Below are positions 1 through 64,000 of a stretch of DNA of 64,000 nucleotides, in pieces. The notes under the pieces were generated by a model. That model did no database searches, had not been told where the DNA came from, and saw nothing but the letters and a program-made list of their open reading frames with translations. The stretch's first letter is position 1. The number at the start of each line of letters is the position of its first letter. The DNA is from Halieaceae bacterium (GTDB lineage: Bacteria > Pseudomonadota > Gammaproteobacteria > Pseudomonadales > Halieaceae). The DNA lies in contig JADGEN010000007.1 in NCBI GenBank assembly GCA_016744355.1, positions 1 through 64,000 of the forward strand, written 5' to 3'. A program made the position numbers and the translations under genes.

Positions 1-475
1 CGTCAGAGCCGTAAGTTGCAGATGCGCCGCCGGTCAATACTTCTACGCGCTTGATTAGTGCGCCAGGGATCTGGTTGATATCGGCGCCTGTGCCGCTTTG
101 GAGAGGTGTGCCAGCAGGCATGCGGCGACCGTTGATCAACACCAGGGTACGTGCATCACCCAAGTTTCTCAGGTTAAGTGTCGCGGTACCTGTTGCGCCG
201 TTTGATTGGCTGGAGTTCTGATTAGAGTAAACCTGCGGAAGGTTTCTCATCATGTCCTCAACACGCACTGTGCCCTGAAACTTTATTTCCTCGGCATCAA
301 TTTGCGTAACGGGAGATGAGCTAACTAGATTTGCTTTTTGAATACGGGAACCGGTAATAACCACTTCTTCGATCATTGTATCTTCTTGAGCGAAGGCTAC
401 TGATGGCATTACTGCCGCAGCCCCCAGGCCCAAGGCAGCGGATACTGCCATTGTCAGATTATTTTTCTTCAACAT
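1..475 (-). CDS. TonB-dependent receptor, N-terminal part (cut by window edge)
   Basis: Outer-membrane TonB-dependent receptor, of which only the first 158 or so residues lie in the window. Translating from the ATG at 475 gives a signal peptide (MLKKNNLTMAVSAALGLG..., ending near VAFAQ), a TonB-box-like stretch (IEEVVITGSRI) and a plug domain with the conserved LVLINGRRMP and EVLTGGASATYGSD segments. The plug closes the barrel pore until TonB pulls it during substrate import. The barrel lies beyond base 1. The substrate cannot be told from the plug. It sits downstream of a SapC-family gene and a second receptor on the same strand, a grouping seen in marine Cellvibrionales and Caulobacter-type nutrient loci. 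Confidence 0.9.
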   Translation of the reverse strand, partial: MLKKNNLTMAVSAALGLGAAAVMPSVAFAQEDTMIEEVVITGSRIQKANLVSSSPVTQIDAEEIKFQGTVRVEDMMRNLPQVYSNQNSSQSNGATGTATLNLRNLGDARTLVLINGRRMPAGTPLQSGTGADINQIPGALIKRVEVLTGGASATYGSD

Positions 476-592
476 AAAATTAAACCCCTGATTTTTTTAA
501 TATGTGAAAGCATCGCAGCCTATTGCTGCAGAACACGTACAGTAAACGAAATGTTGATGTGATTCCTCAAGGCGCACTCAGAATGTGTGAAC

Positions 593-622
593 TATTCACG
601 TTTTTATAAAGGAACTTGTCAA
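593..622 (-). promoter_or_regulatory. possible sigma-70 promoter for the partial TonB receptor
   Basis: On the minus strand a perfect TTGACA (617-622) is followed after 18 bases by TGAATA (593-598). This would leave a leader of about 110 bases before the receptor start at 475. The -10 box is poor, so the call is tentative. Confidence 0.3.
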
Positions 623-642
623 AGTACCAAATTTATTCGGAG

Positions 643-1407
643 TTACTTGGCCTGGGAGGCAGCCATTAGTTCTCTTCGGCGTAGGAGTCGGCTCCAGTTC
701 TCCAAAGAAAAGAGATGGGCAAAGATATAAGACAGATAACCTGCTTTGTGCAGTTCGGCTAATACAGCTGGCGATAAGGCATTTAACCGGCTACTGTCCA
801 CTGCGTAGTAGCTTGCCAGGGGTTCTCCATCGGCACCCTCGCTACCCGCGAGGTGCTGAAGGGTGATTAAATCCAGCTCTAAAAGTCTTTTTGAGAATTG
901 AGCACTGTGTCGTCGTTCTGCTTCAAATTTTAAGCAAAAATCAATGCCCGATTGAGTGTTTTCGGTCACTCCATCTTCATCGAAGAAAGGGAACTCTGGC
1001 GTGTCCGAGATCTCGGGGCTGGAGCGATCGATGACAACGGCAAATTGATCACCGGTGTCTTCGGCGAATGCAAAGGGGTGGCGGCGCAAGTACGAGGGGA
1101 TGTAGGTGAGAATCTCCCATTGTCCACTGCTGTTGACAAACATATTGTGATTTTCCATTACCGATAAAACGGCAAGGGGAACAGCCGTGTCGATATCTGA
1201 AAAAATTACGGGGTAGTTTTTCTGTGCTGAATAAATCTCACCTGCAATCAAGGGTACGGTATTGGTTGCCTGCGCGAACAAGTAGGACTTTTTGTCGGGA
1301 GATATCCCCAGCTTGGAATGAACATCCTTCCGCAGTAGCTCTGGTTTTTCATAGAGGAACATTTTGCCCTTGGGCTGCTTGGATTGAGGGGCGTTTTTTT
1401 CAGTCAT
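643..1407 (-). CDS. SapC family protein
   Basis: 254-residue protein of the SapC family (Pfam PF07277). The N-terminal half carries family-typical patterns such as FAQATNTVPLIAGEI, the YPVIFSD segment and IPSYLRRHPFAF. There is no signal peptide or membrane segment, so it is probably cytoplasmic. The molecular function is not known. The name comes from an S-layer-linked gene in Campylobacter, but in Cellvibrionales and Caulobacterales these genes are usually found beside TonB-dependent receptors, as here. It starts at ATG 1407, 77 bases downstream of the preceding receptor gene on the same strand. That gap contains a run of eight G at 1455-1462. The assignment to the family is firm; any function is inference. 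Confidence 0.85.
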   Translation of the reverse strand: MTEKNAPQSKQPKGKMFLYEKPELLRKDVHSKLGISPDKKSYLFAQATNTVPLIAGEIYSAQKNYPVIFSDIDTAVPLAVLSVMENHNMFVNSSGQWEILTYIPSYLRRHPFAFAEDTGDQFAVVIDRSSPEISDTPEFPFFDEDGVTENTQSGIDFCLKFEAERRHSAQFSKRLLELDLITLQHLAGSEGADGEPLASYYAVDSSRLNALSPAVLAELHKAGYLSYIFAHLFSLENWSRLLRRRELMAASQAK

Positions 1408-1484
1408 ATCTGTCTGCTTCAGCGAAAATCAGGAGGGTTATGATAGCGTCATCCGGGGGGGGTGACACCCACTTTCCTCAACTT

Positions 1485-4460
1485 CTAAAATCGTTGGCTT
1501 AGCTTGGTGTACCAGAACCGGCCTTTCAGTTCGTGGCTTCGCCCATCGATATTGTCGTTAAACGCTGATGAGGCCAGCGGTGCTTTCTCGTCTAACAGGT
1601 TGTCTACGCCCATGGTCCAACGCAGCCCATTCAAAACATCGAATTTGTAACCAAACTGCAGGTCGTGCACCATCCAGGATTTAATGTCGCGGGTTTGTTG
1701 GGACTCGGGAATGAGCTCTTCCATTTCGCCGACAAAATGAATTTGATAGTTACTGCGCCAGCGCTCTCCGGACCAGCGCAGGTTGAGTTGCCCTTTCCAT
1801 TTAGGGATGCCACCCAGACCTTCTGATGCCTCGTCGCGAAAGGTCCCCGCCAGATCCAGTAGTGGTGCCGATGTGTCCAGACGAGTCAGAAACTCGTCGA
1901 TATAAGTTGCCCCTCCCAGGAGGGAAAACTGGCCCCAACTTTTGCGGGGTACGTGGTAGGTTATGGCCAGATCAACGCCGCGTACCTTTCGTTGGCCCAC
2001 ATTTATTTTGTTTGCAGTAATTAATTGCAGATTGCCCTGGGCGTCTCGCTCTACGCTGTCTTCGAAGCGGCCGCGCAACGCGTTCTGGTTGACCACAAAC
2101 TGTGCGCTGGAATCGATGACATCGTCTTGTTCAATTTGGAAGTAATCCGCAGATAACATAATGCCCGGGTTAGCTTGAGGCATCCAAACGATGCCCGCTC
2201 CATAGGAGTCTGAGGTTTCCGCTTTTAGCTTTGGGTTGCCTCCCTTGATGGTGAGAAATTGGTTGCGGGTGGCATCGGCAAGCTGGGTGCAACCGGGCAG
2301 TACGCCTATGTTGGCAGGGACTGTGCAGGGATCGTTGATAAAGGCCTGCTCTTCGGTGTTGCCTTCATAGAGCTCGTTCAAGCTCGGGGCTCTGAAACCG
2401 TCGGCATAGGTGGCGCGCAGCAAAATGGCAGGGTCTATTTGAAAGCGTATGCCCACCTTTGGATTGGTGGAGTTGCGGAAATCTCTATAGTTAGAGAAAC
2501 GCACTGCCGTATCAATGTCCAGAGACGACAAGCCGTTGTCGCTGCGCCAGAGCGGGAAGGCGAGTTCCGCATAGAGCTCGGTCACTCGCCGATCGCCGCT
2601 GGTGGCTTCGAAATTAGTGGCACCGATTGTACTGGTGGAGGCCAGAAGAGCGTCCGGGCGCTTATCGGTGGACTCCCGGCGGTGCTCTATCCCCATTGCG
2701 AGATCTGTGCTGCCATAGGGCAGTTTAAGCGCCTGTCTGCTAAAGCCCATGCTAATGGTTTTGAGCTCTGAGCTGCCGCGTACTTTGCCGCTGGCGACGA
2801 TATAATTGATTTGTTCCTCTGTGATTGAGCCCGGTTCGCCGAGCAAGTTTATGGGTACGCAATCATCTATCGCAGCACCCTGGCAGTTGTCGGACGGCCC
2901 CAGTCCCCGTTGAAGTCTGTCCGCGTTGACTATATTTCGGCTGGCTTCGCTGGCCCGGCTTTCGCTCCAGCCAAAATTTATGTCCCAATTCCAGTCGTCG
3001 TATAGGCCCTCCAGTGTCGCACTAACACGAGAGGTCTCTGATTCATTTTGTTGTCTTCTTGCTGGAAATTCTACTAAACGTCGGCGAACATCCTTGATAT
3101 CTTTGCCAAAAGGGTTGTAAATATTGGATGCTGACACGACCAGTGGAGTTTGCTCAAAAGCGGTGAAGATCGGTGTGGGGGCGAGTCTGGCTTCGGCGCG
3201 TGTTTCAAGGTAGCTGACCTCCAACATGGCAGTAATCTGTTCATTGAGGTCGTAGCTTAGGTTGGAGTAGATACTGTTTCTTTCCAGAGGCACTACAGCG
3301 CTAGTAACTGCTTGATAATTATAAAGATCTTCGTCAGTTGCGGCGCGGTACCGGCCCTCATCAAGGATCACCGTCTTGCCGTCGCCCAGGGTTATGCGGG
3401 CAGCGGGCGTTGCACTGGAGCGTTGGTCAGTTCCCCCAAGTCGTCGGGTATCAGCACTGCGCGATACGCTTCGGTCCCGGCTATAAATAGGCTTTTGATC
3501 GTAGAAGGAGCCGCTGATGAAAAACGAGCCGTTTGGGATACCGGTACCGTATTGAAGTGTCTGTGTTTGGGTGCGTAAATCACCGGTCTGCGCCTGCCCC
3601 AAGAAGGTTTCTGCCAGAAATCCATGAAAGTCCTGTTTCATGATGATATTGACCACACCGGCGATGGCATCGGAACCGTATATGGCCGAGGCCCCATCCT
3701 TCAAGATTTCGATACGTTCCACAGCCGCCGGGGGTATGCTGTTGAGATCGACAGATTCGCCGGCCAAGCCGTCATTGGCCACTCGCCTACCATTAATGAG
3801 GACTAGAGTATTGCTGGATGGCAGTCCTCGCAGCGTGACTGTGGCGGTGCCGTCACCCCCGTTGGAGATGGCGGTACTGGCAGAGTTTCCTGCAACCGCG
3901 GGGACAAATTTGAGCAGCTCACCGAGGGTTTGTGCGCCACTGAGCTCAATATCGGGGGAGGAAATTATGTCGACGGGCGCAGTTCCGTTATGGTTTGCGT
4001 GGCGAATGCGTGAGCCGGTGGTATGGGTTCCGTAAATCCAGGTTTCCTCCAGCCCCGGCGCGTATATCGGGTATTTACTGAGTGTTAGTTCGGAGTTGGC
4101 GCATTGCGCATTGCTTTGTGCCTGATCATCGCAGCGAGCTTCGTAAACGGCGATAACCCGGGAATCCACCAGCTTCCAGGTAAGCTTAGTGTCGCTCAAA
4201 AGGTGGTTTAAGGCCTCATCAGAGCTCATGGTCCCCGTTAGTGGGGGGGCTGTCAGGTTGCGGGCAATGCGTGAAGAGAAAACTATGGCCAGGCCACTCT
4301 GGCGGCTAAATTGAATGAGTGCCGGGGCCAACTGCGGGGCATTGATCACAAATTGCATTGTTTGGGGCGTATTGGCACGCACCACAATGGCGTTCAGGCA
4401 GGAAAAAAGTACCGCAGCGCAAAGAAACAGCAGGCTGTGCGGGGGCTCCGAGGGTTTCGT
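1485..4460 (-). CDS. TonB-dependent receptor with N-terminal STN signalling domain
   Basis: FecA-type outer-membrane receptor. The mature part starts with an STN domain (FVINAPQLAPALIQFSRQSG onward, about 75 residues). A plug follows (LRGLPSSNTLVLINGRRV, EILKDGASAIYGSDAIAGVV), then a long 22-strand-type barrel ending in the usual terminal phenylalanine (KLSQRF). STN domains contact a FecR anti-sigma factor, and fecR- and fecI-like genes lie directly upstream. The first canonical start is GTG 4385, but that would remove the signal peptide. In frame upstream lies KPSEPPHSLLFLCAAV... ending VVRA, a convincing signal sequence. Its apparent start is ACG at 4458-4460, six bases after a GGGAGAA ribosome site. 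The gene is therefore drawn from ACG. The true start is unproven and the gene may be poorly translated. Confidence 0.85.
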   Translation of the reverse strand, partial: TKPSEPPHSLLFLCAAVLFSCLNAIVVRANTPQTMQFVINAPQLAPALIQFSRQSGLAIVFSSRIARNLTAPPLTGTMSSDEALNHLLSDTKLTWKLVDSRVIAVYEARCDDQAQSNAQCANSELTLSKYPIYAPGLEETWIYGTHTTGSRIRHANHNGTAPVDIISSPDIELSGAQTLGELLKFVPAVAGNSASTAISNGGDGTATVTLRGLPSSNTLVLINGRRVANDGLAGESVDLNSIPPAAVERIEILKDGASAIYGSDAIAGVVNIIMKQDFHGFLAETFLGQAQTGDLRTQTQTLQYGTGIPNGSFFISGSFYDQKPIYSRDRSVSRSADTRRLGGTDQRSSATPAARITLGDGKTVILDEGRYRAATDEDLYNYQAVTSAVVPLERNSIYSNLSYDLNEQITAMLEVSYLETRAEARLAPTPIFTAFEQTPLVVSASNIYNPFGKDIKDVRRRLVEFPARRQQNESETSRVSATLEGLYDDWNWDINFGWSESRASEASRNIVNADRLQRGLGPSDNCQGAAIDDCVPINLLGEPGSITEEQINYIVASGKVRGSSELKTISMGFSRQALKLPYGSTDLAMGIEHRRESTDKRPDALLASTSTIGATNFEATSGDRRVTELYAELAFPLWRSDNGLSSLDIDTAVRFSNYRDFRNSTNPKVGIRFQIDPAILLRATYADGFRAPSLNELYEGNTEEQAFINDPCTVPANIGVLPGCTQLADATRNQFLTIKGGNPKLKAETSDSYGAGIVWMPQANPGIMLSADYFQIEQDDVIDSSAQFVVNQNALRGRFEDSVERDAQGNLQLITANKINVGQRKVRGVDLAITYHVPRKSWGQFSLLGGATYIDEFLTRLDTSAPLLDLAGTFRDEASEGLGGIPKWKGQLNLRWSGERWRSNYQIHFVGEMEELIPESQQTRDIKSWMVHDLQFGYKFDVLNGLRWTMGVDNLLDEKAPLASSAFNDNIDGRSHELKGRFWYTKLSQRF

Positions 4461-4466
4461 GGTCTG

Positions 4467-4473
4467 TTCTCCC
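4467..4473 (-). promoter_or_regulatory. ribosome binding site supporting a non-canonical ACG start
   Basis: The minus strand reads GGGAGAA, six bases before the ACG that begins the signal-peptide reading frame of the STN receptor. No ATG, GTG or TTG lies between this site and the hydrophobic stretch. The only in-frame ATG farther upstream (4506-4508) meets a TAA two codons later. Confidence 0.5.
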
Positions 4474-4540
4474 GCAATAGTTACTGTGGCAGCTAGAACT
4501 TAAGCCATTCGCTGGGAGCTAACAAGACCTGCAGGTGTTT

Positions 4541-5530
4541 TTATCTTGGTTCGGGCGCCGGAGTGAGTGCGATGCTATTAGCCCCGACAGCTGTAGTTTT
4601 AAGGCCAAGGCTGAGCTGAAGAGCCTGTAAGATCGGGTCGAGTTCGCTCAGTTTAAATGCGCCGGAGACGCTGAGCGTGGCGATACTGGGGTCGGAAACC
4701 AGTATATGGATGTCGTGGTAGCGCTCAATTTGTGTAATTAACTCCACCAGAGGCATGTTTTGAGCAATGAGCTCGCCGTGTTGCCAGGCTGTTTGTTGGC
4801 TTACATTGGCCCTGGTTATGGTTTTCAGCCCGGTGCTAGTCGCCTTAATTTGTTGATTGGCATGAAGAATTTCAGTCTTCGCTACCCGGTTCGGCGTGTT
4901 TCCCAGCCCGGTAACCTTCACCACGCCTTCAACTACTGTGATGTTGGAGGTGCCGTTGCTTCGGTATATGTTAAAGGCCGTTCCGATGGCTGTAACCTGC
5001 GCGCTGCCCGCCTTAACCTCAAAGGGGCGCTCGGGGTCTTTGGCGACCTGGAAAAATGCTTCGCCCTTTATTAGCTTCAGTGCGCGGAGCTTCTCGTCGA
5101 ATGATACGGCGACTCGTGAGTTGGTGTTGAGGGTGAGGGTGGAGCCATCTTCTAGCTTGACGGTTTGTTGCTCACCCAAAGCAGTTTGGTAAAGTAATTC
5201 CGCAGTGGGCTGCCTGGATGCAGGCCAGAGAGCCAGAGCGAGCATCAGGCAGGCGGCAGCTCCAATTGCTCCCTTAACCCAGCTGCTGTGATTTGCGGCC
5301 GGATGCCTGATGATATCGGGAGAACCTGAGTATAACTGTTGGACGCTGGCCAAGTCGGCCCACATGTCGAGCATGGAGTCCATAGCTTGCTTGTTGCGGG
5401 AATCCTGTGCCAGCCACAGGGCAAACTGCTGATGGTCTTTGGCAGAGGCAGAACCGGAGCGGAACCGTGCAATCCAGCCCAGGGCTGTATTGTGGATACT
5501 CTCGGTTGAATCAAACTGCCTTTCCTGCAT
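4541..5530 (-). CDS. FecR-family anti-sigma factor / transmembrane signal regulator
   Basis: 329-residue inner-membrane anti-sigma factor. Residues 1-65 form the cytoplasmic FecR N-terminal (DUF4880) region, with the pattern ALGWIARFRSG and FALWLAQD. One membrane helix lies near 86-104 (AIGAAACLMLALALWP). The periplasmic FecR domain (GEQQTVKLEDGSTLTLNTNS, FEVKAGSAQVTAIGTAFNIY) follows. The C-terminal part (about 255-325) resembles an STN-like DUF4974 domain. It should hold the adjacent ECF sigma factor inactive until the STN receptor signals substrate. The ATG at 5530 is preferred because AGGGA lies six bases before it; an earlier in-frame ATG at 5569 has no ribosome site. Confidence 0.9.
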   Translation of the reverse strand: MQERQFDSTESIHNTALGWIARFRSGSASAKDHQQFALWLAQDSRNKQAMDSMLDMWADLASVQQLYSGSPDIIRHPAANHSSWVKGAIGAAACLMLALALWPASRQPTAELLYQTALGEQQTVKLEDGSTLTLNTNSRVAVSFDEKLRALKLIKGEAFFQVAKDPERPFEVKAGSAQVTAIGTAFNIYRSNGTSNITVVEGVVKVTGLGNTPNRVAKTEILHANQQIKATSTGLKTITRANVSQQTAWQHGELIAQNMPLVELITQIERYHDIHILVSDPSIATLSVSGAFKLSELDPILQALQLSLGLKTTAVGANSIALTPAPEPR

Positions 5531-5637
5531 CTTGCTTCCCTGCACCGGGGTACACTGCCCCAAGCTCATTTATAATATAATCAAGCTGTTTAATGCAGCT
5601 TGTCCCTTTTAGTAAAACGAATAAAGCGCCGAACTCC

Positions 5638-6204
5638 TCATTGTTTATTGCCCTCGGATGCAGGTCCACCTTCTTCGTAATAGGTGGCCAGTCGTGCGCG
5701 ACAGTGTTTCAGTGCTTGTAATATGTATTTTTCTACACTCGAAACAGAGACGTCCATTTCTCGGGCGATGTCATTGTAGGATAGTCCATTATTGCGATGC
5801 AGCAAAAATGCCTGTTTTGTCTTAAAGGGTAGTTCTTCTACAGCGCTATAGATGGCGTCGAGTTTTTCTCTAGCACTGATGATCTGCTCTGGCGAAGCGG
5901 CGATGGCGTTGATGTCGAGCGGTTCGCCGTCTACGGCAAGATTTTTTTCCGCCTTGAGAAAGCGAAAGTGCAAAGTTTTGCGGCGCAGCTGATCGATGGC
6001 GAGATTGCTGGCAACTTGAAACAGGAACGCGCGGGCATTATCGAGCTGCTCAGGTTGCTCCATGCGATGCAGGCGTAAAAAGGCATCCTGGGCCACCTCT
6101 GCAGCATCTTCCGGGTTGTCCAGCTTGCGCGCGAGAAACTTCTCCAGGTGCGTGCCATGCAGCGCCACCAGCTCAGCCAGAAATTGGTCTTTATCTATTG
6201 CCAC
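5638..6204 (-). CDS. ECF RNA polymerase sigma factor, FecI-like
   Basis: 188-residue extracytoplasmic-function sigma factor. Region 2 covers about 12-78 (DAAEVAQDAFLRLHR, then FLFQVASNLAIDQLRRK). Region 4 covers about 115-170 with a helix-turn-helix (GLSYNDIAREMDVSVSSVEK). The pairing with the FecR protein 107 bases downstream and the STN receptor after it is the classic iron-citrate-type cell-surface signalling layout, but the substrate is unknown. The start is GTG 6204. It lies only 32 bases after the stop of serA on the same strand and no terminator is visible between them, so some expression may come by read-through from serA. Confidence 0.93.
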   Translation of the reverse strand: MAIDKDQFLAELVALHGTHLEKFLARKLDNPEDAAEVAQDAFLRLHRMEQPEQLDNARAFLFQVASNLAIDQLRRKTLHFRFLKAEKNLAVDGEPLDINAIAASPEQIISAREKLDAIYSAVEELPFKTKQAFLLHRNNGLSYNDIAREMDVSVSSVEKYILQALKHCRARLATYYEEGGPASEGNKQ

Positions 6205-6236
6205 GTATGGTTAACATCTCGTCAATCGGAGCGTCT

Positions 6237-7478
6237 CTAGAATAGCACTCGCGAGCGGATTGTCCCTTCAATTGTCGCTAATTTACCCAGCGCCAAGTCG
6301 CTGTACTGTGTATCTACATCCATTACTACATAGCCGATGGAGTCGTTGGTTTGCAGGTATTGTGCCGTGACGTTGAGATTGTTCTCAGAAAACACACTAT
6401 TTATGGCGCTCATAATTCCGGGCACGTTATGGTGGATATGCAGCAGGCGATGGCTGTCTTCGTGTCCTGGCAAGGAAACACCGGGAAAATTAACCGAGGA
6501 AGTGGTGGTGCCATTGTCACTGTAGTGCGCAAGCTTTTCTGCGACCTCGCTGCCGATGTTTTCCTGTGCTTCGACCGTGCTACCGCCGATATGAGGCGTT
6601 AGCAGGGCGTTATCAAAGCGACGCAGTGGAGAAATGAATTCGTCATCATTGGAGCGCGGTTCTACTGGAAAGACATCGATAGCGGCCCCCCCCAGTTTGC
6701 GGCTTTCCAGTGCGTTGGCTAATGCATCAATATCTACAACGGTTCCGCGCGAGGCGTTGATGAGAATACTGCCCTGGGTCATCTGTGCGAGCTGTTTCGC
6801 ACCAATCATCATGTGCGTGCCGGGGTTTTCCGGTACGTGCAAGCTGACCACATCGGAGTTGGACAGCAATTGCTCCAGTGTTGCGACTTGCCTGGAATTG
6901 CCCAGGGGCAGTCGGTTGCTTACATCAAAGAAGCACACTTGCATTCCGAGACTCTCAGCTATGATGCCCAGCTGCATGCCAATATTACCGTAACCGACAA
7001 TGCCCAACCTCTTTCCGCGAATTTCAAAGGAGTTGGTGGCAGTTTTAAGCCATTCCCCACGGTGCGCTGCCGCATTTTTCTCCGCGATTCCACGCAGTAA
7101 TAAAATGGACTCGGCTATGACTAGCTCGGCCACGCTACGCGTATTTGAGAAAGGCGCATTGAACACAACAATCCCACGTTTGGTGGCGGCCTCCAGGTCT
7201 ATCTGGTTAGTGCCTATACAGAAGCAACCCACAGCAATTAATTTCTTGGCTGCCTCTAGTACGTCGTCTGTGAGCTGGGTGCGAGAGCGTATGCCGACAA
7301 AATGGGCGTTGGCGATAGCGGCCTTGAGTTCTTCCGGGGGCAGGGCCTTTTTATGTTGTTCGATATTGGTGTAGCCCGCTCTGTTGAGGGTTTCGACGGC
7401 GGAGGGGTGTACACCTTCCAACAGTAGAAACTTGATTTTGCTTTTTTCCAGTGAGGTTTTGTGAAGAAGAGGAGGCAT
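6237..7478 (-). CDS. serA: D-3-phosphoglycerate dehydrogenase
   Basis: First step of serine synthesis: oxidises 3-phosphoglycerate to phosphohydroxypyruvate. The 413-residue protein matches E. coli SerA in length and sequence pattern (LEKSKIKFLLLEGVH, GCFCIGTNQIDL, FNAPFSNTRSVAELV). It has the Rossmann motif GIVGYGNIGMQLG, the catalytic His in LLTPHIGGST, and a C-terminal ACT domain (LHIHHNVPGIMSAIN) that normally gives serine feedback. The ATG at 7478 is chosen because the residues before it match nothing in SerA and would overlap the divergent gene. It diverges from a D-2-hydroxyglutarate dehydrogenase across a long palindrome. Confidence 0.96.
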   Translation of the reverse strand: MPPLLHKTSLEKSKIKFLLLEGVHPSAVETLNRAGYTNIEQHKKALPPEELKAAIANAHFVGIRSRTQLTDDVLEAAKKLIAVGCFCIGTNQIDLEAATKRGIVVFNAPFSNTRSVAELVIAESILLLRGIAEKNAAAHRGEWLKTATNSFEIRGKRLGIVGYGNIGMQLGIIAESLGMQVCFFDVSNRLPLGNSRQVATLEQLLSNSDVVSLHVPENPGTHMMIGAKQLAQMTQGSILINASRGTVVDIDALANALESRKLGGAAIDVFPVEPRSNDDEFISPLRRFDNALLTPHIGGSTVEAQENIGSEVAEKLAHYSDNGTTTSSVNFPGVSLPGHEDSHRLLHIHHNVPGIMSAINSVFSENNLNVTAQYLQTNDSIGYVVMDVDTQYSDLALGKLATIEGTIRSRVLF

Positions 7479-7511
7479 TGCGCTAAGTCCGTGATAAGTG
7501 TGGCTGGGCTG

Positions 7512-7555
7512 AGATTCAGAGGGCGCGTATGTTAACATATGCGCCCTCTGAATCT
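7512..7555. promoter_or_regulatory. 44-base near-perfect palindrome between serA and D-2-hydroxyglutarate dehydrogenase
   Basis: The two arms of 22 bases are complementary except for one pair (G7527 against T7540). The dyad centres on GTTAAC (7531-7536), and the outer arms carry TTCAGAGGGCGC and GCGCCCTCTGAA. It sits 33 bases before the serA ATG and 32 bases before the divergent TTG start. It could be a large operator for a shared regulator or a hairpin in either leader. There is no T-run on either side, so a simple terminator is unlikely. Confidence 0.7.
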
Positions 7556-7587
7556 GCGCACTGTGAAAATTACCCGAGGACGTTCGT

Positions 7588-8991
7588 TTGCCTACAGAAG
7601 TCACCTCCTCTCTCCTGCGAGAGCTGCAATCTATAGTGGGGGAAAATCGCGTTCGTACCGATGATGATGCTCTGGTTCAATACGGAAAGGACTGGACCTC
7701 TGCATACGAACCTAAGCCCTGCGCGATAATTTTCCCGGGTTGCATCGAGGAAGTTCAGGCTATTGTTCGCCTCGCCAGACGCGAAAAACTGTCTATTGTT
7801 CCCTCTGGCGGCCGCACTGGCCTGAGCGGCGGCGCAGTGGCGACTCGCGGCGAATTAATCCTGGCGCTGGATCGTATGAACGCTATCGGTGATTTCAACC
7901 CGGTTGATAGAACCGTGAGCTGTGGGGCGGGGGTGATTACTGAGCAGTTACAGCAATTTGCTGAACAGCAAGGCCTTTTTTACCCGGTCGACTTCGCTTC
8001 CAGTGGTTCAAGCCAAATTGGTGGAAATATCTCCACCAACGCAGGAGGAATCAAAGTCATTCGCTATGGCATGACGCGGGAATGGGTGGCGGGGCTAAAG
8101 GTTGTTACCGGTACCGGAGAGCTGCTGGACCTGAATCGTGGCCTGGTAAAAAACAATGCGGGCTATGACCTTCGACAGTTGGTGATAGGCGCTGAAGGCA
8201 CGTTAGGTGTAGTGGTAGAAGCTACCATGCGTCTCAGTCGGCCGCCAAAAGAACTGGCGGTGCTGGTTCTGGGTGTACCGGATATGTCCGCGATTATGGA
8301 GGTGTTGTCGGTCTACCAGGGTGCCATGGATTTAAGCGCCTTTGAGTTCTTTTCTGAGCTTGCCCTGCAAAAAGTTGTAGAGCACCAGAAGCTACAGCGT
8401 CCCTTCGATACGCCTACAGACTACTACGCATTGATAGAAATTGAAGTATCGGGTGAGGCCGATATGGATACCGCCATGGCCCTGTTTGAGCAGTGTGTTG
8501 AAACGGGCTGGGTACTCGATGGCGTAGTGAGTACTAGCATTGCCCAGGCTGCAGCACTGTGGCGTCTGCGCGAGGATATATCGGAAACTATATCCCGCTG
8601 GACACCCTACAAAAATGATATCTCCACGTTGATTTCAAGAGTTCCTGCTTTTTTGTTGGAAGTAGAGGCGGTGGTCAATGAGCAATATCCCGATTTTGAG
8701 ATTATCTGGTTCGGCCATATTGGCGATGGCAATGTGCACCTCAACGTACTGAAACCTGAGCATCTGTCTATGGATGAGTTTCAATTACGCTGCTCAGAAG
8801 TGAGCCGGTGGGTGTTCGAAATTGTGCAGCGCTTCGGCGGCAGCATTGCGGCGGAGCACGGTGTTGGATTATTGAAAAAAGATTATCTGCACTACAGCCG
8901 GTCAGAACTGGAAGTACAGATTATGAGGCAAATTAAGCAGGCTTTTGATCCCGCGGGAATAATGAATCCGGGTAAAGTCTTCGACCAATAA
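7588..8991 (+). CDS. FAD-linked D-2-hydroxyglutarate dehydrogenase
   Basis: 467-residue flavoprotein of the FAD-binding PCMH / GlcD family. The FAD domain shows SIVPSGGRTGLSGGAV and SSGSSQIGGNISTNAGG. The C-terminal oxidase domain carries the metal-site motifs WFGHIGDGNVHLN and AAEHGVGLLKK. The family includes glycolate, D-lactate and D-2-hydroxyglutarate dehydrogenases. The divergent position next to serA favours D-2-hydroxyglutarate, because SerA can reduce 2-oxoglutarate to that compound and the pair was shown to be coupled in Pseudomonas. The start is TTG 7588, with GAGGA seven bases before it. Electrons probably pass to a quinone or electron-transfer flavoprotein, but this is not visible in the sequence. 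Confidence 0.88.
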   Translation: MPTEVTSSLLRELQSIVGENRVRTDDDALVQYGKDWTSAYEPKPCAIIFPGCIEEVQAIVRLARREKLSIVPSGGRTGLSGGAVATRGELILALDRMNAIGDFNPVDRTVSCGAGVITEQLQQFAEQQGLFYPVDFASSGSSQIGGNISTNAGGIKVIRYGMTREWVAGLKVVTGTGELLDLNRGLVKNNAGYDLRQLVIGAEGTLGVVVEATMRLSRPPKELAVLVLGVPDMSAIMEVLSVYQGAMDLSAFEFFSELALQKVVEHQKLQRPFDTPTDYYALIEIEVSGEADMDTAMALFEQCVETGWVLDGVVSTSIAQAAALWRLREDISETISRWTPYKNDISTLISRVPAFLLEVEAVVNEQYPDFEIIWFGHIGDGNVHLNVLKPEHLSMDEFQLRCSEVSRWVFEIVQRFGGSIAAEHGVGLLKKDYLHYSRSELEVQIMRQIKQAFDPAGIMNPGKVFDQ

Positions 8992-9037
8992 TGTTCGGGC
9001 TGTCAGGCGCGCGCCCGGATGGCGCTATGCCGCTGTA

Positions 9038-9484
9038 CTAATGTGGCAGATTCATGTGGATATGTTCAATGCCGTCTTCCATATAGGGCTCTCCGTCAGT
9101 AATGAAACCCATGCTTGTATAAAATTTTTCCAGATAGGCCTGCGCACCGATTCTGATATCGCTTGCGGGCCACAGCTGCAGATTGTAGGCAATGCCGCGT
9201 TCGACCAACTCCCGACCCAGATTTCTTCCCCGGGCTGCGGGTGCCGCTACGATTCTTCCCAGTGAGCTTTGTGTATAACTCAGTCCAGGCGGGAGGCAGC
9301 GCAGCACCGCCAGGAGTGTGTCGCCCTCCCAGCATAAAAGGTGCACGGACTGCTGGTCCAGACCATCCAGATCCAGGTACACACAATTTTGCTCCACAAC
9401 GAAAATTTCCTGCCGCAGTCGCAGCATGGCGTAAAGTTGGTGATTGCTGAGTTCGTCAAATGACAGGGTTTGCCAGGTAATCAA
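9038..9484 (-). CDS. elaA: GNAT family N-acetyltransferase, ElaA type
   Basis: 148-residue GNAT fold protein matching the ElaA family (LRLRQEIFVVEQNCVYLDLDGLDQ near the N-terminus). The acetyl-CoA-binding loop reads VAAPAARGRNLGRELV, and AQAYLEKFYTSMGF lies near the C-terminus. The substrate is unknown. The start is TTG 9484, which overlaps the TGA stop of the upstream slyD gene, so translation is probably coupled. The gene faces the D-2-hydroxyglutarate dehydrogenase gene convergently, across 46 bases. Confidence 0.9.
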   Translation of the reverse strand: MITWQTLSFDELSNHQLYAMLRLRQEIFVVEQNCVYLDLDGLDQQSVHLLCWEGDTLLAVLRCLPPGLSYTQSSLGRIVAAPAARGRNLGRELVERGIAYNLQLWPASDIRIGAQAYLEKFYTSMGFITDGEPYMEDGIEHIHMNLPH

Positions 9485-9987
9485 TGCTGATGGCCTCCCG
9501 GTCCATGAGCGTGGCCATGGGCGACTTCCTCTTCGCTCGCCTCCCTGACCTCGGACACTTCTATTTCGAAGTGAACCGTTTTTCCTGCCAGGGGGTGGTT
9601 AGTGTCTACCTCAGCGCTGTGTCTCCCCGCTTTAATAATGGTGACAGAGCGCATGCCTTCGTTGGTGTTTAGCTGCGCCAGCATGCCGGGTTTCGGTCTT
9701 AGTTTGCCTTTGCCCTGAAGCACCAGGTGTTTCATGGGCACGCGCTGTATATTGCCAGGGTCGCGCAGACCGTAGGCATCTTGCGGAGCAAGGCTCACGT
9801 TGACGGCGTCTCCCACAGCTTTGCCTTCCAGTGCACTTTCAAGCCCGGCAATGATGTTGGACGCTCCGTGCAAATAGATTGTGGGTTCAGACTTATGGGA
9901 ATTTTCAACCTCAGTCCTCTCCTGTCCCTCTTCTCCCTCATACAAGCTGTAATGGAAGGAGACAACGGTATTCGGTTTAATTTTCAT
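9481..9987 (-). CDS. slyD: FKBP-type peptidyl-prolyl isomerase, SlyD-like
   Basis: 168-residue cytoplasmic folding helper. The FKBP half-domain begins IKPNTVVSFHYSLYEGEEG. An insert-in-flap chaperone domain follows (LAPQDAYGLRDPGN, VPMKHL), and FKBP returns with TNHPLAGKTVHFEIEV. The tail is histidine-rich (HGHAHGPGGHQH), as in SlyD proteins that bind nickel. The ATG at 9987 gives the usual family N-terminus; a GTG four codons earlier is the alternative. It is read first in a two-gene unit with elaA and diverges from the cyclic-nucleotide-binding-like gene. Confidence 0.92.
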   Translation of the reverse strand: MKIKPNTVVSFHYSLYEGEEGQERTEVENSHKSEPTIYLHGASNIIAGLESALEGKAVGDAVNVSLAPQDAYGLRDPGNIQRVPMKHLVLQGKGKLRPKPGMLAQLNTNEGMRSVTIIKAGRHSAEVDTNHPLAGKTVHFEIEVSEVREASEEEVAHGHAHGPGGHQH

Positions 9988-10140
9988 GGCTGGCTTCACA
10001 GGGTTTTAAGAGCATGGGATAGTAAATGTAAGTGGATTAAAGTGGTAGTGCTGTGCCGTTGATTCATAAATTTTTGTATAGGCGTTCTCCCCAACAGCAA
10101 TAGTTGCTAACATACAGTACTTACATTTTAGGGTGTGCCA

Positions 10141-10947
10141 ATGCTGGCAAATACCGAACCAACGCAAGATTATTCTATTTTAGACCAGCAGTTCAAAATG
10201 CTGGTGACTGGCCTGTTGGACGTGGTCAATATTCCACCGATTCCAATGGAAGTGGCAGTTACGCGTGATGGCAACTTTCGCGGCTTTGACGGTGGTAAAT
10301 TTTATCTGGTTAAAACTGGCTCTCTCAGTGTCCGTTATCATGGAAAAGTAGTGTATGTCATGCACCCCGGCGATATGCTGTTGCCCGATATTACAGGCAC
10401 CGCCGACGCCGACGTCGCTGTATTTTATGGCAGTGACACAGGCGCTACTCTGGAGAGTTATTCTGCCCTGGAGTTTATGGGCCGAGTTTTTTCTGAGCCC
10501 TCCGCGATCAAAATCTGGACCCGCCTCCTTATAACCTATGCTGGATTGATGCTGCGTATTACAGCCAGTCTTTCACAGGAAGATAGCCAGGCAACTCCAG
10601 GTTTCGAAGAGTATGAACCCGGGGAGTTGATTATCAAGCAGGGTGAGCGTGCCGACTATGTGTTCAACCTCTCTTTGGGTGTTGCCGAGGTGCTGGTAGA
10701 TGACATCACCGTGGGCCGCGTCGGCGAAGGCGAAATTTTTGGTGCTATGGCAGCATTAACACATGCTGATCGCAGTGCCACCGTGCGTGCCAAGACACAT
10801 TGTTCAGTCGTTAAGGTGCCCAAAGAGCAGTTTACCGAACTGATAAAGAGTAATCCTGCCACCATCCACAGCTTGTTGATTGATATGGCGAATTCTATCG
10901 TCAACCTCAATGCGCAATTAGTAGGCCTTCGCGGTAATAGCACATAA
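10141..10947 (+). CDS. tandem cyclic nucleotide-binding-domain protein
   Basis: 268-residue cytoplasmic protein. The C-terminal half (about 150-250) is a clear cNMP-binding beta-roll (EYEPGELIIKQGERADYVF, GRVGEGEIFGAMAAL, DRSATVRA). The N-terminal half shows a weaker copy (GKFYLVKTGSLSVRYHGK, VVYVMHPGDMLLP). In the phosphate-binding cassette the usual Glu after FG is Ala (IFGAM), while the Arg is kept (DRSATV), so cAMP or cGMP binding is doubtful. There is no helix-turn-helix after the domain, so it is not a CRP-type regulator. The ATG at 10141 has AGGG seven bases before it. The gene ends 3 bases before parC, so the two are surely cotranscribed. The function is unknown. Confidence 0.8.
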   Translation: MLANTEPTQDYSILDQQFKMLVTGLLDVVNIPPIPMEVAVTRDGNFRGFDGGKFYLVKTGSLSVRYHGKVVYVMHPGDMLLPDITGTADADVAVFYGSDTGATLESYSALEFMGRVFSEPSAIKIWTRLLITYAGLMLRITASLSQEDSQATPGFEEYEPGELIIKQGERADYVFNLSLGVAEVLVDDITVGRVGEGEIFGAMAALTHADRSATVRAKTHCSVVKVPKEQFTELIKSNPATIHSLLIDMANSIVNLNAQLVGLRGNST

Positions 10948-10950
10948 AAG

Positions 10951-13206
10951 ATGAGCGATATTCTGGAAATTGATAACGACGGCGTAGAGCAGGTTTCGTT
11001 AAAGACCTATGCCGAAAAAGCGTACCTGGATTATTCCATGTATGTCATCCTCGACCGTGCACTGCCTCATGTGGGCGATGGTTTAAAACCTGTGCAGCGG
11101 CGCATTGTCTATGCGATGAGCGAGCTTGGGCTGAAATCTACAGCCAAATTCAAAAAGTCGGCGCGCACCGTTGGTGATGTGATTGGTAAGTTTCACCCTC
11201 ACGGTGACAGTGCTGCTTATGAAGCCATGGTGCTCATGGCCCAGAATTTTAGTTATCGCTACCCACTGGTAGATGGCCAGGGCAACTGGGGCTCGCCGGA
11301 TGACCCCAAATCCTTTGCTGCGATGCGCTACACCGAGTCGCGTCTCACTTTCTATGCACAATCCTTATTGGAAGAGTTGGGTCAGGGTACGGTCGATTGG
11401 ACTCCCAACTTTGACGGCACCATGGACGAGCCTTGTGTGCTGCCGGCGCAAGTGCCCAATTTGCTGCTCAATGGCACCACGGGTATCGCTGTTGGAATGG
11501 CCACAGATGTGCCGCCACATAACTTGCGAGAAGTGGTTTCCGCGACAATTCGACTACTGGAATCGCCCAAGTCAACCACGGCGGAGCTATGTGAGCATGT
11601 ATTAGGCCCGGATTATCCAACTGATGCAGAGATTATTACGCCCCGTGAAGATATTTTGACCATGTATGAAACAGGTCGCGGCTCCATGCGCATGCGCGCT
11701 GTGTGGGAACGTGAGGGCCCGGATATTGTAGTTAGCGCACTGCCGCACCAAGTTTCTGGAGCCAAGGTGCTGGAGCAAATTGCAGCGCAAATGCAGGCTA
11801 AAAAGCTGCCCATGGTGGCCGATTTACGCGATGAATCCGATCACGAAAATCCCACGCGGTTGGTCATTATTCCACGCTCAAATCGTGTAGACACCGAAGC
11901 TGTAATGAGCCATTTGTTTGCCTCAACCGACCTGGAGCGCAGTTACCGAGTCAATCTCAATGTTATTGGTGTCGATGGCAGGCCGGGTGTAAAGGGGCTG
12001 GTTCGTATTCTCAAGGAGTGGCTCAGTTTTCGCACAGAGACGGTTACACGACGACTGCAATACCGATTAGAGCGCGTGCTGAATCGCCTTCATTTATTGG
12101 ACGGTTATCTCATCGCATTTTTGAATATTGATGAAGTGATTCACATTATTCGCACAGAAGATAAACCCAAACCCGTATTAATGTCCCATTTTAGCCTCAC
12201 TGACTTGCAGGCCGAGGCGGTACTTGAGTTGAAATTGCGCCACCTGGCGAAGCTCGAAGAAACGAAAATTCGTGCTGAGCAGGAAGAACTGGCCGCCGAG
12301 CGCGATGGCCTGGAGAAGACTCTGGGTAGCGCGGCAAGGCTTAAGACATTGATAAAGAAAGAATTACTGGCTGCGGCAGAGCAATACGGCGACGATAGGC
12401 GTTCTCCCTTAGTTACACGTGAGGATGCCAAGGCTTTCAGCGAAACCGAGTTGATGTCGGCGGATCCCATTACTGTTGTCATGTCGGAAAAGGGTTGGAT
12501 TCGCAGTGCCAAGGGGCACGATATTGATCCGACTACTTTGAGTTATAAGTCCGGGGACGGCTTCAAGATGTCCGTTTGCGGTCGCAGCAATCAGCCGGCA
12601 GTTTTACTGGATTCTACCGGTCGTTCTTACACTATAGCCACGCATAATTTACCCTCAGCCCGGGGTCAGGGTGAGCCTGTTACAGGGCGCATCAATCCTC
12701 CTTCTGGCGCCACCTTTGAAGGCCTGATGATGGGCAATGAAGATCAGCTTTACCTGCTTGCGAGCGATGCCGGTTATGGCTTTGTGGCAAAACTGGGCGA
12801 TCTGCAATCAAAGAATCGTGCGGGCAAGGCTGCTCTGTCCCCGCCCAAGGGCGGCCAAGTACTGCAGCCAGCGCGCATAGAAAGTGTTGAGGGAGCCTGG
12901 GTTGCCGCGGTATCCAATGAAGGACGTATGTTGGTATTTCCTCTGGCTGACCTGCCTCAGTTGGCGAGGGGTAAAGGCAATAAAATCATTGGCATTCCTA
13001 CCGCCAGAGTGCAAAGTCGTGAAGAGTTTGTCGTGGCTGTGCAGGTGCTGTCAGAAAAAGATGTGCTGGTGGTTTCCGCAGGCAAGCGTTATCTGAAGCT
13101 TAAGTTTTCTGAGTTGGAGCATTATTGCGGTGAACGTGGTCGACGCGGAAATAAACTTCCCAGAGGCTTCCAGAAAGTAGAGCGAATGCAAATAGACGTC
13201 AGTTAG
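10951..13206 (+). CDS. parC: DNA topoisomerase IV subunit A
   Basis: 751-residue ParC, the DNA-cutting subunit that unlinks daughter chromosomes with ParE. The catalytic tyrosine is Y127 in AAMRYTES. The quinolone-resistance region reads [12 protein letters not shown], with the sensitive-type Ser87 and Glu91. The C-terminal part (from about 500) forms the degenerate beta-pinwheel ([20 protein letters not shown]). parE is not adjacent. The gene overlaps the 3' end of the opposite-strand gene by 8 bases. Confidence 0.97.
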
Positions 13207-14446
13207 TACTGGTTAACCGCTTCCAGATTAGGCGAAACTGTCGTTCCAGCAGATCTTTGTAGGGTCCCTCAAAACCAGTCAGCATGGAGTAGTCGCGCAG
13301 CTCGGTTTCCTCGCACTCCAGTCTCCCGGCAATATCGATATCCTGGACGACAACCGGGGCAAGCAAAATTTTCGGTGGCTTAGCCGCACACAGTGTTTGC
13401 AGTTCGTCGATAGTATGCTGCATATACAGTCCCGGGTAGATATCAGCAGCGTCGCCAATACCCAGTTCGCTCTGCGAAACTGCCATTGAGATTGAGATGG
13501 ACAGGGAAATTTGTTTTTCAAGTTCGGCGCACACATTGTGTACCAGCCAACCACAGGATGCCGCCCTGAAAGAGGCGCTGCCGGCCGTAGAGTTGCCATT
13601 AAAATAGATGACAATGCCGAATTGGCGTAGAACCTGAATCTCTCCACCATAGAAGCCCGCGGATGCATACAAAACCTGGTGAATTCGATTGATGTAGCGC
13701 TGCAGAGACTGTTGGTCCAGTGTGTCTACATAGTCCATGAGGCTGGATAGATGCAGATAGAGTACTGCCGTGGTCTGGTAATTTTCATCGCGCTGCACAA
13801 CGTTTCCGCGACTGCGCAGCAAGTCCATGGGCAGTGCCGCTATGCGCTGTTCGAGTAAGTCGAGCTCATTAGCAGGCAATGGCTGGTCTGGATTATCTTC
13901 ACTGGTGCTAACCGCTTTTGCCAGTTTGATTATGCGATCTGCCAGGCGCTGACCCAATTGCCTGCTTGCGCCATAAGCTGCCAAACTCAGTAGAATACAC
14001 AAACCTACCAGCGAGAGCAGCAGGCTCACATAAGATGATTTCGCGTTGTCGGCATTGAGCGTAACCAGTACTTCACCGGCAATATCGTTATCGATGCGCA
14101 CGGGCGCTGCGTATTGCCCGAGGTTTGTTGCCGCAGTTTCACCGGCCTGCCCCAACTCTTTGCCTTCAACATCGAAAATTTCTACCTTCTCGGCAGACGA
14201 GATAGTTACAAAGTGCTGTAAAGAGGCGGCGATACTCAGTAGGTCGCCGGTTTCCAGTGCCGTGCCTATACGGCTGGCAATCAGCTGGGCCAGCGCTGTG
14301 CCGTACTCCTCCTGCTGGGACAGCTGCATATGCCGACTTGAAATAGCGCTGAGTGTCACAAGCGCCAGACCTATAAGCAGACAGAGCCCGGCTGAAATTA
14401 GAGCCAGCCGCTGAGCGAGATTTGTACTGGGCGCTGGTGTCTTCAC
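13199..14446 (-). CDS. membrane protein with degenerate class III cyclase-like domain, next to serB
   Basis: 415-residue inner-membrane protein. Membrane helix 1 lies at about 14-36 and helix 2 at about 139-160, with a periplasmic sensor-like segment between. The cytoplasmic part from about 226 resembles class III adenylate/guanylate cyclase: [20 protein letters not shown], then [28 protein letters not shown]. Both metal-binding aspartates appear replaced (YLHL for FxDI, FG for GD), so it is probably not catalytic. A divergent membrane gene beside serB recalls E. coli ytjB (smp), and the N-terminal part may belong to that family. GTG 14446 with AGGA upstream is preferred over an ATG at 14530 that would intrude on the serB promoter region. 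Confidence 0.7.
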
Positions 14447-14595
14447 GTGCTGGGTGTTTCCTGTATCATCTAGTGGCGTCCAGTATAAACCAGTGATGCG
14501 GCTCTGTCTGACAAACTGTGGCGTGTGCAATTTGTACTCCGCTTTCGCGGTGTCAGCAGGTAGAATGGCTCCCTACTATTTTTCAGGACACCGAC

Positions 14596-15813
14596 GTGAA
14601 CGATATATTGCTGATTACTATCTCTGGAGAAGACCAGAGCGGGCTGACAGCAAATATTGCAGGAATATTGGCCGCCCACGATGTAAATGTTCTGGATATC
14701 GGCCAGGCTGTTATTCACGATACCCTCTCCCTTGGCGTACTGGTGGAAGTGCCATCGCAGGCGCATCGCTCTCGTGTGGTAGAGGCGATCGAAATCTGTG
14801 TGGCCGATTGTGGATTGCGTGTCCGCTGCAGCGACGTTTCCGCGACAAGCTATGAGCATTGGGTGGATGCCCAGGGGCGGGCGCGGTACATCATCACCTT
14901 ACTGGCACGCAAAATAACTGCAGATCAACTGGCGCGGGTAACCGGGGTGGTGGCACGGCATCAACTTAATATTGATAGTATCCAGCGACTCTCCGGGCGC
15001 ATTCCATTGGGGGAATTGCCGGCTCTGAGTAAAGCCTGCGTTGAGTTTTCTGTTCGTGGTGCTTTGGCTGATTCCGATGCCTTTCGTAAGGAGCTGCTGG
15101 AGGTGACCAGTGCATTGGATGTTGATCTGGCATTTCAGCAGGACACTATGTATCGCCGCAATCGCCGTCTGGTTGTATTTGATATGGATTCAACGCTTAT
15201 AGAGGCTGAAGTAATTGACGAACTGGCGAAAGAGGCGGGAGTCGGCGAGCAGGTGAGTGCGATTACTGAGCGCGCGATGCGTGGAGAGCTCGATTTCTCT
15301 GAGAGCTTCAGGGCCCGGGTGGCCTTGTTAAGAGGGTTGGATCAGGCTGCTCTGGATAAAGTTGCGAAGAAGCTCAAAATTTCAGAAGGCGCCGAACACC
15401 TGATAAGTACCTTGGCTAAGCTAGGTTACAAAACAGCTATCCTGTCCGGTGGATTTACCTATTTTGCCCGTCATCTGCAGGAAAAACTAGGCATCGACTA
15501 CGTTTTCGCTAACGACCTGGATATTGAAAACGGTCTTGTGACGGGAAAAGTGACAGGGGAAATTGTCGATGGCGCGCGCAAGGCGCTGTTGCTGCGGCAA
15601 CTTGCCGATGAACAGGGTATCGACCTGGAACAGGTTATCGCCGTGGGGGATGGCGCTAACGACCTACCCATGCTCAGCGTTGCCGGCTTGGGTGTCGCCT
15701 TCCGTGCAAAGCCGTTGGTGAAACAACATGCGGAACAATCTATTTCTACCTTAGGCCTGGATGCAATTCTTTATCTGCTAGGAATTGGCGACCGTCACCT
15801 GAACGATTTCTAG
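14596..15813 (+). CDS. serB: phosphoserine phosphatase
   Basis: Last step of serine synthesis: removes phosphate from O-phosphoserine. The 405-residue protein has two N-terminal ACT-like domains (LLITISGEDQSGLTANIAG and IITLLARKITADQLARV) and a HAD phosphatase domain. The nucleophile motif is FDMDST (D196, acid/base D198), followed by LSGGFTYF and GDGANDLPML. GTG 14596 is chosen as start because AGGA lies seven bases before it and the ACT domain begins at once. serA is in the same window but 7 kb away; serC is not seen. The last 4 bases overlap the convergent PilZ-like gene. Confidence 0.96.
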   Translation: MNDILLITISGEDQSGLTANIAGILAAHDVNVLDIGQAVIHDTLSLGVLVEVPSQAHRSRVVEAIEICVADCGLRVRCSDVSATSYEHWVDAQGRARYIITLLARKITADQLARVTGVVARHQLNIDSIQRLSGRIPLGELPALSKACVEFSVRGALADSDAFRKELLEVTSALDVDLAFQQDTMYRRNRRLVVFDMDSTLIEAEVIDELAKEAGVGEQVSAITERAMRGELDFSESFRARVALLRGLDQAALDKVAKKLKISEGAEHLISTLAKLGYKTAILSGGFTYFARHLQEKLGIDYVFANDLDIENGLVTGKVTGEIVDGARKALLLRQLADEQGIDLEQVIAVGDGANDLPMLSVAGLGVAFRAKPLVKQHAEQSISTLGLDAILYLLGIGDRHLNDF

Positions 15814-17633
15814 ATTTTGTCCCACAAAGAGTCAAAAGGTGAGTGCAGTTTGCTGGATTTGTCTTCGGCGACTATTTGCTCGACCTGTTTAATGTAGCGA
15901 AAGTCGAACTGGGTAAAATTCTCAGTTGTTGAAATTTGACGTTGTAGTTGTATGAGAAATTCTTCGCCTTCACGTACCAGAATAACTTTTTGGCGCTCTC
16001 TAAAACCTGCGCGTGGAGTAATCAGTGTGTGTGGTTGGCCCACTAGCTTTATTTCGGGCAGTAGCAGTACGCGTCGTAGCGCCGCCTCTTCTCCGGTTAC
16101 TTTTTGAATCCGGGCGCCGAAGGGCATAGCGCTAGGGCTGAGAAGTTCTACGCCGATTAATGACTTGGCTTCCTTCAATTGGCTCACCCAGCGAATCACT
16201 GCAATTATCCATTCGCTGCGCCCTCCCTCACGAACACCCACGATATCGCCGGCCCTCACCTGGGCGGGTAACTTAGCGGACCACTCCAGACAATAACCAC
16301 CTGGGCTGGCATCTGTCATGTGCACGGGATGAATCGGGTAGCGCTGTTGTGCAGTTTCCTCTTCTGAACCTTGACTCATTAACGCCACTAGCGCAGGGTC
16401 GTCCAGCGCTTCACCCTGATGCTCATGTAATTCATCTGGCGTGCTCTCATCATGGGGATTGGCCTGCTCCCAATCATCTCGACGGTCGCGCTTTTCCATA
16501 AACCGGTTTGTGACCGTACGCTCTGTGACCGGGGGCACATAGTTTACGCCGTGAATAACCTGCTCAAATGTCCTTCTACCGGCAATGTGATAGTGGATAC
16601 TGGATAGCCCGATACTCAGTCCGAGCATTTCCCCGGACACCGTTCGTTTAAAGTTCCGGGTGCTCATGTAGCCCAGGGAGCTTTTCAGATGGTCCAACAT
16701 ATTCGATGGCAGGGTTGTGTCCTTGTCGAACACAATGGGTGTATTTCTGGGCTTTTTGTCCTCGGTAAGTTTCAAACTATCGAGGTGTGAAACCAGTGCT
16801 TCTGTGTTGATAAGACGACACTGAGCTTCGTTGCTAGCGGGGTACAAGGAGGCATATACCGCAGGCCGGTCGCTTGCCAGGTCGACCCGAAACAGTCCGT
16901 CGTTGCTGTTATATTTTTGAATTTTTACATAATTGCCCCACTCATACAGCCCGCGATAAACGGCTGCCAGATCGCTCTGCCTGAGCTGATTTGGCTTGCA
17001 GCAACCGAGCAGTAACGCCTGTAGGTAGGCTGTTTTTATTGTGCCATCACCGTTCAGTTTATCTTCAACAGGCAGTTCGGTAAGCTGCTGCTGCTCAGCC
17101 AAAGCGTAAAGCTGGTTAATTTCCAGCCACAAATAGGGTGGGATGGTTTGGTGAAGTTGGAACGTTTGCAGTATTTTTTTACCTGCAAGCCTCAGGGCAC
17201 GATAAACGGATTCGCAGACCAAGCGGGCTGGATTGACCTCGTAGATGTTGTCGCTTTGTCGCAGCGTATGTACCGCCACAATAATGTAGCCGGTAGTGGC
17301 TAGACTGTAGAGTGAGTCTGCCAGCTCAGACATTTGTCTGGGTTCCTCTGGCATGATGAGGGGCTGATTGAGGAAGCGACGTGACATCGTGGACAACGCT
17401 ACGTGCAAACTGGGCCGTAGAGCCTCCATAATATTGAAGCGCACGTCAGGGGCGATATCAACCCGGTTTAATTCAGCCAGGGCGTTGCGCAGGTTTTGTA
17501 TGACAAGCCTGGTGTTTGCGATGGGCAGGTTTTGCGCCCAGATTTGTGCACCGTCCGCCGTGGCACGGAAGATGGTACATTCGGCCAAGTCTTGCCGTGG
17601 GACTCTAAGTTTGATTGGCGTGTGGTCATTCAT
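15810..17633 (-). CDS. large cytoplasmic protein with C-terminal PilZ-like domain
   Basis: 607-residue protein without signal peptide or membrane helices. Most of the length (1-400) is helical-looking and I do not recognise it. Around 430-510 a stretch reads HPVHMTDASPGGYCLEWS, then LPAQVRAGDIVGVREG and WIIAVIRWVSQ, then LIGVELLSP. This fits the PilZ beta-barrel pattern with the D-x-S-x-x-G motif. The preceding RxxxR is incomplete (QRYPIHP), so binding of cyclic di-GMP is uncertain. A similar large gene near parC/serB is known in Pseudomonas as a conserved hypothetical. The ATG at 17633 leads into a divergent region shared with efp. Confidence 0.65.
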   Translation of the reverse strand: MNDHTPIKLRVPRQDLAECTIFRATADGAQIWAQNLPIANTRLVIQNLRNALAELNRVDIAPDVRFNIMEALRPSLHVALSTMSRRFLNQPLIMPEEPRQMSELADSLYSLATTGYIIVAVHTLRQSDNIYEVNPARLVCESVYRALRLAGKKILQTFQLHQTIPPYLWLEINQLYALAEQQQLTELPVEDKLNGDGTIKTAYLQALLLGCCKPNQLRQSDLAAVYRGLYEWGNYVKIQKYNSNDGLFRVDLASDRPAVYASLYPASNEAQCRLINTEALVSHLDSLKLTEDKKPRNTPIVFDKDTTLPSNMLDHLKSSLGYMSTRNFKRTVSGEMLGLSIGLSSIHYHIAGRRTFEQVIHGVNYVPPVTERTVTNRFMEKRDRRDDWEQANPHDESTPDELHEHQGEALDDPALVALMSQGSEEETAQQRYPIHPVHMTDASPGGYCLEWSAKLPAQVRAGDIVGVREGGRSEWIIAVIRWVSQLKEAKSLIGVELLSPSAMPFGARIQKVTGEEAALRRVLLLPEIKLVGQPHTLITPRAGFRERQKVILVREGEEFLIQLQRQISTTENFTQFDFRYIKQVEQIVAEDKSSKLHSPFDSLWDKI

Positions 17634-17666
17634 ATAGCTAATGCTGCCTATTGCTCTTATTGGTCG

Positions 17667-17703
17667 CAGATAGGGTCAAGGATATCGTACTTGACCCTAT
17701 CTG
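17667..17703. promoter_or_regulatory. perfect 14-bp inverted repeat in the efp upstream region
   Basis: CAGATAGGGTCAAG (17667-17680) and its exact complement CTTGACCCTATCTG (17690-17703) flank a 9-base loop. It lies 33 bases before the minus-strand PilZ-like gene and 91 bases before efp. No T-run follows on either strand, so it is more likely an operator or a leader hairpin than a terminator. The right arm contains TTGACC, a possible -35 box for efp, but no well-spaced -10 follows. Confidence 0.6.
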
Positions 17704-17739
17704 TCTCGATTCGGGGTTCCTTCTATAGTCTGCCATTAG

Positions 17740-17755
17740 TACCTCGGCTGAGGTA
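17740..17755. promoter_or_regulatory. second short palindrome before efp
   Basis: TACCTC and GAGGTA face each other around GGCT, 39 bases before the efp ATG. It could be an operator or a small hairpin in the efp leader. The six-base arms make chance occurrence possible. Confidence 0.35.
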
Positions 17756-17794
17756 TCATGCATTTTATATTTTGATTAACTACTAGAGAATTCC

Positions 17795-18367
17795 ATGGCG
17801 ACATATTCAACCAATGATCTTCGATCTGGCTTAAAGGTTATGCTTGATGGTGACCCCTGTAGCATTTTGGCAAACGAATTGGTCAAGCCGGGTAAAGGTC
17901 AGGCGTTTGCCCGGGTAAAGCTGCGCAACCTCAGGTCGGGGCGGGTCTGGGAGCGCACTTTCAAGTCGGGAGAATCTCTGGAGGCAGCTGACGTAATGGA
18001 GCAGGATCTGGAATATTCCTATACCGACGGGGAGTTCTGGTACTTTATGGACCCCGATAGCTATGAGCAGTATCCTGCCGATGCCAAGGCCGTGGGCGAT
18101 ACCCATCTATGGCTTAAGGAACAAGACCGCTGTGAGGTCACTTTGTATAACGGTGCACCTTTGTCCATCGCACCCCCTAATTTTGTCGAATTGGAAATTG
18201 TCGAGACCGACCCTGGCCTTAAGGGCGATACCGCAAATGGAGGTAGTAAGCCAGCTACGCTCGCTACTGGCGCTGTTGTCAGGGTTCCATTGTTTCTTAG
18301 CCAGGGAGAAATCATTCGCATTGACACCCGCACTGGCGATTATGTGAGTCGCGCCTCCAAGTCCTGA
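17795..18367 (+). CDS. efp: translation elongation factor P
   Basis: 190-residue EF-P, which binds stalled ribosomes between the P and E sites and helps form bonds in polyproline stretches. The three beta-barrel domains are intact. The modified lysine is K34 in the loop VKPGKGQAF, with GKG around it as in EpmA-modified proteins. The modifying enzyme gene epmA follows after 5 bases, so factor and modifier are made together. epmB, which supplies beta-lysine, is not in the window. The C-terminal signature GDYVSRA is present. Confidence 0.97.
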
Positions 18368-18372
18368 TTGCC

Positions 18373-19326
18373 ATGAGCTGGCAGCCCGGTGCTTCAGGGC
18401 AGATAATTGCGGAGCGCGCCGCACTGCTGGGGAAAATTCGTCAGTTTTTCCTCGTTCGCAGTGTACTGGAAGTGGATACACCTTTGCTGTGCAGCTCAGG
18501 TGTCACCGATCCCTCCATAGAACCACTGACGGTTGAGCAGGGTGCCTCTTTAAGCGCTGCTCGATATCTGCAATCCTCACCAGAATACGCGATGAAACGG
18601 CTGCTAGCCGCGGGATCGGGTTCAATTTATCAAATAGCCAAAGCGTTTCGCGATGGTGAGGTTGGCCCCCGTCACAACCCTGAATTTACTCTTCTGGAAT
18701 GGTACAGGCTTGGATATGATCACCACCAACTGATGGCAGAGGTGGCAGAACTTATCTGCTCCTGTCTCGGTGAGCGACAGGTGCAGAAGTTCAGTTATCG
18801 TGAGTTATTTGTGCACTTCCTCAAGTTGGACCCGTTTGCTGCCGGCATAGATCAATTGCGTGAAACAGCTAGAGCGCATGTCGATTTGAGCTTTGACTCC
18901 GATGATCGGGACTTGTGGTTGGATTTACTGATGAGCCACGTAGTAGAGCCTCGCTTGGCGGCTTATAGCCTATGCTTTGTATACGACTATCCCGCCTCGC
19001 AGGCGGCCTTGTCACGGGTGGTAGTGCGCAATGGTGTTGACGTTGGCCAACGCTTTGAACTGTATGTGGATGGTATAGAGATAGGCAACGGTTATTGCGA
19101 GCTTACGGATGTGCAGGAGCAGGCCAGGCGTTTTTCTGCTGATAATGAAAAGCGAGAACAGTTGGGACTTACCGAAAAGCCTGTTGATACCAGGTTGCTG
19201 GCTGCGATGCAGTGCGGGCTGCCCCAGTGTAGTGGCGTTGCTATAGGTGTGGATAGACTACTGATGTGTCTTAGCGGCAGCACCGACATCAGGGGCGTAC
19301 TTGCCTTCGATTGGGAGCGATGCTAG
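18373..19326 (+). CDS. epmA: elongation factor P--(R)-beta-lysine ligase
   Basis: 317-residue class II lysyl-tRNA-synthetase-like enzyme (PoxA/GenX/YjeA) that attaches beta-lysine to EF-P instead of tRNA. The anticodon-binding domain is missing, as in the family. Motif 2 region: AFRDGEVGPRHNPEFTLLEW. Motif 3: GVAIGVDRLLMCL. The substrate loop IEIGNGYCEL is also present. The length is close to the E. coli enzyme (325). It follows efp in an operon, and its stop overlaps the convergent thioesterase by four bases. Confidence 0.96.
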   Translation: MSWQPGASGQIIAERAALLGKIRQFFLVRSVLEVDTPLLCSSGVTDPSIEPLTVEQGASLSAARYLQSSPEYAMKRLLAAGSGSIYQIAKAFRDGEVGPRHNPEFTLLEWYRLGYDHHQLMAEVAELICSCLGERQVQKFSYRELFVHFLKLDPFAAGIDQLRETARAHVDLSFDSDDRDLWLDLLMSHVVEPRLAAYSLCFVYDYPASQAALSRVVVRNGVDVGQRFELYVDGIEIGNGYCELTDVQEQARRFSADNEKREQLGLTEKPVDTRLLAAMQCGLPQCSGVAIGVDRLLMCLSGSTDIRGVLAFDWERC

Positions 19327-19787
19327 GGCTTCGTCGCTTCGCTGTTCAACACAACCGGGCCATAGCCACGTACAAACTCTTGAGGCATTCGGCGTGGCCG
19401 CCCAGTGCTCAGCTCTATGCAAACAAACTTCACGCTTCCGCGCAGCAGGGTTACGCCATCTTCAACCCTTACGATTTGGAAGTGGCGCTTCATGGATAGT
19501 TTTTTGTCCCAATCGATAATCCAGGTTGCAAGCAAGATTTCCTGCCCTTGATGTGAGGCGCATAAGTAAATGTATTCAGCATGGGTTATAGCCATGGCCC
19601 GGTCGAGCGCGCGATAGGCATCCAGATCCAAACCCAGAGAGACGGAATGTGCCCATGCCACTTGTTCACACCACTTGACGTACACGGTGTTATTGGTGTG
19701 GTTCAGGCCATCTATATCTTCGGGGTTCACCTTTGTCTGGATTGTAAAAGCCCCAGGGTGATCCAAGATAGATGCATCGATTGACAT
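19323..19787 (-). CDS. hotdog-fold acyl-CoA thioesterase (YbgC/FadM-like)
   Basis: 154-residue single hotdog domain. The N-terminal active-site region DIDGLNHTNNTVYVKWCEQ matches the 4-hydroxybenzoyl-CoA thioesterase type, with the usual Asp-x-x-Gly-(x)-His-x-Asn-Asn pattern carrying a one-residue variation. It should hydrolyse acyl-CoA or a similar thioester; the chain is unknown. The start codon overlaps the stop of the upstream nhaC gene (TAATG on the minus strand), so translation is probably coupled. A thioesterase joined to a sodium/proton antiporter has no obvious metabolic link. Confidence 0.88.
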   Translation of the reverse strand: MSIDASILDHPGAFTIQTKVNPEDIDGLNHTNNTVYVKWCEQVAWAHSVSLGLDLDAYRALDRAMAITHAEYIYLCASHQGQEILLATWIIDWDKKLSMKRHFQIVRVEDGVTLLRGSVKFVCIELSTGRPRRMPQEFVRGYGPVVLNSEATKP

Positions 19788-21259
19788 TAGCCCGCTACTG
19801 CCGTTTCGGGCTCAATTTCCAGTGGCTTTTGGGCGATATTGTAGAACCCATAAATGACCGCGATAATGGGACACAGGATGTTGAAAAAAGCGAAGGGGGC
19901 ATAGCTGAATGTTGCCACGCCGAGGGTGGCTGACATATACGCGCCGCAAGTATTCCAGGGAATTAATGCCGAAGTTATGGTGGCGGAGTCTTCCAGGGTG
20001 CGAGAAAGATTCAAGCGTGACAGGCCGCGCCGCGCGTATTCATCCTTGTACATCCGCCCGGGTAGGGCCACCGCAATAAATTGATCTGCCGCTAGTATAT
20101 TGGTGCTGATACAGGTTGCCACGGTTGTGAGTATTAACGACCCGGTGCTGGTAACGCCCTTGAGTGCTAGTTTGAGAAGGTAGGTGAGTATTCCCGTCTT
20201 TTCCAATACGCCGCCAAACCCCAGTGCCACCATAATTAACCACACCGTGTTCAGCATACTACTCATACCGCCCTTGCTCAGCAGCGCATCGAGAAATTCG
20301 TTGCCGCTGTTGGAGGTGTAACCGTCAAACAGGCTGATCCAGACGCCCTGCAGCATGATAAATGGCTTGCCCAGCCCGCTGGTATTTCCGGCGAGTTTTG
20401 CTACTGTGTCGGGTTGAAATATCACAGCAAGGATAGCGCCAGTTAAAGCGCTGACAACAATGGCAGGGTATGCGGGAAATTTTTTGTAGACCAACCCGAG
20501 CATTAATAGCAGCGGAAGAAGCAGGTGAATACCAATATTGAATTCGGATTGTAGGCTGACTTTCAGGGCTTCAATTTCCGTTGGAGTGGCGCCCCCTGAA
20601 CCCCCTATAACCAGGAAAATAATGAGCGCTATGGTAAAACTTGGAACCGTAGTCCAAAGCATGTGGCGAATGTGGTCAAATAAATCGACGTCGGCGGAAG
20701 CCGATGCCAGGTTGGTGGTGTCTGACATGGGTGAGAGCTTATCGCCAAAATAAGCGCCCGAAATTATAGCTCCTGCGGTGATGGCTGGTGATAAATCGAA
20801 ACTTCCCGCGATGCCCATCAAGCCGATGCCGAGTGTTCCCGCCACTGTCCAGGAGCTGCCTATGCTGATGGCGACAATGGCGCAAATCATGGCACTGGCG
20901 GCGTAAAAGACACTGGGGTTGAGAATCTGTACCCCGTAGTAAATCATTGCCGGCACAGTTCCAGAGAGAATCCATGTGCCAATTAACATACCCACCGAGA
21001 GCAAAATCAGGGTTGGACCAAGACCAATGGCAATGCCGCTGATTATGCCTTCCTGTGCTTTTTTCCAGGGAACTCCTACTTTCCGACCAACCAGGGCGGC
21101 AACGCAGGTGGCCATGACCAGCGCGATTTGGTTTGCGCCATAGGACGAATCGGAACCAAACAGATATACCGAGCAAGCCAATAAGGAAATGAGAAACACG
21201 ATCGGTGTCAGGGCCAGAGCGAGCGTTAACTCCTGCTTTTTGCTAGTAGTGGGGCTCAA
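19787..21259 (-). CDS. nhaC: Na+/H+ antiporter, NhaC family
   Basis: 490-residue inner-membrane antiporter with about 11-12 hydrophobic helices. Family patterns include ISGAYFGDKLSPMSDTTNLA, SIGSSWTVAGTLGIGLMG and LIPWNTCGAYMSATLGV. It would expel sodium in exchange for protons, fitting a marine or brackish life. NhaC relatives such as MleN exchange malate/lactate as well, so the substrate pair is not certain. The start appears to be TTG 21259. It diverges from the sugar dehydrogenase gene across about 220 bases that hold no further gene; that gap shows only AT-rich promoter-like sequence (TTATAATTATAG near 21280) and a 6-bp inverted repeat. Confidence 0.92.
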   Translation of the reverse strand: MSPTTSKKQELTLALALTPIVFLISLLACSVYLFGSDSSYGANQIALVMATCVAALVGRKVGVPWKKAQEGIISGIAIGLGPTLILLSVGMLIGTWILSGTVPAMIYYGVQILNPSVFYAASAMICAIVAISIGSSWTVAGTLGIGLMGIAGSFDLSPAITAGAIISGAYFGDKLSPMSDTTNLASASADVDLFDHIRHMLWTTVPSFTIALIIFLVIGGSGGATPTEIEALKVSLQSEFNIGIHLLLPLLLMLGLVYKKFPAYPAIVVSALTGAILAVIFQPDTVAKLAGNTSGLGKPFIMLQGVWISLFDGYTSNSGNEFLDALLSKGGMSSMLNTVWLIMVALGFGGVLEKTGILTYLLKLALKGVTSTGSLILTTVATCISTNILAADQFIAVALPGRMYKDEYARRGLSRLNLSRTLEDSATITSALIPWNTCGAYMSATLGVATFSYAPFAFFNILCPIIAVIYGFYNIAQKPLEIEPETAVAG

Positions 21260-21481
21260 GGCGCAGTTACTCTCACAGTTTTATAATTATAGTGTAAACC
21301 CACATCGGGATATGAGCTGGTGGCTATTGTCACCAGAATCTAGAATGCCTTAAAAGTCACTGCCGGTACAGCACGGGGGTGCCAGAAATTGTGCCTGAGT
21401 ATATAGGCGCTACCGTTTGCATGGCGTAATATATCGACTACTTTTTTGGCTTTAGTCTTAAAGAATACGGGTTATCAAAAA

Positions 21482-22639
21482 ATGCGGTTGGGTAAAAATT
21501 TACGGGGGTGGTTCATTCCCGTGGCCTGCTTCTTTCTCTCGGCATGCTTAAATCAGGCTTCGAATACGGCAACAGTAGCAGTACGCGAAACCGGCGGGGA
21601 AAGCGGGAGTGTGGCGTCCGTCATCTGGGTAAATACACTGGTAAACGGGCTGCACCAACCCTGGGGCATGGATTTTTTACCCGACGGAAACATTCTGGTT
21701 ACCGAGAAAACCGGGGCATTGAAGCGCATCACTGCACAGCACTACACAGTGCAGGACATAGAGGGGCTGCCGGGTATAGCAGATGAGGGGCAGGGCGGCT
21801 TGATGGACATTCTGGTGCACCCGAATTTCACCGATAATGGCCTGCTCTACCTGAGCTATACGGTCGAGGAAGACCAGCTCTACACTACTCAGGTTATGAG
21901 GGCCAAGCTGGCGAATAACCGCTTGGTAGACAAGCAGGTTTTGTTTACCGCACAGCCCTTTTTTAAAGAGCGCCGACATTTTGGCTCCAGGTTACTTCTG
22001 GATGAGGGTTATTTGTATATTACGGTGGGTGACAGGGGTAACCGAGATCTGGCTCAAAACCTGCACACTCATAATGGGAAAGTAATCCGCCTGAGGGAAA
22101 ACGGGAAAGTACCGGCAGATAACCCTTTTGCAGATAAGAAGGGTGCCCAAGCTGAAATTTGGACCTACGGCCATCGCAATCCTCAGGGTATTGCCCGCAA
22201 TCCACTCACTGGCGCTATCTGGGTGTCGGAGCATGGGCCTCAGGGAGGAGATGAAATCAATGAGCTTCACCGCGGTGCCAATTATGGCTGGCCGCTGGTC
22301 ACATACGGAGAGGAGTACGGCGGAGGGAAAATTGGTATGGGAACGACTCTCGCTGGCACTGTACAGCCGTTGACCTATTATGTGCCCTCCATTGGTACCG
22401 GTGGCATGGATTTCTATATAGGTGATAAGTACCCATCCTGGCAGAATTCACTTCTGGTCTCAGCCCTGCGTAGTTCCCAGATTAATCGAGTGATGTTGGC
22501 GGGCGATGGCATTGATCAGCAAACGAGATTGCGGATGAACATGCGGGTGAGAGATTTACAGGTGGGGCCTGATGGTTTCATCTACGCATTAGCAGATGAC
22601 TCGCGTTTAGTGCGTCTTGAAACCAGAACGCAGGGTTAG
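21482..22639 (+). CDS. PQQ-dependent aldose sugar dehydrogenase-like lipoprotein
   Basis: 385-residue six-bladed beta-propeller of the soluble glucose dehydrogenase / YliI (Asd) family, which oxidises aldose sugars with pyrroloquinoline quinone. Propeller motifs visible: LHQPWGMDFLPDGNILVTEK, then GHRNPQGIARNP, EHGPQGGDEINEL and NYGWPLVTYGEEY. The N-terminus is a lipoprotein signal (FIPVACFFLSAC, lipobox LSAC), so it is anchored to a membrane in the periplasm. The ATG at 21482 places the signal correctly; a TTG 12 codons earlier is possible. No PQQ synthesis gene is in the window. The gene ends 4 bases before the FAN1-like gene. Confidence 0.9.
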   Translation: MRLGKNLRGWFIPVACFFLSACLNQASNTATVAVRETGGESGSVASVIWVNTLVNGLHQPWGMDFLPDGNILVTEKTGALKRITAQHYTVQDIEGLPGIADEGQGGLMDILVHPNFTDNGLLYLSYTVEEDQLYTTQVMRAKLANNRLVDKQVLFTAQPFFKERRHFGSRLLLDEGYLYITVGDRGNRDLAQNLHTHNGKVIRLRENGKVPADNPFADKKGAQAEIWTYGHRNPQGIARNPLTGAIWVSEHGPQGGDEINELHRGANYGWPLVTYGEEYGGGKIGMGTTLAGTVQPLTYYVPSIGTGGMDFYIGDKYPSWQNSLLVSALRSSQINRVMLAGDGIDQQTRLRMNMRVRDLQVGPDGFIYALADDSRLVRLETRTQG

Positions 22640-22643
22640 GCGG

Positions 22644-24335
22644 GTGGAGCGGGCTAGCTCGGTTGAGACGCCCCCGCAGTTGCACGAGCACTACTACCTG
22701 CACAATTTCTTATCACTGTGCGCCAGCGTTGAGAGGCAATATGAGGATTTCCTCGATGAGCAAGAGCGCGACTTTCTCGAGCGCTTTTATGCAGTAGATC
22801 ATGCCGCTCAATGCCTTTATGTCCGTTTGATATCTCGTGTAGGTCCGTGGTTTCGTCTGCGCAAATTAAACTACCCGGAGATTGGTGAGCTGGTCAAGCC
22901 CATGGAGGTGCTTGTAGATGCGGGGCTTGTGATCGAATCCAGTGGTTTGTGCGTGGAGGCATTGGGCCGCCTGTTTACGCGGCAAGAGTTACGCCAGGCA
23001 TACGGTGCATTACTGGAGACTCCCCTGCCGACAAACAAGGCCGGTTTGATTGACTCGATCGAACAGCTATCTATGGATGAGGCGCAGCATCTGCAGCATG
23101 TGACCGAAGTAATAGGCGATGAGTTGAGGGCTCCTGTTTGTGTGGAGCAGGTTGAGTTACTACAGTTGCTTTTCTTTGGTAATCGACACCAGAGTTTGAC
23201 GGACTTTGTGCTCAGTGACCTGGGTCTGGCGCGTCATTACCCCTATCCATTAAACCCGGAAAACAGGCTGTTTCCCTGTAGAGAGGCATTGCAGGAATAT
23301 CTAAGCTGCTGCGAACTGCAGGATGCTTTCTGGCAGTTTTTCGAGCTAGACGATGAGGAGGGCATAGTGGGTGTTGCGACGCTGATGCTTGAAGTCGAAA
23401 TCTGTTTCGCAGTAAGCCAGTATCGCTGGCAGCGTGCATGGAATGCTGTAGCAAGAGAGTTGGAGCGTCGCGGCGAACAGGAGCTGGCCCTGGCGCTGTA
23501 TAAACGCAGCGAAAGACATCCGGCGAGAGAGCGGCGCGCGCGCATATTGGAGGGTCTTGAAAATTGGACCGGCGTTGTTTCTCTGTGCGAGGATATTCTG
23601 GCCGCCCCCTGGTGTGAAGCCGAGCATGAAGCAGCTATGAAAATAGTGGCCAGGGCCAGACGAAAACTTGGTGGGGGGCCAGTGCGTAGAGTGCCTGACA
23701 CCTTTGTGGAATTCACTATAACGCTGCCCCGTTCGGGTGAGGGTGTAGAGCGCGATGCGCAATTGCATTTTCAGGGGCAGTGGCACACAGCGCACTATGT
23801 GGAAAATAGCCTGATGAATACGCTGTTTGGATTGGCGTTCTGGGAGCAGATATTCGCCGATGTCCCCGGTGCTTTCCACAACGCCTATCAGGGTGTTCCG
23901 CAGGATATGTATGAGCCTGAATTTGTCACCCGTAGGGCAGAAGCAATAACACATAGATTGGATGAGCTGCGCAGTGGTAGTTTGCACGATGCTTTATTGG
24001 CAGCCTATAAACGTTATGCAGGCTACCAGTGCCACTGGACTGATTGGCGCGTGGTCGATGAAAAACTGCTCTCTACAGCGCTGAAAATTATTCCCGCAGA
24101 GGATTTGTTTGCGATCTGGGAGCGACTGCTGTTTGATCCTGCGGAAAACCGCAGTGGGTTTCCAGACCTTATTGCCTTTGGCGAGCGGCCGGGCAATTAC
24201 AGCATGATTGAGGTAAAGGGGCCGGGTGACGCGCTGCAGAATAACCAGAAGCGCTGGCTGCGGTATTTCTCGGAGCATGATATTCCCGCCACCGTCGTCT
24301 GGGTGGAGTGGAGTGAGGAATCAGACGGTGGCTGA
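22644..24335 (+). CDS. FAN1-like structure-specific nuclease (VRR-NUC domain)
   Basis: 563-residue nuclease resembling the bacterial homologue of human FAN1, which cuts 5' flaps and helps unhook DNA interstrand cross-links. The C-terminal VRR-NUC domain holds the PD-(D/E)xK triad: GFPDLIAF (D508), then MIEVKGPGD (E523, K525), then NNQKRW. The middle has the helical TPR-like part (ALYKRSERHPARERRARILEGLENW), and the N-terminus should be the SAP-type DNA-binding region. GTG 22644 with AGGG eight bases before it is preferred; a TTG at 22617 overlapping the previous gene is possible. The 3' end overlaps the helicase gene by 8 bases, so the two are coupled. Confidence 0.9.
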   Translation: MERASSVETPPQLHEHYYLHNFLSLCASVERQYEDFLDEQERDFLERFYAVDHAAQCLYVRLISRVGPWFRLRKLNYPEIGELVKPMEVLVDAGLVIESSGLCVEALGRLFTRQELRQAYGALLETPLPTNKAGLIDSIEQLSMDEAQHLQHVTEVIGDELRAPVCVEQVELLQLLFFGNRHQSLTDFVLSDLGLARHYPYPLNPENRLFPCREALQEYLSCCELQDAFWQFFELDDEEGIVGVATLMLEVEICFAVSQYRWQRAWNAVARELERRGEQELALALYKRSERHPARERRARILEGLENWTGVVSLCEDILAAPWCEAEHEAAMKIVARARRKLGGGPVRRVPDTFVEFTITLPRSGEGVERDAQLHFQGQWHTAHYVENSLMNTLFGLAFWEQIFADVPGAFHNAYQGVPQDMYEPEFVTRRAEAITHRLDELRSGSLHDALLAAYKRYAGYQCHWTDWRVVDEKLLSTALKIIPAEDLFAIWERLLFDPAENRSGFPDLIAFGERPGNYSMIEVKGPGDALQNNQKRWLRYFSEHDIPATVVWVEWSEESDGG

Positions 24336-26652
24336 CTTCACCGTGAGCGTGCGTGATCTGGCGGAATTTTGCTATCGCAGCGGCGATATCGATCACCGCT
24401 TTACGCCATCACCCACTGGTGTGCAGGGCACCGAGGGCCACCAGCGTGTGTTTAGCAAGCGTCCCAACTCTTATACCAGAGAGTATGCAGTGGACTATAA
24501 ATACCGCGATGGAAAATTCGAACTAGACCTTCGTGGGAGGGCTGATGGCTACGACTCCGTCGCGGGGGTGGTTGAGGAAATAAAAACCTGTCGAGTCAGC
24601 CCGGAATTGATTCCCGAATCTACCAAGCAGGTACATTTGGCGCAGGCCAGATTGTATGCGGCATTAGTCGCCGAGGCGGACGACCTTGAAAAACTGGATG
24701 TACATCTCACCTGGTTTAACATTGACTCAGAAAAGGAATGGACTTCCTCCTATACGTACTCTGCCGATGAAATGGCCGAGTTTCTCAAGCAAACCCTGAA
24801 GAAATACTCGAACTGGTTGAAGAAAATTTTAGCGCTGAAAGTATCGCGCGACAAAAGTATTGCAGCAATGGCGTTTCCTTACGGCGACTTCAGGGCAGGG
24901 CAGCGGGACATCGCAGAGTTGGTGTACAAATGTGTCGATCAGGGCGGCCAACTATTACTAGAGGCACCAACCGGAATTGGGAAAACATCGGCTGTTCTGT
25001 TTCCTGCGTTGAAAGCCCTGGCTGCAGGCAAACACGAGCGCTTGTTATATCTCACTGCAAAGTCGGTAGGCCGTCGTGCTGCGGAACATACGTTGGCGCA
25101 TTTTCGAGAGTCGGGATTTAACGGCGTTGCGCTCAGCCTGACCGCAAAAGACAAAATCTGCCTTTCGCCCGGCAAGGCTTGTCACAAAGACGATTGTCCC
25201 TACGCACTGGGTTATTACGACAAATTAGCGGATGCGATGGAGGCGGCGATTAGCGGGCCCTCGCTAACGAAACAGGATGTTGAACATCTCGCTAATCGGT
25301 TTGAGATCTGCCCCTATCAACTGATGCTCGATTTGTTGCCATGGGTCGATATTGTCATTGCAGATCTACACTATTTTTACAGCTTAACGCCTACATTTTC
25401 ACAGCTTATTGAGGGGGGGGATCAGCGTTGGACGGCTTTGGTCGATGAGGCTCACAACTTACCCTCTCGCGCCAGAGCGATGTATAGCGCTAATTTGTCC
25501 AAGTCCGGGCTGATGAGGGCAAAATCTCAACTTGGGAAAAAAGGAAGTAGGCCCGTGGTGCGTGCCCTGGAGAATATTAACCGCCAGATGCTCGCGCTGC
25601 AGAAGGAAGACTGGCAAGAGCCCGTGTTTGAATCTCGAGATGACCTCTCGGATGCCCTGCTAGATGTCCTGCAGCGCTTTGTAGCGGAGGTTGGGGAGAA
25701 AATGGCCGAGAATCCGGCATATCTACATCGTATGCCGGACCTGAAAGAGTTCTTCTTCGATGTGTTGCAGTTTATGCGCGTCGCTGAAAATTGGGGGGAA
25801 GACTATCGCTTTGAGATGACAAGGCTCGCCTCGACCGGGAGCGCTGTTCACAGTAAACAGAGTTTGCGCCTCAGGCTCAACTGCCTAGATCCGGCTCGCT
25901 TGCTGATGTCACGGCAGGAACAGTTACATGCCCTGAATGTATTTTCCGCCACACTGTCTCCGATTCAGTGGGTTCACGCCGGCCTCGGGCTGAGGGAGGA
26001 CGCAGTCTGCCGGCGCCTGAATTCGCCGTTTAGGAGTGAGCAGCTTAAGGTGTCCCTCGCCACTCAGATTGATACGAGATACAAATTGAGATCTGTTTCC
26101 CTGCCCGCGCTGGCTAAACTATTAGCGCAATGGATTTTTCAAGAAAGCGGAAATTGCATCGTTTATTTCCCCTCCTACCGCTATATGCGGGATTGTGTAT
26201 CACTGATGCTGGCTAATGGTCTTGAGCAAAGGGGGCATACCCTTTGGCAACAAAGCTCGGAACAGGGGGAGTCCGCCAGGGAAGAATTGTTGGAATTACT
26301 GGAGAATACACGCAATGTTTTGGCGTTTTGTATGCTCGGAGGGGTGTTTGGCGAAGGTATTGACCTCCCTGGAGAGCGCCTGAGCGCAGTGGTTGTAGTC
26401 GGTGTCGGCCTGCCGCAGATCAACAAAGATACGCAGCAACTGCAAGCTTACTTTGAAGCCCTCCATGGGCAGGGCTTTCGCTACGCCTGTTTATATCCGG
26501 GAATGCAGAAGGTTGATCAGGCGTTGGGGCGGGTTATTCGGCGGGACGCTGACCGAGGCCGGGCTCTGTTGGTGGACTCCCGTTACACACAGCGCGAATA
26601 CCGGGATTTGCTCCCCCCCTGGTGGACCTACGGGGCTTACCCGGACAGTTAA
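24328..26652 (+). CDS. XPD/Rad3-type DNA helicase with N-terminal RecB-like nuclease domain
   Basis: 775-residue fusion. Residues 1-150 look like a PD-(D/E)xK exonuclease of the RecB/Cas4 type: TEGHQ (H37), LRGRADGYD (D73), VVEEIKTC (E84, K86) and HLAQARLYA. From about 185 it is a superfamily 2 helicase: Walker A EAPTGIGKT (213-220), DEAH box LVDEAHNL (373-376), an Fe-S cysteine set C278, C285, C290, C328 as in XPD and DinG, and C-terminal motifs VFGEGIDLPGE and QALGRVIRR. It likely unwinds and trims DNA during repair. GTG 24328 has AGGAA seven bases before it and overlaps the FAN1-like gene. A run of eight G lies in frame at 25413-25420. Confidence 0.92.
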   Translation: MADFTVSVRDLAEFCYRSGDIDHRFTPSPTGVQGTEGHQRVFSKRPNSYTREYAVDYKYRDGKFELDLRGRADGYDSVAGVVEEIKTCRVSPELIPESTKQVHLAQARLYAALVAEADDLEKLDVHLTWFNIDSEKEWTSSYTYSADEMAEFLKQTLKKYSNWLKKILALKVSRDKSIAAMAFPYGDFRAGQRDIAELVYKCVDQGGQLLLEAPTGIGKTSAVLFPALKALAAGKHERLLYLTAKSVGRRAAEHTLAHFRESGFNGVALSLTAKDKICLSPGKACHKDDCPYALGYYDKLADAMEAAISGPSLTKQDVEHLANRFEICPYQLMLDLLPWVDIVIADLHYFYSLTPTFSQLIEGGDQRWTALVDEAHNLPSRARAMYSANLSKSGLMRAKSQLGKKGSRPVVRALENINRQMLALQKEDWQEPVFESRDDLSDALLDVLQRFVAEVGEKMAENPAYLHRMPDLKEFFFDVLQFMRVAENWGEDYRFEMTRLASTGSAVHSKQSLRLRLNCLDPARLLMSRQEQLHALNVFSATLSPIQWVHAGLGLREDAVCRRLNSPFRSEQLKVSLATQIDTRYKLRSVSLPALAKLLAQWIFQESGNCIVYFPSYRYMRDCVSLMLANGLEQRGHTLWQQSSEQGESAREELLELLENTRNVLAFCMLGGVFGEGIDLPGERLSAVVVVGVGLPQINKDTQQLQAYFEALHGQGFRYACLYPGMQKVDQALGRVIRRDADRGRALLVDSRYTQREYRDLLPPWWTYGAYPDS

Positions 26653-26856
26653 CTTTTGGCGTTGGTCAAATTATTTAGCATGCAGGCCCCTGATTTTCAG
26701 GGTTGAAGCCCCAGAATTGGCCTATTTGTACCCCTTTGAAGTATCGTGGAACCGATTCAGCATCTGAATACTCGCCATAATGCCGGCGACCCTATAGCTG
26801 TGCTACAGTTGCCGGCTGTTAAAAACATCGAATTATTAATGGGGTAAGACATCGTT

Positions 26857-27999
26857 ATGCGCATTGCAATTCCCAAGGAGACACATCCGGGAGAAAACCG
26901 GGTGCCAATTACGCCTGATGCAGCAAAAAAGCTGTGTCGGATGGGTGCAGAGCTCGTTATAGAGGCTGGCATGGGACTGGGGTCGGGCTTTACTGACGCC
27001 GAGTACACGGATGTTGGGGCGGCAGTATCGAATGACCGCAACGCCCTGTTTTCCGAGGCAGACGTGCTGCTGCGCTTGCGCAAGCCGGAACTGGCCGAAG
27101 TAGCCATGATGAAGTCCGGCTGCATTCACATCAGCTATCTGGACCCTTTCAATGAACACGAGTTGGTGGAGGCTCTGCGTAAGCAGGGCGTGACTTCTAT
27201 CAGTATGGAAATGATTCCCCGCACCACCCGCAGCCAGAAAATGGATGCTCTGAGTTCCCAGGCCAACCTGGCGGGTTATGTCATGGTGATGTTGGCAGCG
27301 GCGAAATTACCCCGAATTTTCCCCATGATGATGACCCCCGCAGGTACGCTTAAGCCCGCTAAGGTGTTCATTATTGGAGCGGGTGTGGCGGGCTTGCAAG
27401 CCATTGCTACCGCCAAACGTTTGGGTGCCAAGGTAACCGCGTTTGATACGCGTCCCGTGGTGGCGGAGCAAGTGAGATCTCTGGGTGCAACTTTTCTTGA
27501 TATCGATTTGGGCGACACGGGTGAAACCTCCGGTGGTTATGCCAAGGAGCTAACCCCGGAACAGATACAGATACAGCGGGATGCACAGAAAGATGCTATT
27601 GCTGAGTCGGATGTACTTATTACTACGGCCCAGGTATTTGGCCGCAAACCCCCGGTAATTGTTACGCGGGACGTGGTCGAGGGCATGGCCCCTGGTTCTG
27701 TCGTAGTGGATATGGCCGCAGAAACAGGCGGTAATGTAGAGGGGTCTGTTCCCAACGAGACTGTTGATATAAATGGCGTGACAGTTATTGGTCAGGGCAA
27801 CTTGTCCAACGAAGTGTGTCGTGACGCCAGCCAAATGTACTCCAGTAATCTTTTTAACCTGGTTGAAGACAGCTGGGATAAAGAGACAAACGTTTTCAAT
27901 ATCGATTTCGAACACGACATTCTTCCCGGTTGCATCATCACCCATGGTGGCGAAGTGACCAATGAGACAATTAAGAAAATACAGGCGGGAGAAAGCTGA
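26857..27999 (+). CDS. pntAA: proton-translocating NAD(P) transhydrogenase, alpha subunit part 1
   Basis: 380-residue soluble NAD(H)-binding domain I of the transhydrogenase. It begins MRIAIPKETHPGENRVPITP as in the alanine dehydrogenase/PNT family. The NAD motif is VFIIGAGVAGLQAIATAKRLGA, and the QDAQKDAI-like mobile loop follows. Together with pntAB and pntB it moves hydride between NADH and NADP+ while protons flow inward, giving NADPH for biosynthesis. The alpha subunit is split over two genes, as in Rhodospirillum and Pseudomonas, not fused as in E. coli. Its TGA overlaps the next ATG by one base. The 204 bases upstream hold no gene; they include a weak CCCTG/CAGGG hairpin (26688-26702) and two GCCGGC copies (26782, 26811). 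Confidence 0.96.
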   Translation: MRIAIPKETHPGENRVPITPDAAKKLCRMGAELVIEAGMGLGSGFTDAEYTDVGAAVSNDRNALFSEADVLLRLRKPELAEVAMMKSGCIHISYLDPFNEHELVEALRKQGVTSISMEMIPRTTRSQKMDALSSQANLAGYVMVMLAAAKLPRIFPMMMTPAGTLKPAKVFIIGAGVAGLQAIATAKRLGAKVTAFDTRPVVAEQVRSLGATFLDIDLGDTGETSGGYAKELTPEQIQIQRDAQKDAIAESDVLITTAQVFGRKPPVIVTRDVVEGMAPGSVVVDMAAETGGNVEGSVPNETVDINGVTVIGQGNLSNEVCRDASQMYSSNLFNLVEDSWDKETNVFNIDFEHDILPGCIITHGGEVTNETIKKIQAGES

Positions 28000-28286
28000 T
28001 GGAAATTGTATTTCTGACTTTTATTTTAATGCTGTCCATATTTTTGGGCTTCGAGTTAATCACCAAGGTGCCCGCAACACTGCATACCCCCTTGATGTCT
28101 GGCGCCAATGCGATTTCAGGCATTACAGTTGTGGGTGCTATTAGTCTGGCGGGAACGGGCCAGCAGGACTTGGCCAACTGGCTGGGTGCCGCTGCGGTAG
28201 CCCTGGCAACGATTAATGTAGTGGGTGGTTATATGGTGACTGACCGTATGTTGGCCATGTTCAAGAAGAAAGGGAGTGGCCAATAA
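27999..28286 (+). CDS. pntAB: NAD(P) transhydrogenase, alpha subunit part 2 (membrane)
   Basis: 95-residue membrane subunit with three hydrophobic helices (FLTFILMLSIFLGFELI, then SGANAISGITVVGAISLAG, then LGAAAVALATINVVGGYMV). It forms part of the proton channel domain II with PntB. The start overlaps the stop of pntAA (TGATG) and its stop overlaps the start of pntB (TAATG), so the three subunits are made by coupled translation. Confidence 0.96.
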   Translation: MEIVFLTFILMLSIFLGFELITKVPATLHTPLMSGANAISGITVVGAISLAGTGQQDLANWLGAAAVALATINVVGGYMVTDRMLAMFKKKGSGQ

Positions 28287-29659
28287 TGGAATTTACATCG
28301 GGTATGGAAATGGTAATCCAGTTTTCTTATATCGTGGCAGCAGGACTGTTTATATACGGTTTGAAGTTGCTGGGATCGGCTGGCTCTGCAAGGCGCGGCA
28401 ATATGTTGTCTGCGTCTGGAATGTTGCTCGCAATGGTGGTGGCGCTTCTCGATCAGGGCATTGTTGAATATCAGTGGATACTGCTGGGCTTTGTCGTTGG
28501 TGGCATCATTGGTGGCACCGCTGCGCGTATGGTGCAAATGACGTCGATGCCAGAGATGGTAGCGCTGTTTAATGGCTTTGGCGGTATGGCCAGCTTGCTG
28601 GTTGGTTGGGCTGCGCTGGCTACCGCTACAGAGACATTTACTCTGGTCACCATCGTGTTGTCCATTCTTATCGGTGGCCTGACGTTCACCGGCTCGCTGA
28701 TTGCTTATGGCAAGTTGAGCGAGAAAATTGGCAGCGGCGCGGTGATGTTCAAAGGCCAGCAGGTGGTTAACAGCCTGATTGTGTTGGGCATTGTAGCCAG
28801 TGCCGTCATGTTTTGTATCGAGCCCGGTAATGCCCAGTGGTTATATCTGGTTATTGGTCTGTCGCTGTTGTTTGGCGTAATGGCAGTAATCCCTATCGGC
28901 GGAGCCGATATGCCGGTTGTTATTTCATTGCTCAACTCCTACTCCGGACTGGCGGCTTGTGCTGCGGGCTTCGCAGTAAATAACAATATTCTGATCGTGG
29001 CGGGCTCACTGGTGGGCGCATCGGGCATTATTCTTACGCAAATTATGTGTAAGGCAATGAACCGCTCCTTGAGTAATGTTTTGTTCAGCGGTTTTGGAAG
29101 TGTGAGCTCGGATACTACTGAGGTAGAAGGTGAAATCAAGCCCATCTCAGCTGAGGACGCTTACTATGTTCTGGAAGCGGCGAGCAATGTGGCGATTATT
29201 CCAGGCTACGGTATGGCTGTGGCCCAGGCCCAGCACGTGGTGAAAGAGCTGTGCGAGCTATTGGAAAGAAATGGCGCCGAAGTCAATTTTGGTATTCACC
29301 CGGTGGCGGGGCGTATGCCCGGGCACATGAACGTTTTGCTGGCAGAGGCGGATGTGCCCTATGACCAGCTGCTTGAAATGGATGACATTAATCCGCGTAT
29401 GGAAAACGTTGATGTTGCGATCGTTATTGGCGCCAACGACGTGGTGAACCCTGCGGCTAGAGAAGTAGAGTCTTCACCCATCTACGGTATGCCGGTGATT
29501 AATGTTGACCATGCCCGCACCGTGTTTGTGCTCAAGCGCTCCATGGCCTCAGGTTTTGCCGGTATCGAAAACCCTCTGTTCTACAAAGAAAATACGCGTA
29601 TGCTGTTTGGGGATGCCAAGGAATCAATTTCTGGCCTGGTGCGCGAGTTTAGTAGCTAG
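28286..29659 (+). CDS. pntB: NAD(P) transhydrogenase, beta subunit
   Basis: 457-residue subunit. The first two thirds hold about nine membrane helices of the proton channel. The last 180 residues are the NADP(H)-binding domain III with IIPGYGMAVAQAQHVVKEL, FGIHPVAGRMPGHMNVLLAEA and VIGANDVVNPAA. It closes the pnt operon and is followed 35 bases later by a strong intrinsic terminator. Confidence 0.97.
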   Translation: MEFTSGMEMVIQFSYIVAAGLFIYGLKLLGSAGSARRGNMLSASGMLLAMVVALLDQGIVEYQWILLGFVVGGIIGGTAARMVQMTSMPEMVALFNGFGGMASLLVGWAALATATETFTLVTIVLSILIGGLTFTGSLIAYGKLSEKIGSGAVMFKGQQVVNSLIVLGIVASAVMFCIEPGNAQWLYLVIGLSLLFGVMAVIPIGGADMPVVISLLNSYSGLAACAAGFAVNNNILIVAGSLVGASGIILTQIMCKAMNRSLSNVLFSGFGSVSSDTTEVEGEIKPISAEDAYYVLEAASNVAIIPGYGMAVAQAQHVVKELCELLERNGAEVNFGIHPVAGRMPGHMNVLLAEADVPYDQLLEMDDINPRMENVDVAIVIGANDVVNPAAREVESSPIYGMPVINVDHARTVFVLKRSMASGFAGIENPLFYKENTRMLFGDAKESISGLVREFSS

Positions 29660-29693
29660 CAAGCCTAAGGGGCAGTTTAATGTTTCGCACTAT

Positions 29694-29718
29694 ACACCGG
29701 CATCTCGCCGGTGTTTTT
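29694..29718 (+). terminator. intrinsic terminator of the pnt operon
   Basis: ACACCGGC and GCCGGTGT form a perfect 8-bp stem around a 5-base loop and run into five T (29714-29718). Confidence 0.85.
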
Positions 29719-29808
29719 GTATTCAATGAGCAGGATCAATATAGTAATGCGTGAGACAGGTTAGCTTAACACCCTGTTTTGGAAGGAATATTGACTGGAG
29801 GGAGCCTA

Positions 29809-30801
29809 ATGGTTGCCAGTAAGACAGCTAAAAAAAGCGCGTCCAAGCGCAACAAGCCTGCACCCGGGAAACCAGCCGTGAAAGCCAAGGTTAAGGCCAA
29901 AGCCAAGCCCAAAGCAAAAGTGACTGCCGAACAACCCATCATGGCGGCTCTACGTGCTGAGCATAAACAAATTGCCAGTGTTATGGCTATCTTCGCACAA
30001 CAACTCGAAGCTGTTGATTCCGGAGAGCTGGTAGACACCCATGTTATGTATGAAACCATGGACTACATGGTCTTCTGGCCTGATCGCTATCATCACCCCC
30101 GCGAAGACCTGGTTTACAACCGAGTCGCAGAAATTGACGAAAACGCTGCAGATAACGTCGACAGCCTGCAACGGGAGCATGACAAAATGGCTCTGCGCGG
30201 CCGCCGTTTACTGGCGGATATCGTGCGTTGGCGTGAGGGTGAAATAACAGGAGATTCAGTCGTTAAGGACGGCCGCGCTTATATCGAAAATATGTACGTA
30301 CACATGAACACTGAAGAGAAGCTTGTGTTCCCTCAAATTGAAGGCGTTCTAACGCTTGATGACTGGCGCGAATTAGCGGCTGAAGATCAACTGACGCCCG
30401 CTGCCGACCCCGTATTTGGCGGGAGGGTAGATCGGGAGTTTCGAAATTTGTCGCGAAAATTGCGGCGCAATCTCAGGCACAGCGTTGAAAAGGGTGCAAT
30501 GGTTGAGTGGATCGGTATTGAGGCGCTGTTGGAGTCGATGGAAGTTATGTCGATTGCCCTGGAGACTGCCAAGGATGCTACTGGCGACCATTTGCACTCG
30601 GTCTGGAAAGACTCCACCGGAATTTTACGCGAAGCGCCGCTGACTGGAATGTTCAAGTGCGCATCGAATAACACCCGCTTGACCGTTGACTGGCTGGGTA
30701 ATGTTATCGGAATATCAAAAGATACTTTAAGCGACTTGTCCCGTGTAAATCAGGAGCGACGAGATCGTGTTCGTTTGCTCAATCAGGCCTCTGAGCGTTA
30801 G
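29809..30801 (+). CDS. hemerythrin-like protein with lysine/alanine-rich N-terminal tail
   Basis: 330-residue protein in three parts. Residues 1-40 are a basic low-complexity tail (about KPAVKAKVKAKAKPKAK), like histone-H1-type or nucleic-acid-binding tails. Residues 45-180 are a hemerythrin/HHE domain whose likely iron ligands are H52, H95/H96, E99, H124, H165 and E169/E170 (AEHKQ, RYHHPRED, REHDKM, HMNTEEK). Residues 205-330 are an unrecognised helical region. HHE domains bind a di-iron centre and sense or store O2 or NO, or repair iron clusters. The ATG at 29809 follows GGAGGGAG closely. An in-frame TTG ten codons earlier lacks such a site. The gene ends one base before the convergent ABC exporter. 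Confidence 0.82.
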   Translation: MVASKTAKKSASKRNKPAPGKPAVKAKVKAKAKPKAKVTAEQPIMAALRAEHKQIASVMAIFAQQLEAVDSGELVDTHVMYETMDYMVFWPDRYHHPREDLVYNRVAEIDENAADNVDSLQREHDKMALRGRRLLADIVRWREGEITGDSVVKDGRAYIENMYVHMNTEEKLVFPQIEGVLTLDDWRELAAEDQLTPAADPVFGGRVDREFRNLSRKLRRNLRHSVEKGAMVEWIGIEALLESMEVMSIALETAKDATGDHLHSVWKDSTGILREAPLTGMFKCASNNTRLTVDWLGNVIGISKDTLSDLSRVNQERRDRVRLLNQASER

Positions 30802-30802
30802 A

Positions 30803-32566
30803 TCAATCGCCAGGACCTGAGTCTCTAAACTGTAATTTTGCGAGGCGGGCGTAAAGCTCGCAGCTTTGCAGAAGTTGTTCATGGGTGCCGCTTGCCACGA
30901 TTTGGCCGTGATCCATAACGGCAATTTTGTCAGCGTGCAAAATAGTGGAAAGCCGATGCGCAATAATCACCGTGGTGCGCTTGTGCATCAATTCTTGCAG
31001 CGCTTCCTGTACTAACTGTTCACTCTGGGTATCCAGCGCACTGGTTGCTTCATCCAGCAGCAAAATTCTGGGATCGTTGAGTATGGCGCGAGCTAGCGCA
31101 ATTCGCTGTCTTTGTCCGCCGGACAAACGCACACCTTGTTCCCCTAGGTGGCTGGCATAGCCGCTGGGTAACTGTGTAATAAACTCGTGGGCGTGGGCCG
31201 CTTTTGCCGCAGCGAAAACCTCTTGCTCGGAAGCGGTTGCCTTGCCGTAGGCAATGTTGTACTTCACATCAGCAGTGAAGAGAGCGGGCTGCTGTGGGAC
31301 CAGAGCCATTTGCTCTCGTAGCTGTTTCAGTGGCATTTCACGAATATTAATATCATCAAGTACGATCTCCCCCTGTTGGGGGTCGTAAAAACGCAGTAGC
31401 AGCTCAAACACGGTAGATTTTCCCGCGCCTGAAGGTCCCACCAGTGCCAGACTTTTACCGCGTTCTATATGAAGTGAAAAATTCTTGAGTGCCGCAAATT
31501 CAGGTCGTGTGGGATAGGAAAAAGTGACATCGTTAAAAGCTACGTCGGGCTGTTTTCTATCGTTTGCAAGTTTGGATCGCCCGCTGTCATCGATGAGGCT
31601 TTTGGTATTTAACAGGTCCAGTAATCGCTCCGCTGCACCCGCGGCCCGCTGTAATTCGCCCCAGACTTCGGCGATGGTTGCTACGCCGCTGCCTACCATA
31701 AGGGCATAAAAGACAAATGCCCCTAACTCTCCACCCGTCATGGCGCCGGAGAGTACGCTGCGTCCGCCGGACCACAGCATGCCCGACATACTGGCAAACA
31801 ACATAAAAATGGCCGCGCCTATGAGCAGTGAGCGGGTGAAAATCCGTTTTCTGGCAATACTGAAGGCACGTTCGACTTCACGGGAAAATGCGGAGGACTC
31901 GTAGGGCTCGCGAGTGTAGCTCTGTACCACTTTGATATTTTGTATTATTTCTCCAGCATAGGTTCCAACGCTGGCAATACTGCTCTGGCTCTGGTTGGAC
32001 AACTTCCGCACACGCCGCCCGAACACAAGAATTGGCAGTAAAACCAGAGGGATGCCCACTGTGATAATCAGACTCAGTTTCAGGTTTGTGATAAACATCA
32101 TTACCAGTGCCCCGCTTAAAGTGAGGCTGCTGCGAAGTGCCATACTGAGAGAGGAGCCAATAATGGTTTGTAGCAAGGTGGTGTCAGTGGTGAGTCGAGA
32201 CATAATCTCACCGCTGCGGTTTGTTTCGAAATAGCCTGGATTCAAGCGCACAATATTGTCAAAAACGGCTAGTCGAATATCGCCGCTCACCCTCTCGCCC
32301 AGCCAGGAAACCAGATAGAAACGCAGAAAGGTACCGATGGCCATAGCGCCACCCAGGGTGAGTATTAAGGTGATTGCGTAGCGCAGGTCATCGACGCTGC
32401 CCCCACCAAACCCCTGGTCGATTAACACCTGCACACCCTTGCCCATGGACAGAGTGGCCGCGGCGGTGAATAGCAATGCTATGCTCGCCAACAGGAGGCG
32501 CAGCTTATAGGGTTTGAGAAACCCCATGATTTGCCACAGGATTGTTAATCCGCTGCTGGATTTCAA
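30803..32566 (-). CDS. ABC exporter (fused membrane and ATPase domains, MsbA-like)
   Basis: 587-residue half-transporter that works as a homodimer. Six membrane helices lie in 20-300, followed by an ATPase domain with Walker A GPSGAGKST (377-385), signature LSGGQ (481-485), Walker B ILLLDEATS (D505, E506) and the H-loop IIAHRLST. It could export a lipid, peptide or drug; MsbA proper is usually beside lpxK, which is absent here. The TTG start overlaps the TGA of the upstream MscS gene, so it is probably coupled to it. It is the last gene of the long minus-strand block. Confidence 0.93.
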   Translation of the reverse strand: MKSSSGLTILWQIMGFLKPYKLRLLLASIALLFTAAATLSMGKGVQVLIDQGFGGGSVDDLRYAITLILTLGGAMAIGTFLRFYLVSWLGERVSGDIRLAVFDNIVRLNPGYFETNRSGEIMSRLTTDTTLLQTIIGSSLSMALRSSLTLSGALVMMFITNLKLSLIITVGIPLVLLPILVFGRRVRKLSNQSQSSIASVGTYAGEIIQNIKVVQSYTREPYESSAFSREVERAFSIARKRIFTRSLLIGAAIFMLFASMSGMLWSGGRSVLSGAMTGGELGAFVFYALMVGSGVATIAEVWGELQRAAGAAERLLDLLNTKSLIDDSGRSKLANDRKQPDVAFNDVTFSYPTRPEFAALKNFSLHIERGKSLALVGPSGAGKSTVFELLLRFYDPQQGEIVLDDINIREMPLKQLREQMALVPQQPALFTADVKYNIAYGKATASEQEVFAAAKAAHAHEFITQLPSGYASHLGEQGVRLSGGQRQRIALARAILNDPRILLLDEATSALDTQSEQLVQEALQELMHKRTTVIIAHRLSTILHADKIAVMDHGQIVASGTHEQLLQSCELYARLAKLQFRDSGPGD

Positions 32567-34254
32567 ACTGCCTGGCCACTGCCTACAAATGTTTTTTCAT
32601 CATCAGTAAACTGCCTGAGTTGGAGCGTTTTACTGGGGCCACTAAAGCCAGCTCCCGAGTCTTGCACGATAGAGACAATGCCTAAATTTAACTCTTCTGC
32701 GGTCTGCAAAAATTTCTGATAATCGGTAGTCGCAACACCGGCATCTATGCGCAGTATTGCCGTGGCATCGTCAATACGCGATAGGCGAATGCTGATAGTG
32801 TCGTCCATAACCTCTGAATGGCTGGAGAATAGCTCGCGTGTATTTTCCAGCGTCGTGGTTAATTGGGTGGGACTGGAGATAGCCAATCTGATTTCGTGAA
32901 AAAAGCGTATGCGATCGCGCACAGAGAAGTTTTCTATTTCTACCGCAGAAAATACTGAGTTGGGTATGACAACCAGGGTGCGATTGAGTGTGCGTATTGT
33001 TGTAGAGCGCAGACCGATTTCCTCTACCGTGCCCACAACAGTACCAAAGCGGCAAAAATCACCGGGATTTACCGGTCTTGCGGTGTAGAGTGTGACTGCA
33101 CCAATGACGTTCTCAAGGGTTTTTTGTGCTGCCAGAGCGACCGCCAGACTGCCCACACCTAAGCCAGCCAGTATGGTGGACATGTTGTAGCCCGCCGAAT
33201 CTGCCCACACAAGGGCGATGATGGTAATCAGCACAGTCTTGATAATGATTGTCATCGGCTTTAGCAGGGCCGCGAGTTGAGGCTTTCCTGCGTATTGCAT
33301 TTTGCGAATCTGGTAGTCGCGAATCAGCGAGATCGCACCCATAAACAATACGGTATACGCAATGTAATCTACACCGCTGGACTCCATTAACACCCTGGCG
33401 GTCAGAGATAGGCCGAGCTCATTGACCATCATCCTGGCCAACAGGAGAAACAGGAAGAATCGCATGGGGACTTTGAAAAAATGTTGGATCCCAAGGGGGA
33501 AGCGATTGGGTATTAGCAATGCGATGCGCATTAACAACGAGCTTAGTATTGCGGCTATAGGCCAGGCCAACAGGAAAAAAAGCACCGTGGCAATGACTTG
33601 CCAGTTGTCCATACCCATAAATCGGAAGTCGGGCAACAAGCTTTTGAAATAGATGGCGATAGGGCTGTAACCCAGCTCGTCCCACATCTCGGGAATCTTG
33701 GCCACGGTCGCATTTGAAAGCTTCCAAACCTTGCCGCCTTTGCCATCGGGGACGCGCTGCAGAAATATAGGCACTTCACCCGTGCTAATTTGTACAAGAC
33801 CGATCTGGTCACGATAACTGGGCAGCCCGTCGTTGAGGTTCCCCTCGGGGTCATCGCTTAGCGAGTGGACGTCGAAGATATTTTGTTGGCTCCACACGTA
33901 ACCCAGTGCCTGAATGAGTTGCTCGGGGGTGAATTCGTCCAGTTCTTCAGGCAAGTAACGCATATCCAGGAATTTGCCGGCTTTGGCGTAGTCCTGTTTA
34001 TTCATGGCTGAGCTGAGGCCTAATATACTGGAAAGCGGTGTTTTCTGTGCATCAATAGACTTGGGGTCAGACTGTTCTTTCTCCTCTACCAGACGTTCTA
34101 CTTGCTCCTCGGTTTCAAGGATTTCACGCATGGAAGCATCAGTTTTTGCAGCTTCCTGTGACCAACTGCTGGAGGCGAATAAGAGGAGAAACAATCCCAG
34201 AAAGGCCATGATTGAAGGAGTTGATCGTTTAGATTGCGCTGCGCTAAGTGTCAT
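32563..34254 (-). CDS. mechanosensitive ion channel, MscS family, with periplasmic N-terminal domain
   Basis: 563-residue channel. It starts with a signal peptide (MAFLGLFLLLFASSSWSQ) and a roughly 180-residue soluble region likely in the periplasm. About five membrane helices follow. The pore helix and beta domain are typical of MscS: LAGLGVGSLAVALAAQKTLE, then NPGDFCRFG, GTVEEIGLRSTTIRT and VVIPNSVFS. It opens under membrane tension to release solutes in osmotic downshock. The extra N-terminal domain makes it larger than E. coli MscS (286) but smaller than MscK. It lies 28 bases after tatC on the same strand and overlaps the ABC exporter gene. Confidence 0.92.
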   Translation of the reverse strand: MTLSAAQSKRSTPSIMAFLGLFLLLFASSSWSQEAAKTDASMREILETEEQVERLVEEKEQSDPKSIDAQKTPLSSILGLSSAMNKQDYAKAGKFLDMRYLPEELDEFTPEQLIQALGYVWSQQNIFDVHSLSDDPEGNLNDGLPSYRDQIGLVQISTGEVPIFLQRVPDGKGGKVWKLSNATVAKIPEMWDELGYSPIAIYFKSLLPDFRFMGMDNWQVIATVLFFLLAWPIAAILSSLLMRIALLIPNRFPLGIQHFFKVPMRFFLFLLLARMMVNELGLSLTARVLMESSGVDYIAYTVLFMGAISLIRDYQIRKMQYAGKPQLAALLKPMTIIIKTVLITIIALVWADSAGYNMSTILAGLGVGSLAVALAAQKTLENVIGAVTLYTARPVNPGDFCRFGTVVGTVEEIGLRSTTIRTLNRTLVVIPNSVFSAVEIENFSVRDRIRFFHEIRLAISSPTQLTTTLENTRELFSSHSEVMDDTISIRLSRIDDATAILRIDAGVATTDYQKFLQTAEELNLGIVSIVQDSGAGFSGPSKTLQLRQFTDDEKTFVGSGQAV

Positions 34255-34282
34255 TGTTAGCTGCCCATTTGTTTGCGTGCTT

Positions 34283-35056
34283 TCAGGATAATTCTTTGCT
34301 TTCGCTGCGTTCTTCTCTAGATTTTGAGCGTTCGATCAGGCGGCCGAAAAACACGCCCACTTCAAACAGCGCCCACATTGGCAGTGCCAACAGTGCCTGG
34401 GAAATAATGTCCGGCGGTGTGAGCAACATCGCGATGACAAAGCAGCCAACGATTATGTAAGGTCTCTTTCTAACCAGTGAATCCGGCGTTGTGATCCCGG
34501 CCCAGACTGAAAGAATCACGGCGATTGGTATTTCAAATGCCAGGCCGAAGGCGAAAAAAAGCTTGAGCACAAAATCCAGATAGCGATTAATGTCCGTCAT
34601 GATAGTGACGTCAGTGGGTCCCACGCTGGTGAAGAAGGCAAATATAAGCGGGAACACGACAAAGTAGGCGAAAGCGGCGCCTGCGTAAAAAAGGGCGACG
34701 CTGGAAACCATCATGGGAACGGCCAGACGTTTCTCGTGTCGATACATGCCGGGAGCGATAAAGCTCCAGACCTGATACAGAACATAGGGTATGGCGAGAA
34801 ATATGGCTGCAACCATTGTCAGTTTGAAAGGCGTTAAAAATGGCGAGGCAACGTCCGTGGCGATCATGGTGGCACCCTCTGGCAGAATCGAGCGCAGGGG
34901 TTCGGACACAAAAGCATAAATTTCATTAGCGAAGGGAAACAAACCGATAAACACAATGAGTACCGCCAGCAGGCTGCGCAGCAGTTTGTCACGCAACTCG
35001 GTGAGGTGCGCTACCAGCGGTTTGGGCTGGTCTTCTGTTTCGGTGGTGGAACTCAT
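34283..35056 (-). CDS. tatC: Sec-independent protein translocase subunit TatC
   Basis: 257-residue membrane protein with six helices that binds twin-arginine signal peptides. Conserved N-terminal motif HLTELRDKLLRSLL, then the periplasmic SEPLRSILPEGA and PFLTPFKLTM, and helix motifs FGLAFEIPIAVIL and RKRPYIIVGCFVIA. The ATG overlaps the tatB stop (ATGA). It ends the tatABC operon. Confidence 0.97.
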   Translation of the reverse strand: MSSTTETEDQPKPLVAHLTELRDKLLRSLLAVLIVFIGLFPFANEIYAFVSEPLRSILPEGATMIATDVASPFLTPFKLTMVAAIFLAIPYVLYQVWSFIAPGMYRHEKRLAVPMMVSSVALFYAGAAFAYFVVFPLIFAFFTSVGPTDVTIMTDINRYLDFVLKLFFAFGLAFEIPIAVILSVWAGITTPDSLVRKRPYIIVGCFVIAMLLTPPDIISQALLALPMWALFEVGVFFGRLIERSKSREERSESKELS

Positions 35057-35388
35057 GCGTTATTTTTCTCTACAGGGGCTTCTGTCTTATCGTCGGTAGT
35101 TGTGTCGGGTGCTACGCTTTGGACGATAGATTCAGCGGACTTTTTTACATCATGCTGGATGCTATTGGCCTGCTCTTTCAGGTCTTCCCCGGTTTTGCGC
35201 AATTCCTGCATTACCCCATCATTGTGCAGTTCTTGTTGAACTTCACGTTTGATGTCGTTAAACCCCCGTTTGAATTTACTGAGCCATAGGCTGCCGGTGC
35301 GTATAGCGCCAGGAAGACGTTCCGGCCCTATCACTAATAGCGCTACCACGCTGATAATAACGAGTTCTGCAAAGCCAATATCAAACAT
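35053..35388 (-). CDS. tatB: Sec-independent protein translocase subunit TatB
   Basis: 111-residue protein. One N-terminal membrane helix (MFDIGFAELVIISVVALLVI) contains the polar Glu8, followed by the GPERLPGAIRT hinge, an amphipathic helix and a charged, poorly ordered tail (DDKTEAPVEKNN). It partners TatC in the receptor complex. It lies 14 bases after tatA and overlaps tatC by four bases. Confidence 0.96.
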   Translation of the reverse strand: MFDIGFAELVIISVVALLVIGPERLPGAIRTGSLWLSKFKRGFNDIKREVQQELHNDGVMQELRKTGEDLKEQANSIQHDVKKSAESIVQSVAPDTTTDDKTEAPVEKNNA

Positions 35389-35402
35389 TGCTGTAGTTCG
35401 TT

Positions 35403-35615
35403 CTACTTATCTTTGTTCAGGCCGGCAGAAGATGCATCTGCATCATCGTCCGTTTTTTCTTCGGTACTGTCATCATCTGACATACTTTTCTTAAAGCCTT
35501 TTACAGCGCTGCCTAAATCGCCACCCAGTGTTCGCAGGCGCTTGGTGCCGAAAAGCATGATAACAATGGCAAGTATAATAAGTAGCTGCCAAACACTAAT
35601 TCCGCCAATACCCAT
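35403..35615 (-). CDS. tatA: Sec-independent protein translocase subunit TatA
   Basis: 70-residue pore-forming subunit: short membrane helix ([18 protein letters not shown]), the [21 protein letters not shown] amphipathic helix and an acidic tail. It is the first of tatABC, 26 bases after hisE, so the his and tat genes probably share a message. Confidence 0.96.
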
Positions 35616-35641
35616 TTCTCTCTCCTTCTCTACCGATTATG

Positions 35642-35977
35642 TCAGTGTGATTCCGTGCGGGCTGCTTTTTCTGCCAGCCCGGATAAGTTAAAACGCTCCT
35701 GCAAAATGTTGGTGACCTCTTCTGCGCTGCCGCCACAGTGCGACAGCATTACCATGCAGTGAAACCAAAGGTCCGCGGTCTCGGCAATTAACTCGCTGCG
35801 ATCTCCGCTAAGTTGAGCGTCTTTGGCCGCGATAATTACCTCGCTGGCCTCCTCGCCCACTTTCTCCAAAATTTTGTTTAGGCCCTTGCTGTGCAAACTG
35901 GCCACGTAAGACTGCTCGGGGTCAGCGTCTTTGCGCTGCTCCAGAATTCTAGTTAGTTCTTCCAGTGTATTGCTCAT
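35642..35977 (-). CDS. hisE: phosphoribosyl-ATP pyrophosphatase
   Basis: Second step of histidine synthesis: splits pyrophosphate from phosphoribosyl-ATP. The 111-residue all-helical MazG-like protein has the metal-site motif [16 protein letters not shown] and the [13 protein letters not shown] helix. The ATG at 35977 overlaps the TGA of hisI (TGATG), so the two enzymes that are fused in E. coli HisIE are separate but coupled here. Confidence 0.96.
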
Positions 35978-36375
35978 CAATCCTTCCGATAAATCTCGTC
36001 AGCGGGTTTGATCACAGGCCCGGTTACTTCCCAATTGCCATTATCAAGCTTTTGATAAAAGCAGCTTCGACGCCCTGTGTGGCAGGCGATACCGCCTACC
36101 TGTTCGACCATTATCAACAGTGCGTCTGCGTCGCAGTCCATGCGCATTTCCTTCAGGTGTTGAACATGGCCTGACTCCTCACCCTTGCGCCATAGTGCCG
36201 CCCTGGAGCGCGACCAGTATACAGCCCTGCCCTCTTGCACAGACAACTCCACTGATTCCGAGTTCATCCACGCAAGCATCAAGACCTCGCCAGTCTTCCA
36301 ATCCTGAGCAATGGCCGGTATCAGGCCCTGCTCATTAAAACGTAGTTGTGCTGAAAAAGCTTTGCCTTTGGACAT
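35977..36375 (-). CDS. hisI: phosphoribosyl-AMP cyclohydrolase
   Basis: Third step of histidine synthesis: opens the purine ring of phosphoribosyl-AMP. The 132-residue zinc enzyme shows [20 protein letters not shown], the MDCDADALL metal-site aspartates, and the zinc cysteines in [13 protein letters not shown]. It overlaps hisE by one base and sits 51 bases after ubiB on the same strand, an arrangement (ubiB-hisI-hisE-tatA) shared with Pseudomonas. Confidence 0.96.
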
Positions 36376-36426
36376 TAGATCCTTCCTTGTGAAGGCGCAT
36401 TATGTCACAGGCGGTGGGTTGGTACA

Positions 36427-38076
36427 TCAGTCGCTGCTGTCACTGCGCCAGTAAAGGATGAGTGCCGCCAGCGCTAGTAGCCAGGTCAGTGGAGGGGCCT
36501 GTGCCAGTAAGTTAGCGCTGTTCGGTATTGCTGCGGCTGCAGCAAAGAGTAGAGCGATGAACGCTAAGGTCCGATATTTACCCCGGCGTTTGCCCGACTC
36601 AAGCTGAGCCTGAAAATTATCCAGACGGCGTTGTTGTAGGCTAGAGCTCTGCTCCAGATCACGGGAATGCTGTAGGTTCTCCATTACAGCGTCGGGTAGC
36701 AGCGGTAGTTGTTCCAGCCACGAGGGGGCCTGGCGTTGTATTTTTTTCAACATGCTCTGGGGTGAATATCGCTCCTGCACCCAGTGTTCCAGAAACGGCT
36801 GTGCTGTGTCCCACAAGTTAAGCTGGGGGTACAGTTGTCGGCCCAGCCCTTCAATGTTGAGCAGGGTTTTTTGTAGCAGTATGAGCGAGGGCTGTACTTC
36901 CATGCCAAATCGTCTGGCGGTCTGGAACAGGTAGATAAGAAGCTGACCGAACGATATTTCACTGATTGGGCGTTCGAAAATGGGTTCGCAAACTGCTCGC
37001 ATGGCAGACTCAAAATCCTGCACTCTTGTTTGCGGTGGTACCCAGCCACATTCAACATGGAGTTGCGCCACCTCGTGGTAGTCGCGTTTGAAGATGCCGA
37101 GCAGGTTTCGAGCCAGATAGTACTGGTCGGATTCACTGAGGCTGCCAATGATGGCGCAATCTACAGCAATATAGCTGGGGTCTGCAGGGTTACTCGCATC
37201 GATAAAAATATTGCCCGGGTGCATGTCTGCGTGGAAGAAACTGTCCCGGAATACCTGGGTAAAAAATATCTCTACGCCGCGTTCCCCCAGAACTTTCAGG
37301 TCTGCACCTTTGGCTCGCAGTTGGCTGAGGTCTGTAACAGGTATGCCAGAAATGCGCTCCATTGTGTATACAGTGTGGCAGGTATAGTCCCAATAGACTT
37401 TTGGCACATAGAGCAGCTTGCTATCTTCAAAATTCCGCCGTAATTGTGAGGCATTAGCCGCTTCACGTTGAAGGTCCAGCTCATCAAGGATAGTGTTTTC
37501 GTAGTCGGCAACCACTTCAACCGCCCGCAGCCTCGGACCTTCGGGTAAGTACTTTTCTACCAGGCGGGCCAGTGTATGCAGGAGGGCAATATCCTGCCTG
37601 ATTACAGGCTCAATGTCAGGACGGATGACCTTTATGACTACTTCTTCGCCCGTAAGCAGTTTCGCAGAGTGAACCTGTGCTACTGATGCGGAGGCTAGTG
37701 GAGTGGCATCAAAGTGCTTGAACAGTTTTTCGACTGGATCGCCAAGTGCCTGCTCAATGATGGCGATTGATTGCTGCTGCGGAAATGGTGGAACATCATC
37801 CTGTAATTTGGCGAGTTCATCCGCGATGTCTTCGGGTAAGAGGTCGCGCCGGGTTGATAGCATTTGTCCGAACTTGATGAATACCGGCCCCAGCTCTTCC
37901 AGGCTTTTGCGAATTCTTACGCCGCGAGGCAGGTTGGGTGCTGTGCGCAAGCGCCAGGGGATTAACTTGAGGCCAGTGCGCGCCAGGGTTGGCAGTTTGT
38001 CTGTATCGACAAATTCATCCAGTCTGTAGCGACTGACGACACCCAGTATTTTCTTTATTCGACTTATGCGCGACAT
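36427..38076 (-). CDS. ubiB: ubiquinone biosynthesis atypical kinase/ATPase UbiB
   Basis: 549-residue member of the ADCK/ABC1 family needed for ubiquinone synthesis. The KxGQ motif is in [16 protein letters not shown], the Ala-rich loop in [15 protein letters not shown], the lysine in VVIKVIRPD, and the catalytic [10 protein letters not shown] with the later VDCAIIG motif. Two hydrophobic helices at the C-terminus anchor it to the membrane. The ATG at 38076 gives the normal family start. It follows ubiJ by 7 bases. Confidence 0.96.
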
Positions 38077-38083
38077 GGCAGTT

Positions 38084-38725
38084 TTAACTCTTCCGGGTTT
38101 GCAATCGCTTGCGCAAGCGTTGGGTTCGCGATGCCAGACGCTCAACACGCATCACCAGGTCCTGAACATCACGATAGTAGTCTTCCAGCTCCAGTGTTGG
38201 GGGGCTCAGCCTGGCTTCCTCGTGGATAAACTCATTGATTTGCCGCGCCAGACTTTCAGAGGCTTGCTTGCCCCAGCTGAAAGCCCCACGCAATAATTCG
38301 GCCAGCTGATGGCCTGCGACATCGCCCAGAGTACTCACCAGGGGTGCTTCCCAGTCGACGTCCAGATTACTCAGAATTTTTTGCAAGTGGATTAGGGCTC
38401 CGCTGTCACCGCGAAGCTCCAGCTTGCCATTGATAAGTGTGGCTGCGGGGTCTGAGGAGCTTGCCAGTTCTGTAAAGTCCGAGGCTTCACCCCTGACGCT
38501 GGTAGTAACATCACCATCGTGAACACCCATTAGTCGAATACCCTGTTCAGTGGGCTGCAGGTACACATGGAATTCAGGTTTGGTGCACTGCAGGGCAAAC
38601 ACAGAGTCGGCAAGTGTGGCTAGTTCATCGCGACCCTCAGGTGCAAGAGTCAGGGCCTGGTTGAGTGCAGCTTCCAGGGCGGCCAGAGCAGCGGTGTGAA
38701 CTACCGGGTCGATAGGTGTAGCCAT
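38084..38725 (-). CDS. ubiJ: ubiquinone biosynthesis accessory factor UbiJ
   Basis: 213-residue protein with an N-terminal SCP2 sterol-carrier-like domain ([31 protein letters not shown]) that holds hydrophobic ubiquinone intermediates for the Ubi enzyme complex. A C-terminal helical part ([20 protein letters not shown]) follows. It lies one base after ubiE and seven before ubiB, the standard ubiE-ubiJ-ubiB order. Confidence 0.94.
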
Positions 38726-38726
38726 G

Positions 38727-39476
38727 CTAGGCTTTGATGCCCTTGTGCAAAGCGACTATACCGCCGGTCAGGTTGTGGAATTCGCAGCGACTGAACCCGG
38801 CCTCTTCCATCATGTCTTTCAGGGACTCCTGATTGGGGTGCTTGCGTATCGATTCTGCCAGATATTGATAACTGTCTGCGTCGTTGGTCACCAGTTTGCC
38901 GATGCGCGGAAGGATGTTGAAGGAATAAGCATCGTAGGCCTTGCTCATCAATTCGTTTGTAGGTTTGGAAAACTCCAAGACCAACAGCCGTCCGCCAGGT
39001 TTTAGTACGCGCAGCATGGATTGTAGCGCAGTGTCTTTATCGGTGACGTTGCGCAGGCCAAAAGCAATGGTTACGCAATCGAAGCTGTTATCGGGAAAGG
39101 GTAAGTACTGGGCGTCGGCCTGAATATACTCAATGTTGCCCTGGCGTCCACTGTCGATGAGTTTGTCACGCCCTACCTTTAGCATGGAGTCATTGATATC
39201 AGCCAGTACTACCCGCCCCTCTGTGCCCACAATGTCAGAAAATTTTGCTGCGAGATCTCCTGTGCCGCCTGCAATGTCCAGCACAGCATTGCCTTTGCGC
39301 ACGCCACTGAGTTCGATGGTGAAACGCTTCCAGATACGGTGAATACCACCAGACATCAAGTCATTCATTAAGTCATAGCGGGCAGCTACGGAGTGGAAGA
39401 CATCGGCAACCATGCCAGCTTTTTCTTCGCGCTTAACGTCTTTGTAGCCGAAGTGGGTTGTTTCCTCGTCGCTCAT
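38727..39476 (-). CDS. ubiE: ubiquinone/menaquinone biosynthesis C-methyltransferase
   Basis: 249-residue SAM-dependent methyltransferase of the quinone pathway. Start [20 protein letters not shown] matches the family. The SAM site is [15 protein letters not shown], and other motifs are [20 protein letters not shown] and LLVLEFSKP. The ATG at 39476 gives the usual length; an earlier in-frame ATG at 39566 would add 30 residues not typical of UbiE. The 144 bases up to the DUF971 gene hold no gene. Confidence 0.97.
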
Positions 39477-39620
39477 GGCATCTCGATATCGTCGGTTGTG
39501 TGGCGGAATTATCAGGCCATTGTAACGTGAATAGAATGGCGTATCTATCTGCGCAGGGAGCCGCAAAAACCACTCTGAAGTTTAGTGGGAACAATGGACT
39601 GCAGTTCGGGTACCGCGAGC

Positions 39621-40007
39621 TTAGAGTTTGAGAACCTGCACGGCCGGATCCCGGCTGGCGCCTGCTTCTGACATGCGATCGAGATAGATCTGCCACCATT
39701 GATCGTGCTTGGTGCACAGCTCGTGAAGATAGGACCAGGAATACAGGCCTGTATCGTGGCCGTCATCGAATACCAGTTGCAGGGCATAGTTCCCCACCGG
39801 TTTAATTGCGGTAATGTTGACGTTTAACTTTTCGGTTTGCAGAACTTCCTGCCCTGGACCGTGGCCTTTAACTTCGGCAGAGGGGGAGTAAACACGTAAA
39901 TATTCGCAACTCAGTGAGTAACTGTCGCCGTTCTCATAGCCCAACTCCAGCGCTCGGGATTTTGTGTGCAGTTTGATGCCGACTGGTTTGATGTTTGAGT
40001 TGCTCAT
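39621..40007 (-). CDS. DUF971 domain protein
   Basis: 128-residue small protein of the DUF971 / gamma-butyrobetaine hydroxylase-like N-terminal family. Typical patterns are GIKLHTKSRALELGYENG, then LSCEYLRVYSPSAEVKGHG and LQLVFDDGHDTGLYSWSYLHEL. In larger proteins this fold is a zinc-bearing N-terminal domain. As a stand-alone gene it commonly follows hslU in gammaproteobacteria, here after 6 bases. A link to iron-sulfur cluster handling has been suggested for relatives, but nothing in this sequence proves it. Confidence 0.9.
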   Translation of the reverse strand: MSNSNIKPVGIKLHTKSRALELGYENGDSYSLSCEYLRVYSPSAEVKGHGPGQEVLQTEKLNVNITAIKPVGNYALQLVFDDGHDTGLYSWSYLHELCTKHDQWWQIYLDRMSEAGASRDPAVQVLKL

Positions 40008-40013
40008 CAGTTG

Positions 40014-41336
40014 TCAGAGGATAAAGCGCGATAAATCTTCATCTTCGCTTAGCTCCAGCAGCTGGTCGTTGACGTATTGCGTGTCGATGATCAGTGCTTC
40101 ATCACTCAGGCCGGTGTCTGCAGCGCTAAATGAGGCATCATCCAAAAGGCGTTCCATAACGGTGTGCAAGCGTCGTGCTCCGATGTTTTCGGTTTTCTCA
40201 TTGACCCGCCAGGCAGTCTCGGCAATGCGTTTCAGGCCTGCCTTATCGAACTCTATATTCAGACCCTCGGTGGCCAGCAAGGCCTGGTATTGCTCGGTGA
40301 GCGAGGCATCGGGCTCGGTCAGAATGCGTTCGAAATCTTCGGCGCTCAGGGCCGATAGTTCTACCCGGATGGGTAGGCGACCTTGCAATTCAGGTATCAG
40401 GTCGGAGGGCTTTGCCAAGTGAAAGGCTCCGGAGGCGATAAACAATATGTGGTCTGTTTTAATCATGCCAAATTTAGTTGTCACGGTACTGCCTTCAATC
40501 AGGGGCAGCAGATCTCTTTGCACACCCTCGCGCGACACATCGGCACCGGCGCCCTCGCTGCGCTTCGCGACTTTGTCCAGTTCATCGATGAATACGATGC
40601 CATTTTGCTCCGCCGCATGAATAGCTTTTTGCTTTAACTCTTCCTCATTGACCATTTTTCCGGCTTCTTCTTCGCGCAGGGCGTCAAAAGCAGCCTTGAT
40701 GGGCATTTTTTTCTTATTGAGCTTTTGCTGCCCCATATTGGAGAACATGCTCTGTAACTGGCTGGTCATTTCTTCCATACCGGGGGGGGCCATAATTTCC
40801 ACGCCGCCGGGCGCAGCACTGATTTCTATTTCTATTTCCTTTTCATCCAGTTCGCCCTCGCGGAGCTTTTTGCGCAACAATTGGCGCGCACTTGAGCTGC
40901 TATCGACTTCACTGTCTCTGGCAGGGGGAAGCAGGATGTTGAGGATGCGCTCCTCGGCGGCTTCTTCCGCGCGAAAGTGCACTTTCTCCATTTCCTGTTC
41001 GCGAAACAGCTTTATAGATACATCGACGAGATCCCTGATGATGGACTCTACATCACGTCCAACATAGCCTACTTCGGTGAATTTGGTGGCTTCAACTTTT
41101 ATAAAAGGCGCGTTGGCTAATTTGGCGAGGCGGCGGGCAATTTCGGTTTTTCCCACGCCGGTGGGGCCTATCATCAAAATATTCTTGGGTGTTATTTCAG
41201 CGCGCAGCTCTTCAGGTAGCTGCATACGGCGCCAACGATTGCGCAGGGCGATCGCCACAGCACGTTTTGCCGGCTCCTGGCCAACGATGTGTTTGTCCAA
41301 TTCGTGGACGATTTCGCGGGGGGTCATATCTGACAT
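40014..41336 (-). CDS. hslU: ATP-dependent protease ATPase subunit HslU
   Basis: 440-residue AAA+ unfoldase that feeds proteins into HslV. Walker A GPTGVGKT (57-64), Walker [12 protein letters not shown], sensor and arginine-finger region [12 protein letters not shown], the I-domain insertion (about 110-240), and a C-terminal tail DEDLSRFIL that docks into HslV. It lies 8 bases after hslV and shares its heat-shock promoter. Confidence 0.97.
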
Positions 41337-41344
41337 GTGTGTCC

Positions 41345-41884
41345 CTAAATATCCAGTTGTTCAATCGTTCGATTGTGATTGGTGTAGATGCAAATATCCG
41401 CCGCAATACCCAAACCTTTCTCAACAATGCTGCGCGCATCCAGTTCGGTATTGTCCAATAGCGCACGCGCCGCCGATTGGGCGAATGGCCCGCCGGAACC
41501 GATGGCAATGAGGTTGTCTTCTGGCTCAATGACATCGCCATTGCCGGTAATAACCAGAGATGTGTCTTTGTCGGCCACAGCTAGCAGCGCTTCGAGGCGT
41601 CGCAAAGAGCGCTCTGTGCGCCAGGCCTTGGCCAGCTCAACGGCGGCGCGAACCAGGTGCCCCTGGTGCTTTTCGAGCTGGGCTTCAAATAACTCGAACA
41701 GGGTAAAGGCATCAGCAGTGCCTCCGGCGAAGCCGGCCAATACCTGATCTTTGTACAAACGTCGTACCTTGCGAGCGTTACCTTTCATAACGGTGTTGCC
41801 CATGGAGACTTGTCCGTCACCCCCGATTACTACGCTGTTTCCTCGGCGTACCGATAGAATGGTGGTGCCTCTATATTGTTCCAC
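41345..41884 (-). CDS. hslV: ATP-dependent protease proteolytic subunit HslV
   Basis: 179-residue proteasome-like peptidase. The N-terminal threonine nucleophile is Thr7 (MEQYRG then TTILSVRRG), exposed after removal of a six-residue leader. Family motifs are [15 protein letters not shown], then [21 protein letters not shown] and ITGNGDV. The start is GTG 41884 with GGAG nine bases before it. A near-perfect sigma-32 promoter lies just upstream. Confidence 0.97.
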
Positions 41885-41911
41885 TTTTGATCTCCTGCAG
41901 GTATTGAGCAG

Positions 41912-41939
41912 ATATGGGGGTTACTGGGCTGTTTTCAAG
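41912..41939 (-). promoter_or_regulatory. sigma-32 heat-shock promoter of hslVU
   Basis: On the minus strand CTTGAAA (41933-41939) and CCCCATAT (41912-41919) are separated by 13 bases. Both boxes match the RpoH consensus (CTTGAAA, CCCCATnT) at every fixed position. The predicted transcript starts about 20 bases before the hslV GTG. Confidence 0.9.
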
Positions 41940-41997
41940 TAGGCTGGTGAAAGTAGCCGGCTTTTCGCGATACAGCAGTGTCAGGCCTGAGGGGTGG

Positions 41998-42573
41998 CTA
42001 GCCGCTGCGACGCTTTAATAGCAGCGTGTCGATATTCTGCGCTGCTGTGAGACTGCGGGCCTTGTTGAGTTTGGTGCGCGACTGGAATGGCCCCAGATAA
42101 ACGCGGTACCAGCGCCCGTTGTCGCCATTGGTTTCTTCGATATTTGGTTCCAGGCCTAGCAGTAGTAGTTCCGCGCGTCGGCGGTCTGCATCTTCACGTT
42201 GTTTGAAAGACCCTGCCTGCAGCAGGTAAAACTCTGCGTTTTTGGTGCTTTGGGGAGTTGTCGTTTCGGCCGGAGCTGCCATGCGCTGAACAGATTGTTC
42301 GGGTAATAGTGTGTAAAAGTCGAAGCGAGGCTTGGGCGGCTCACTTTTGGCTGGTGCCTGGTTTTCTGCTGTAGGCGCCATGGCACCGTCACCGGCCGGT
42401 GGAAGAGTGCCCAGATATAGCAGAAAGCTTAGGAATACGCCGGACAGCAATCCCGCGACATACAGTTGCCAGCCCATTGTGCTAGCCTTTCCCCTTGCCG
42501 CCGGTTTGCGGGTACTGGTTTTTCTGGCACGTTGGCTGCTTGGTTTTCGTGCCTTGGCATAGTCTTTGGCCAT
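41998..42573 (-). CDS. SPOR-domain membrane protein (FtsN-like)
   Basis: 191-residue inner-membrane protein. A basic N-terminus (KARKPSSQRARKTSTRKP) precedes one membrane helix at about 33-55 (GWQLYVAGLLSGVFLSFLLYLG). A proline-rich linker follows, and a C-terminal SPOR domain (about 112-190, FYLLQAGSFKQREDADRRRA, RVYLGPF) should bind denuded septal peptidoglycan. The position between argS and hslV matches FtsN-type genes in Pseudomonas and related genera. It starts 3 bases after argS ends. Confidence 0.88.
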   Translation of the reverse strand: MAKDYAKARKPSSQRARKTSTRKPAARGKASTMGWQLYVAGLLSGVFLSFLLYLGTLPPAGDGAMAPTAENQAPAKSEPPKPRFDFYTLLPEQSVQRMAAPAETTTPQSTKNAEFYLLQAGSFKQREDADRRRAELLLLGLEPNIEETNGDNGRWYRVYLGPFQSRTKLNKARSLTAAQNIDTLLLKRRSG

Positions 42574-42576
42574 GGC

Positions 42577-44262
42577 TTACATAGACTCCGGGGCCGAAAT
42601 ACCCAGCAGAGCAAGGCCATTGGCGATTACCTGACGAACGGCTTCGCTTAAGGCCACACGGGCAGCGCGAATGGCTGGGTCATCGACCAACATTTTATGC
42701 GCATTGTAGTAGCTGTGAAACTCGCCGGCTAATTCACGCAGGTAGGTGGCAACCGTGTGGGGCTCGGAGCTGGCAGCGGCCTTGGCGACCATCTCAGGGT
42801 AGCGCGCGAGCCTGCTCATAAGTGCCTTTTCGTACTCTTCGTTTAACTGATCCAGCTGGGTGAGGGCGAAATTTACATCCCAATCCCAGCCCTGTTCAGT
42901 GAGCTTACGCATAACACTGCAAGTTCTGGCGTGGGCATACTGGATGTAGTACACCGGGTTGTCGTTGGTTTTGGATAGGGCCAGGTCGATATCAAAATTC
43001 AGTTGAGAGTTGGCAGCCCGTGCGCCAAGGAAATAGCGCGTGGCGTCGCGGCCCACTTCGTCGATGAGATCTCTGAGGGTTACATAGCTGCCGGCGCGCT
43101 TTGATAGCTTAACTTCCTCGCCGTCGCGCATTACGGTCACCATCTGGTGTAAGACATACTCGGGCCAACCCAGGGGGATATCCTGATTCAAAGCCTGTAG
43201 GCCCGCGCGTACACGCATTACCGTACTGTGGTGATCAGCGCCCTGCTCGTCAATTACCCGGCCAAAGCCACGTTGCCATTTGTTGAGGTGATAAGCGACA
43301 TCCGGTAGAAAATAGGTATAGCCACCGTCTGATTTGCGCATCACCCGGTCTTTGTCGTCGCCAAACGTTGTAGAGCGTAGCCACAGCGCACCACCTTCTT
43401 CATAGGTGTGACCATTTTCTATCAGCCGCGCCACAGTGGCTTCAACCTGCCCCGATTCGTACAGTGAGGATTCGAGGAAGTACCTATCAAAGTCGACACC
43501 AAAGGCTTTCAGGTCTAGATCCTGCTCGCGGCGCAGATAAGCAACGGCAAACTCGCGGATGTCATTGAGATTTTTTGGGTCCCCCGATGCGGTCACGTGT
43601 TTGTCTTTGGCGTCGACCTTTTCACCCTCGAGGTACGCCGATGCAATGTCCTGGATGTATTCGCCGTTATAACCATCTTTGGGCCAGCTATCATGATCTG
43701 GACCCAGGCCATTACATCGAGCTTGCACTGACAGCGCCAGGTTCTGTATTTGCTGACCCGAGTCATTGTAATAAAACTCACTGGAGACGTCCCACCCGGT
43801 GCAAGCTAGCAGGCGGCAAATGCTATCACCTACCGCTGCTCCACGGCCGTGACCTACGTGTAAAGGGCCGGTGGGGTTGGCGGAAACAAATTCCACCTGA
43901 GCCTTGCGACCAGCCCCCTCGTTTGAAGTACCAAACTCAGGGCCCTTAGCCAGAATGTCCTGGATGACGGCCTGGCTAGTGCTGTTGCTGAGGAAAAAAT
44001 TAATGAACCCTGGCCCTGCTATCTCGGTTTTTTCAACGAAACCAGCCGCAGGCAAAGCGGCGCACAGGGCCATGGCGATATCTCGTGGAGGCTTGCCCGC
44101 GGCCTTGGCCAGTGTGAGCGCTATATTGCTTGCCAGATCTCCGTGACTTTTGTCGCGCGTACGATCAATCTGGATACGCGGTTCTATGTCTGCGGGTAAG
44201 TCGCCCTGGGCAACAAGTGCGTCCAGTGCCTGCTGAATAAGCTGGCTAAGTTGTTGCTTCAT
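42577..44262 (-). CDS. argS: arginyl-tRNA synthetase
   Basis: 561-residue class I synthetase. The HIGH motif is in [15 protein letters not shown] and the KMSKS-like motif in [12 protein letters not shown]. The N-terminal additional domain begins [16 protein letters not shown]. The C-terminal anticodon domain ([14 protein letters not shown]-type, ending GISAPESM) is complete. It lies 138 bases after priA; that gap has a 7-bp hairpin but no gene. Confidence 0.97.
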
Positions 44263-44297
44263 GGTAGGAGGTGTACTCGATTTGCTTCAGTCTGGGC

Positions 44298-44320
44298 CGG
44301 TCCGCCGACGCGCCGGACCG
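44298..44320. repeat. inverted repeat between priA and argS
   Basis: CGGTCCG and CGGACCG form a perfect 7-bp stem around a GC-rich 9-base loop in the argS leader, 36 bases before the argS start. There is no T-run on either strand, so it is not a standard terminator. It may be a leader structure or of no consequence. Confidence 0.4.
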
Positions 44321-44400
44321 CTATTATCGCTCTATGATGGTTTAATATCCAGCCTGTCCGCCCTCCTTGGTGATTTTAGGTCGTCCACCATGCGAACAAT

Positions 44401-46599
44401 CTAGAATGTGTCCAGAGGGTCTACATCGATGGACCATTTCATGCCCCGGCCAAGTGGCAGGGTCTGTGCAATTTTTACCAACTCGGCTGCTGCAAATTGA
44501 GCGAATTGACGGTTCGGTGTAATCACAAGCATCTGGCTGCGAAACTTACCGGCGCGTCGCTGCATGGGGGAGGGCAGTGGTCCAATTAGCTTTGTGGTGG
44601 CGGGCAAACGCCCTTCCACCTGTTGTCTCAGTTTGAGCAAAAACTGCTCTCCGGTTTCGGCATCGACTGAATCTGTGCGCAGCATCAATAATTTGCCCGC
44701 GGGCGGCATTCCCGTATCTTCCCGCTTTACCAGTATCTGCCTGGCGTGTTCGCCGTAGGGCATCTGGACCGTTGCCAGTAGCGCGGGGTTGTCCGGGTAG
44801 TGCGTTTGGAGAATGACCTGCCCCGGGATTTCTGCTCTACCAGCCCGACCGCCAACCTGTGTCAGTAGTTGAGCCATACGTTCCTCACCCCGAAAATCAG
44901 CGCTGAATAGCGCACTGTCTACATCAAGTATGGCTACCAGGCTGACAGCGGGAAAGTGGTGTCCTTTGGTTAGCATTTGAGTACCCAGCAAAATACAGGG
45001 TTCACCTTTCATGACCTTGTCCACCAGTAATTGCATGGCATCCCGACCCGTCATCGAATCGCTATCTACCCTGTGAACGGGCCATTGTGAAAATTGTTGC
45101 CGCAAAAACTCCTCTGCTTGCTCGGTGCCTAAGCCAGCTGTCATCAGTGACCGGCTTTGACATGTGGGGCATTGATGGGGCAAGTGTTGGCTCGCATTGC
45201 AATGGTGACAGCGCAATTTACCCCGTCGACGGTGGACGGTTAGACGGGCATCGCAGCTGCGGCATTCGGCAATCCAGCCGCAGTCGTGGCATTGCAGGGT
45301 CGGTGCATAGCCCCTGCGATTGAGGAATAGCAGCGCCTGTTGACCATTTGCGAGGGTTTCGCGCACGGATTCGATCACTGTGCTTGAGAGTCCCCCCCAA
45401 AGCTCTTGTTTGCGTATATCGACAGGCAGGATAGAGGGCAGAACACTGCCACCCGCGCGCTCAGGTAACAGATAGTGTTTATATCGTCCCTCTCTCGCGT
45501 TGTAGATGCTCTCAAGAGAGGGGGTGGCGCTGCCGAGTAATACCGGGCAGTTCTCAAGGTGCGCCCTCTTCACGGCAATGTCCCGGGCGCTGTAGCGGAA
45601 ACCATCCTGCTGTTTATAGGAGGCATCATGCTCCTCGTCTACTACTATTAAGCCCAGATTGGCAATGGGTGTAAATATCGCCGAGCGGGTACCGAGAATG
45701 ATATGTGCGCTGCCATCCCTCGCCGCTTCCCACGCCCGCTGGCGTGCTCCATCTGTCAGGCCAGAGTGCAGACTTACGATACTGCCAGAGAACCTTGTCT
45801 CGAACCGCTGCAGGGTTTGTGGGGTGAGTCCAATTTCCGGAATCAGCACTAATACTTGTTGTTGTAGTCTCAGGCAGTGGGCTATCAATTGGAGGTACAC
45901 TTCAGTTTTACCACTGCCAGTGACACCTTCCAGTAGATGCGCGCCAAACATGCCCAGGTGTTGTATCAGAGCGTCTACGACCACCTCTTGGTTGGAGTTT
46001 AGCTCATGTGTTTCATGGCATTGAGCAGTAGTTGGCGCTAACTTCAATAGCTCAGCCTGGATCAGACCTTTATCTCGCAGCGCCCGCAAAACGGCCGCTG
46101 AAATATTATTCTGAGAGAATACAGTCGTTGGGGTGAGCCCCTGCTGCTGCAGTATTTTCAATGCCAGGGCCTGTTTTTTGGAGCGCCCCAGTGCCCCTTG
46201 AGGAAGCCCTTTGCCCTGTACTGTCAAGCTCCATCCCGGGTCACCTCGAGGTATGTGCACACGGCCTTTACGCAGTCCGGGGGGGAAGGCAGCGGGCATT
46301 ACTTCTCCCACTGGGTGTTGATAGTAAGTGGCCGCCCATTCACACAGTGCTACGAGCGTCTCGCTAATCAGTGGAGTCGGGTCTAGTATTTCTAACGCGG
46401 TTTTGAGTTTACTGGCGTCAATTGAGCTGCTTGGAACGACTGCCATCAGAAAACCGATGACCTCCCTGCGGCCAAAAGACACGCGTATCCGAATGCCGGG
46501 TTTTAGCTCAGCAAGTTGCTCTTCGTCCATGTCAGCTGGAGGAAGGTAGTCGAATTCGGCACGCAGGGGCGAGGGTATCGCCAGGCGGAGTATAGGCAT
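44401..46599 (-). CDS. priA: primosomal protein N' (replication restart helicase)
   Basis: 732-residue superfamily 2 helicase that reloads the replisome at collapsed forks. The N-terminal 3'-DNA-end binding domain starts LRLAIPSPLRAEFDYLPP. Walker A is GVTGSGKT (225-232) and the box II motif is VVDEEHDAS. The zinc-binding cysteines lie in LQCHDCGWIAECRSCDARL and LRCHHCNAS. The helicase C-terminal part (LGTQMLTKGHHFP, GRAGRAE) is complete. It diverges from rpmE across about 190 bases. Confidence 0.97.
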   Translation of the reverse strand: MPILRLAIPSPLRAEFDYLPPADMDEEQLAELKPGIRIRVSFGRREVIGFLMAVVPSSSIDASKLKTALEILDPTPLISETLVALCEWAATYYQHPVGEVMPAAFPPGLRKGRVHIPRGDPGWSLTVQGKGLPQGALGRSKKQALALKILQQQGLTPTTVFSQNNISAAVLRALRDKGLIQAELLKLAPTTAQCHETHELNSNQEVVVDALIQHLGMFGAHLLEGVTGSGKTEVYLQLIAHCLRLQQQVLVLIPEIGLTPQTLQRFETRFSGSIVSLHSGLTDGARQRAWEAARDGSAHIILGTRSAIFTPIANLGLIVVDEEHDASYKQQDGFRYSARDIAVKRAHLENCPVLLGSATPSLESIYNAREGRYKHYLLPERAGGSVLPSILPVDIRKQELWGGLSSTVIESVRETLANGQQALLFLNRRGYAPTLQCHDCGWIAECRSCDARLTVHRRRGKLRCHHCNASQHLPHQCPTCQSRSLMTAGLGTEQAEEFLRQQFSQWPVHRVDSDSMTGRDAMQLLVDKVMKGEPCILLGTQMLTKGHHFPAVSLVAILDVDSALFSADFRGEERMAQLLTQVGGRAGRAEIPGQVILQTHYPDNPALLATVQMPYGEHARQILVKREDTGMPPAGKLLMLRTDSVDAETGEQFLLKLRQQVEGRLPATTKLIGPLPSPMQRRAGKFRSQMLVITPNRQFAQFAAAELVKIAQTLPLGRGMKWSIDVDPLDTF

Positions 46600-46670
46600 T
46601 AATATTCTAGCTAGTGTCAGTGGATGAAGTGTCGGAGCTTTGCCGACATTGTAACAATTTCAGCGGGGTC

Positions 46671-46698
46671 TTGCGTATCGTGCTGCGTCTGTTAAGAT
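46671..46698 (+). promoter_or_regulatory. predicted sigma-70 promoter of rpmE
   Basis: TTGCGT and TAAGAT are 16 bases apart. The predicted leader is about 85 bases and contains a CTCGA/TCGAG hairpin at 46746-46760. Confidence 0.5.
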
Positions 46699-46789
46699 GC
46701 CCGCCTATTTTTTGACCGGCCAGCTGGCCACTCCCAGGTGCGGTGCTCGACAAGATCGAGTGGCGGTGCCACAGATAAGGAGCTTCATT

Positions 46790-47008
46790 ATGAAAGCTGA
46801 TATACACCCAAAGTACGAAGACGTCACTGCAACCTGTAGTTGTGGAAACGTGATTAAGACTCGCTCTACAACCTGTAGTGATTTTCACATCGATGTTTGT
46901 TCTGAGTGCCACCCGTTTTATACTGGTAAGCAGAAGATCCTGGATACAGGTGGCCGTGTAGATCGCTTTAATAAGCGCTTTGGAAGCCGCGGTACCAAAA
47001 AAGCATAA
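46790..47008 (+). CDS. rpmE: 50S ribosomal protein L31
   Basis: 72-residue ribosomal protein of the zinc-binding (C+) type. The cysteine sets are TCSCGN and [12 protein letters not shown], so it acts also as a zinc reserve, unlike the zinc-free L31 paralogue. The ATG at 46790 has AAGGAG seven bases before it. It diverges from priA and is followed by two hairpins, the second a terminator. Confidence 0.98.
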
Positions 47009-47018
47009 GATAAGTCAG

Positions 47019-47038
47019 GTACTGCCGTAGGGCAGTAC
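47019..47038 (+). repeat. hairpin after rpmE
   Basis: GTACTGCC and GGCAGTAC pair perfectly around GTAG, 10 bases after the rpmE stop. No T-run follows directly. It may protect the 3' end or act with the terminator just downstream. Confidence 0.5.
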
Positions 47039-47043
47039 GCTGG

Positions 47044-47078
47044 AAGCGCCACTCCATCAGGGGCAGGCGCTTTTTTTT
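47044..47078 (+). terminator. intrinsic terminator of rpmE
   Basis: AAGCGCC and GGCGCTT form a stem around a 15-base loop and run into eight T (47071-47078). Confidence 0.75.
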
Positions 47079-47204
47079 GCTCTAAATTAATAGCGCCAAT
47101 ATTCTGCTAAAGCAAAGCATCTGCCTTGTTCGCAAGTTGGCTTTTCTATATTCTCTTGTGCCTCTTTTCTCCACTGCCAAATCCAAACGAGTGTGGTAAC
47201 ACCT

Positions 47205-48455
47205 ATGTCCGACCAATTAAGAATAGCTGCTCTGGCCTATCATGCCGAACCAACACCCGGGAAGATTAGCATTGAACTAACCACGAAAGCGGACACGTTG
47301 GATGATTTGTCGCTTGCCTACAGCCCGGGGGTCGCGGAGCCATGTCGCGAAATCGCGAATAATCCAGCGGACGCCTACAAGTACACTGGTAAGGGCAATC
47401 TGGTCGCTGTAATCAGTAACGGTACCGCCGTTCTAGGTCTTGGCAACCTTGGAGCACTCGCCAGCAAGCCAGTTATGGAAGGAAAAGCTCTGTTGTTTAA
47501 ACGCTTTGCTGGAGTGAATGCAGTAGACATTGAAGTCGACACAGAAGACCCGGCACAGTTTATTTCCACTGTACGATCCATTTCCGACACGTTTGGTGGC
47601 ATCAATCTTGAGGACATCAAGGCTCCGGAGTGTTTCGAAATTGAAGCTACCCTGATCGAGCAGTGTAATATTCCGGTTTTTCACGATGATCAGCACGGAA
47701 CAGCTATTGTTACCGCCGCGGGCCTGCTAAACGCTCTGGAAATACAGGGAAAGAATTTGGAAGATGCTGTAATCACCTGCCTTGGCGCTGGGGCGGCAGC
47801 TATCGCATGCATGAGACTAATAGTTCGAATGGGTGCGCGTAAGGAAAATATTTATATGGTTGATCGGCGCGGTGTTATTTCAGTTGGCCGTGAAGGATTA
47901 AATCTTTACAAAGAAGAGTTTGCCAATCAAACAGATAAGCGCACCCTTGCGGACGCGGTAGCGGGCGCCGATGTGTTTGTGGGGCTTTCGGGCGCCAACT
48001 TGCTCAGTCCTCAAATGCTGCAATCTATGGCCGATAAGCCGGTTATTTTTGCCTGCTCAAACCCTGATCCCGAAATCGACCCGGTGTTAGCCAAGGAGAT
48101 TCGTGACGACCTCGTTATTGCTACAGGCCGATCAGATTTTCCGAATCAGGTGAATAATGTTATTGGCTTCCCGTTTATTTTCAGGGGCGCTCTGGATGTT
48201 CGTGCAAGCGTTATCAATGAAGAAATGAAGGTAGCCGCGGTGCTCGCGCTTCGTGATTTGGCAAAAGAGCCGGTAACGCAGGAGGTGTTGAATGCCTGTG
48301 GCCTGGAGTCGTTGGAGTTCGGGCGGGACTATATTATTCCCAAGCCCATTGACCTGCGACTGCTAACTCGAATAGCCCCCGCAGTCGCCAGGGCCGCTGT
48401 AGATAGTGGCGTGGCTCGCCTGCCTTATCCTGAAGCCTACGAACCGACACTATAG
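47205..48455 (+). CDS. malic enzyme, short form (malate dehydrogenase, decarboxylating)
   Basis: 416-residue enzyme converting malate to pyruvate and CO2 with NAD(P). It corresponds to the N-terminal part of MaeB and lacks the phosphotransacetylase-like C-terminal domain. Motifs are LAYSPGVAEPCREIA, NLVAVISNGTAVLGLGN, metal-site VFHDDQHGTAIV and nucleotide-binding CLGAGAAAIACM. NADP preference cannot be fixed by eye. The ATG at 47205 is chosen; a GTG four codons earlier is possible and neither has a strong ribosome site. The gene is 24 bases from the convergent mrcA. The order rpmE-malic enzyme-ponA matches Pseudomonas. Confidence 0.95.
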   Translation: MSDQLRIAALAYHAEPTPGKISIELTTKADTLDDLSLAYSPGVAEPCREIANNPADAYKYTGKGNLVAVISNGTAVLGLGNLGALASKPVMEGKALLFKRFAGVNAVDIEVDTEDPAQFISTVRSISDTFGGINLEDIKAPECFEIEATLIEQCNIPVFHDDQHGTAIVTAAGLLNALEIQGKNLEDAVITCLGAGAAAIACMRLIVRMGARKENIYMVDRRGVISVGREGLNLYKEEFANQTDKRTLADAVAGADVFVGLSGANLLSPQMLQSMADKPVIFACSNPDPEIDPVLAKEIRDDLVIATGRSDFPNQVNNVIGFPFIFRGALDVRASVINEEMKVAAVLALRDLAKEPVTQEVLNACGLESLEFGRDYIIPKPIDLRLLTRIAPAVARAAVDSGVARLPYPEAYEPTL

Positions 48456-48479
48456 GCTCAGGTGTTTAGGTTGATCTTC

Positions 48480-50945
48480 CTAGAAAATATCCTGGATTAG
48501 ATCGTCTGTGCCCTGATTGCCGGCCCCGGTGCCGTCTTCGACAGCCTCTTGTTCAGGTACGTTAGATTCCCTGAAATACTCAGATATGACATTTTTCTGT
48601 CCGGGTTTGGCGAGTAGCCCGGTTTTTGGGTCAATTTTGACGTTTACGATTCCCAGTGGAAGAGGGCGCTCGACATCCGGGCTACCCTGCAGTGCCTCGC
48701 GCATGTATTCGATCCAGATGGGCAAGGCTGCGGTGCCGCCAAATTCACGTCTTCCCAGGGGAGTGTAGCTGTCGAAGCCAACCCAGGCGGTAGTGACTAC
48801 GTCTCGATTGTAGCCTGAAAACCAGGCGTCCATAGGGCCATTGGTGGTGCCGGTTTTTCCAGCCAAATCTTCGCGCTCAAGCACCAGAGCCCGTCGCCCA
48901 GTGCCTTTGGTGATGACATCCTGCAAGATACTGTCAATTATATAATTGACATCTGCAGCCATGACTCGCGGTGCTTTAGGGTGCTCTGAGAGCGAAGGTT
49001 CTCGTTTGGCAAGAATTTCTTCCATGCTCAGTTCTGCGGTGGCCTCGTCTGCGGCGGAGAGAGCGTTGTTGCCATTGGGCTCTACACAGGTTCTGCAGAC
49101 TGTGAGCGGATTGGCTTGAAAAACAACGTCGCCCGATATGTTTTCAATACGCTGTATCAGGAACGGCTCGACCCGATAGCCCCCATTTGCCAGTACCGTA
49201 TACGCCGAAGCCAGTTGAAGGGGAGATACGGCGTGGGTGCCAAGTGCCAGAGAAAGATCCCGGGTAAAATTGGCTGTGTCAAAGCCGAAGCGCTCCGCAT
49301 AGCTAATCACTTTTGCAACGCCAATTTGTTGCAGAAGACGGATAGATACCAGGTTTCTCGACTTGGTTAGTGCCCAGCGTAGCCGCGTTGGTCCGTAAAA
49401 TTTCCCGCCGTCGTTTTCAGGCCGCCACAGGCCCTCTAGTGAGCTGTCTTCAAATACCACGGGGGCGTCGTTAATGAGCGTCGCTGCAGTGAGTCCGGTG
49501 TCGAAAGCCGCGCTATAGATAAAAGGTTTAAAATTGGACCCCGGTTGTCGTTGCGCCTGTGTAGCCCGATTGAATTTGCTCTGCTCAAAGCCCAGCCCCC
49601 CAACGATTGACACGATGGCACCATTGTCGGGAGAGAGAGAAACCAGCGCGGCCTGCGCCGCGGGAATTTGGCTTAACTGCCACTCCCCCTCGTCATTGAC
49701 ATCAAGGCGGATCAGGTCGCCAACTGCCACAACATCGGCCGGTAAATCAGGTGCCGGGCCCCGGGAGTTTTCGCTCAAATACGGTCTCGCCTGCTTTAGG
49801 CCGTTGTCCCAAAACAATTCATTGGAGCTTCCATCTGCGAAAATAAAATCGACTTTGTCTTCGTAAAGCTTGGTAACAATTGCGCTGCGTAAGCCGGCGA
49901 TGATGCGTGTTGAGGCCAAGACTTCCAACCATTTGCTTGCCTGGGAATCCGCGTAGGCATTGGGGTCTGGTGGTGGCAGCTGCTGTTCGGCACCGCGATA
50001 ACCATGTCGCTTGTCATAAGTGAACAGGCCGCGAGCTACCGACTCTTGTGCGATTTGCTGCAGCTTGCTGTCAATGGTGGTGTAGACACGGTATCCATCG
50101 TTGTACGCCGACATGCCATAGCGCTGTAGCATTTGCTGTCTAGCCATCTCGGCGGCGTAGTGGGCTGCGAAGTTTATTTTTGCGCCGTGATGCTTGGCCG
50201 TGACAGGCCGGGCCGCAGCATCTGCGTGTTCTGTAGGTGTAATGTAGCCGAGTGCGAGCATACGCCCTAAGATCCAGTTGCGCCTTTGTTCTCCTGCCTC
50301 CGGGCCACGTATTGGGTTATTGCGCGATGGTGCCTTGGGGATTCCTGCAAGCATTGCAAATTGGGCCAAGCTGAGCTCACTCATTCCTTTGCCATAATAA
50401 ACTTGCGCTGCTGCTTCAAAGCCGTAGGCCCTGTGGCCCAGAAATATACGGTTGAAATACAGTTCAAAGATCTCCTCTTTGTCGAGAGCCTTTTCTATTT
50501 CAACAGCGAGTAAGATCTCGTTAAATTTTCGGATAAAAGTGCGGTCGAGGGAAAGAAAATAGTTTCGCGCTACCTGCATTGTGAGCGTGCTGCCGCCCGA
50601 CCCCTTTTGACCGGTTAGAACAAGTTCGGAGACCGCGCGCATCAACCCCATCAGGTCTATGCCGCTATGCTGAAAAAAACTATCGTCTTCCGCTGCGAGT
50701 AGTGCCAGAACAAATTGCTGTGGAATTTCTTCGTAGGGAAGTGGGTTGCGTTTTTGCTCCCCGAACTGGCCGATTAGATCGCCACTGTTCGTGAATACTC
50801 TCATTGGTGTTTGTAATTTGACGTCTCTGAGTGTCTCTACATCAGGTAATTTGGGGCTAAGATATAAATAGACTCCAGCTAATAGCCAGAGAGCACCAAA
50901 AAACCCCAAAAGGGTCAGGCGCAAAATTAAGTGGAGAAATCTCAT
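48480..50945 (-). CDS. mrcA: penicillin-binding protein 1A
   Basis: 821-residue bifunctional cell-wall synthase (also called ponA). It has an N-terminal membrane helix, a glycosyltransferase domain with catalytic E86 (LLAAEDDSFFQHSGID), and an OB-like insert. The transpeptidase domain has SxxK in QPGSNFKPF, SxN in TKSRNLV and KTG in LAGKTGTTNG. It polymerises and cross-links peptidoglycan in the periplasm. It diverges from the pilM operon across 177 AT-rich bases. Confidence 0.97.
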   Translation of the reverse strand: MRFLHLILRLTLLGFFGALWLLAGVYLYLSPKLPDVETLRDVKLQTPMRVFTNSGDLIGQFGEQKRNPLPYEEIPQQFVLALLAAEDDSFFQHSGIDLMGLMRAVSELVLTGQKGSGGSTLTMQVARNYFLSLDRTFIRKFNEILLAVEIEKALDKEEIFELYFNRIFLGHRAYGFEAAAQVYYGKGMSELSLAQFAMLAGIPKAPSRNNPIRGPEAGEQRRNWILGRMLALGYITPTEHADAAARPVTAKHHGAKINFAAHYAAEMARQQMLQRYGMSAYNDGYRVYTTIDSKLQQIAQESVARGLFTYDKRHGYRGAEQQLPPPDPNAYADSQASKWLEVLASTRIIAGLRSAIVTKLYEDKVDFIFADGSSNELFWDNGLKQARPYLSENSRGPAPDLPADVVAVGDLIRLDVNDEGEWQLSQIPAAQAALVSLSPDNGAIVSIVGGLGFEQSKFNRATQAQRQPGSNFKPFIYSAAFDTGLTAATLINDAPVVFEDSSLEGLWRPENDGGKFYGPTRLRWALTKSRNLVSIRLLQQIGVAKVISYAERFGFDTANFTRDLSLALGTHAVSPLQLASAYTVLANGGYRVEPFLIQRIENISGDVVFQANPLTVCRTCVEPNGNNALSAADEATAELSMEEILAKREPSLSEHPKAPRVMAADVNYIIDSILQDVITKGTGRRALVLEREDLAGKTGTTNGPMDAWFSGYNRDVVTTAWVGFDSYTPLGRREFGGTAALPIWIEYMREALQGSPDVERPLPLGIVNVKIDPKTGLLAKPGQKNVISEYFRESNVPEQEAVEDGTGAGNQGTDDLIQDIF

Positions 50946-51038
50946 AGTCTTCTTTTACTCTGGCCGCAGCTTGTAGTACTTTTAATTGGGGATGGGATTT
51001 ACCGAATGGTAATTATAAGCCTTTTTAAGCTTTGGATA

Positions 51039-51080
51039 TATCGGTGTGTATGTTATATCTGTTAATTAATGTATCGGTGT
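51039..51080. repeat. direct repeats in the mrcA/pilM promoter region
   Basis: TATCGGTGT occurs at 51039-51047 and 51072-51080, 33 bases apart, or about three helical turns. It could be a pair of regulator sites; nine bases is short enough for chance. Confidence 0.4.
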
Positions 51081-51095
51081 ATAAGAATATCCTAA

Positions 51096-52186
<1,091 letters not shown>

Positions 52187-52187
<1 letters not shown>

Positions 52188-52756
52188 TGGCGCAAATTAA
52201 TTTACTTCCGTGGCGCGATGAGCGACGCCAGGAACTTAAAAAAGAGTTCCTAACAGTCATTGCATTTGTTCTCGCCTTCGGCGTGGCGCTGGTGTTATTG
52301 GGTGACCGCATCGTCAACAGCCAGATAGACGAGCAAAAAGCGCGAAATAAGTATTTGACTGAGCATATTGCGGTACTTGATAAGCAGGTTGCCGAAATTC
52401 GTGATATTCAAAAGAAGCGCAATCAATTGCTGGATCGTATGAAGGTCATCCAGGAATTACAGGGCAACAGGCCAATTATCGTACGAATACTTGATCAGTT
52501 GGTTAGAACTGTTCCCGATGGTGTTTTTTATACAAAGCTGCTAACTCGCGACAAGGCAATTACCATTAGCGGCATAGCAGAGTCCAATAACCGGGTATCG
52601 AGTTTAATGCGTCGGCTGGATGCCTCTGATTGGTTGGCCGATCCGAATTTGGATGCTGTTCGCGCGGCGCCCAACTACGGCGATCAAGCCACTACGTTCA
52701 ATTTGACAGTAAAAGTACAACTGCCAACTTCTGGTGCACAAGGTGGGGAAGGCTAA
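52187..52756 (+). CDS. pilN: type IV pilus assembly protein PilN
   Basis: 189-residue inner-membrane protein. The conserved PilM-binding N-terminus INLLPWRDERRQ is present, with one membrane helix at about 25-45 (TVIAFVLAFGVALVLLG) and a periplasmic coiled coil and ferredoxin-like fold. The ATG overlaps the pilM stop (TAATG). It pairs with PilO. Confidence 0.97.
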
Positions 52757-52758
52757 GC

Positions 52759-53373
52759 ATGGCATTTGAAGACACACTAAGTTCATTACGCGACTTTGAC
52801 GTCAATGATCTGGATATGGACAATATTGGCGCGTGGCCGATTGCTGTCAAAGTATTTATTTGGGCAGCGCTGTTGGCGGCGGTTTTGACCGCTGGCTATT
52901 ACTATCATATCGAGGGCCTGGAGCTCCAATTGAAGTCCGCAGAGGGCCAAGAAGAGGGGCTCAAGAAAGACTTCGAGAAAAAGGCCTTTCAAGCGGCAAA
53001 CCTGGACGCCTACAGGCAACAGATGGTCGAAATGGAGGAGTCTTTTGGAGCCTTGGTTAGCCAGCTGCCCAGCGATACAGAAGTGCCTGGTTTGCTGGAG
53101 GACATAACCAATAAAGGCCTGCTCAACGGCCTTGAAATTGCCTCTATTGACTTGCAGGCAGAACAAGCCAGAGAGTTCTACGTAGAGTTGCCAATTTCCA
53201 TTGTTGCAAAGGGTTCATATCACGATCTTGGGGCATTCATCAGTGCAATGGCTGGCTTACCGCGTATTGTCACCTTGCATGATTTTACGATTTCTGCCGG
53301 CGGTACCAATTCCAACCAACTTAATATGAGCATTATCGCCAAAACCTATCGCTATAAGGATGGGGAGGCATAG
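52759..53373 (+). CDS. pilO: type IV pilus assembly protein PilO
   Basis: 204-residue inner-membrane protein. The N-terminal segment (FEDTLSSLRDFDVNDLDMDN) precedes a helix at about 28-48 (VKVFIWAALLAAVLTAGYYY). A coiled coil (LKSAEGQEEGLKKDFEKKAF) and a periplasmic domain with PISIVAKGSYHDLGAFIS follow. It forms the PilN-PilO alignment frame. The ATG at 52759 is 2 bases after pilN and follows a GGGGAAGG-rich site. Confidence 0.96.
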   Translation: MAFEDTLSSLRDFDVNDLDMDNIGAWPIAVKVFIWAALLAAVLTAGYYYHIEGLELQLKSAEGQEEGLKKDFEKKAFQAANLDAYRQQMVEMEESFGALVSQLPSDTEVPGLLEDITNKGLLNGLEIASIDLQAEQAREFYVELPISIVAKGSYHDLGAFISAMAGLPRIVTLHDFTISAGGTNSNQLNMSIIAKTYRYKDGEA

Positions 53374-53375
53374 CC

Positions 53376-53918
53376 ATGAGAAGCTCTTTTACTACAAGTT
53401 TTGCCCTGATTCTATGTGGCGTGTTGCTAACTGGCTGTGGCGGCAGCGACTTTTCCGATCTAGATACTTTTATGGTGGAAAAGAAGGCGCGCCCGGGTGG
53501 GATTATTGCACCTATCCCGACGTTTAAAGCCTATGAAGCCTTTGCCTATAGTGCTGCAGTGCAGCGCAGCCCATTTGATCGCCCCATTGAAGTGCGTGAA
53601 ATCACCCAACTCCGGGCTGTGAGTGCGGTCAAGCCAGACAATACCAGAGCCAAAGAGTTTTTGGAGCAATTTACCTTCGACTCACTTTCAATGGTGGGAA
53701 CATTGGAAAAAGGGGAGCAGGACTGGACTCTGGTTCAAGACCCGGAAGGGGGTGTACACAGGGTTCAGCAAGGCGATTATTTGGGGCGCAATCACGGGAA
53801 AATTGTTAATACCACTGACACCTATGTTGCAGTAATAGAAATAGTTAGCGATGGAAGTGCAGACGGCTGGGTAGAACGCCCTCGCACAATTAAATTAAGC
53901 GGCTTGGACGGTTTATAA
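53376..53918 (+). CDS. pilP: type IV pilus lipoprotein PilP
   Basis: 180-residue lipoprotein that joins PilNO to the outer-membrane secretin. The signal ends in the lipobox LTGC (Cys near residue 21). The C-terminal beta-domain has FDSLSMVGTLEKGEQDWTLV, GGVHRVQQGDYLGRNHGKI and a WVERPRTIKL end. It starts 2 bases after pilO. Confidence 0.96.
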   Translation: MRSSFTTSFALILCGVLLTGCGGSDFSDLDTFMVEKKARPGGIIAPIPTFKAYEAFAYSAAVQRSPFDRPIEVREITQLRAVSAVKPDNTRAKEFLEQFTFDSLSMVGTLEKGEQDWTLVQDPEGGVHRVQQGDYLGRNHGKIVNTTDTYVAVIEIVSDGSADGWVERPRTIKLSGLDGL

Positions 53919-53986
53919 GCCGGCTATTGGTGAATGCCATGTTGATAAAAAAGATGATAAAAAAATTGAATTCGGGGAACGGGCTA

Positions 53987-56107
53987 GTGAAGACAATCAA
54001 GCACAATCGTGTAAAGGGTTTGCGACTGGGGGCAGTGGGCCTGTTGCTGGCGATATTCACCAGTGTTGCACAAGCCGCACCAAGCATTACCGATATCGAA
54101 TTTAGCTCCCGACCCGGTAGTAAATTTGAAATCCGGCTCGATTTTGACCAAATCCCCGTCGATATAAATGCCTACACTATTGAAAAGCCCGCAAGAATTG
54201 CCATAGATTTTCCCGACACTGCTAGTGAGCTAGAGCGCAAGAGTTACTCTCTACCCTATGGTAATGCCACGGGTGTAGTAGTGCTTGAGTCGGGCGACCG
54301 TACACGCATGGTCGTTAACCTCGTGAAACTCGTTCCTTATGAAACCAGAGTTGAGGGCAATAGCTTATACGTCGTCGTCGGCCAGGATGGCGGCCCGAGT
54401 TATGCCAAGCAAACGTCCGATCCGAACCGCCTCGAAACGGCTGTAGAGCCTGTGACAGAGGTTCGCTCGGAAATTAGTGATTTACAGTTTCAGCGAACCG
54501 GAGAAGGCGAAGGCAGGTTAATTCTCGAGCTGACGGATCCCTCCGTGGACGTCAATGTCTTTAGCGAGGCCGATACCGTTAAGGTGCAGTTTGTTAATAC
54601 GACAGTCACTGAACGCTTAATGCGTCGCTACGACGTTACCGATTTTGCTACCCCTGTTGAGAGTATTGATGTAAATACCACTGAGCGAGGAGCCTCGTTA
54701 ACGTTGAAAACAGCGGGTCATTTCGACTATCTGGCGTATCAAACTAACAATCAGTACATTTTAAGTGTTAAGCCGCTCAGCAAGAAAGAAGTTAAAGAAC
54801 GGCTAGATGAGTTTACTTACGTGGGCGATCGAATATCGCTTAACTTTCAAGACATTGAAGTTAGAGCGGTGCTTCAGTTGATTGCCGATTTTACAGAATT
54901 GAACCTGGTGGCCAGCGACACGGTGTCTGGACGCATTACTCTGCGTTTGCAAAATGTACCCTGGGATCAAGCACTGGAACTGGTGTTGAAAACACGTGGT
55001 CTTGATAAGCGTCAAGTAGGTAACGTGCTCATGGTGGCGCCCGCTGCCGAAATCGCAGAGCGGGAACGCCAGCAAATTGAAGCGAATAAGCAAATCGCTG
55101 AATTGGCGCCCTTACAAACTGATTTTATCCGTATTCGATATGCCAACGCAGCCAAAATTGTCGACTTGTTCGGTGCCGGATCAGAAGACGGAGGCAGCCT
55201 GGTTTCAGGTCGTGGCTCGGTTATTGTCGATCCTCGAACCAATTCGATTATCGTGACAGAGACCAGTGCCAAATTGCGAGAAATGCGTGACCTTATAGAG
55301 CTGGTGGATATTCCGATTAGACAGGTGCTGATCGAAGCACGCATCGTAATTGCACAGTCTAATCTGGATCAGGAGTTGGGTATTACCTGGGGCGGCGGTT
55401 ACTTGGATGCCGGCGGTGACGATGTTTTGTCAGTGTCGGGTGATACCGCTAACGTAGTAGGCTTGAATAATTCAGTAATCAATGGTGAGCAGCCCACGCT
55501 CTCTTTCCCTGGGGCTCTACTCGTCGATTTAGGCGTGAGTGCTGCCACCAGCGGTTTTGCCGTTGGCTTTACCAACGATGACCTGTTCTTGACTGCCGAG
55601 CTCTCTGCACTGGAAGCTGCTGGGGAGGGCGAGGTGGTTTCCCAGCCTAAAGTCATTACCGGCGACAAACAAAAGGCGGTTATTTCCTCTGGTAGTGAGA
55701 TCCCCTATCAGGAATCTGCGGCCAGTGGTGCAGCTACGGTGTCTTTTAAAGACGCTCTTCTTAAGCTGGAAGTAACACCCAACATCACCCCGGATGACAG
55801 AATACTTCTGGACCTGATTATCACCCAGGACTCCTTGGGAGACCTGATACCTACCGGGCTGGGCGGTGTAGTTCCATCGATTGATACTACTGAGTTGACC
55901 ACGCAGGTTTTGGTGGGCAATGGTGAGACCATTGTTCTGGGTGGTGTATTTAAAACAGAAGACCTGGAGGCCGTCAGCAAGGTGCCGTACCTGGGTGACA
56001 TCCCTTATGTAGGTGCGCTGTTTAAAAAGACAACCAGCACGAAGACCAAAACAGAAACCCTAATATTTATCACGCCTCGTATCTTGGCTGATACCCTGCT
56101 TGATTGA
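53987..56107 (+). CDS. pilQ: type IV pilus secretin PilQ
   Basis: 706-residue outer-membrane channel through which the pilus fibre passes. It has a signal peptide (VKTIKHNRVKGLRLGAVGLL ending SVAQA), two AMIN domains (from about residue 30 and 165), secretin N domains (ISLNFQDIEVRAVLQLIADF) and the C-terminal secretin domain (VPYLGDIPYVGALFK, LIFITPRIL). GTG 53987 is preferred because GGGGA lies eight bases before it and gives a normal signal peptide; TTG 53927 or ATG 53939 would add an unusual lysine-rich extension. It ends the pil operon and lies 16 bases before aroK. Confidence 0.95.
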   Translation: MKTIKHNRVKGLRLGAVGLLLAIFTSVAQAAPSITDIEFSSRPGSKFEIRLDFDQIPVDINAYTIEKPARIAIDFPDTASELERKSYSLPYGNATGVVVLESGDRTRMVVNLVKLVPYETRVEGNSLYVVVGQDGGPSYAKQTSDPNRLETAVEPVTEVRSEISDLQFQRTGEGEGRLILELTDPSVDVNVFSEADTVKVQFVNTTVTERLMRRYDVTDFATPVESIDVNTTERGASLTLKTAGHFDYLAYQTNNQYILSVKPLSKKEVKERLDEFTYVGDRISLNFQDIEVRAVLQLIADFTELNLVASDTVSGRITLRLQNVPWDQALELVLKTRGLDKRQVGNVLMVAPAAEIAERERQQIEANKQIAELAPLQTDFIRIRYANAAKIVDLFGAGSEDGGSLVSGRGSVIVDPRTNSIIVTETSAKLREMRDLIELVDIPIRQVLIEARIVIAQSNLDQELGITWGGGYLDAGGDDVLSVSGDTANVVGLNNSVINGEQPTLSFPGALLVDLGVSAATSGFAVGFTNDDLFLTAELSALEAAGEGEVVSQPKVITGDKQKAVISSGSEIPYQESAASGAATVSFKDALLKLEVTPNITPDDRILLDLIITQDSLGDLIPTGLGGVVPSIDTTELTTQVLVGNGETIVLGGVFKTEDLEAVSKVPYLGDIPYVGALFKKTTSTKTKTETLIFITPRILADTLLD

Positions 56108-56123
56108 GGGTAAAGCCGGCCTC

Positions 56124-56636
56124 ATGCCCCCACTTCATCGCGTTTTTCTGGTCGGCCCCATGGGGGCCGGCAAAACAACCATCGGCAAGTACCTGGCTCA
56201 GCGCTTAAATCTTGATTTTGCCGATACAGATACCGAAATAGAGCGGCGCACTGGCGCCGATATACCCTGGATTTTCGATGTTGAGGGCGAAGAGGGCTTC
56301 CGCAACCGGGAGCAGCAGGTTGTGGAAGAAATGACCCTGCAGGACAATTTGTTACTCGCTACAGGTGGTGGGGTTGTTGTACGGCCCGAAAACCGGAGGG
56401 CTCTATCAGCCCGCGGCTTTGTCATCTATTTACATGCATCAGTGGAAGAGCAGGTCAAACGTACTCACCGTGACCGGCGTAGACCGTTATTACAAGAAGG
56501 TGATCCTGAGGAAGTACTGAGAGCTTTGATGTTGCAAAGAGATGAGTACTACCGCGAAATTGCTGATCACGTCATCAACACGGATGATTGTAGCCCACGG
56601 ACTGTTGCGCAACAGTTGGTTAAAGAGCTTCAGTAA
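56124..56636 (+). CDS. aroK: shikimate kinase
   Basis: 170-residue kinase for the fifth step of aromatic amino acid synthesis. Walker A GPMGAGKTT (11-19), shikimate-binding DTDTEIE and IPWIFDVEGEEGFRNRE, then ATGGGVVVRPENR and the lid DRRRPLL. The ATG at 56124 gives the family length; an in-frame TTG at 56100 overlapping pilQ is possible. The pilQ-aroK-aroB order is widespread in gammaproteobacteria. Confidence 0.97.
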   Translation: MPPLHRVFLVGPMGAGKTTIGKYLAQRLNLDFADTDTEIERRTGADIPWIFDVEGEEGFRNREQQVVEEMTLQDNLLLATGGGVVVRPENRRALSARGFVIYLHASVEEQVKRTHRDRRRPLLQEGDPEEVLRALMLQRDEYYREIADHVINTDDCSPRTVAQQLVKELQ

Positions 56637-56761
56637 GCCCCCCCTGAGCGGTATTATGTTCGGCGCTGGCGTAGGCAACTTTCGTCTGTTTCCAGAATCA
56701 GCAATATGTCGATTTCATAGGCCGATTTCCGGCTATAGATATTTCTTGGGAGGGCTGTCCT

Positions 56762-57859
56762 GTGGCAATGCTCATGCACACACTTCACGTTGATCTTGGG
56801 GAGCGCAGCTACCCACTTTATATCGGTCGCGATCTATTTCGGGATTCTCCTTTATTAGCAAAACATGTGTCCGGCTCTCAAGTTGTAATTGTGAGTAATG
56901 AGACGGTTGCACCACTTTATACCGATCGCATCAAACAGGCGCTGGGTGATAGGAGCCTAATCACTGAAGTAGTGCTTCCTGATGGAGAGCAATACAAGAC
57001 TCTGGACAGTCTGGCGGGAATTTTTGATCAGGTCATGGCAGACGGTCACAACCGCACTACCAGTTTTGTTGCCGTTGGAGGTGGCGTGGTCGGTGACATG
57101 ACCGGATTTGCCGCTGCTTGCTATCAACGGGGAGTGAACTTCATTCAGGTTCCCACTACAGTGCTGGCTCAGGTGGACTCTTCAGTAGGTGGAAAGACTG
57201 CTGTAAATCACCCGCGTGGGAAAAACATGATAGGTGCTTTCTATCAACCCAGCGCTGTATTTATTGATCTGGATACTTTGCAAACTCTTCCCCAGAGGGA
57301 AATTTCCGCGGGTCTGGCAGAAGTGGTCAAGTATGGTTTGATTGGTGATCTGCCGTTTTATCAATGGCTTTGCCAGCACATGCCCAATTTACTTGCTAGA
57401 GACGAAGCGGCTTTGGCTGAAGCAATAGAGCGCAGCTGTGCAGCGAAGGCGCGAATTGTTGCAGCCGACGAGCGTGAAGGAGGGGTTAGAGCTATTTTGA
57501 ATCTTGGCCATACTTTTGGTCATGCCATTGAAACGTCACAAGGCTATGGTCAGTGGCTACACGGAGAGGCGGTAGCGACCGGTATGTTGTTAGCGATGGA
57601 GCTGTCTGCAGAGCGCGGCTGGCTGGCCCGAGAAGAAGTGGACTCCTTCAGAACCCTATTAACAACAATGGGTCTGCCGGTACGAGCTCCTGAAAACATG
57701 ACTCCGGAAGAATTTCTGGAGCATATGGCACGTGACAAAAAAGTCCTGGACGGGCGTCTACGGCTTGTATTGTTGAAGTCGGTGGGGGAGGCTTGCATTT
57801 CAGATGACGTTACTCGCCCTGAACTATTGGCCTTCCTATCCAGGCATTGCTCCAGCTAA
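56762..57859 (+). CDS. aroB: 3-dehydroquinate synthase
   Basis: 365-residue NAD and metal-dependent enzyme for the second step of the shikimate pathway. Motifs are VVLPDGEQYKTL, VGGGVVGDMTGFAAACYQRG, PTTVLAQVDSSVGGKTAVNH, GLAEVVKYG and the metal-site LNLGHTFGHAIE and WLHGEAVATGM. The start is GTG 56762 with GGGAGGG seven bases before it. It lies 125 bases after aroK. The next gene is gltB, 137 bases on, with no damX-like gene between. Confidence 0.97.
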   Translation: MAMLMHTLHVDLGERSYPLYIGRDLFRDSPLLAKHVSGSQVVIVSNETVAPLYTDRIKQALGDRSLITEVVLPDGEQYKTLDSLAGIFDQVMADGHNRTTSFVAVGGGVVGDMTGFAAACYQRGVNFIQVPTTVLAQVDSSVGGKTAVNHPRGKNMIGAFYQPSAVFIDLDTLQTLPQREISAGLAEVVKYGLIGDLPFYQWLCQHMPNLLARDEAALAEAIERSCAAKARIVAADEREGGVRAILNLGHTFGHAIETSQGYGQWLHGEAVATGMLLAMELSAERGWLAREEVDSFRTLLTTMGLPVRAPENMTPEEFLEHMARDKKVLDGRLRLVLLKSVGEACISDDVTRPELLAFLSRHCSS

Positions 57860-57996
57860 TAATCACTATGAAAGCTGTGGTTTGTGGCGGCGTCATCATC
57901 CGTGTAAAATAACTCTCCGATTCTGCTTGGGTTCGTGACTGGCGTCGGATTTATTCGTTATAACTTATTGATCTTAAACATTATTTTGGACTGACT

Positions 57997-63877
<5,881 letters not shown>

Positions 63878-63897
63878 GCCGCCAAGACTGTGTTTGC

Positions 63898-63917
63898 CCC
63901 AAGCCTATGGGCTTGGG
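63898..63917 (+). terminator. hairpin after gltD
   Basis: CCCAAGCC and GGCTTGGG form a perfect 8-bp stem around TATG, 20 bases after the gltD stop and 46 before hemE. No T-run follows, so termination may be partial or the hairpin may only stabilise the gltBD message. Confidence 0.45.
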
Positions 63918-63963
63918 TGATATCCGCACTCTTTCAATTTAAAGTTGGGTTGGGAAACAAGTA

Positions 63964-64000
63964 ATGACAGAACTGAAGAACGATCGATTTTTACGCGCCA
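63964..64000 (+). CDS. hemE: uroporphyrinogen decarboxylase, first codons (cut by window edge)
   Basis: Only 12 codons are visible, reading MTELKNDRFLRA, nearly identical to the start of HemE in E. coli (MTELKNDRYLRA). HemE decarboxylates uroporphyrinogen III in haem synthesis. The position after gltBD is the Pseudomonas order. Confidence 0.85.
   Translation, partial: MTELKNDRFLRA

Follow-up and report, generated by a model that had tools for sequence, protein, structure and literature searches.

Two overlapping genes in this Halieaceae contig, one for a FAN1-like nuclease and the other for an iron-sulfur helicase, raise the question of whether their products serve one DNA repair process. 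In the window, i.e., the whole 64,000-nucleotide stretch that was analysed, the two genes, their domains and motifs and the dehydrogenase gene upstream all lie on the forward strand. The FAN1-family gene occupies positions 22644–24335 (GTG start, 563 aa, stop codon 24333–24335), with a TTG at 22617 in frame with its GTG at 22644, and the helicase gene occupies 24328–26652 (GTG start, 774 aa). As a preliminary description of this DNA had reported, the helicase start and the FAN1 stop overlap by 8 bases (24328–24335); a GAGGA at 24315–24319 is the likely ribosome-binding site of the helicase. The seven closest loci among the matches listed (L052–L057 and L121) place a helicase ATG at the same −8 overlap, which backs the start at 24328.

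Domains and active sites of the two proteins

By sequence, the nuclease is an enzyme of the Pseudomonas aeruginosa FAN1 type (PaFAN1; PDB 4r89 and 5y7g), for which 5' flap cleavage is predicted. The two are alike over near full length, 4r89 matching residues 8–557 (phmmer, E 9.5e-77), and both contain HTH and VRR-NUC domains and a D-E-K active site. Profile searches locate the FAN1_HTH domain (PF21315, E 1.5e-24; 83.8 bits against a curated cut-off of 27) at 22692–22931 and the PD-(D/E)xK domain VRR-NUC (PF08774, E 2.3e-23; 80.3 bits against 23.8) at 23976–24311. Alignment assigns the catalytic residues D508, E523 and K525 to codons at 24165, 24210 and 24216 (24165–24218); they are unchanged in 13 of 13 aligned FAN1 proteins, bearing out the earlier statement that the PD-(D/E)xK residues are intact. 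In the available part of PMC9635880, the PaFAN1 catalytic residues are D507, E522 and K524, and the enzyme is presented as a lone cross-link repair enzyme with no helicase partner named.

The second protein is a nuclease-fused XPD/DinG-type helicase that belongs to what a 2025 review (PMC11981726, section 3.7) names the EndoDinG subgroup, and its sequence predicts both endonuclease and 5'-3' helicase activities. The hallmark given there, a PD-(D/E)xK domain at the N-terminus in which H, E, D, E and K are conserved, is shared, together with a CCCC iron-sulfur motif, by the window's helicase and the solved Finegoldia magna DinG (PDB 9kqh). The overall fold is also the same: 9kqh_A matches over the full length (phmmer, E 1.2e-112), and the AlphaFold2 model (pLDDT 87.4) aligns with 9kqh at a Foldseek TMq of 0.83 and a VIA Z of 34.3 over 731 residues. 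Helicase_C_2 and DEAD_2 profiles, both above cut-off, define the DinG/XPD helicase core, in which alignment places the Walker A motif APTGIGKT at 24964–24987; the iron-sulfur cysteines C278, C285, C290 and C328 (25159–25311) and the DEAH box (Walker B, 25444–25455) are invariant in all 19 relatives. The N-terminal nuclease domain (24328–24867) is supported by invariant residues and profile matches (9kqh, 4e-38; 4ic1, 0.0024), and a search of it against Pfam matched no family. Its residues H38 (codon 24439), E52 (24481), D73 (24544), E84 (24577), K86 (24583), Q106 and Y110 are unchanged in 19 of 19 relatives, the first five also in 27 of 27 proteins of a wider set. Two separate nuclease domains and one iron-sulfur helicase with its own nuclease are thus encoded by the overlapping genes, as originally described; of the proposed XPD/FANCJ likeness, the XPD type holds, but the protein falls in the DinG-like EndoDinG subgroup, not with FANCJ. 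The review takes its EndoDinG representative from Bdellovibrio and cites the endonuclease activity as unpublished data; the words FAN1 and VRR are absent from its text.

Linkage, LexA-type boxes and an exchanged partner

The two genes tend to be inherited together. Among 25 genomes of the window's family, 18 have both, 7 have neither and none has one alone. By the preliminary description's own standard, its reading would fall if the genes were rarely neighbours in other genomes, and this is not the case: among 38 relatives, all 19 genomes with a long helicase have FAN1 next to it, and in 60 of 80 named genomes with the helicase, FAN1 is the same-strand gene immediately before it. The named genomes are the best 80 of 578 helicase matches and hence are skewed towards close relatives; within them, a start–stop overlap is seen in 56 of the 60 adjacent loci. 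In a sample of 369 genomes from the class, 13 have both genes, 1 the helicase alone, 6 FAN1 alone (above cut-off) and 349 neither (Fisher p 1.2e-18, uncorrected for phylogeny). Eleven of the 13 show adjacency spacing, one of them (G402) once a match starting at profile position 115 is allowed for; in the other two, the genes lie about 1.1 kb apart and on different contigs, respectively. Elsewhere, the helicase occurs on its own in Listeria and Enterococcus and without FAN1 in Cupriavidus and Nitrosospira, and several families have FAN1 without the helicase, so neither gene requires the other everywhere.

Regulatory sequences differ between lineages. Of the 60 adjacent loci from the best 80 of 578 matches, 42 have a candidate LexA-type box no more than 260 bases upstream of FAN1, compared with 20 of 20,000 random windows drawn from the same loci. 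In one boxed operon (L112), FAN1 matches PaFAN1 itself with an E of 3.7e-204. In four Pseudomonas genomes with the genes apart, the sites score 10.7–14.5 at the helicase and 15.0–16.6 at FAN1. Collectively, the co-occurrence, overlap and box counts argue that the pairing exceeds chance. In the window, the top LexA-type site within 300 bases upstream of the operon scores only 6.7, which is not a good box; in seven close named loci among the matches listed, no site in the 260 bases before FAN1 exceeds 4.0. Scanning upstream of FAN1 in 16 family loci (up to 1.5 kb, one locus about 0.24 kb) gave no box above background, 15 of them scoring at most 6.3. With the same profile, lexA of the window's own genome has sites scoring 22.5 and 16.7. 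The single 13.1 site at 21625, the best in the whole 64 kb, was rejected as a LexA box because it lies 1,019 bases upstream of FAN1 within the dehydrogenase gene and no relative has one. In the window's family, LexA control of the pair seems to have been lost, and its expression may be constitutive, perhaps through transcription that runs on from the dehydrogenase gene.

Where FAN1 is missing, a different nuclease can take its place. In some Burkholderiales, an unannotated MmcB-like gene occupies the FAN1 position; among the matches listed, 7 of 15 FAN1-less genomes have such a gene next to the helicase. In the other eight, it is found elsewhere in one and fragmented in one, and it is found in 0 of 21 FAN1-bearing genomes searched. 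Four of four members scanned have no Pfam match, PF06319 included; nor does the stand-in match any NCBIfam family. Profile comparison by hhalign of the alignment of these proteins (A3) with MmcB (PF06319) gave an E of 2.8e-5 and a probability of 74. In the class, matches to PF06319 numbered 0 of 143, so the MmcB members came from a sample of the phylum (15 of 80, 10 aligned). The stand-in carries extra N-terminal residues relative to MmcB, and its structure model (pLDDT 54.9) is too low in confidence for a structure search; on sequence it would be called MmcB-like only. MmcB, according to the available part of PMC9578287, is SOS-regulated and protects against mitomycin C and cisplatin.

Proposed function and rival explanations

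We consider it reasonably likely that FAN1 and EndoDinG form a two-gene DNA repair module acting on cross-links and similar fork blocks. The genes present, their overlap, the conservation of the active sites, the co-inheritance, the LexA-type boxes of many lineages and the exchange of FAN1 for an MmcB-like nuclease in others are observations; the substrate, the step order and the joint action are our inference. FAN1, as a structure-specific flap nuclease, would cleave beside the blocked junction; EndoDinG, as a DNA translocase, would unwind the duplex around the block, and its Cas4/EXO5-like nuclease domain would trim or cut the freed strand. The combined result would be that interstrand cross-links, and fork blocks of a similar kind, are unhooked. 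The boxes in other lineages and the swapped partner point to DNA-damage repair and, with the linkage, support a role that is probably in cross-link repair.

A weaker possibility, which we think unlikely, is that the pair is divided between separate tasks. The operon would then serve co-expression only, with FAN1 acting on flaps or cross-links and EndoDinG on forks that have stalled, on R-loops or on breaks. Each gene does occur without the other, and SOS operons may combine genes of different pathways; yet the fixed order with overlap in 56 of 60 loci (best 80 of 578 matches), the joint absence from 7 of 25 family genomes and the filling of the same slot by a different PD-(D/E)xK-type nuclease all speak for a shared task. 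An anti-phage or anti-plasmid system destroying foreign DNA, like type IV CasDinG or DdmDE, is very improbable. The PADLOC typeIV_DinG model does match the helicase (E 2.3e-105), and Foldseek links its structure distantly to CasDinG and DdmD, but the PADLOC match covers residues 175–765, i.e., the shared helicase core, and FAN1 has no PADLOC match. A type IV CRISPR DinG was rejected: no other cas family was found in five ORFs scanned in 21446–29659, and a search of 18000–34000 for direct repeats of 22 or more bases spaced by at most 120 bases found none. The housekeeping neighbourhood, with its NAD(P) transhydrogenase gene, and the LexA-type boxes of relatives also argue against defence. We give almost no credence to mere hitch-hiking, in which shared descent retains the neighbourhood without a functional link: named loci among the best 80 of 578 matches are mostly Pseudomonas and Burkholderiales, so their counts are not independent, but adjacency spans many families, joint presence is sporadic, and most genomes with the genes apart retain boxes at both.

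The repair module has parallels. In Arabidopsis, FANCJB and FAN1 show epistasis with respect to mitomycin C, likewise placing an iron-sulfur helicase and FAN1 in a single pathway (PMC6550410, available part); that pathway is eukaryotic and has no operon, making it an analogy rather than a membership. Like the module, MrfAB of Bacillus subtilis is a helicase–nuclease gene pair for mitomycin repair, but its helicase and nuclease families differ from EndoDinG and FAN1. More tentatively, EndoDinG might be a common cross-link repair platform taking exchangeable nucleases in a two-protein unit (FAN1 in many Gamma- and Betaproteobacteria, an MmcB-like enzyme in some Burkholderiales), the counterpart of the eukaryotic FAN1–FANCJ step. 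Of the original picture, two nucleases, one helicase and their conserved linkage survive; the FANCJ label and the dehydrogenase partner do not.

FAN1 and EndoDinG are individually known, and the novelty is their linkage. Our literature search, with most subscription journals outside its coverage, found no description of a FAN1–DinG operon. Iyer 2006 is said to treat VRR-NUC and Gwon 2014 PaFAN1; Price 2018 is a further background paper. Cirz 2006 reportedly lists PA1044 and PA1045 among the SOS genes of the P. aeruginosa LexA regulon, calling PA1045 dinG. We presume that PA1044–PA1045 may be the same operon, which may therefore already be in print under different names. In the portions of the sources consulted, bacterial FAN1 is described as a cross-link repair enzyme without a partner, and the operon offers a candidate. 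For EndoDinG, whose fold is known, and for FAN1 alike, an operon that is conserved and often carries a LexA-type box suggests a testable job. If true, the module would be a simple bacterial model of an XPD-type helicase passing DNA to FAN1, a handover that bears on human FAN1 and FANCJ.

The surrounding genes

Upstream of FAN1 lies a PQQ glucose/sorbosone-type dehydrogenase gene (21446–22639; GSDH, 403.7 bits), and the 4-base gap between its end and the FAN1 GTG is as first described. As a partner of the pair it was rejected, for the gene is directly upstream in seven loci confined to the window's family (L022, the window; L025, L026, L033, L052, L053 and L054, some possibly representing the same species), is separated from FAN1 in L028, L031 and L037, and was not found in the remaining loci scanned. 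The dehydrogenase is probably a lineage-specific neighbour outside the module. The NAD(P) transhydrogenase gene lies downstream of the operon.

The FAN1 and EndoDinG proteins

The FAN1 gene (22644-24335, + strand, GTG start) encodes a 563-aa protein, in which FAN1_HTH and VRR_NUC both score above Pfam cut-offs and which matches Pseudomonas aeruginosa FAN1 (PaFAN1, PDB 4r89) over nearly its whole length (E 9.5e-77). As the preliminary description held, its PD-(D/E)xK residues are intact, with D508, E523 and K525 invariant in 13/13 aligned relatives. The FAN1 of one relative (L038, genome G009) has 760 residues, with a ~190-residue insertion at residues ~252-443 whose first half is repetitive and Ser/Thr-rich.

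The helicase gene (24328-26652, + strand, 774 aa) begins at a GTG with GAGGA upstream; its first eight bases are also the last eight of FAN1, stop codon included, confirming the proposed overlap of 8 bases. A phmmer search with the helicase found the Finegoldia magna DinG structure 9kqh over the full length (E 1.2e-112), and an AlphaFold2 model built from 19 relatives (pLDDT 87.4) was matched to it by both Foldseek (TMq 0.83) and VIA-align (Z 34.3, rmsd 4.1, 731 residues; Z just 1.4 over the next row), with XPD and DinG ranking next. Among the VIA-align matches listed, 9kqh alone covers residues 1-768; none of the rest begins before residue 166. A PDB search with a profile built on the nuclease portion recovered 9kqh (4e-38) and 4ic1 (E 0.0024), the latter a Cas4. 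The nuclease residues H38, E52, D73, E84 and K86 and four cysteines are invariant in 19/19 relatives, and the five nuclease residues in 27/27 of a wider set including Listeria and Enterococcus. In its nuclease residues and four cysteines, the helicase shows features that define EndoDinG in a 2025 review, which mentions neither FAN1 nor VRR (PMC11981726). In Listeria and Enterococcus (L132 and L133), EndoDinG stands without a partner gene and is annotated as an ATP-dependent DNA helicase; in L047 (G402), its nuclease and helicase regions lie in separate frames, through sequencing error or a real break.

Linkage of the pair and an MmcB-like stand-in

The two genes are neighbours in other genomes as well: among 38 relatives, FAN1 adjoins the long helicase in all 19 genomes bearing that helicase, while another three carry FAN1 but lack the long helicase. 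Of the 25 genomes in the window's family, 18 carry both genes and seven neither (completeness 99% in three, 66-88% in four). A class sample of 369 genomes, with FAN1 counted only over a cut-off (which excludes G247), contains both genes in 13, the helicase only in one, FAN1 only in six and neither in 349. Among named genomes, selected by helicase as the best 80 of 578, 60 have FAN1 immediately upstream of the helicase; in 56 of these the FAN1 stop overlaps the helicase start, mostly by 4 bases and by 8 bases in the seven closest loci; in the remaining 20, FAN1 is elsewhere in five (one at a contig end) and missing from 15.

In seven of these 15 FAN1-less genomes (best 80 of 578), all Burkholderiales, a gene for an unannotated, putative PD-(D/E)xK-type nuclease adjoins the helicase. 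Six loci have this gene upstream of the helicase and in the same orientation (L124:4325-5191, L102:27-896, L115:5204-5986, L108:5192-5974, L107:5177-5998 and L123:5184-5939); in L126 (5049-5855) it is on the opposite strand. The encoded proteins share the pattern PD...HE-x-K, with D157, E176 and K178 invariant; no match was found in Pfam (4/4 members scanned) or NCBIfam (3/3 members scanned), and no kinship to FAN1 was detected on comparison. By profile comparison the protein resembles MmcB (E 2.8e-5, probability 74), which one study describes as an SOS-regulated nuclease protective against mitomycin C and cisplatin (PMC9578287). The other eight FAN1-less genomes hold the stand-in elsewhere in one case and in pieces in another, and it is absent from 21/21 FAN1-bearing genomes searched; kinship is confounded with this split, so that its strength is overstated by the Fisher p of 5e-5.

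Probable role of the pair

Both protein families are already known, and no description of the FAN1-EndoDinG pair was found in the literature searched, of which coverage was partial. The operon may already have been published with its FAN1 gene unrecognized, since SOS work in P. aeruginosa reportedly lists a hypothetical gene beside one called dinG.

FAN1 enzymes cleave 5' flaps a few bases past the junction and also act as 5'-3' exonucleases (PMC9635880); another source places Arabidopsis FANCJB and FAN1 in one mitomycin C pathway (PMC6550410). An XPD-type helicase beside FAN1 could unwind DNA where a block lies, exposing the strand, which its own nuclease domain could trim. FAN1's activities, such possible unwinding and the Arabidopsis pathway together favour cross-link or fork-block repair as the probable role. 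That the two proteins instead have separate functions and share one operon ranks second, and we consider it rather unlikely.

LexA-type sites and the region upstream

A strict LexA-type box (CTG-N10-CAG, at least 11/16 consensus matches, at most 260 bases upstream of FAN1) precedes FAN1 in 42 of the 60 adjacent named loci (best 80 of 578), against 20 of 20,000 random 260-base windows from the same loci; only three such sites occur elsewhere in all these loci. With a matrix derived from the strict-box sites, FAN1-less L058, L067 and L078 score ~22 at the helicase, and L107, L108 and L115 score 16.2 at 833-860 bases before it, about the start of the MmcB-like gene. No good site was found in L095, L102 (where upstream sequence is short), L104, L123, L124 or L131. 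In four Pseudomonas genomes FAN1 and EndoDinG lie apart (L060, L072, L093, L113 and L137-L140). Each separated gene has a LexA-type site upstream, with scores of 10.7-14.5 for the helicase and 15.0-16.6 for FAN1; the site at the L072 helicase is weak, since its 10.7 does not reach 13.1, the 99.9% point of the background.

Upstream of FAN1, neither the window nor its relatives yielded a good box in the matrix scan, while the same matrix gives two sites (22.5 and 16.7) at lexA of the window's genome. Judged from sequence, the operon seems free of LexA in this family. The highest-scoring LexA-like site of the whole window (21625, score 13.1) falls within the dehydrogenase gene (PQQ glucose/sorbosone type, 21446-22639, + strand), and no counterpart was found in relatives. 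A weak sigma-70-like site at 22353-22381 (9/12 matches) is within chance expectation. The gap between dehydrogenase and FAN1 is 4 bases, as claimed, and the operon lies right behind the dehydrogenase in some members of the window's family.
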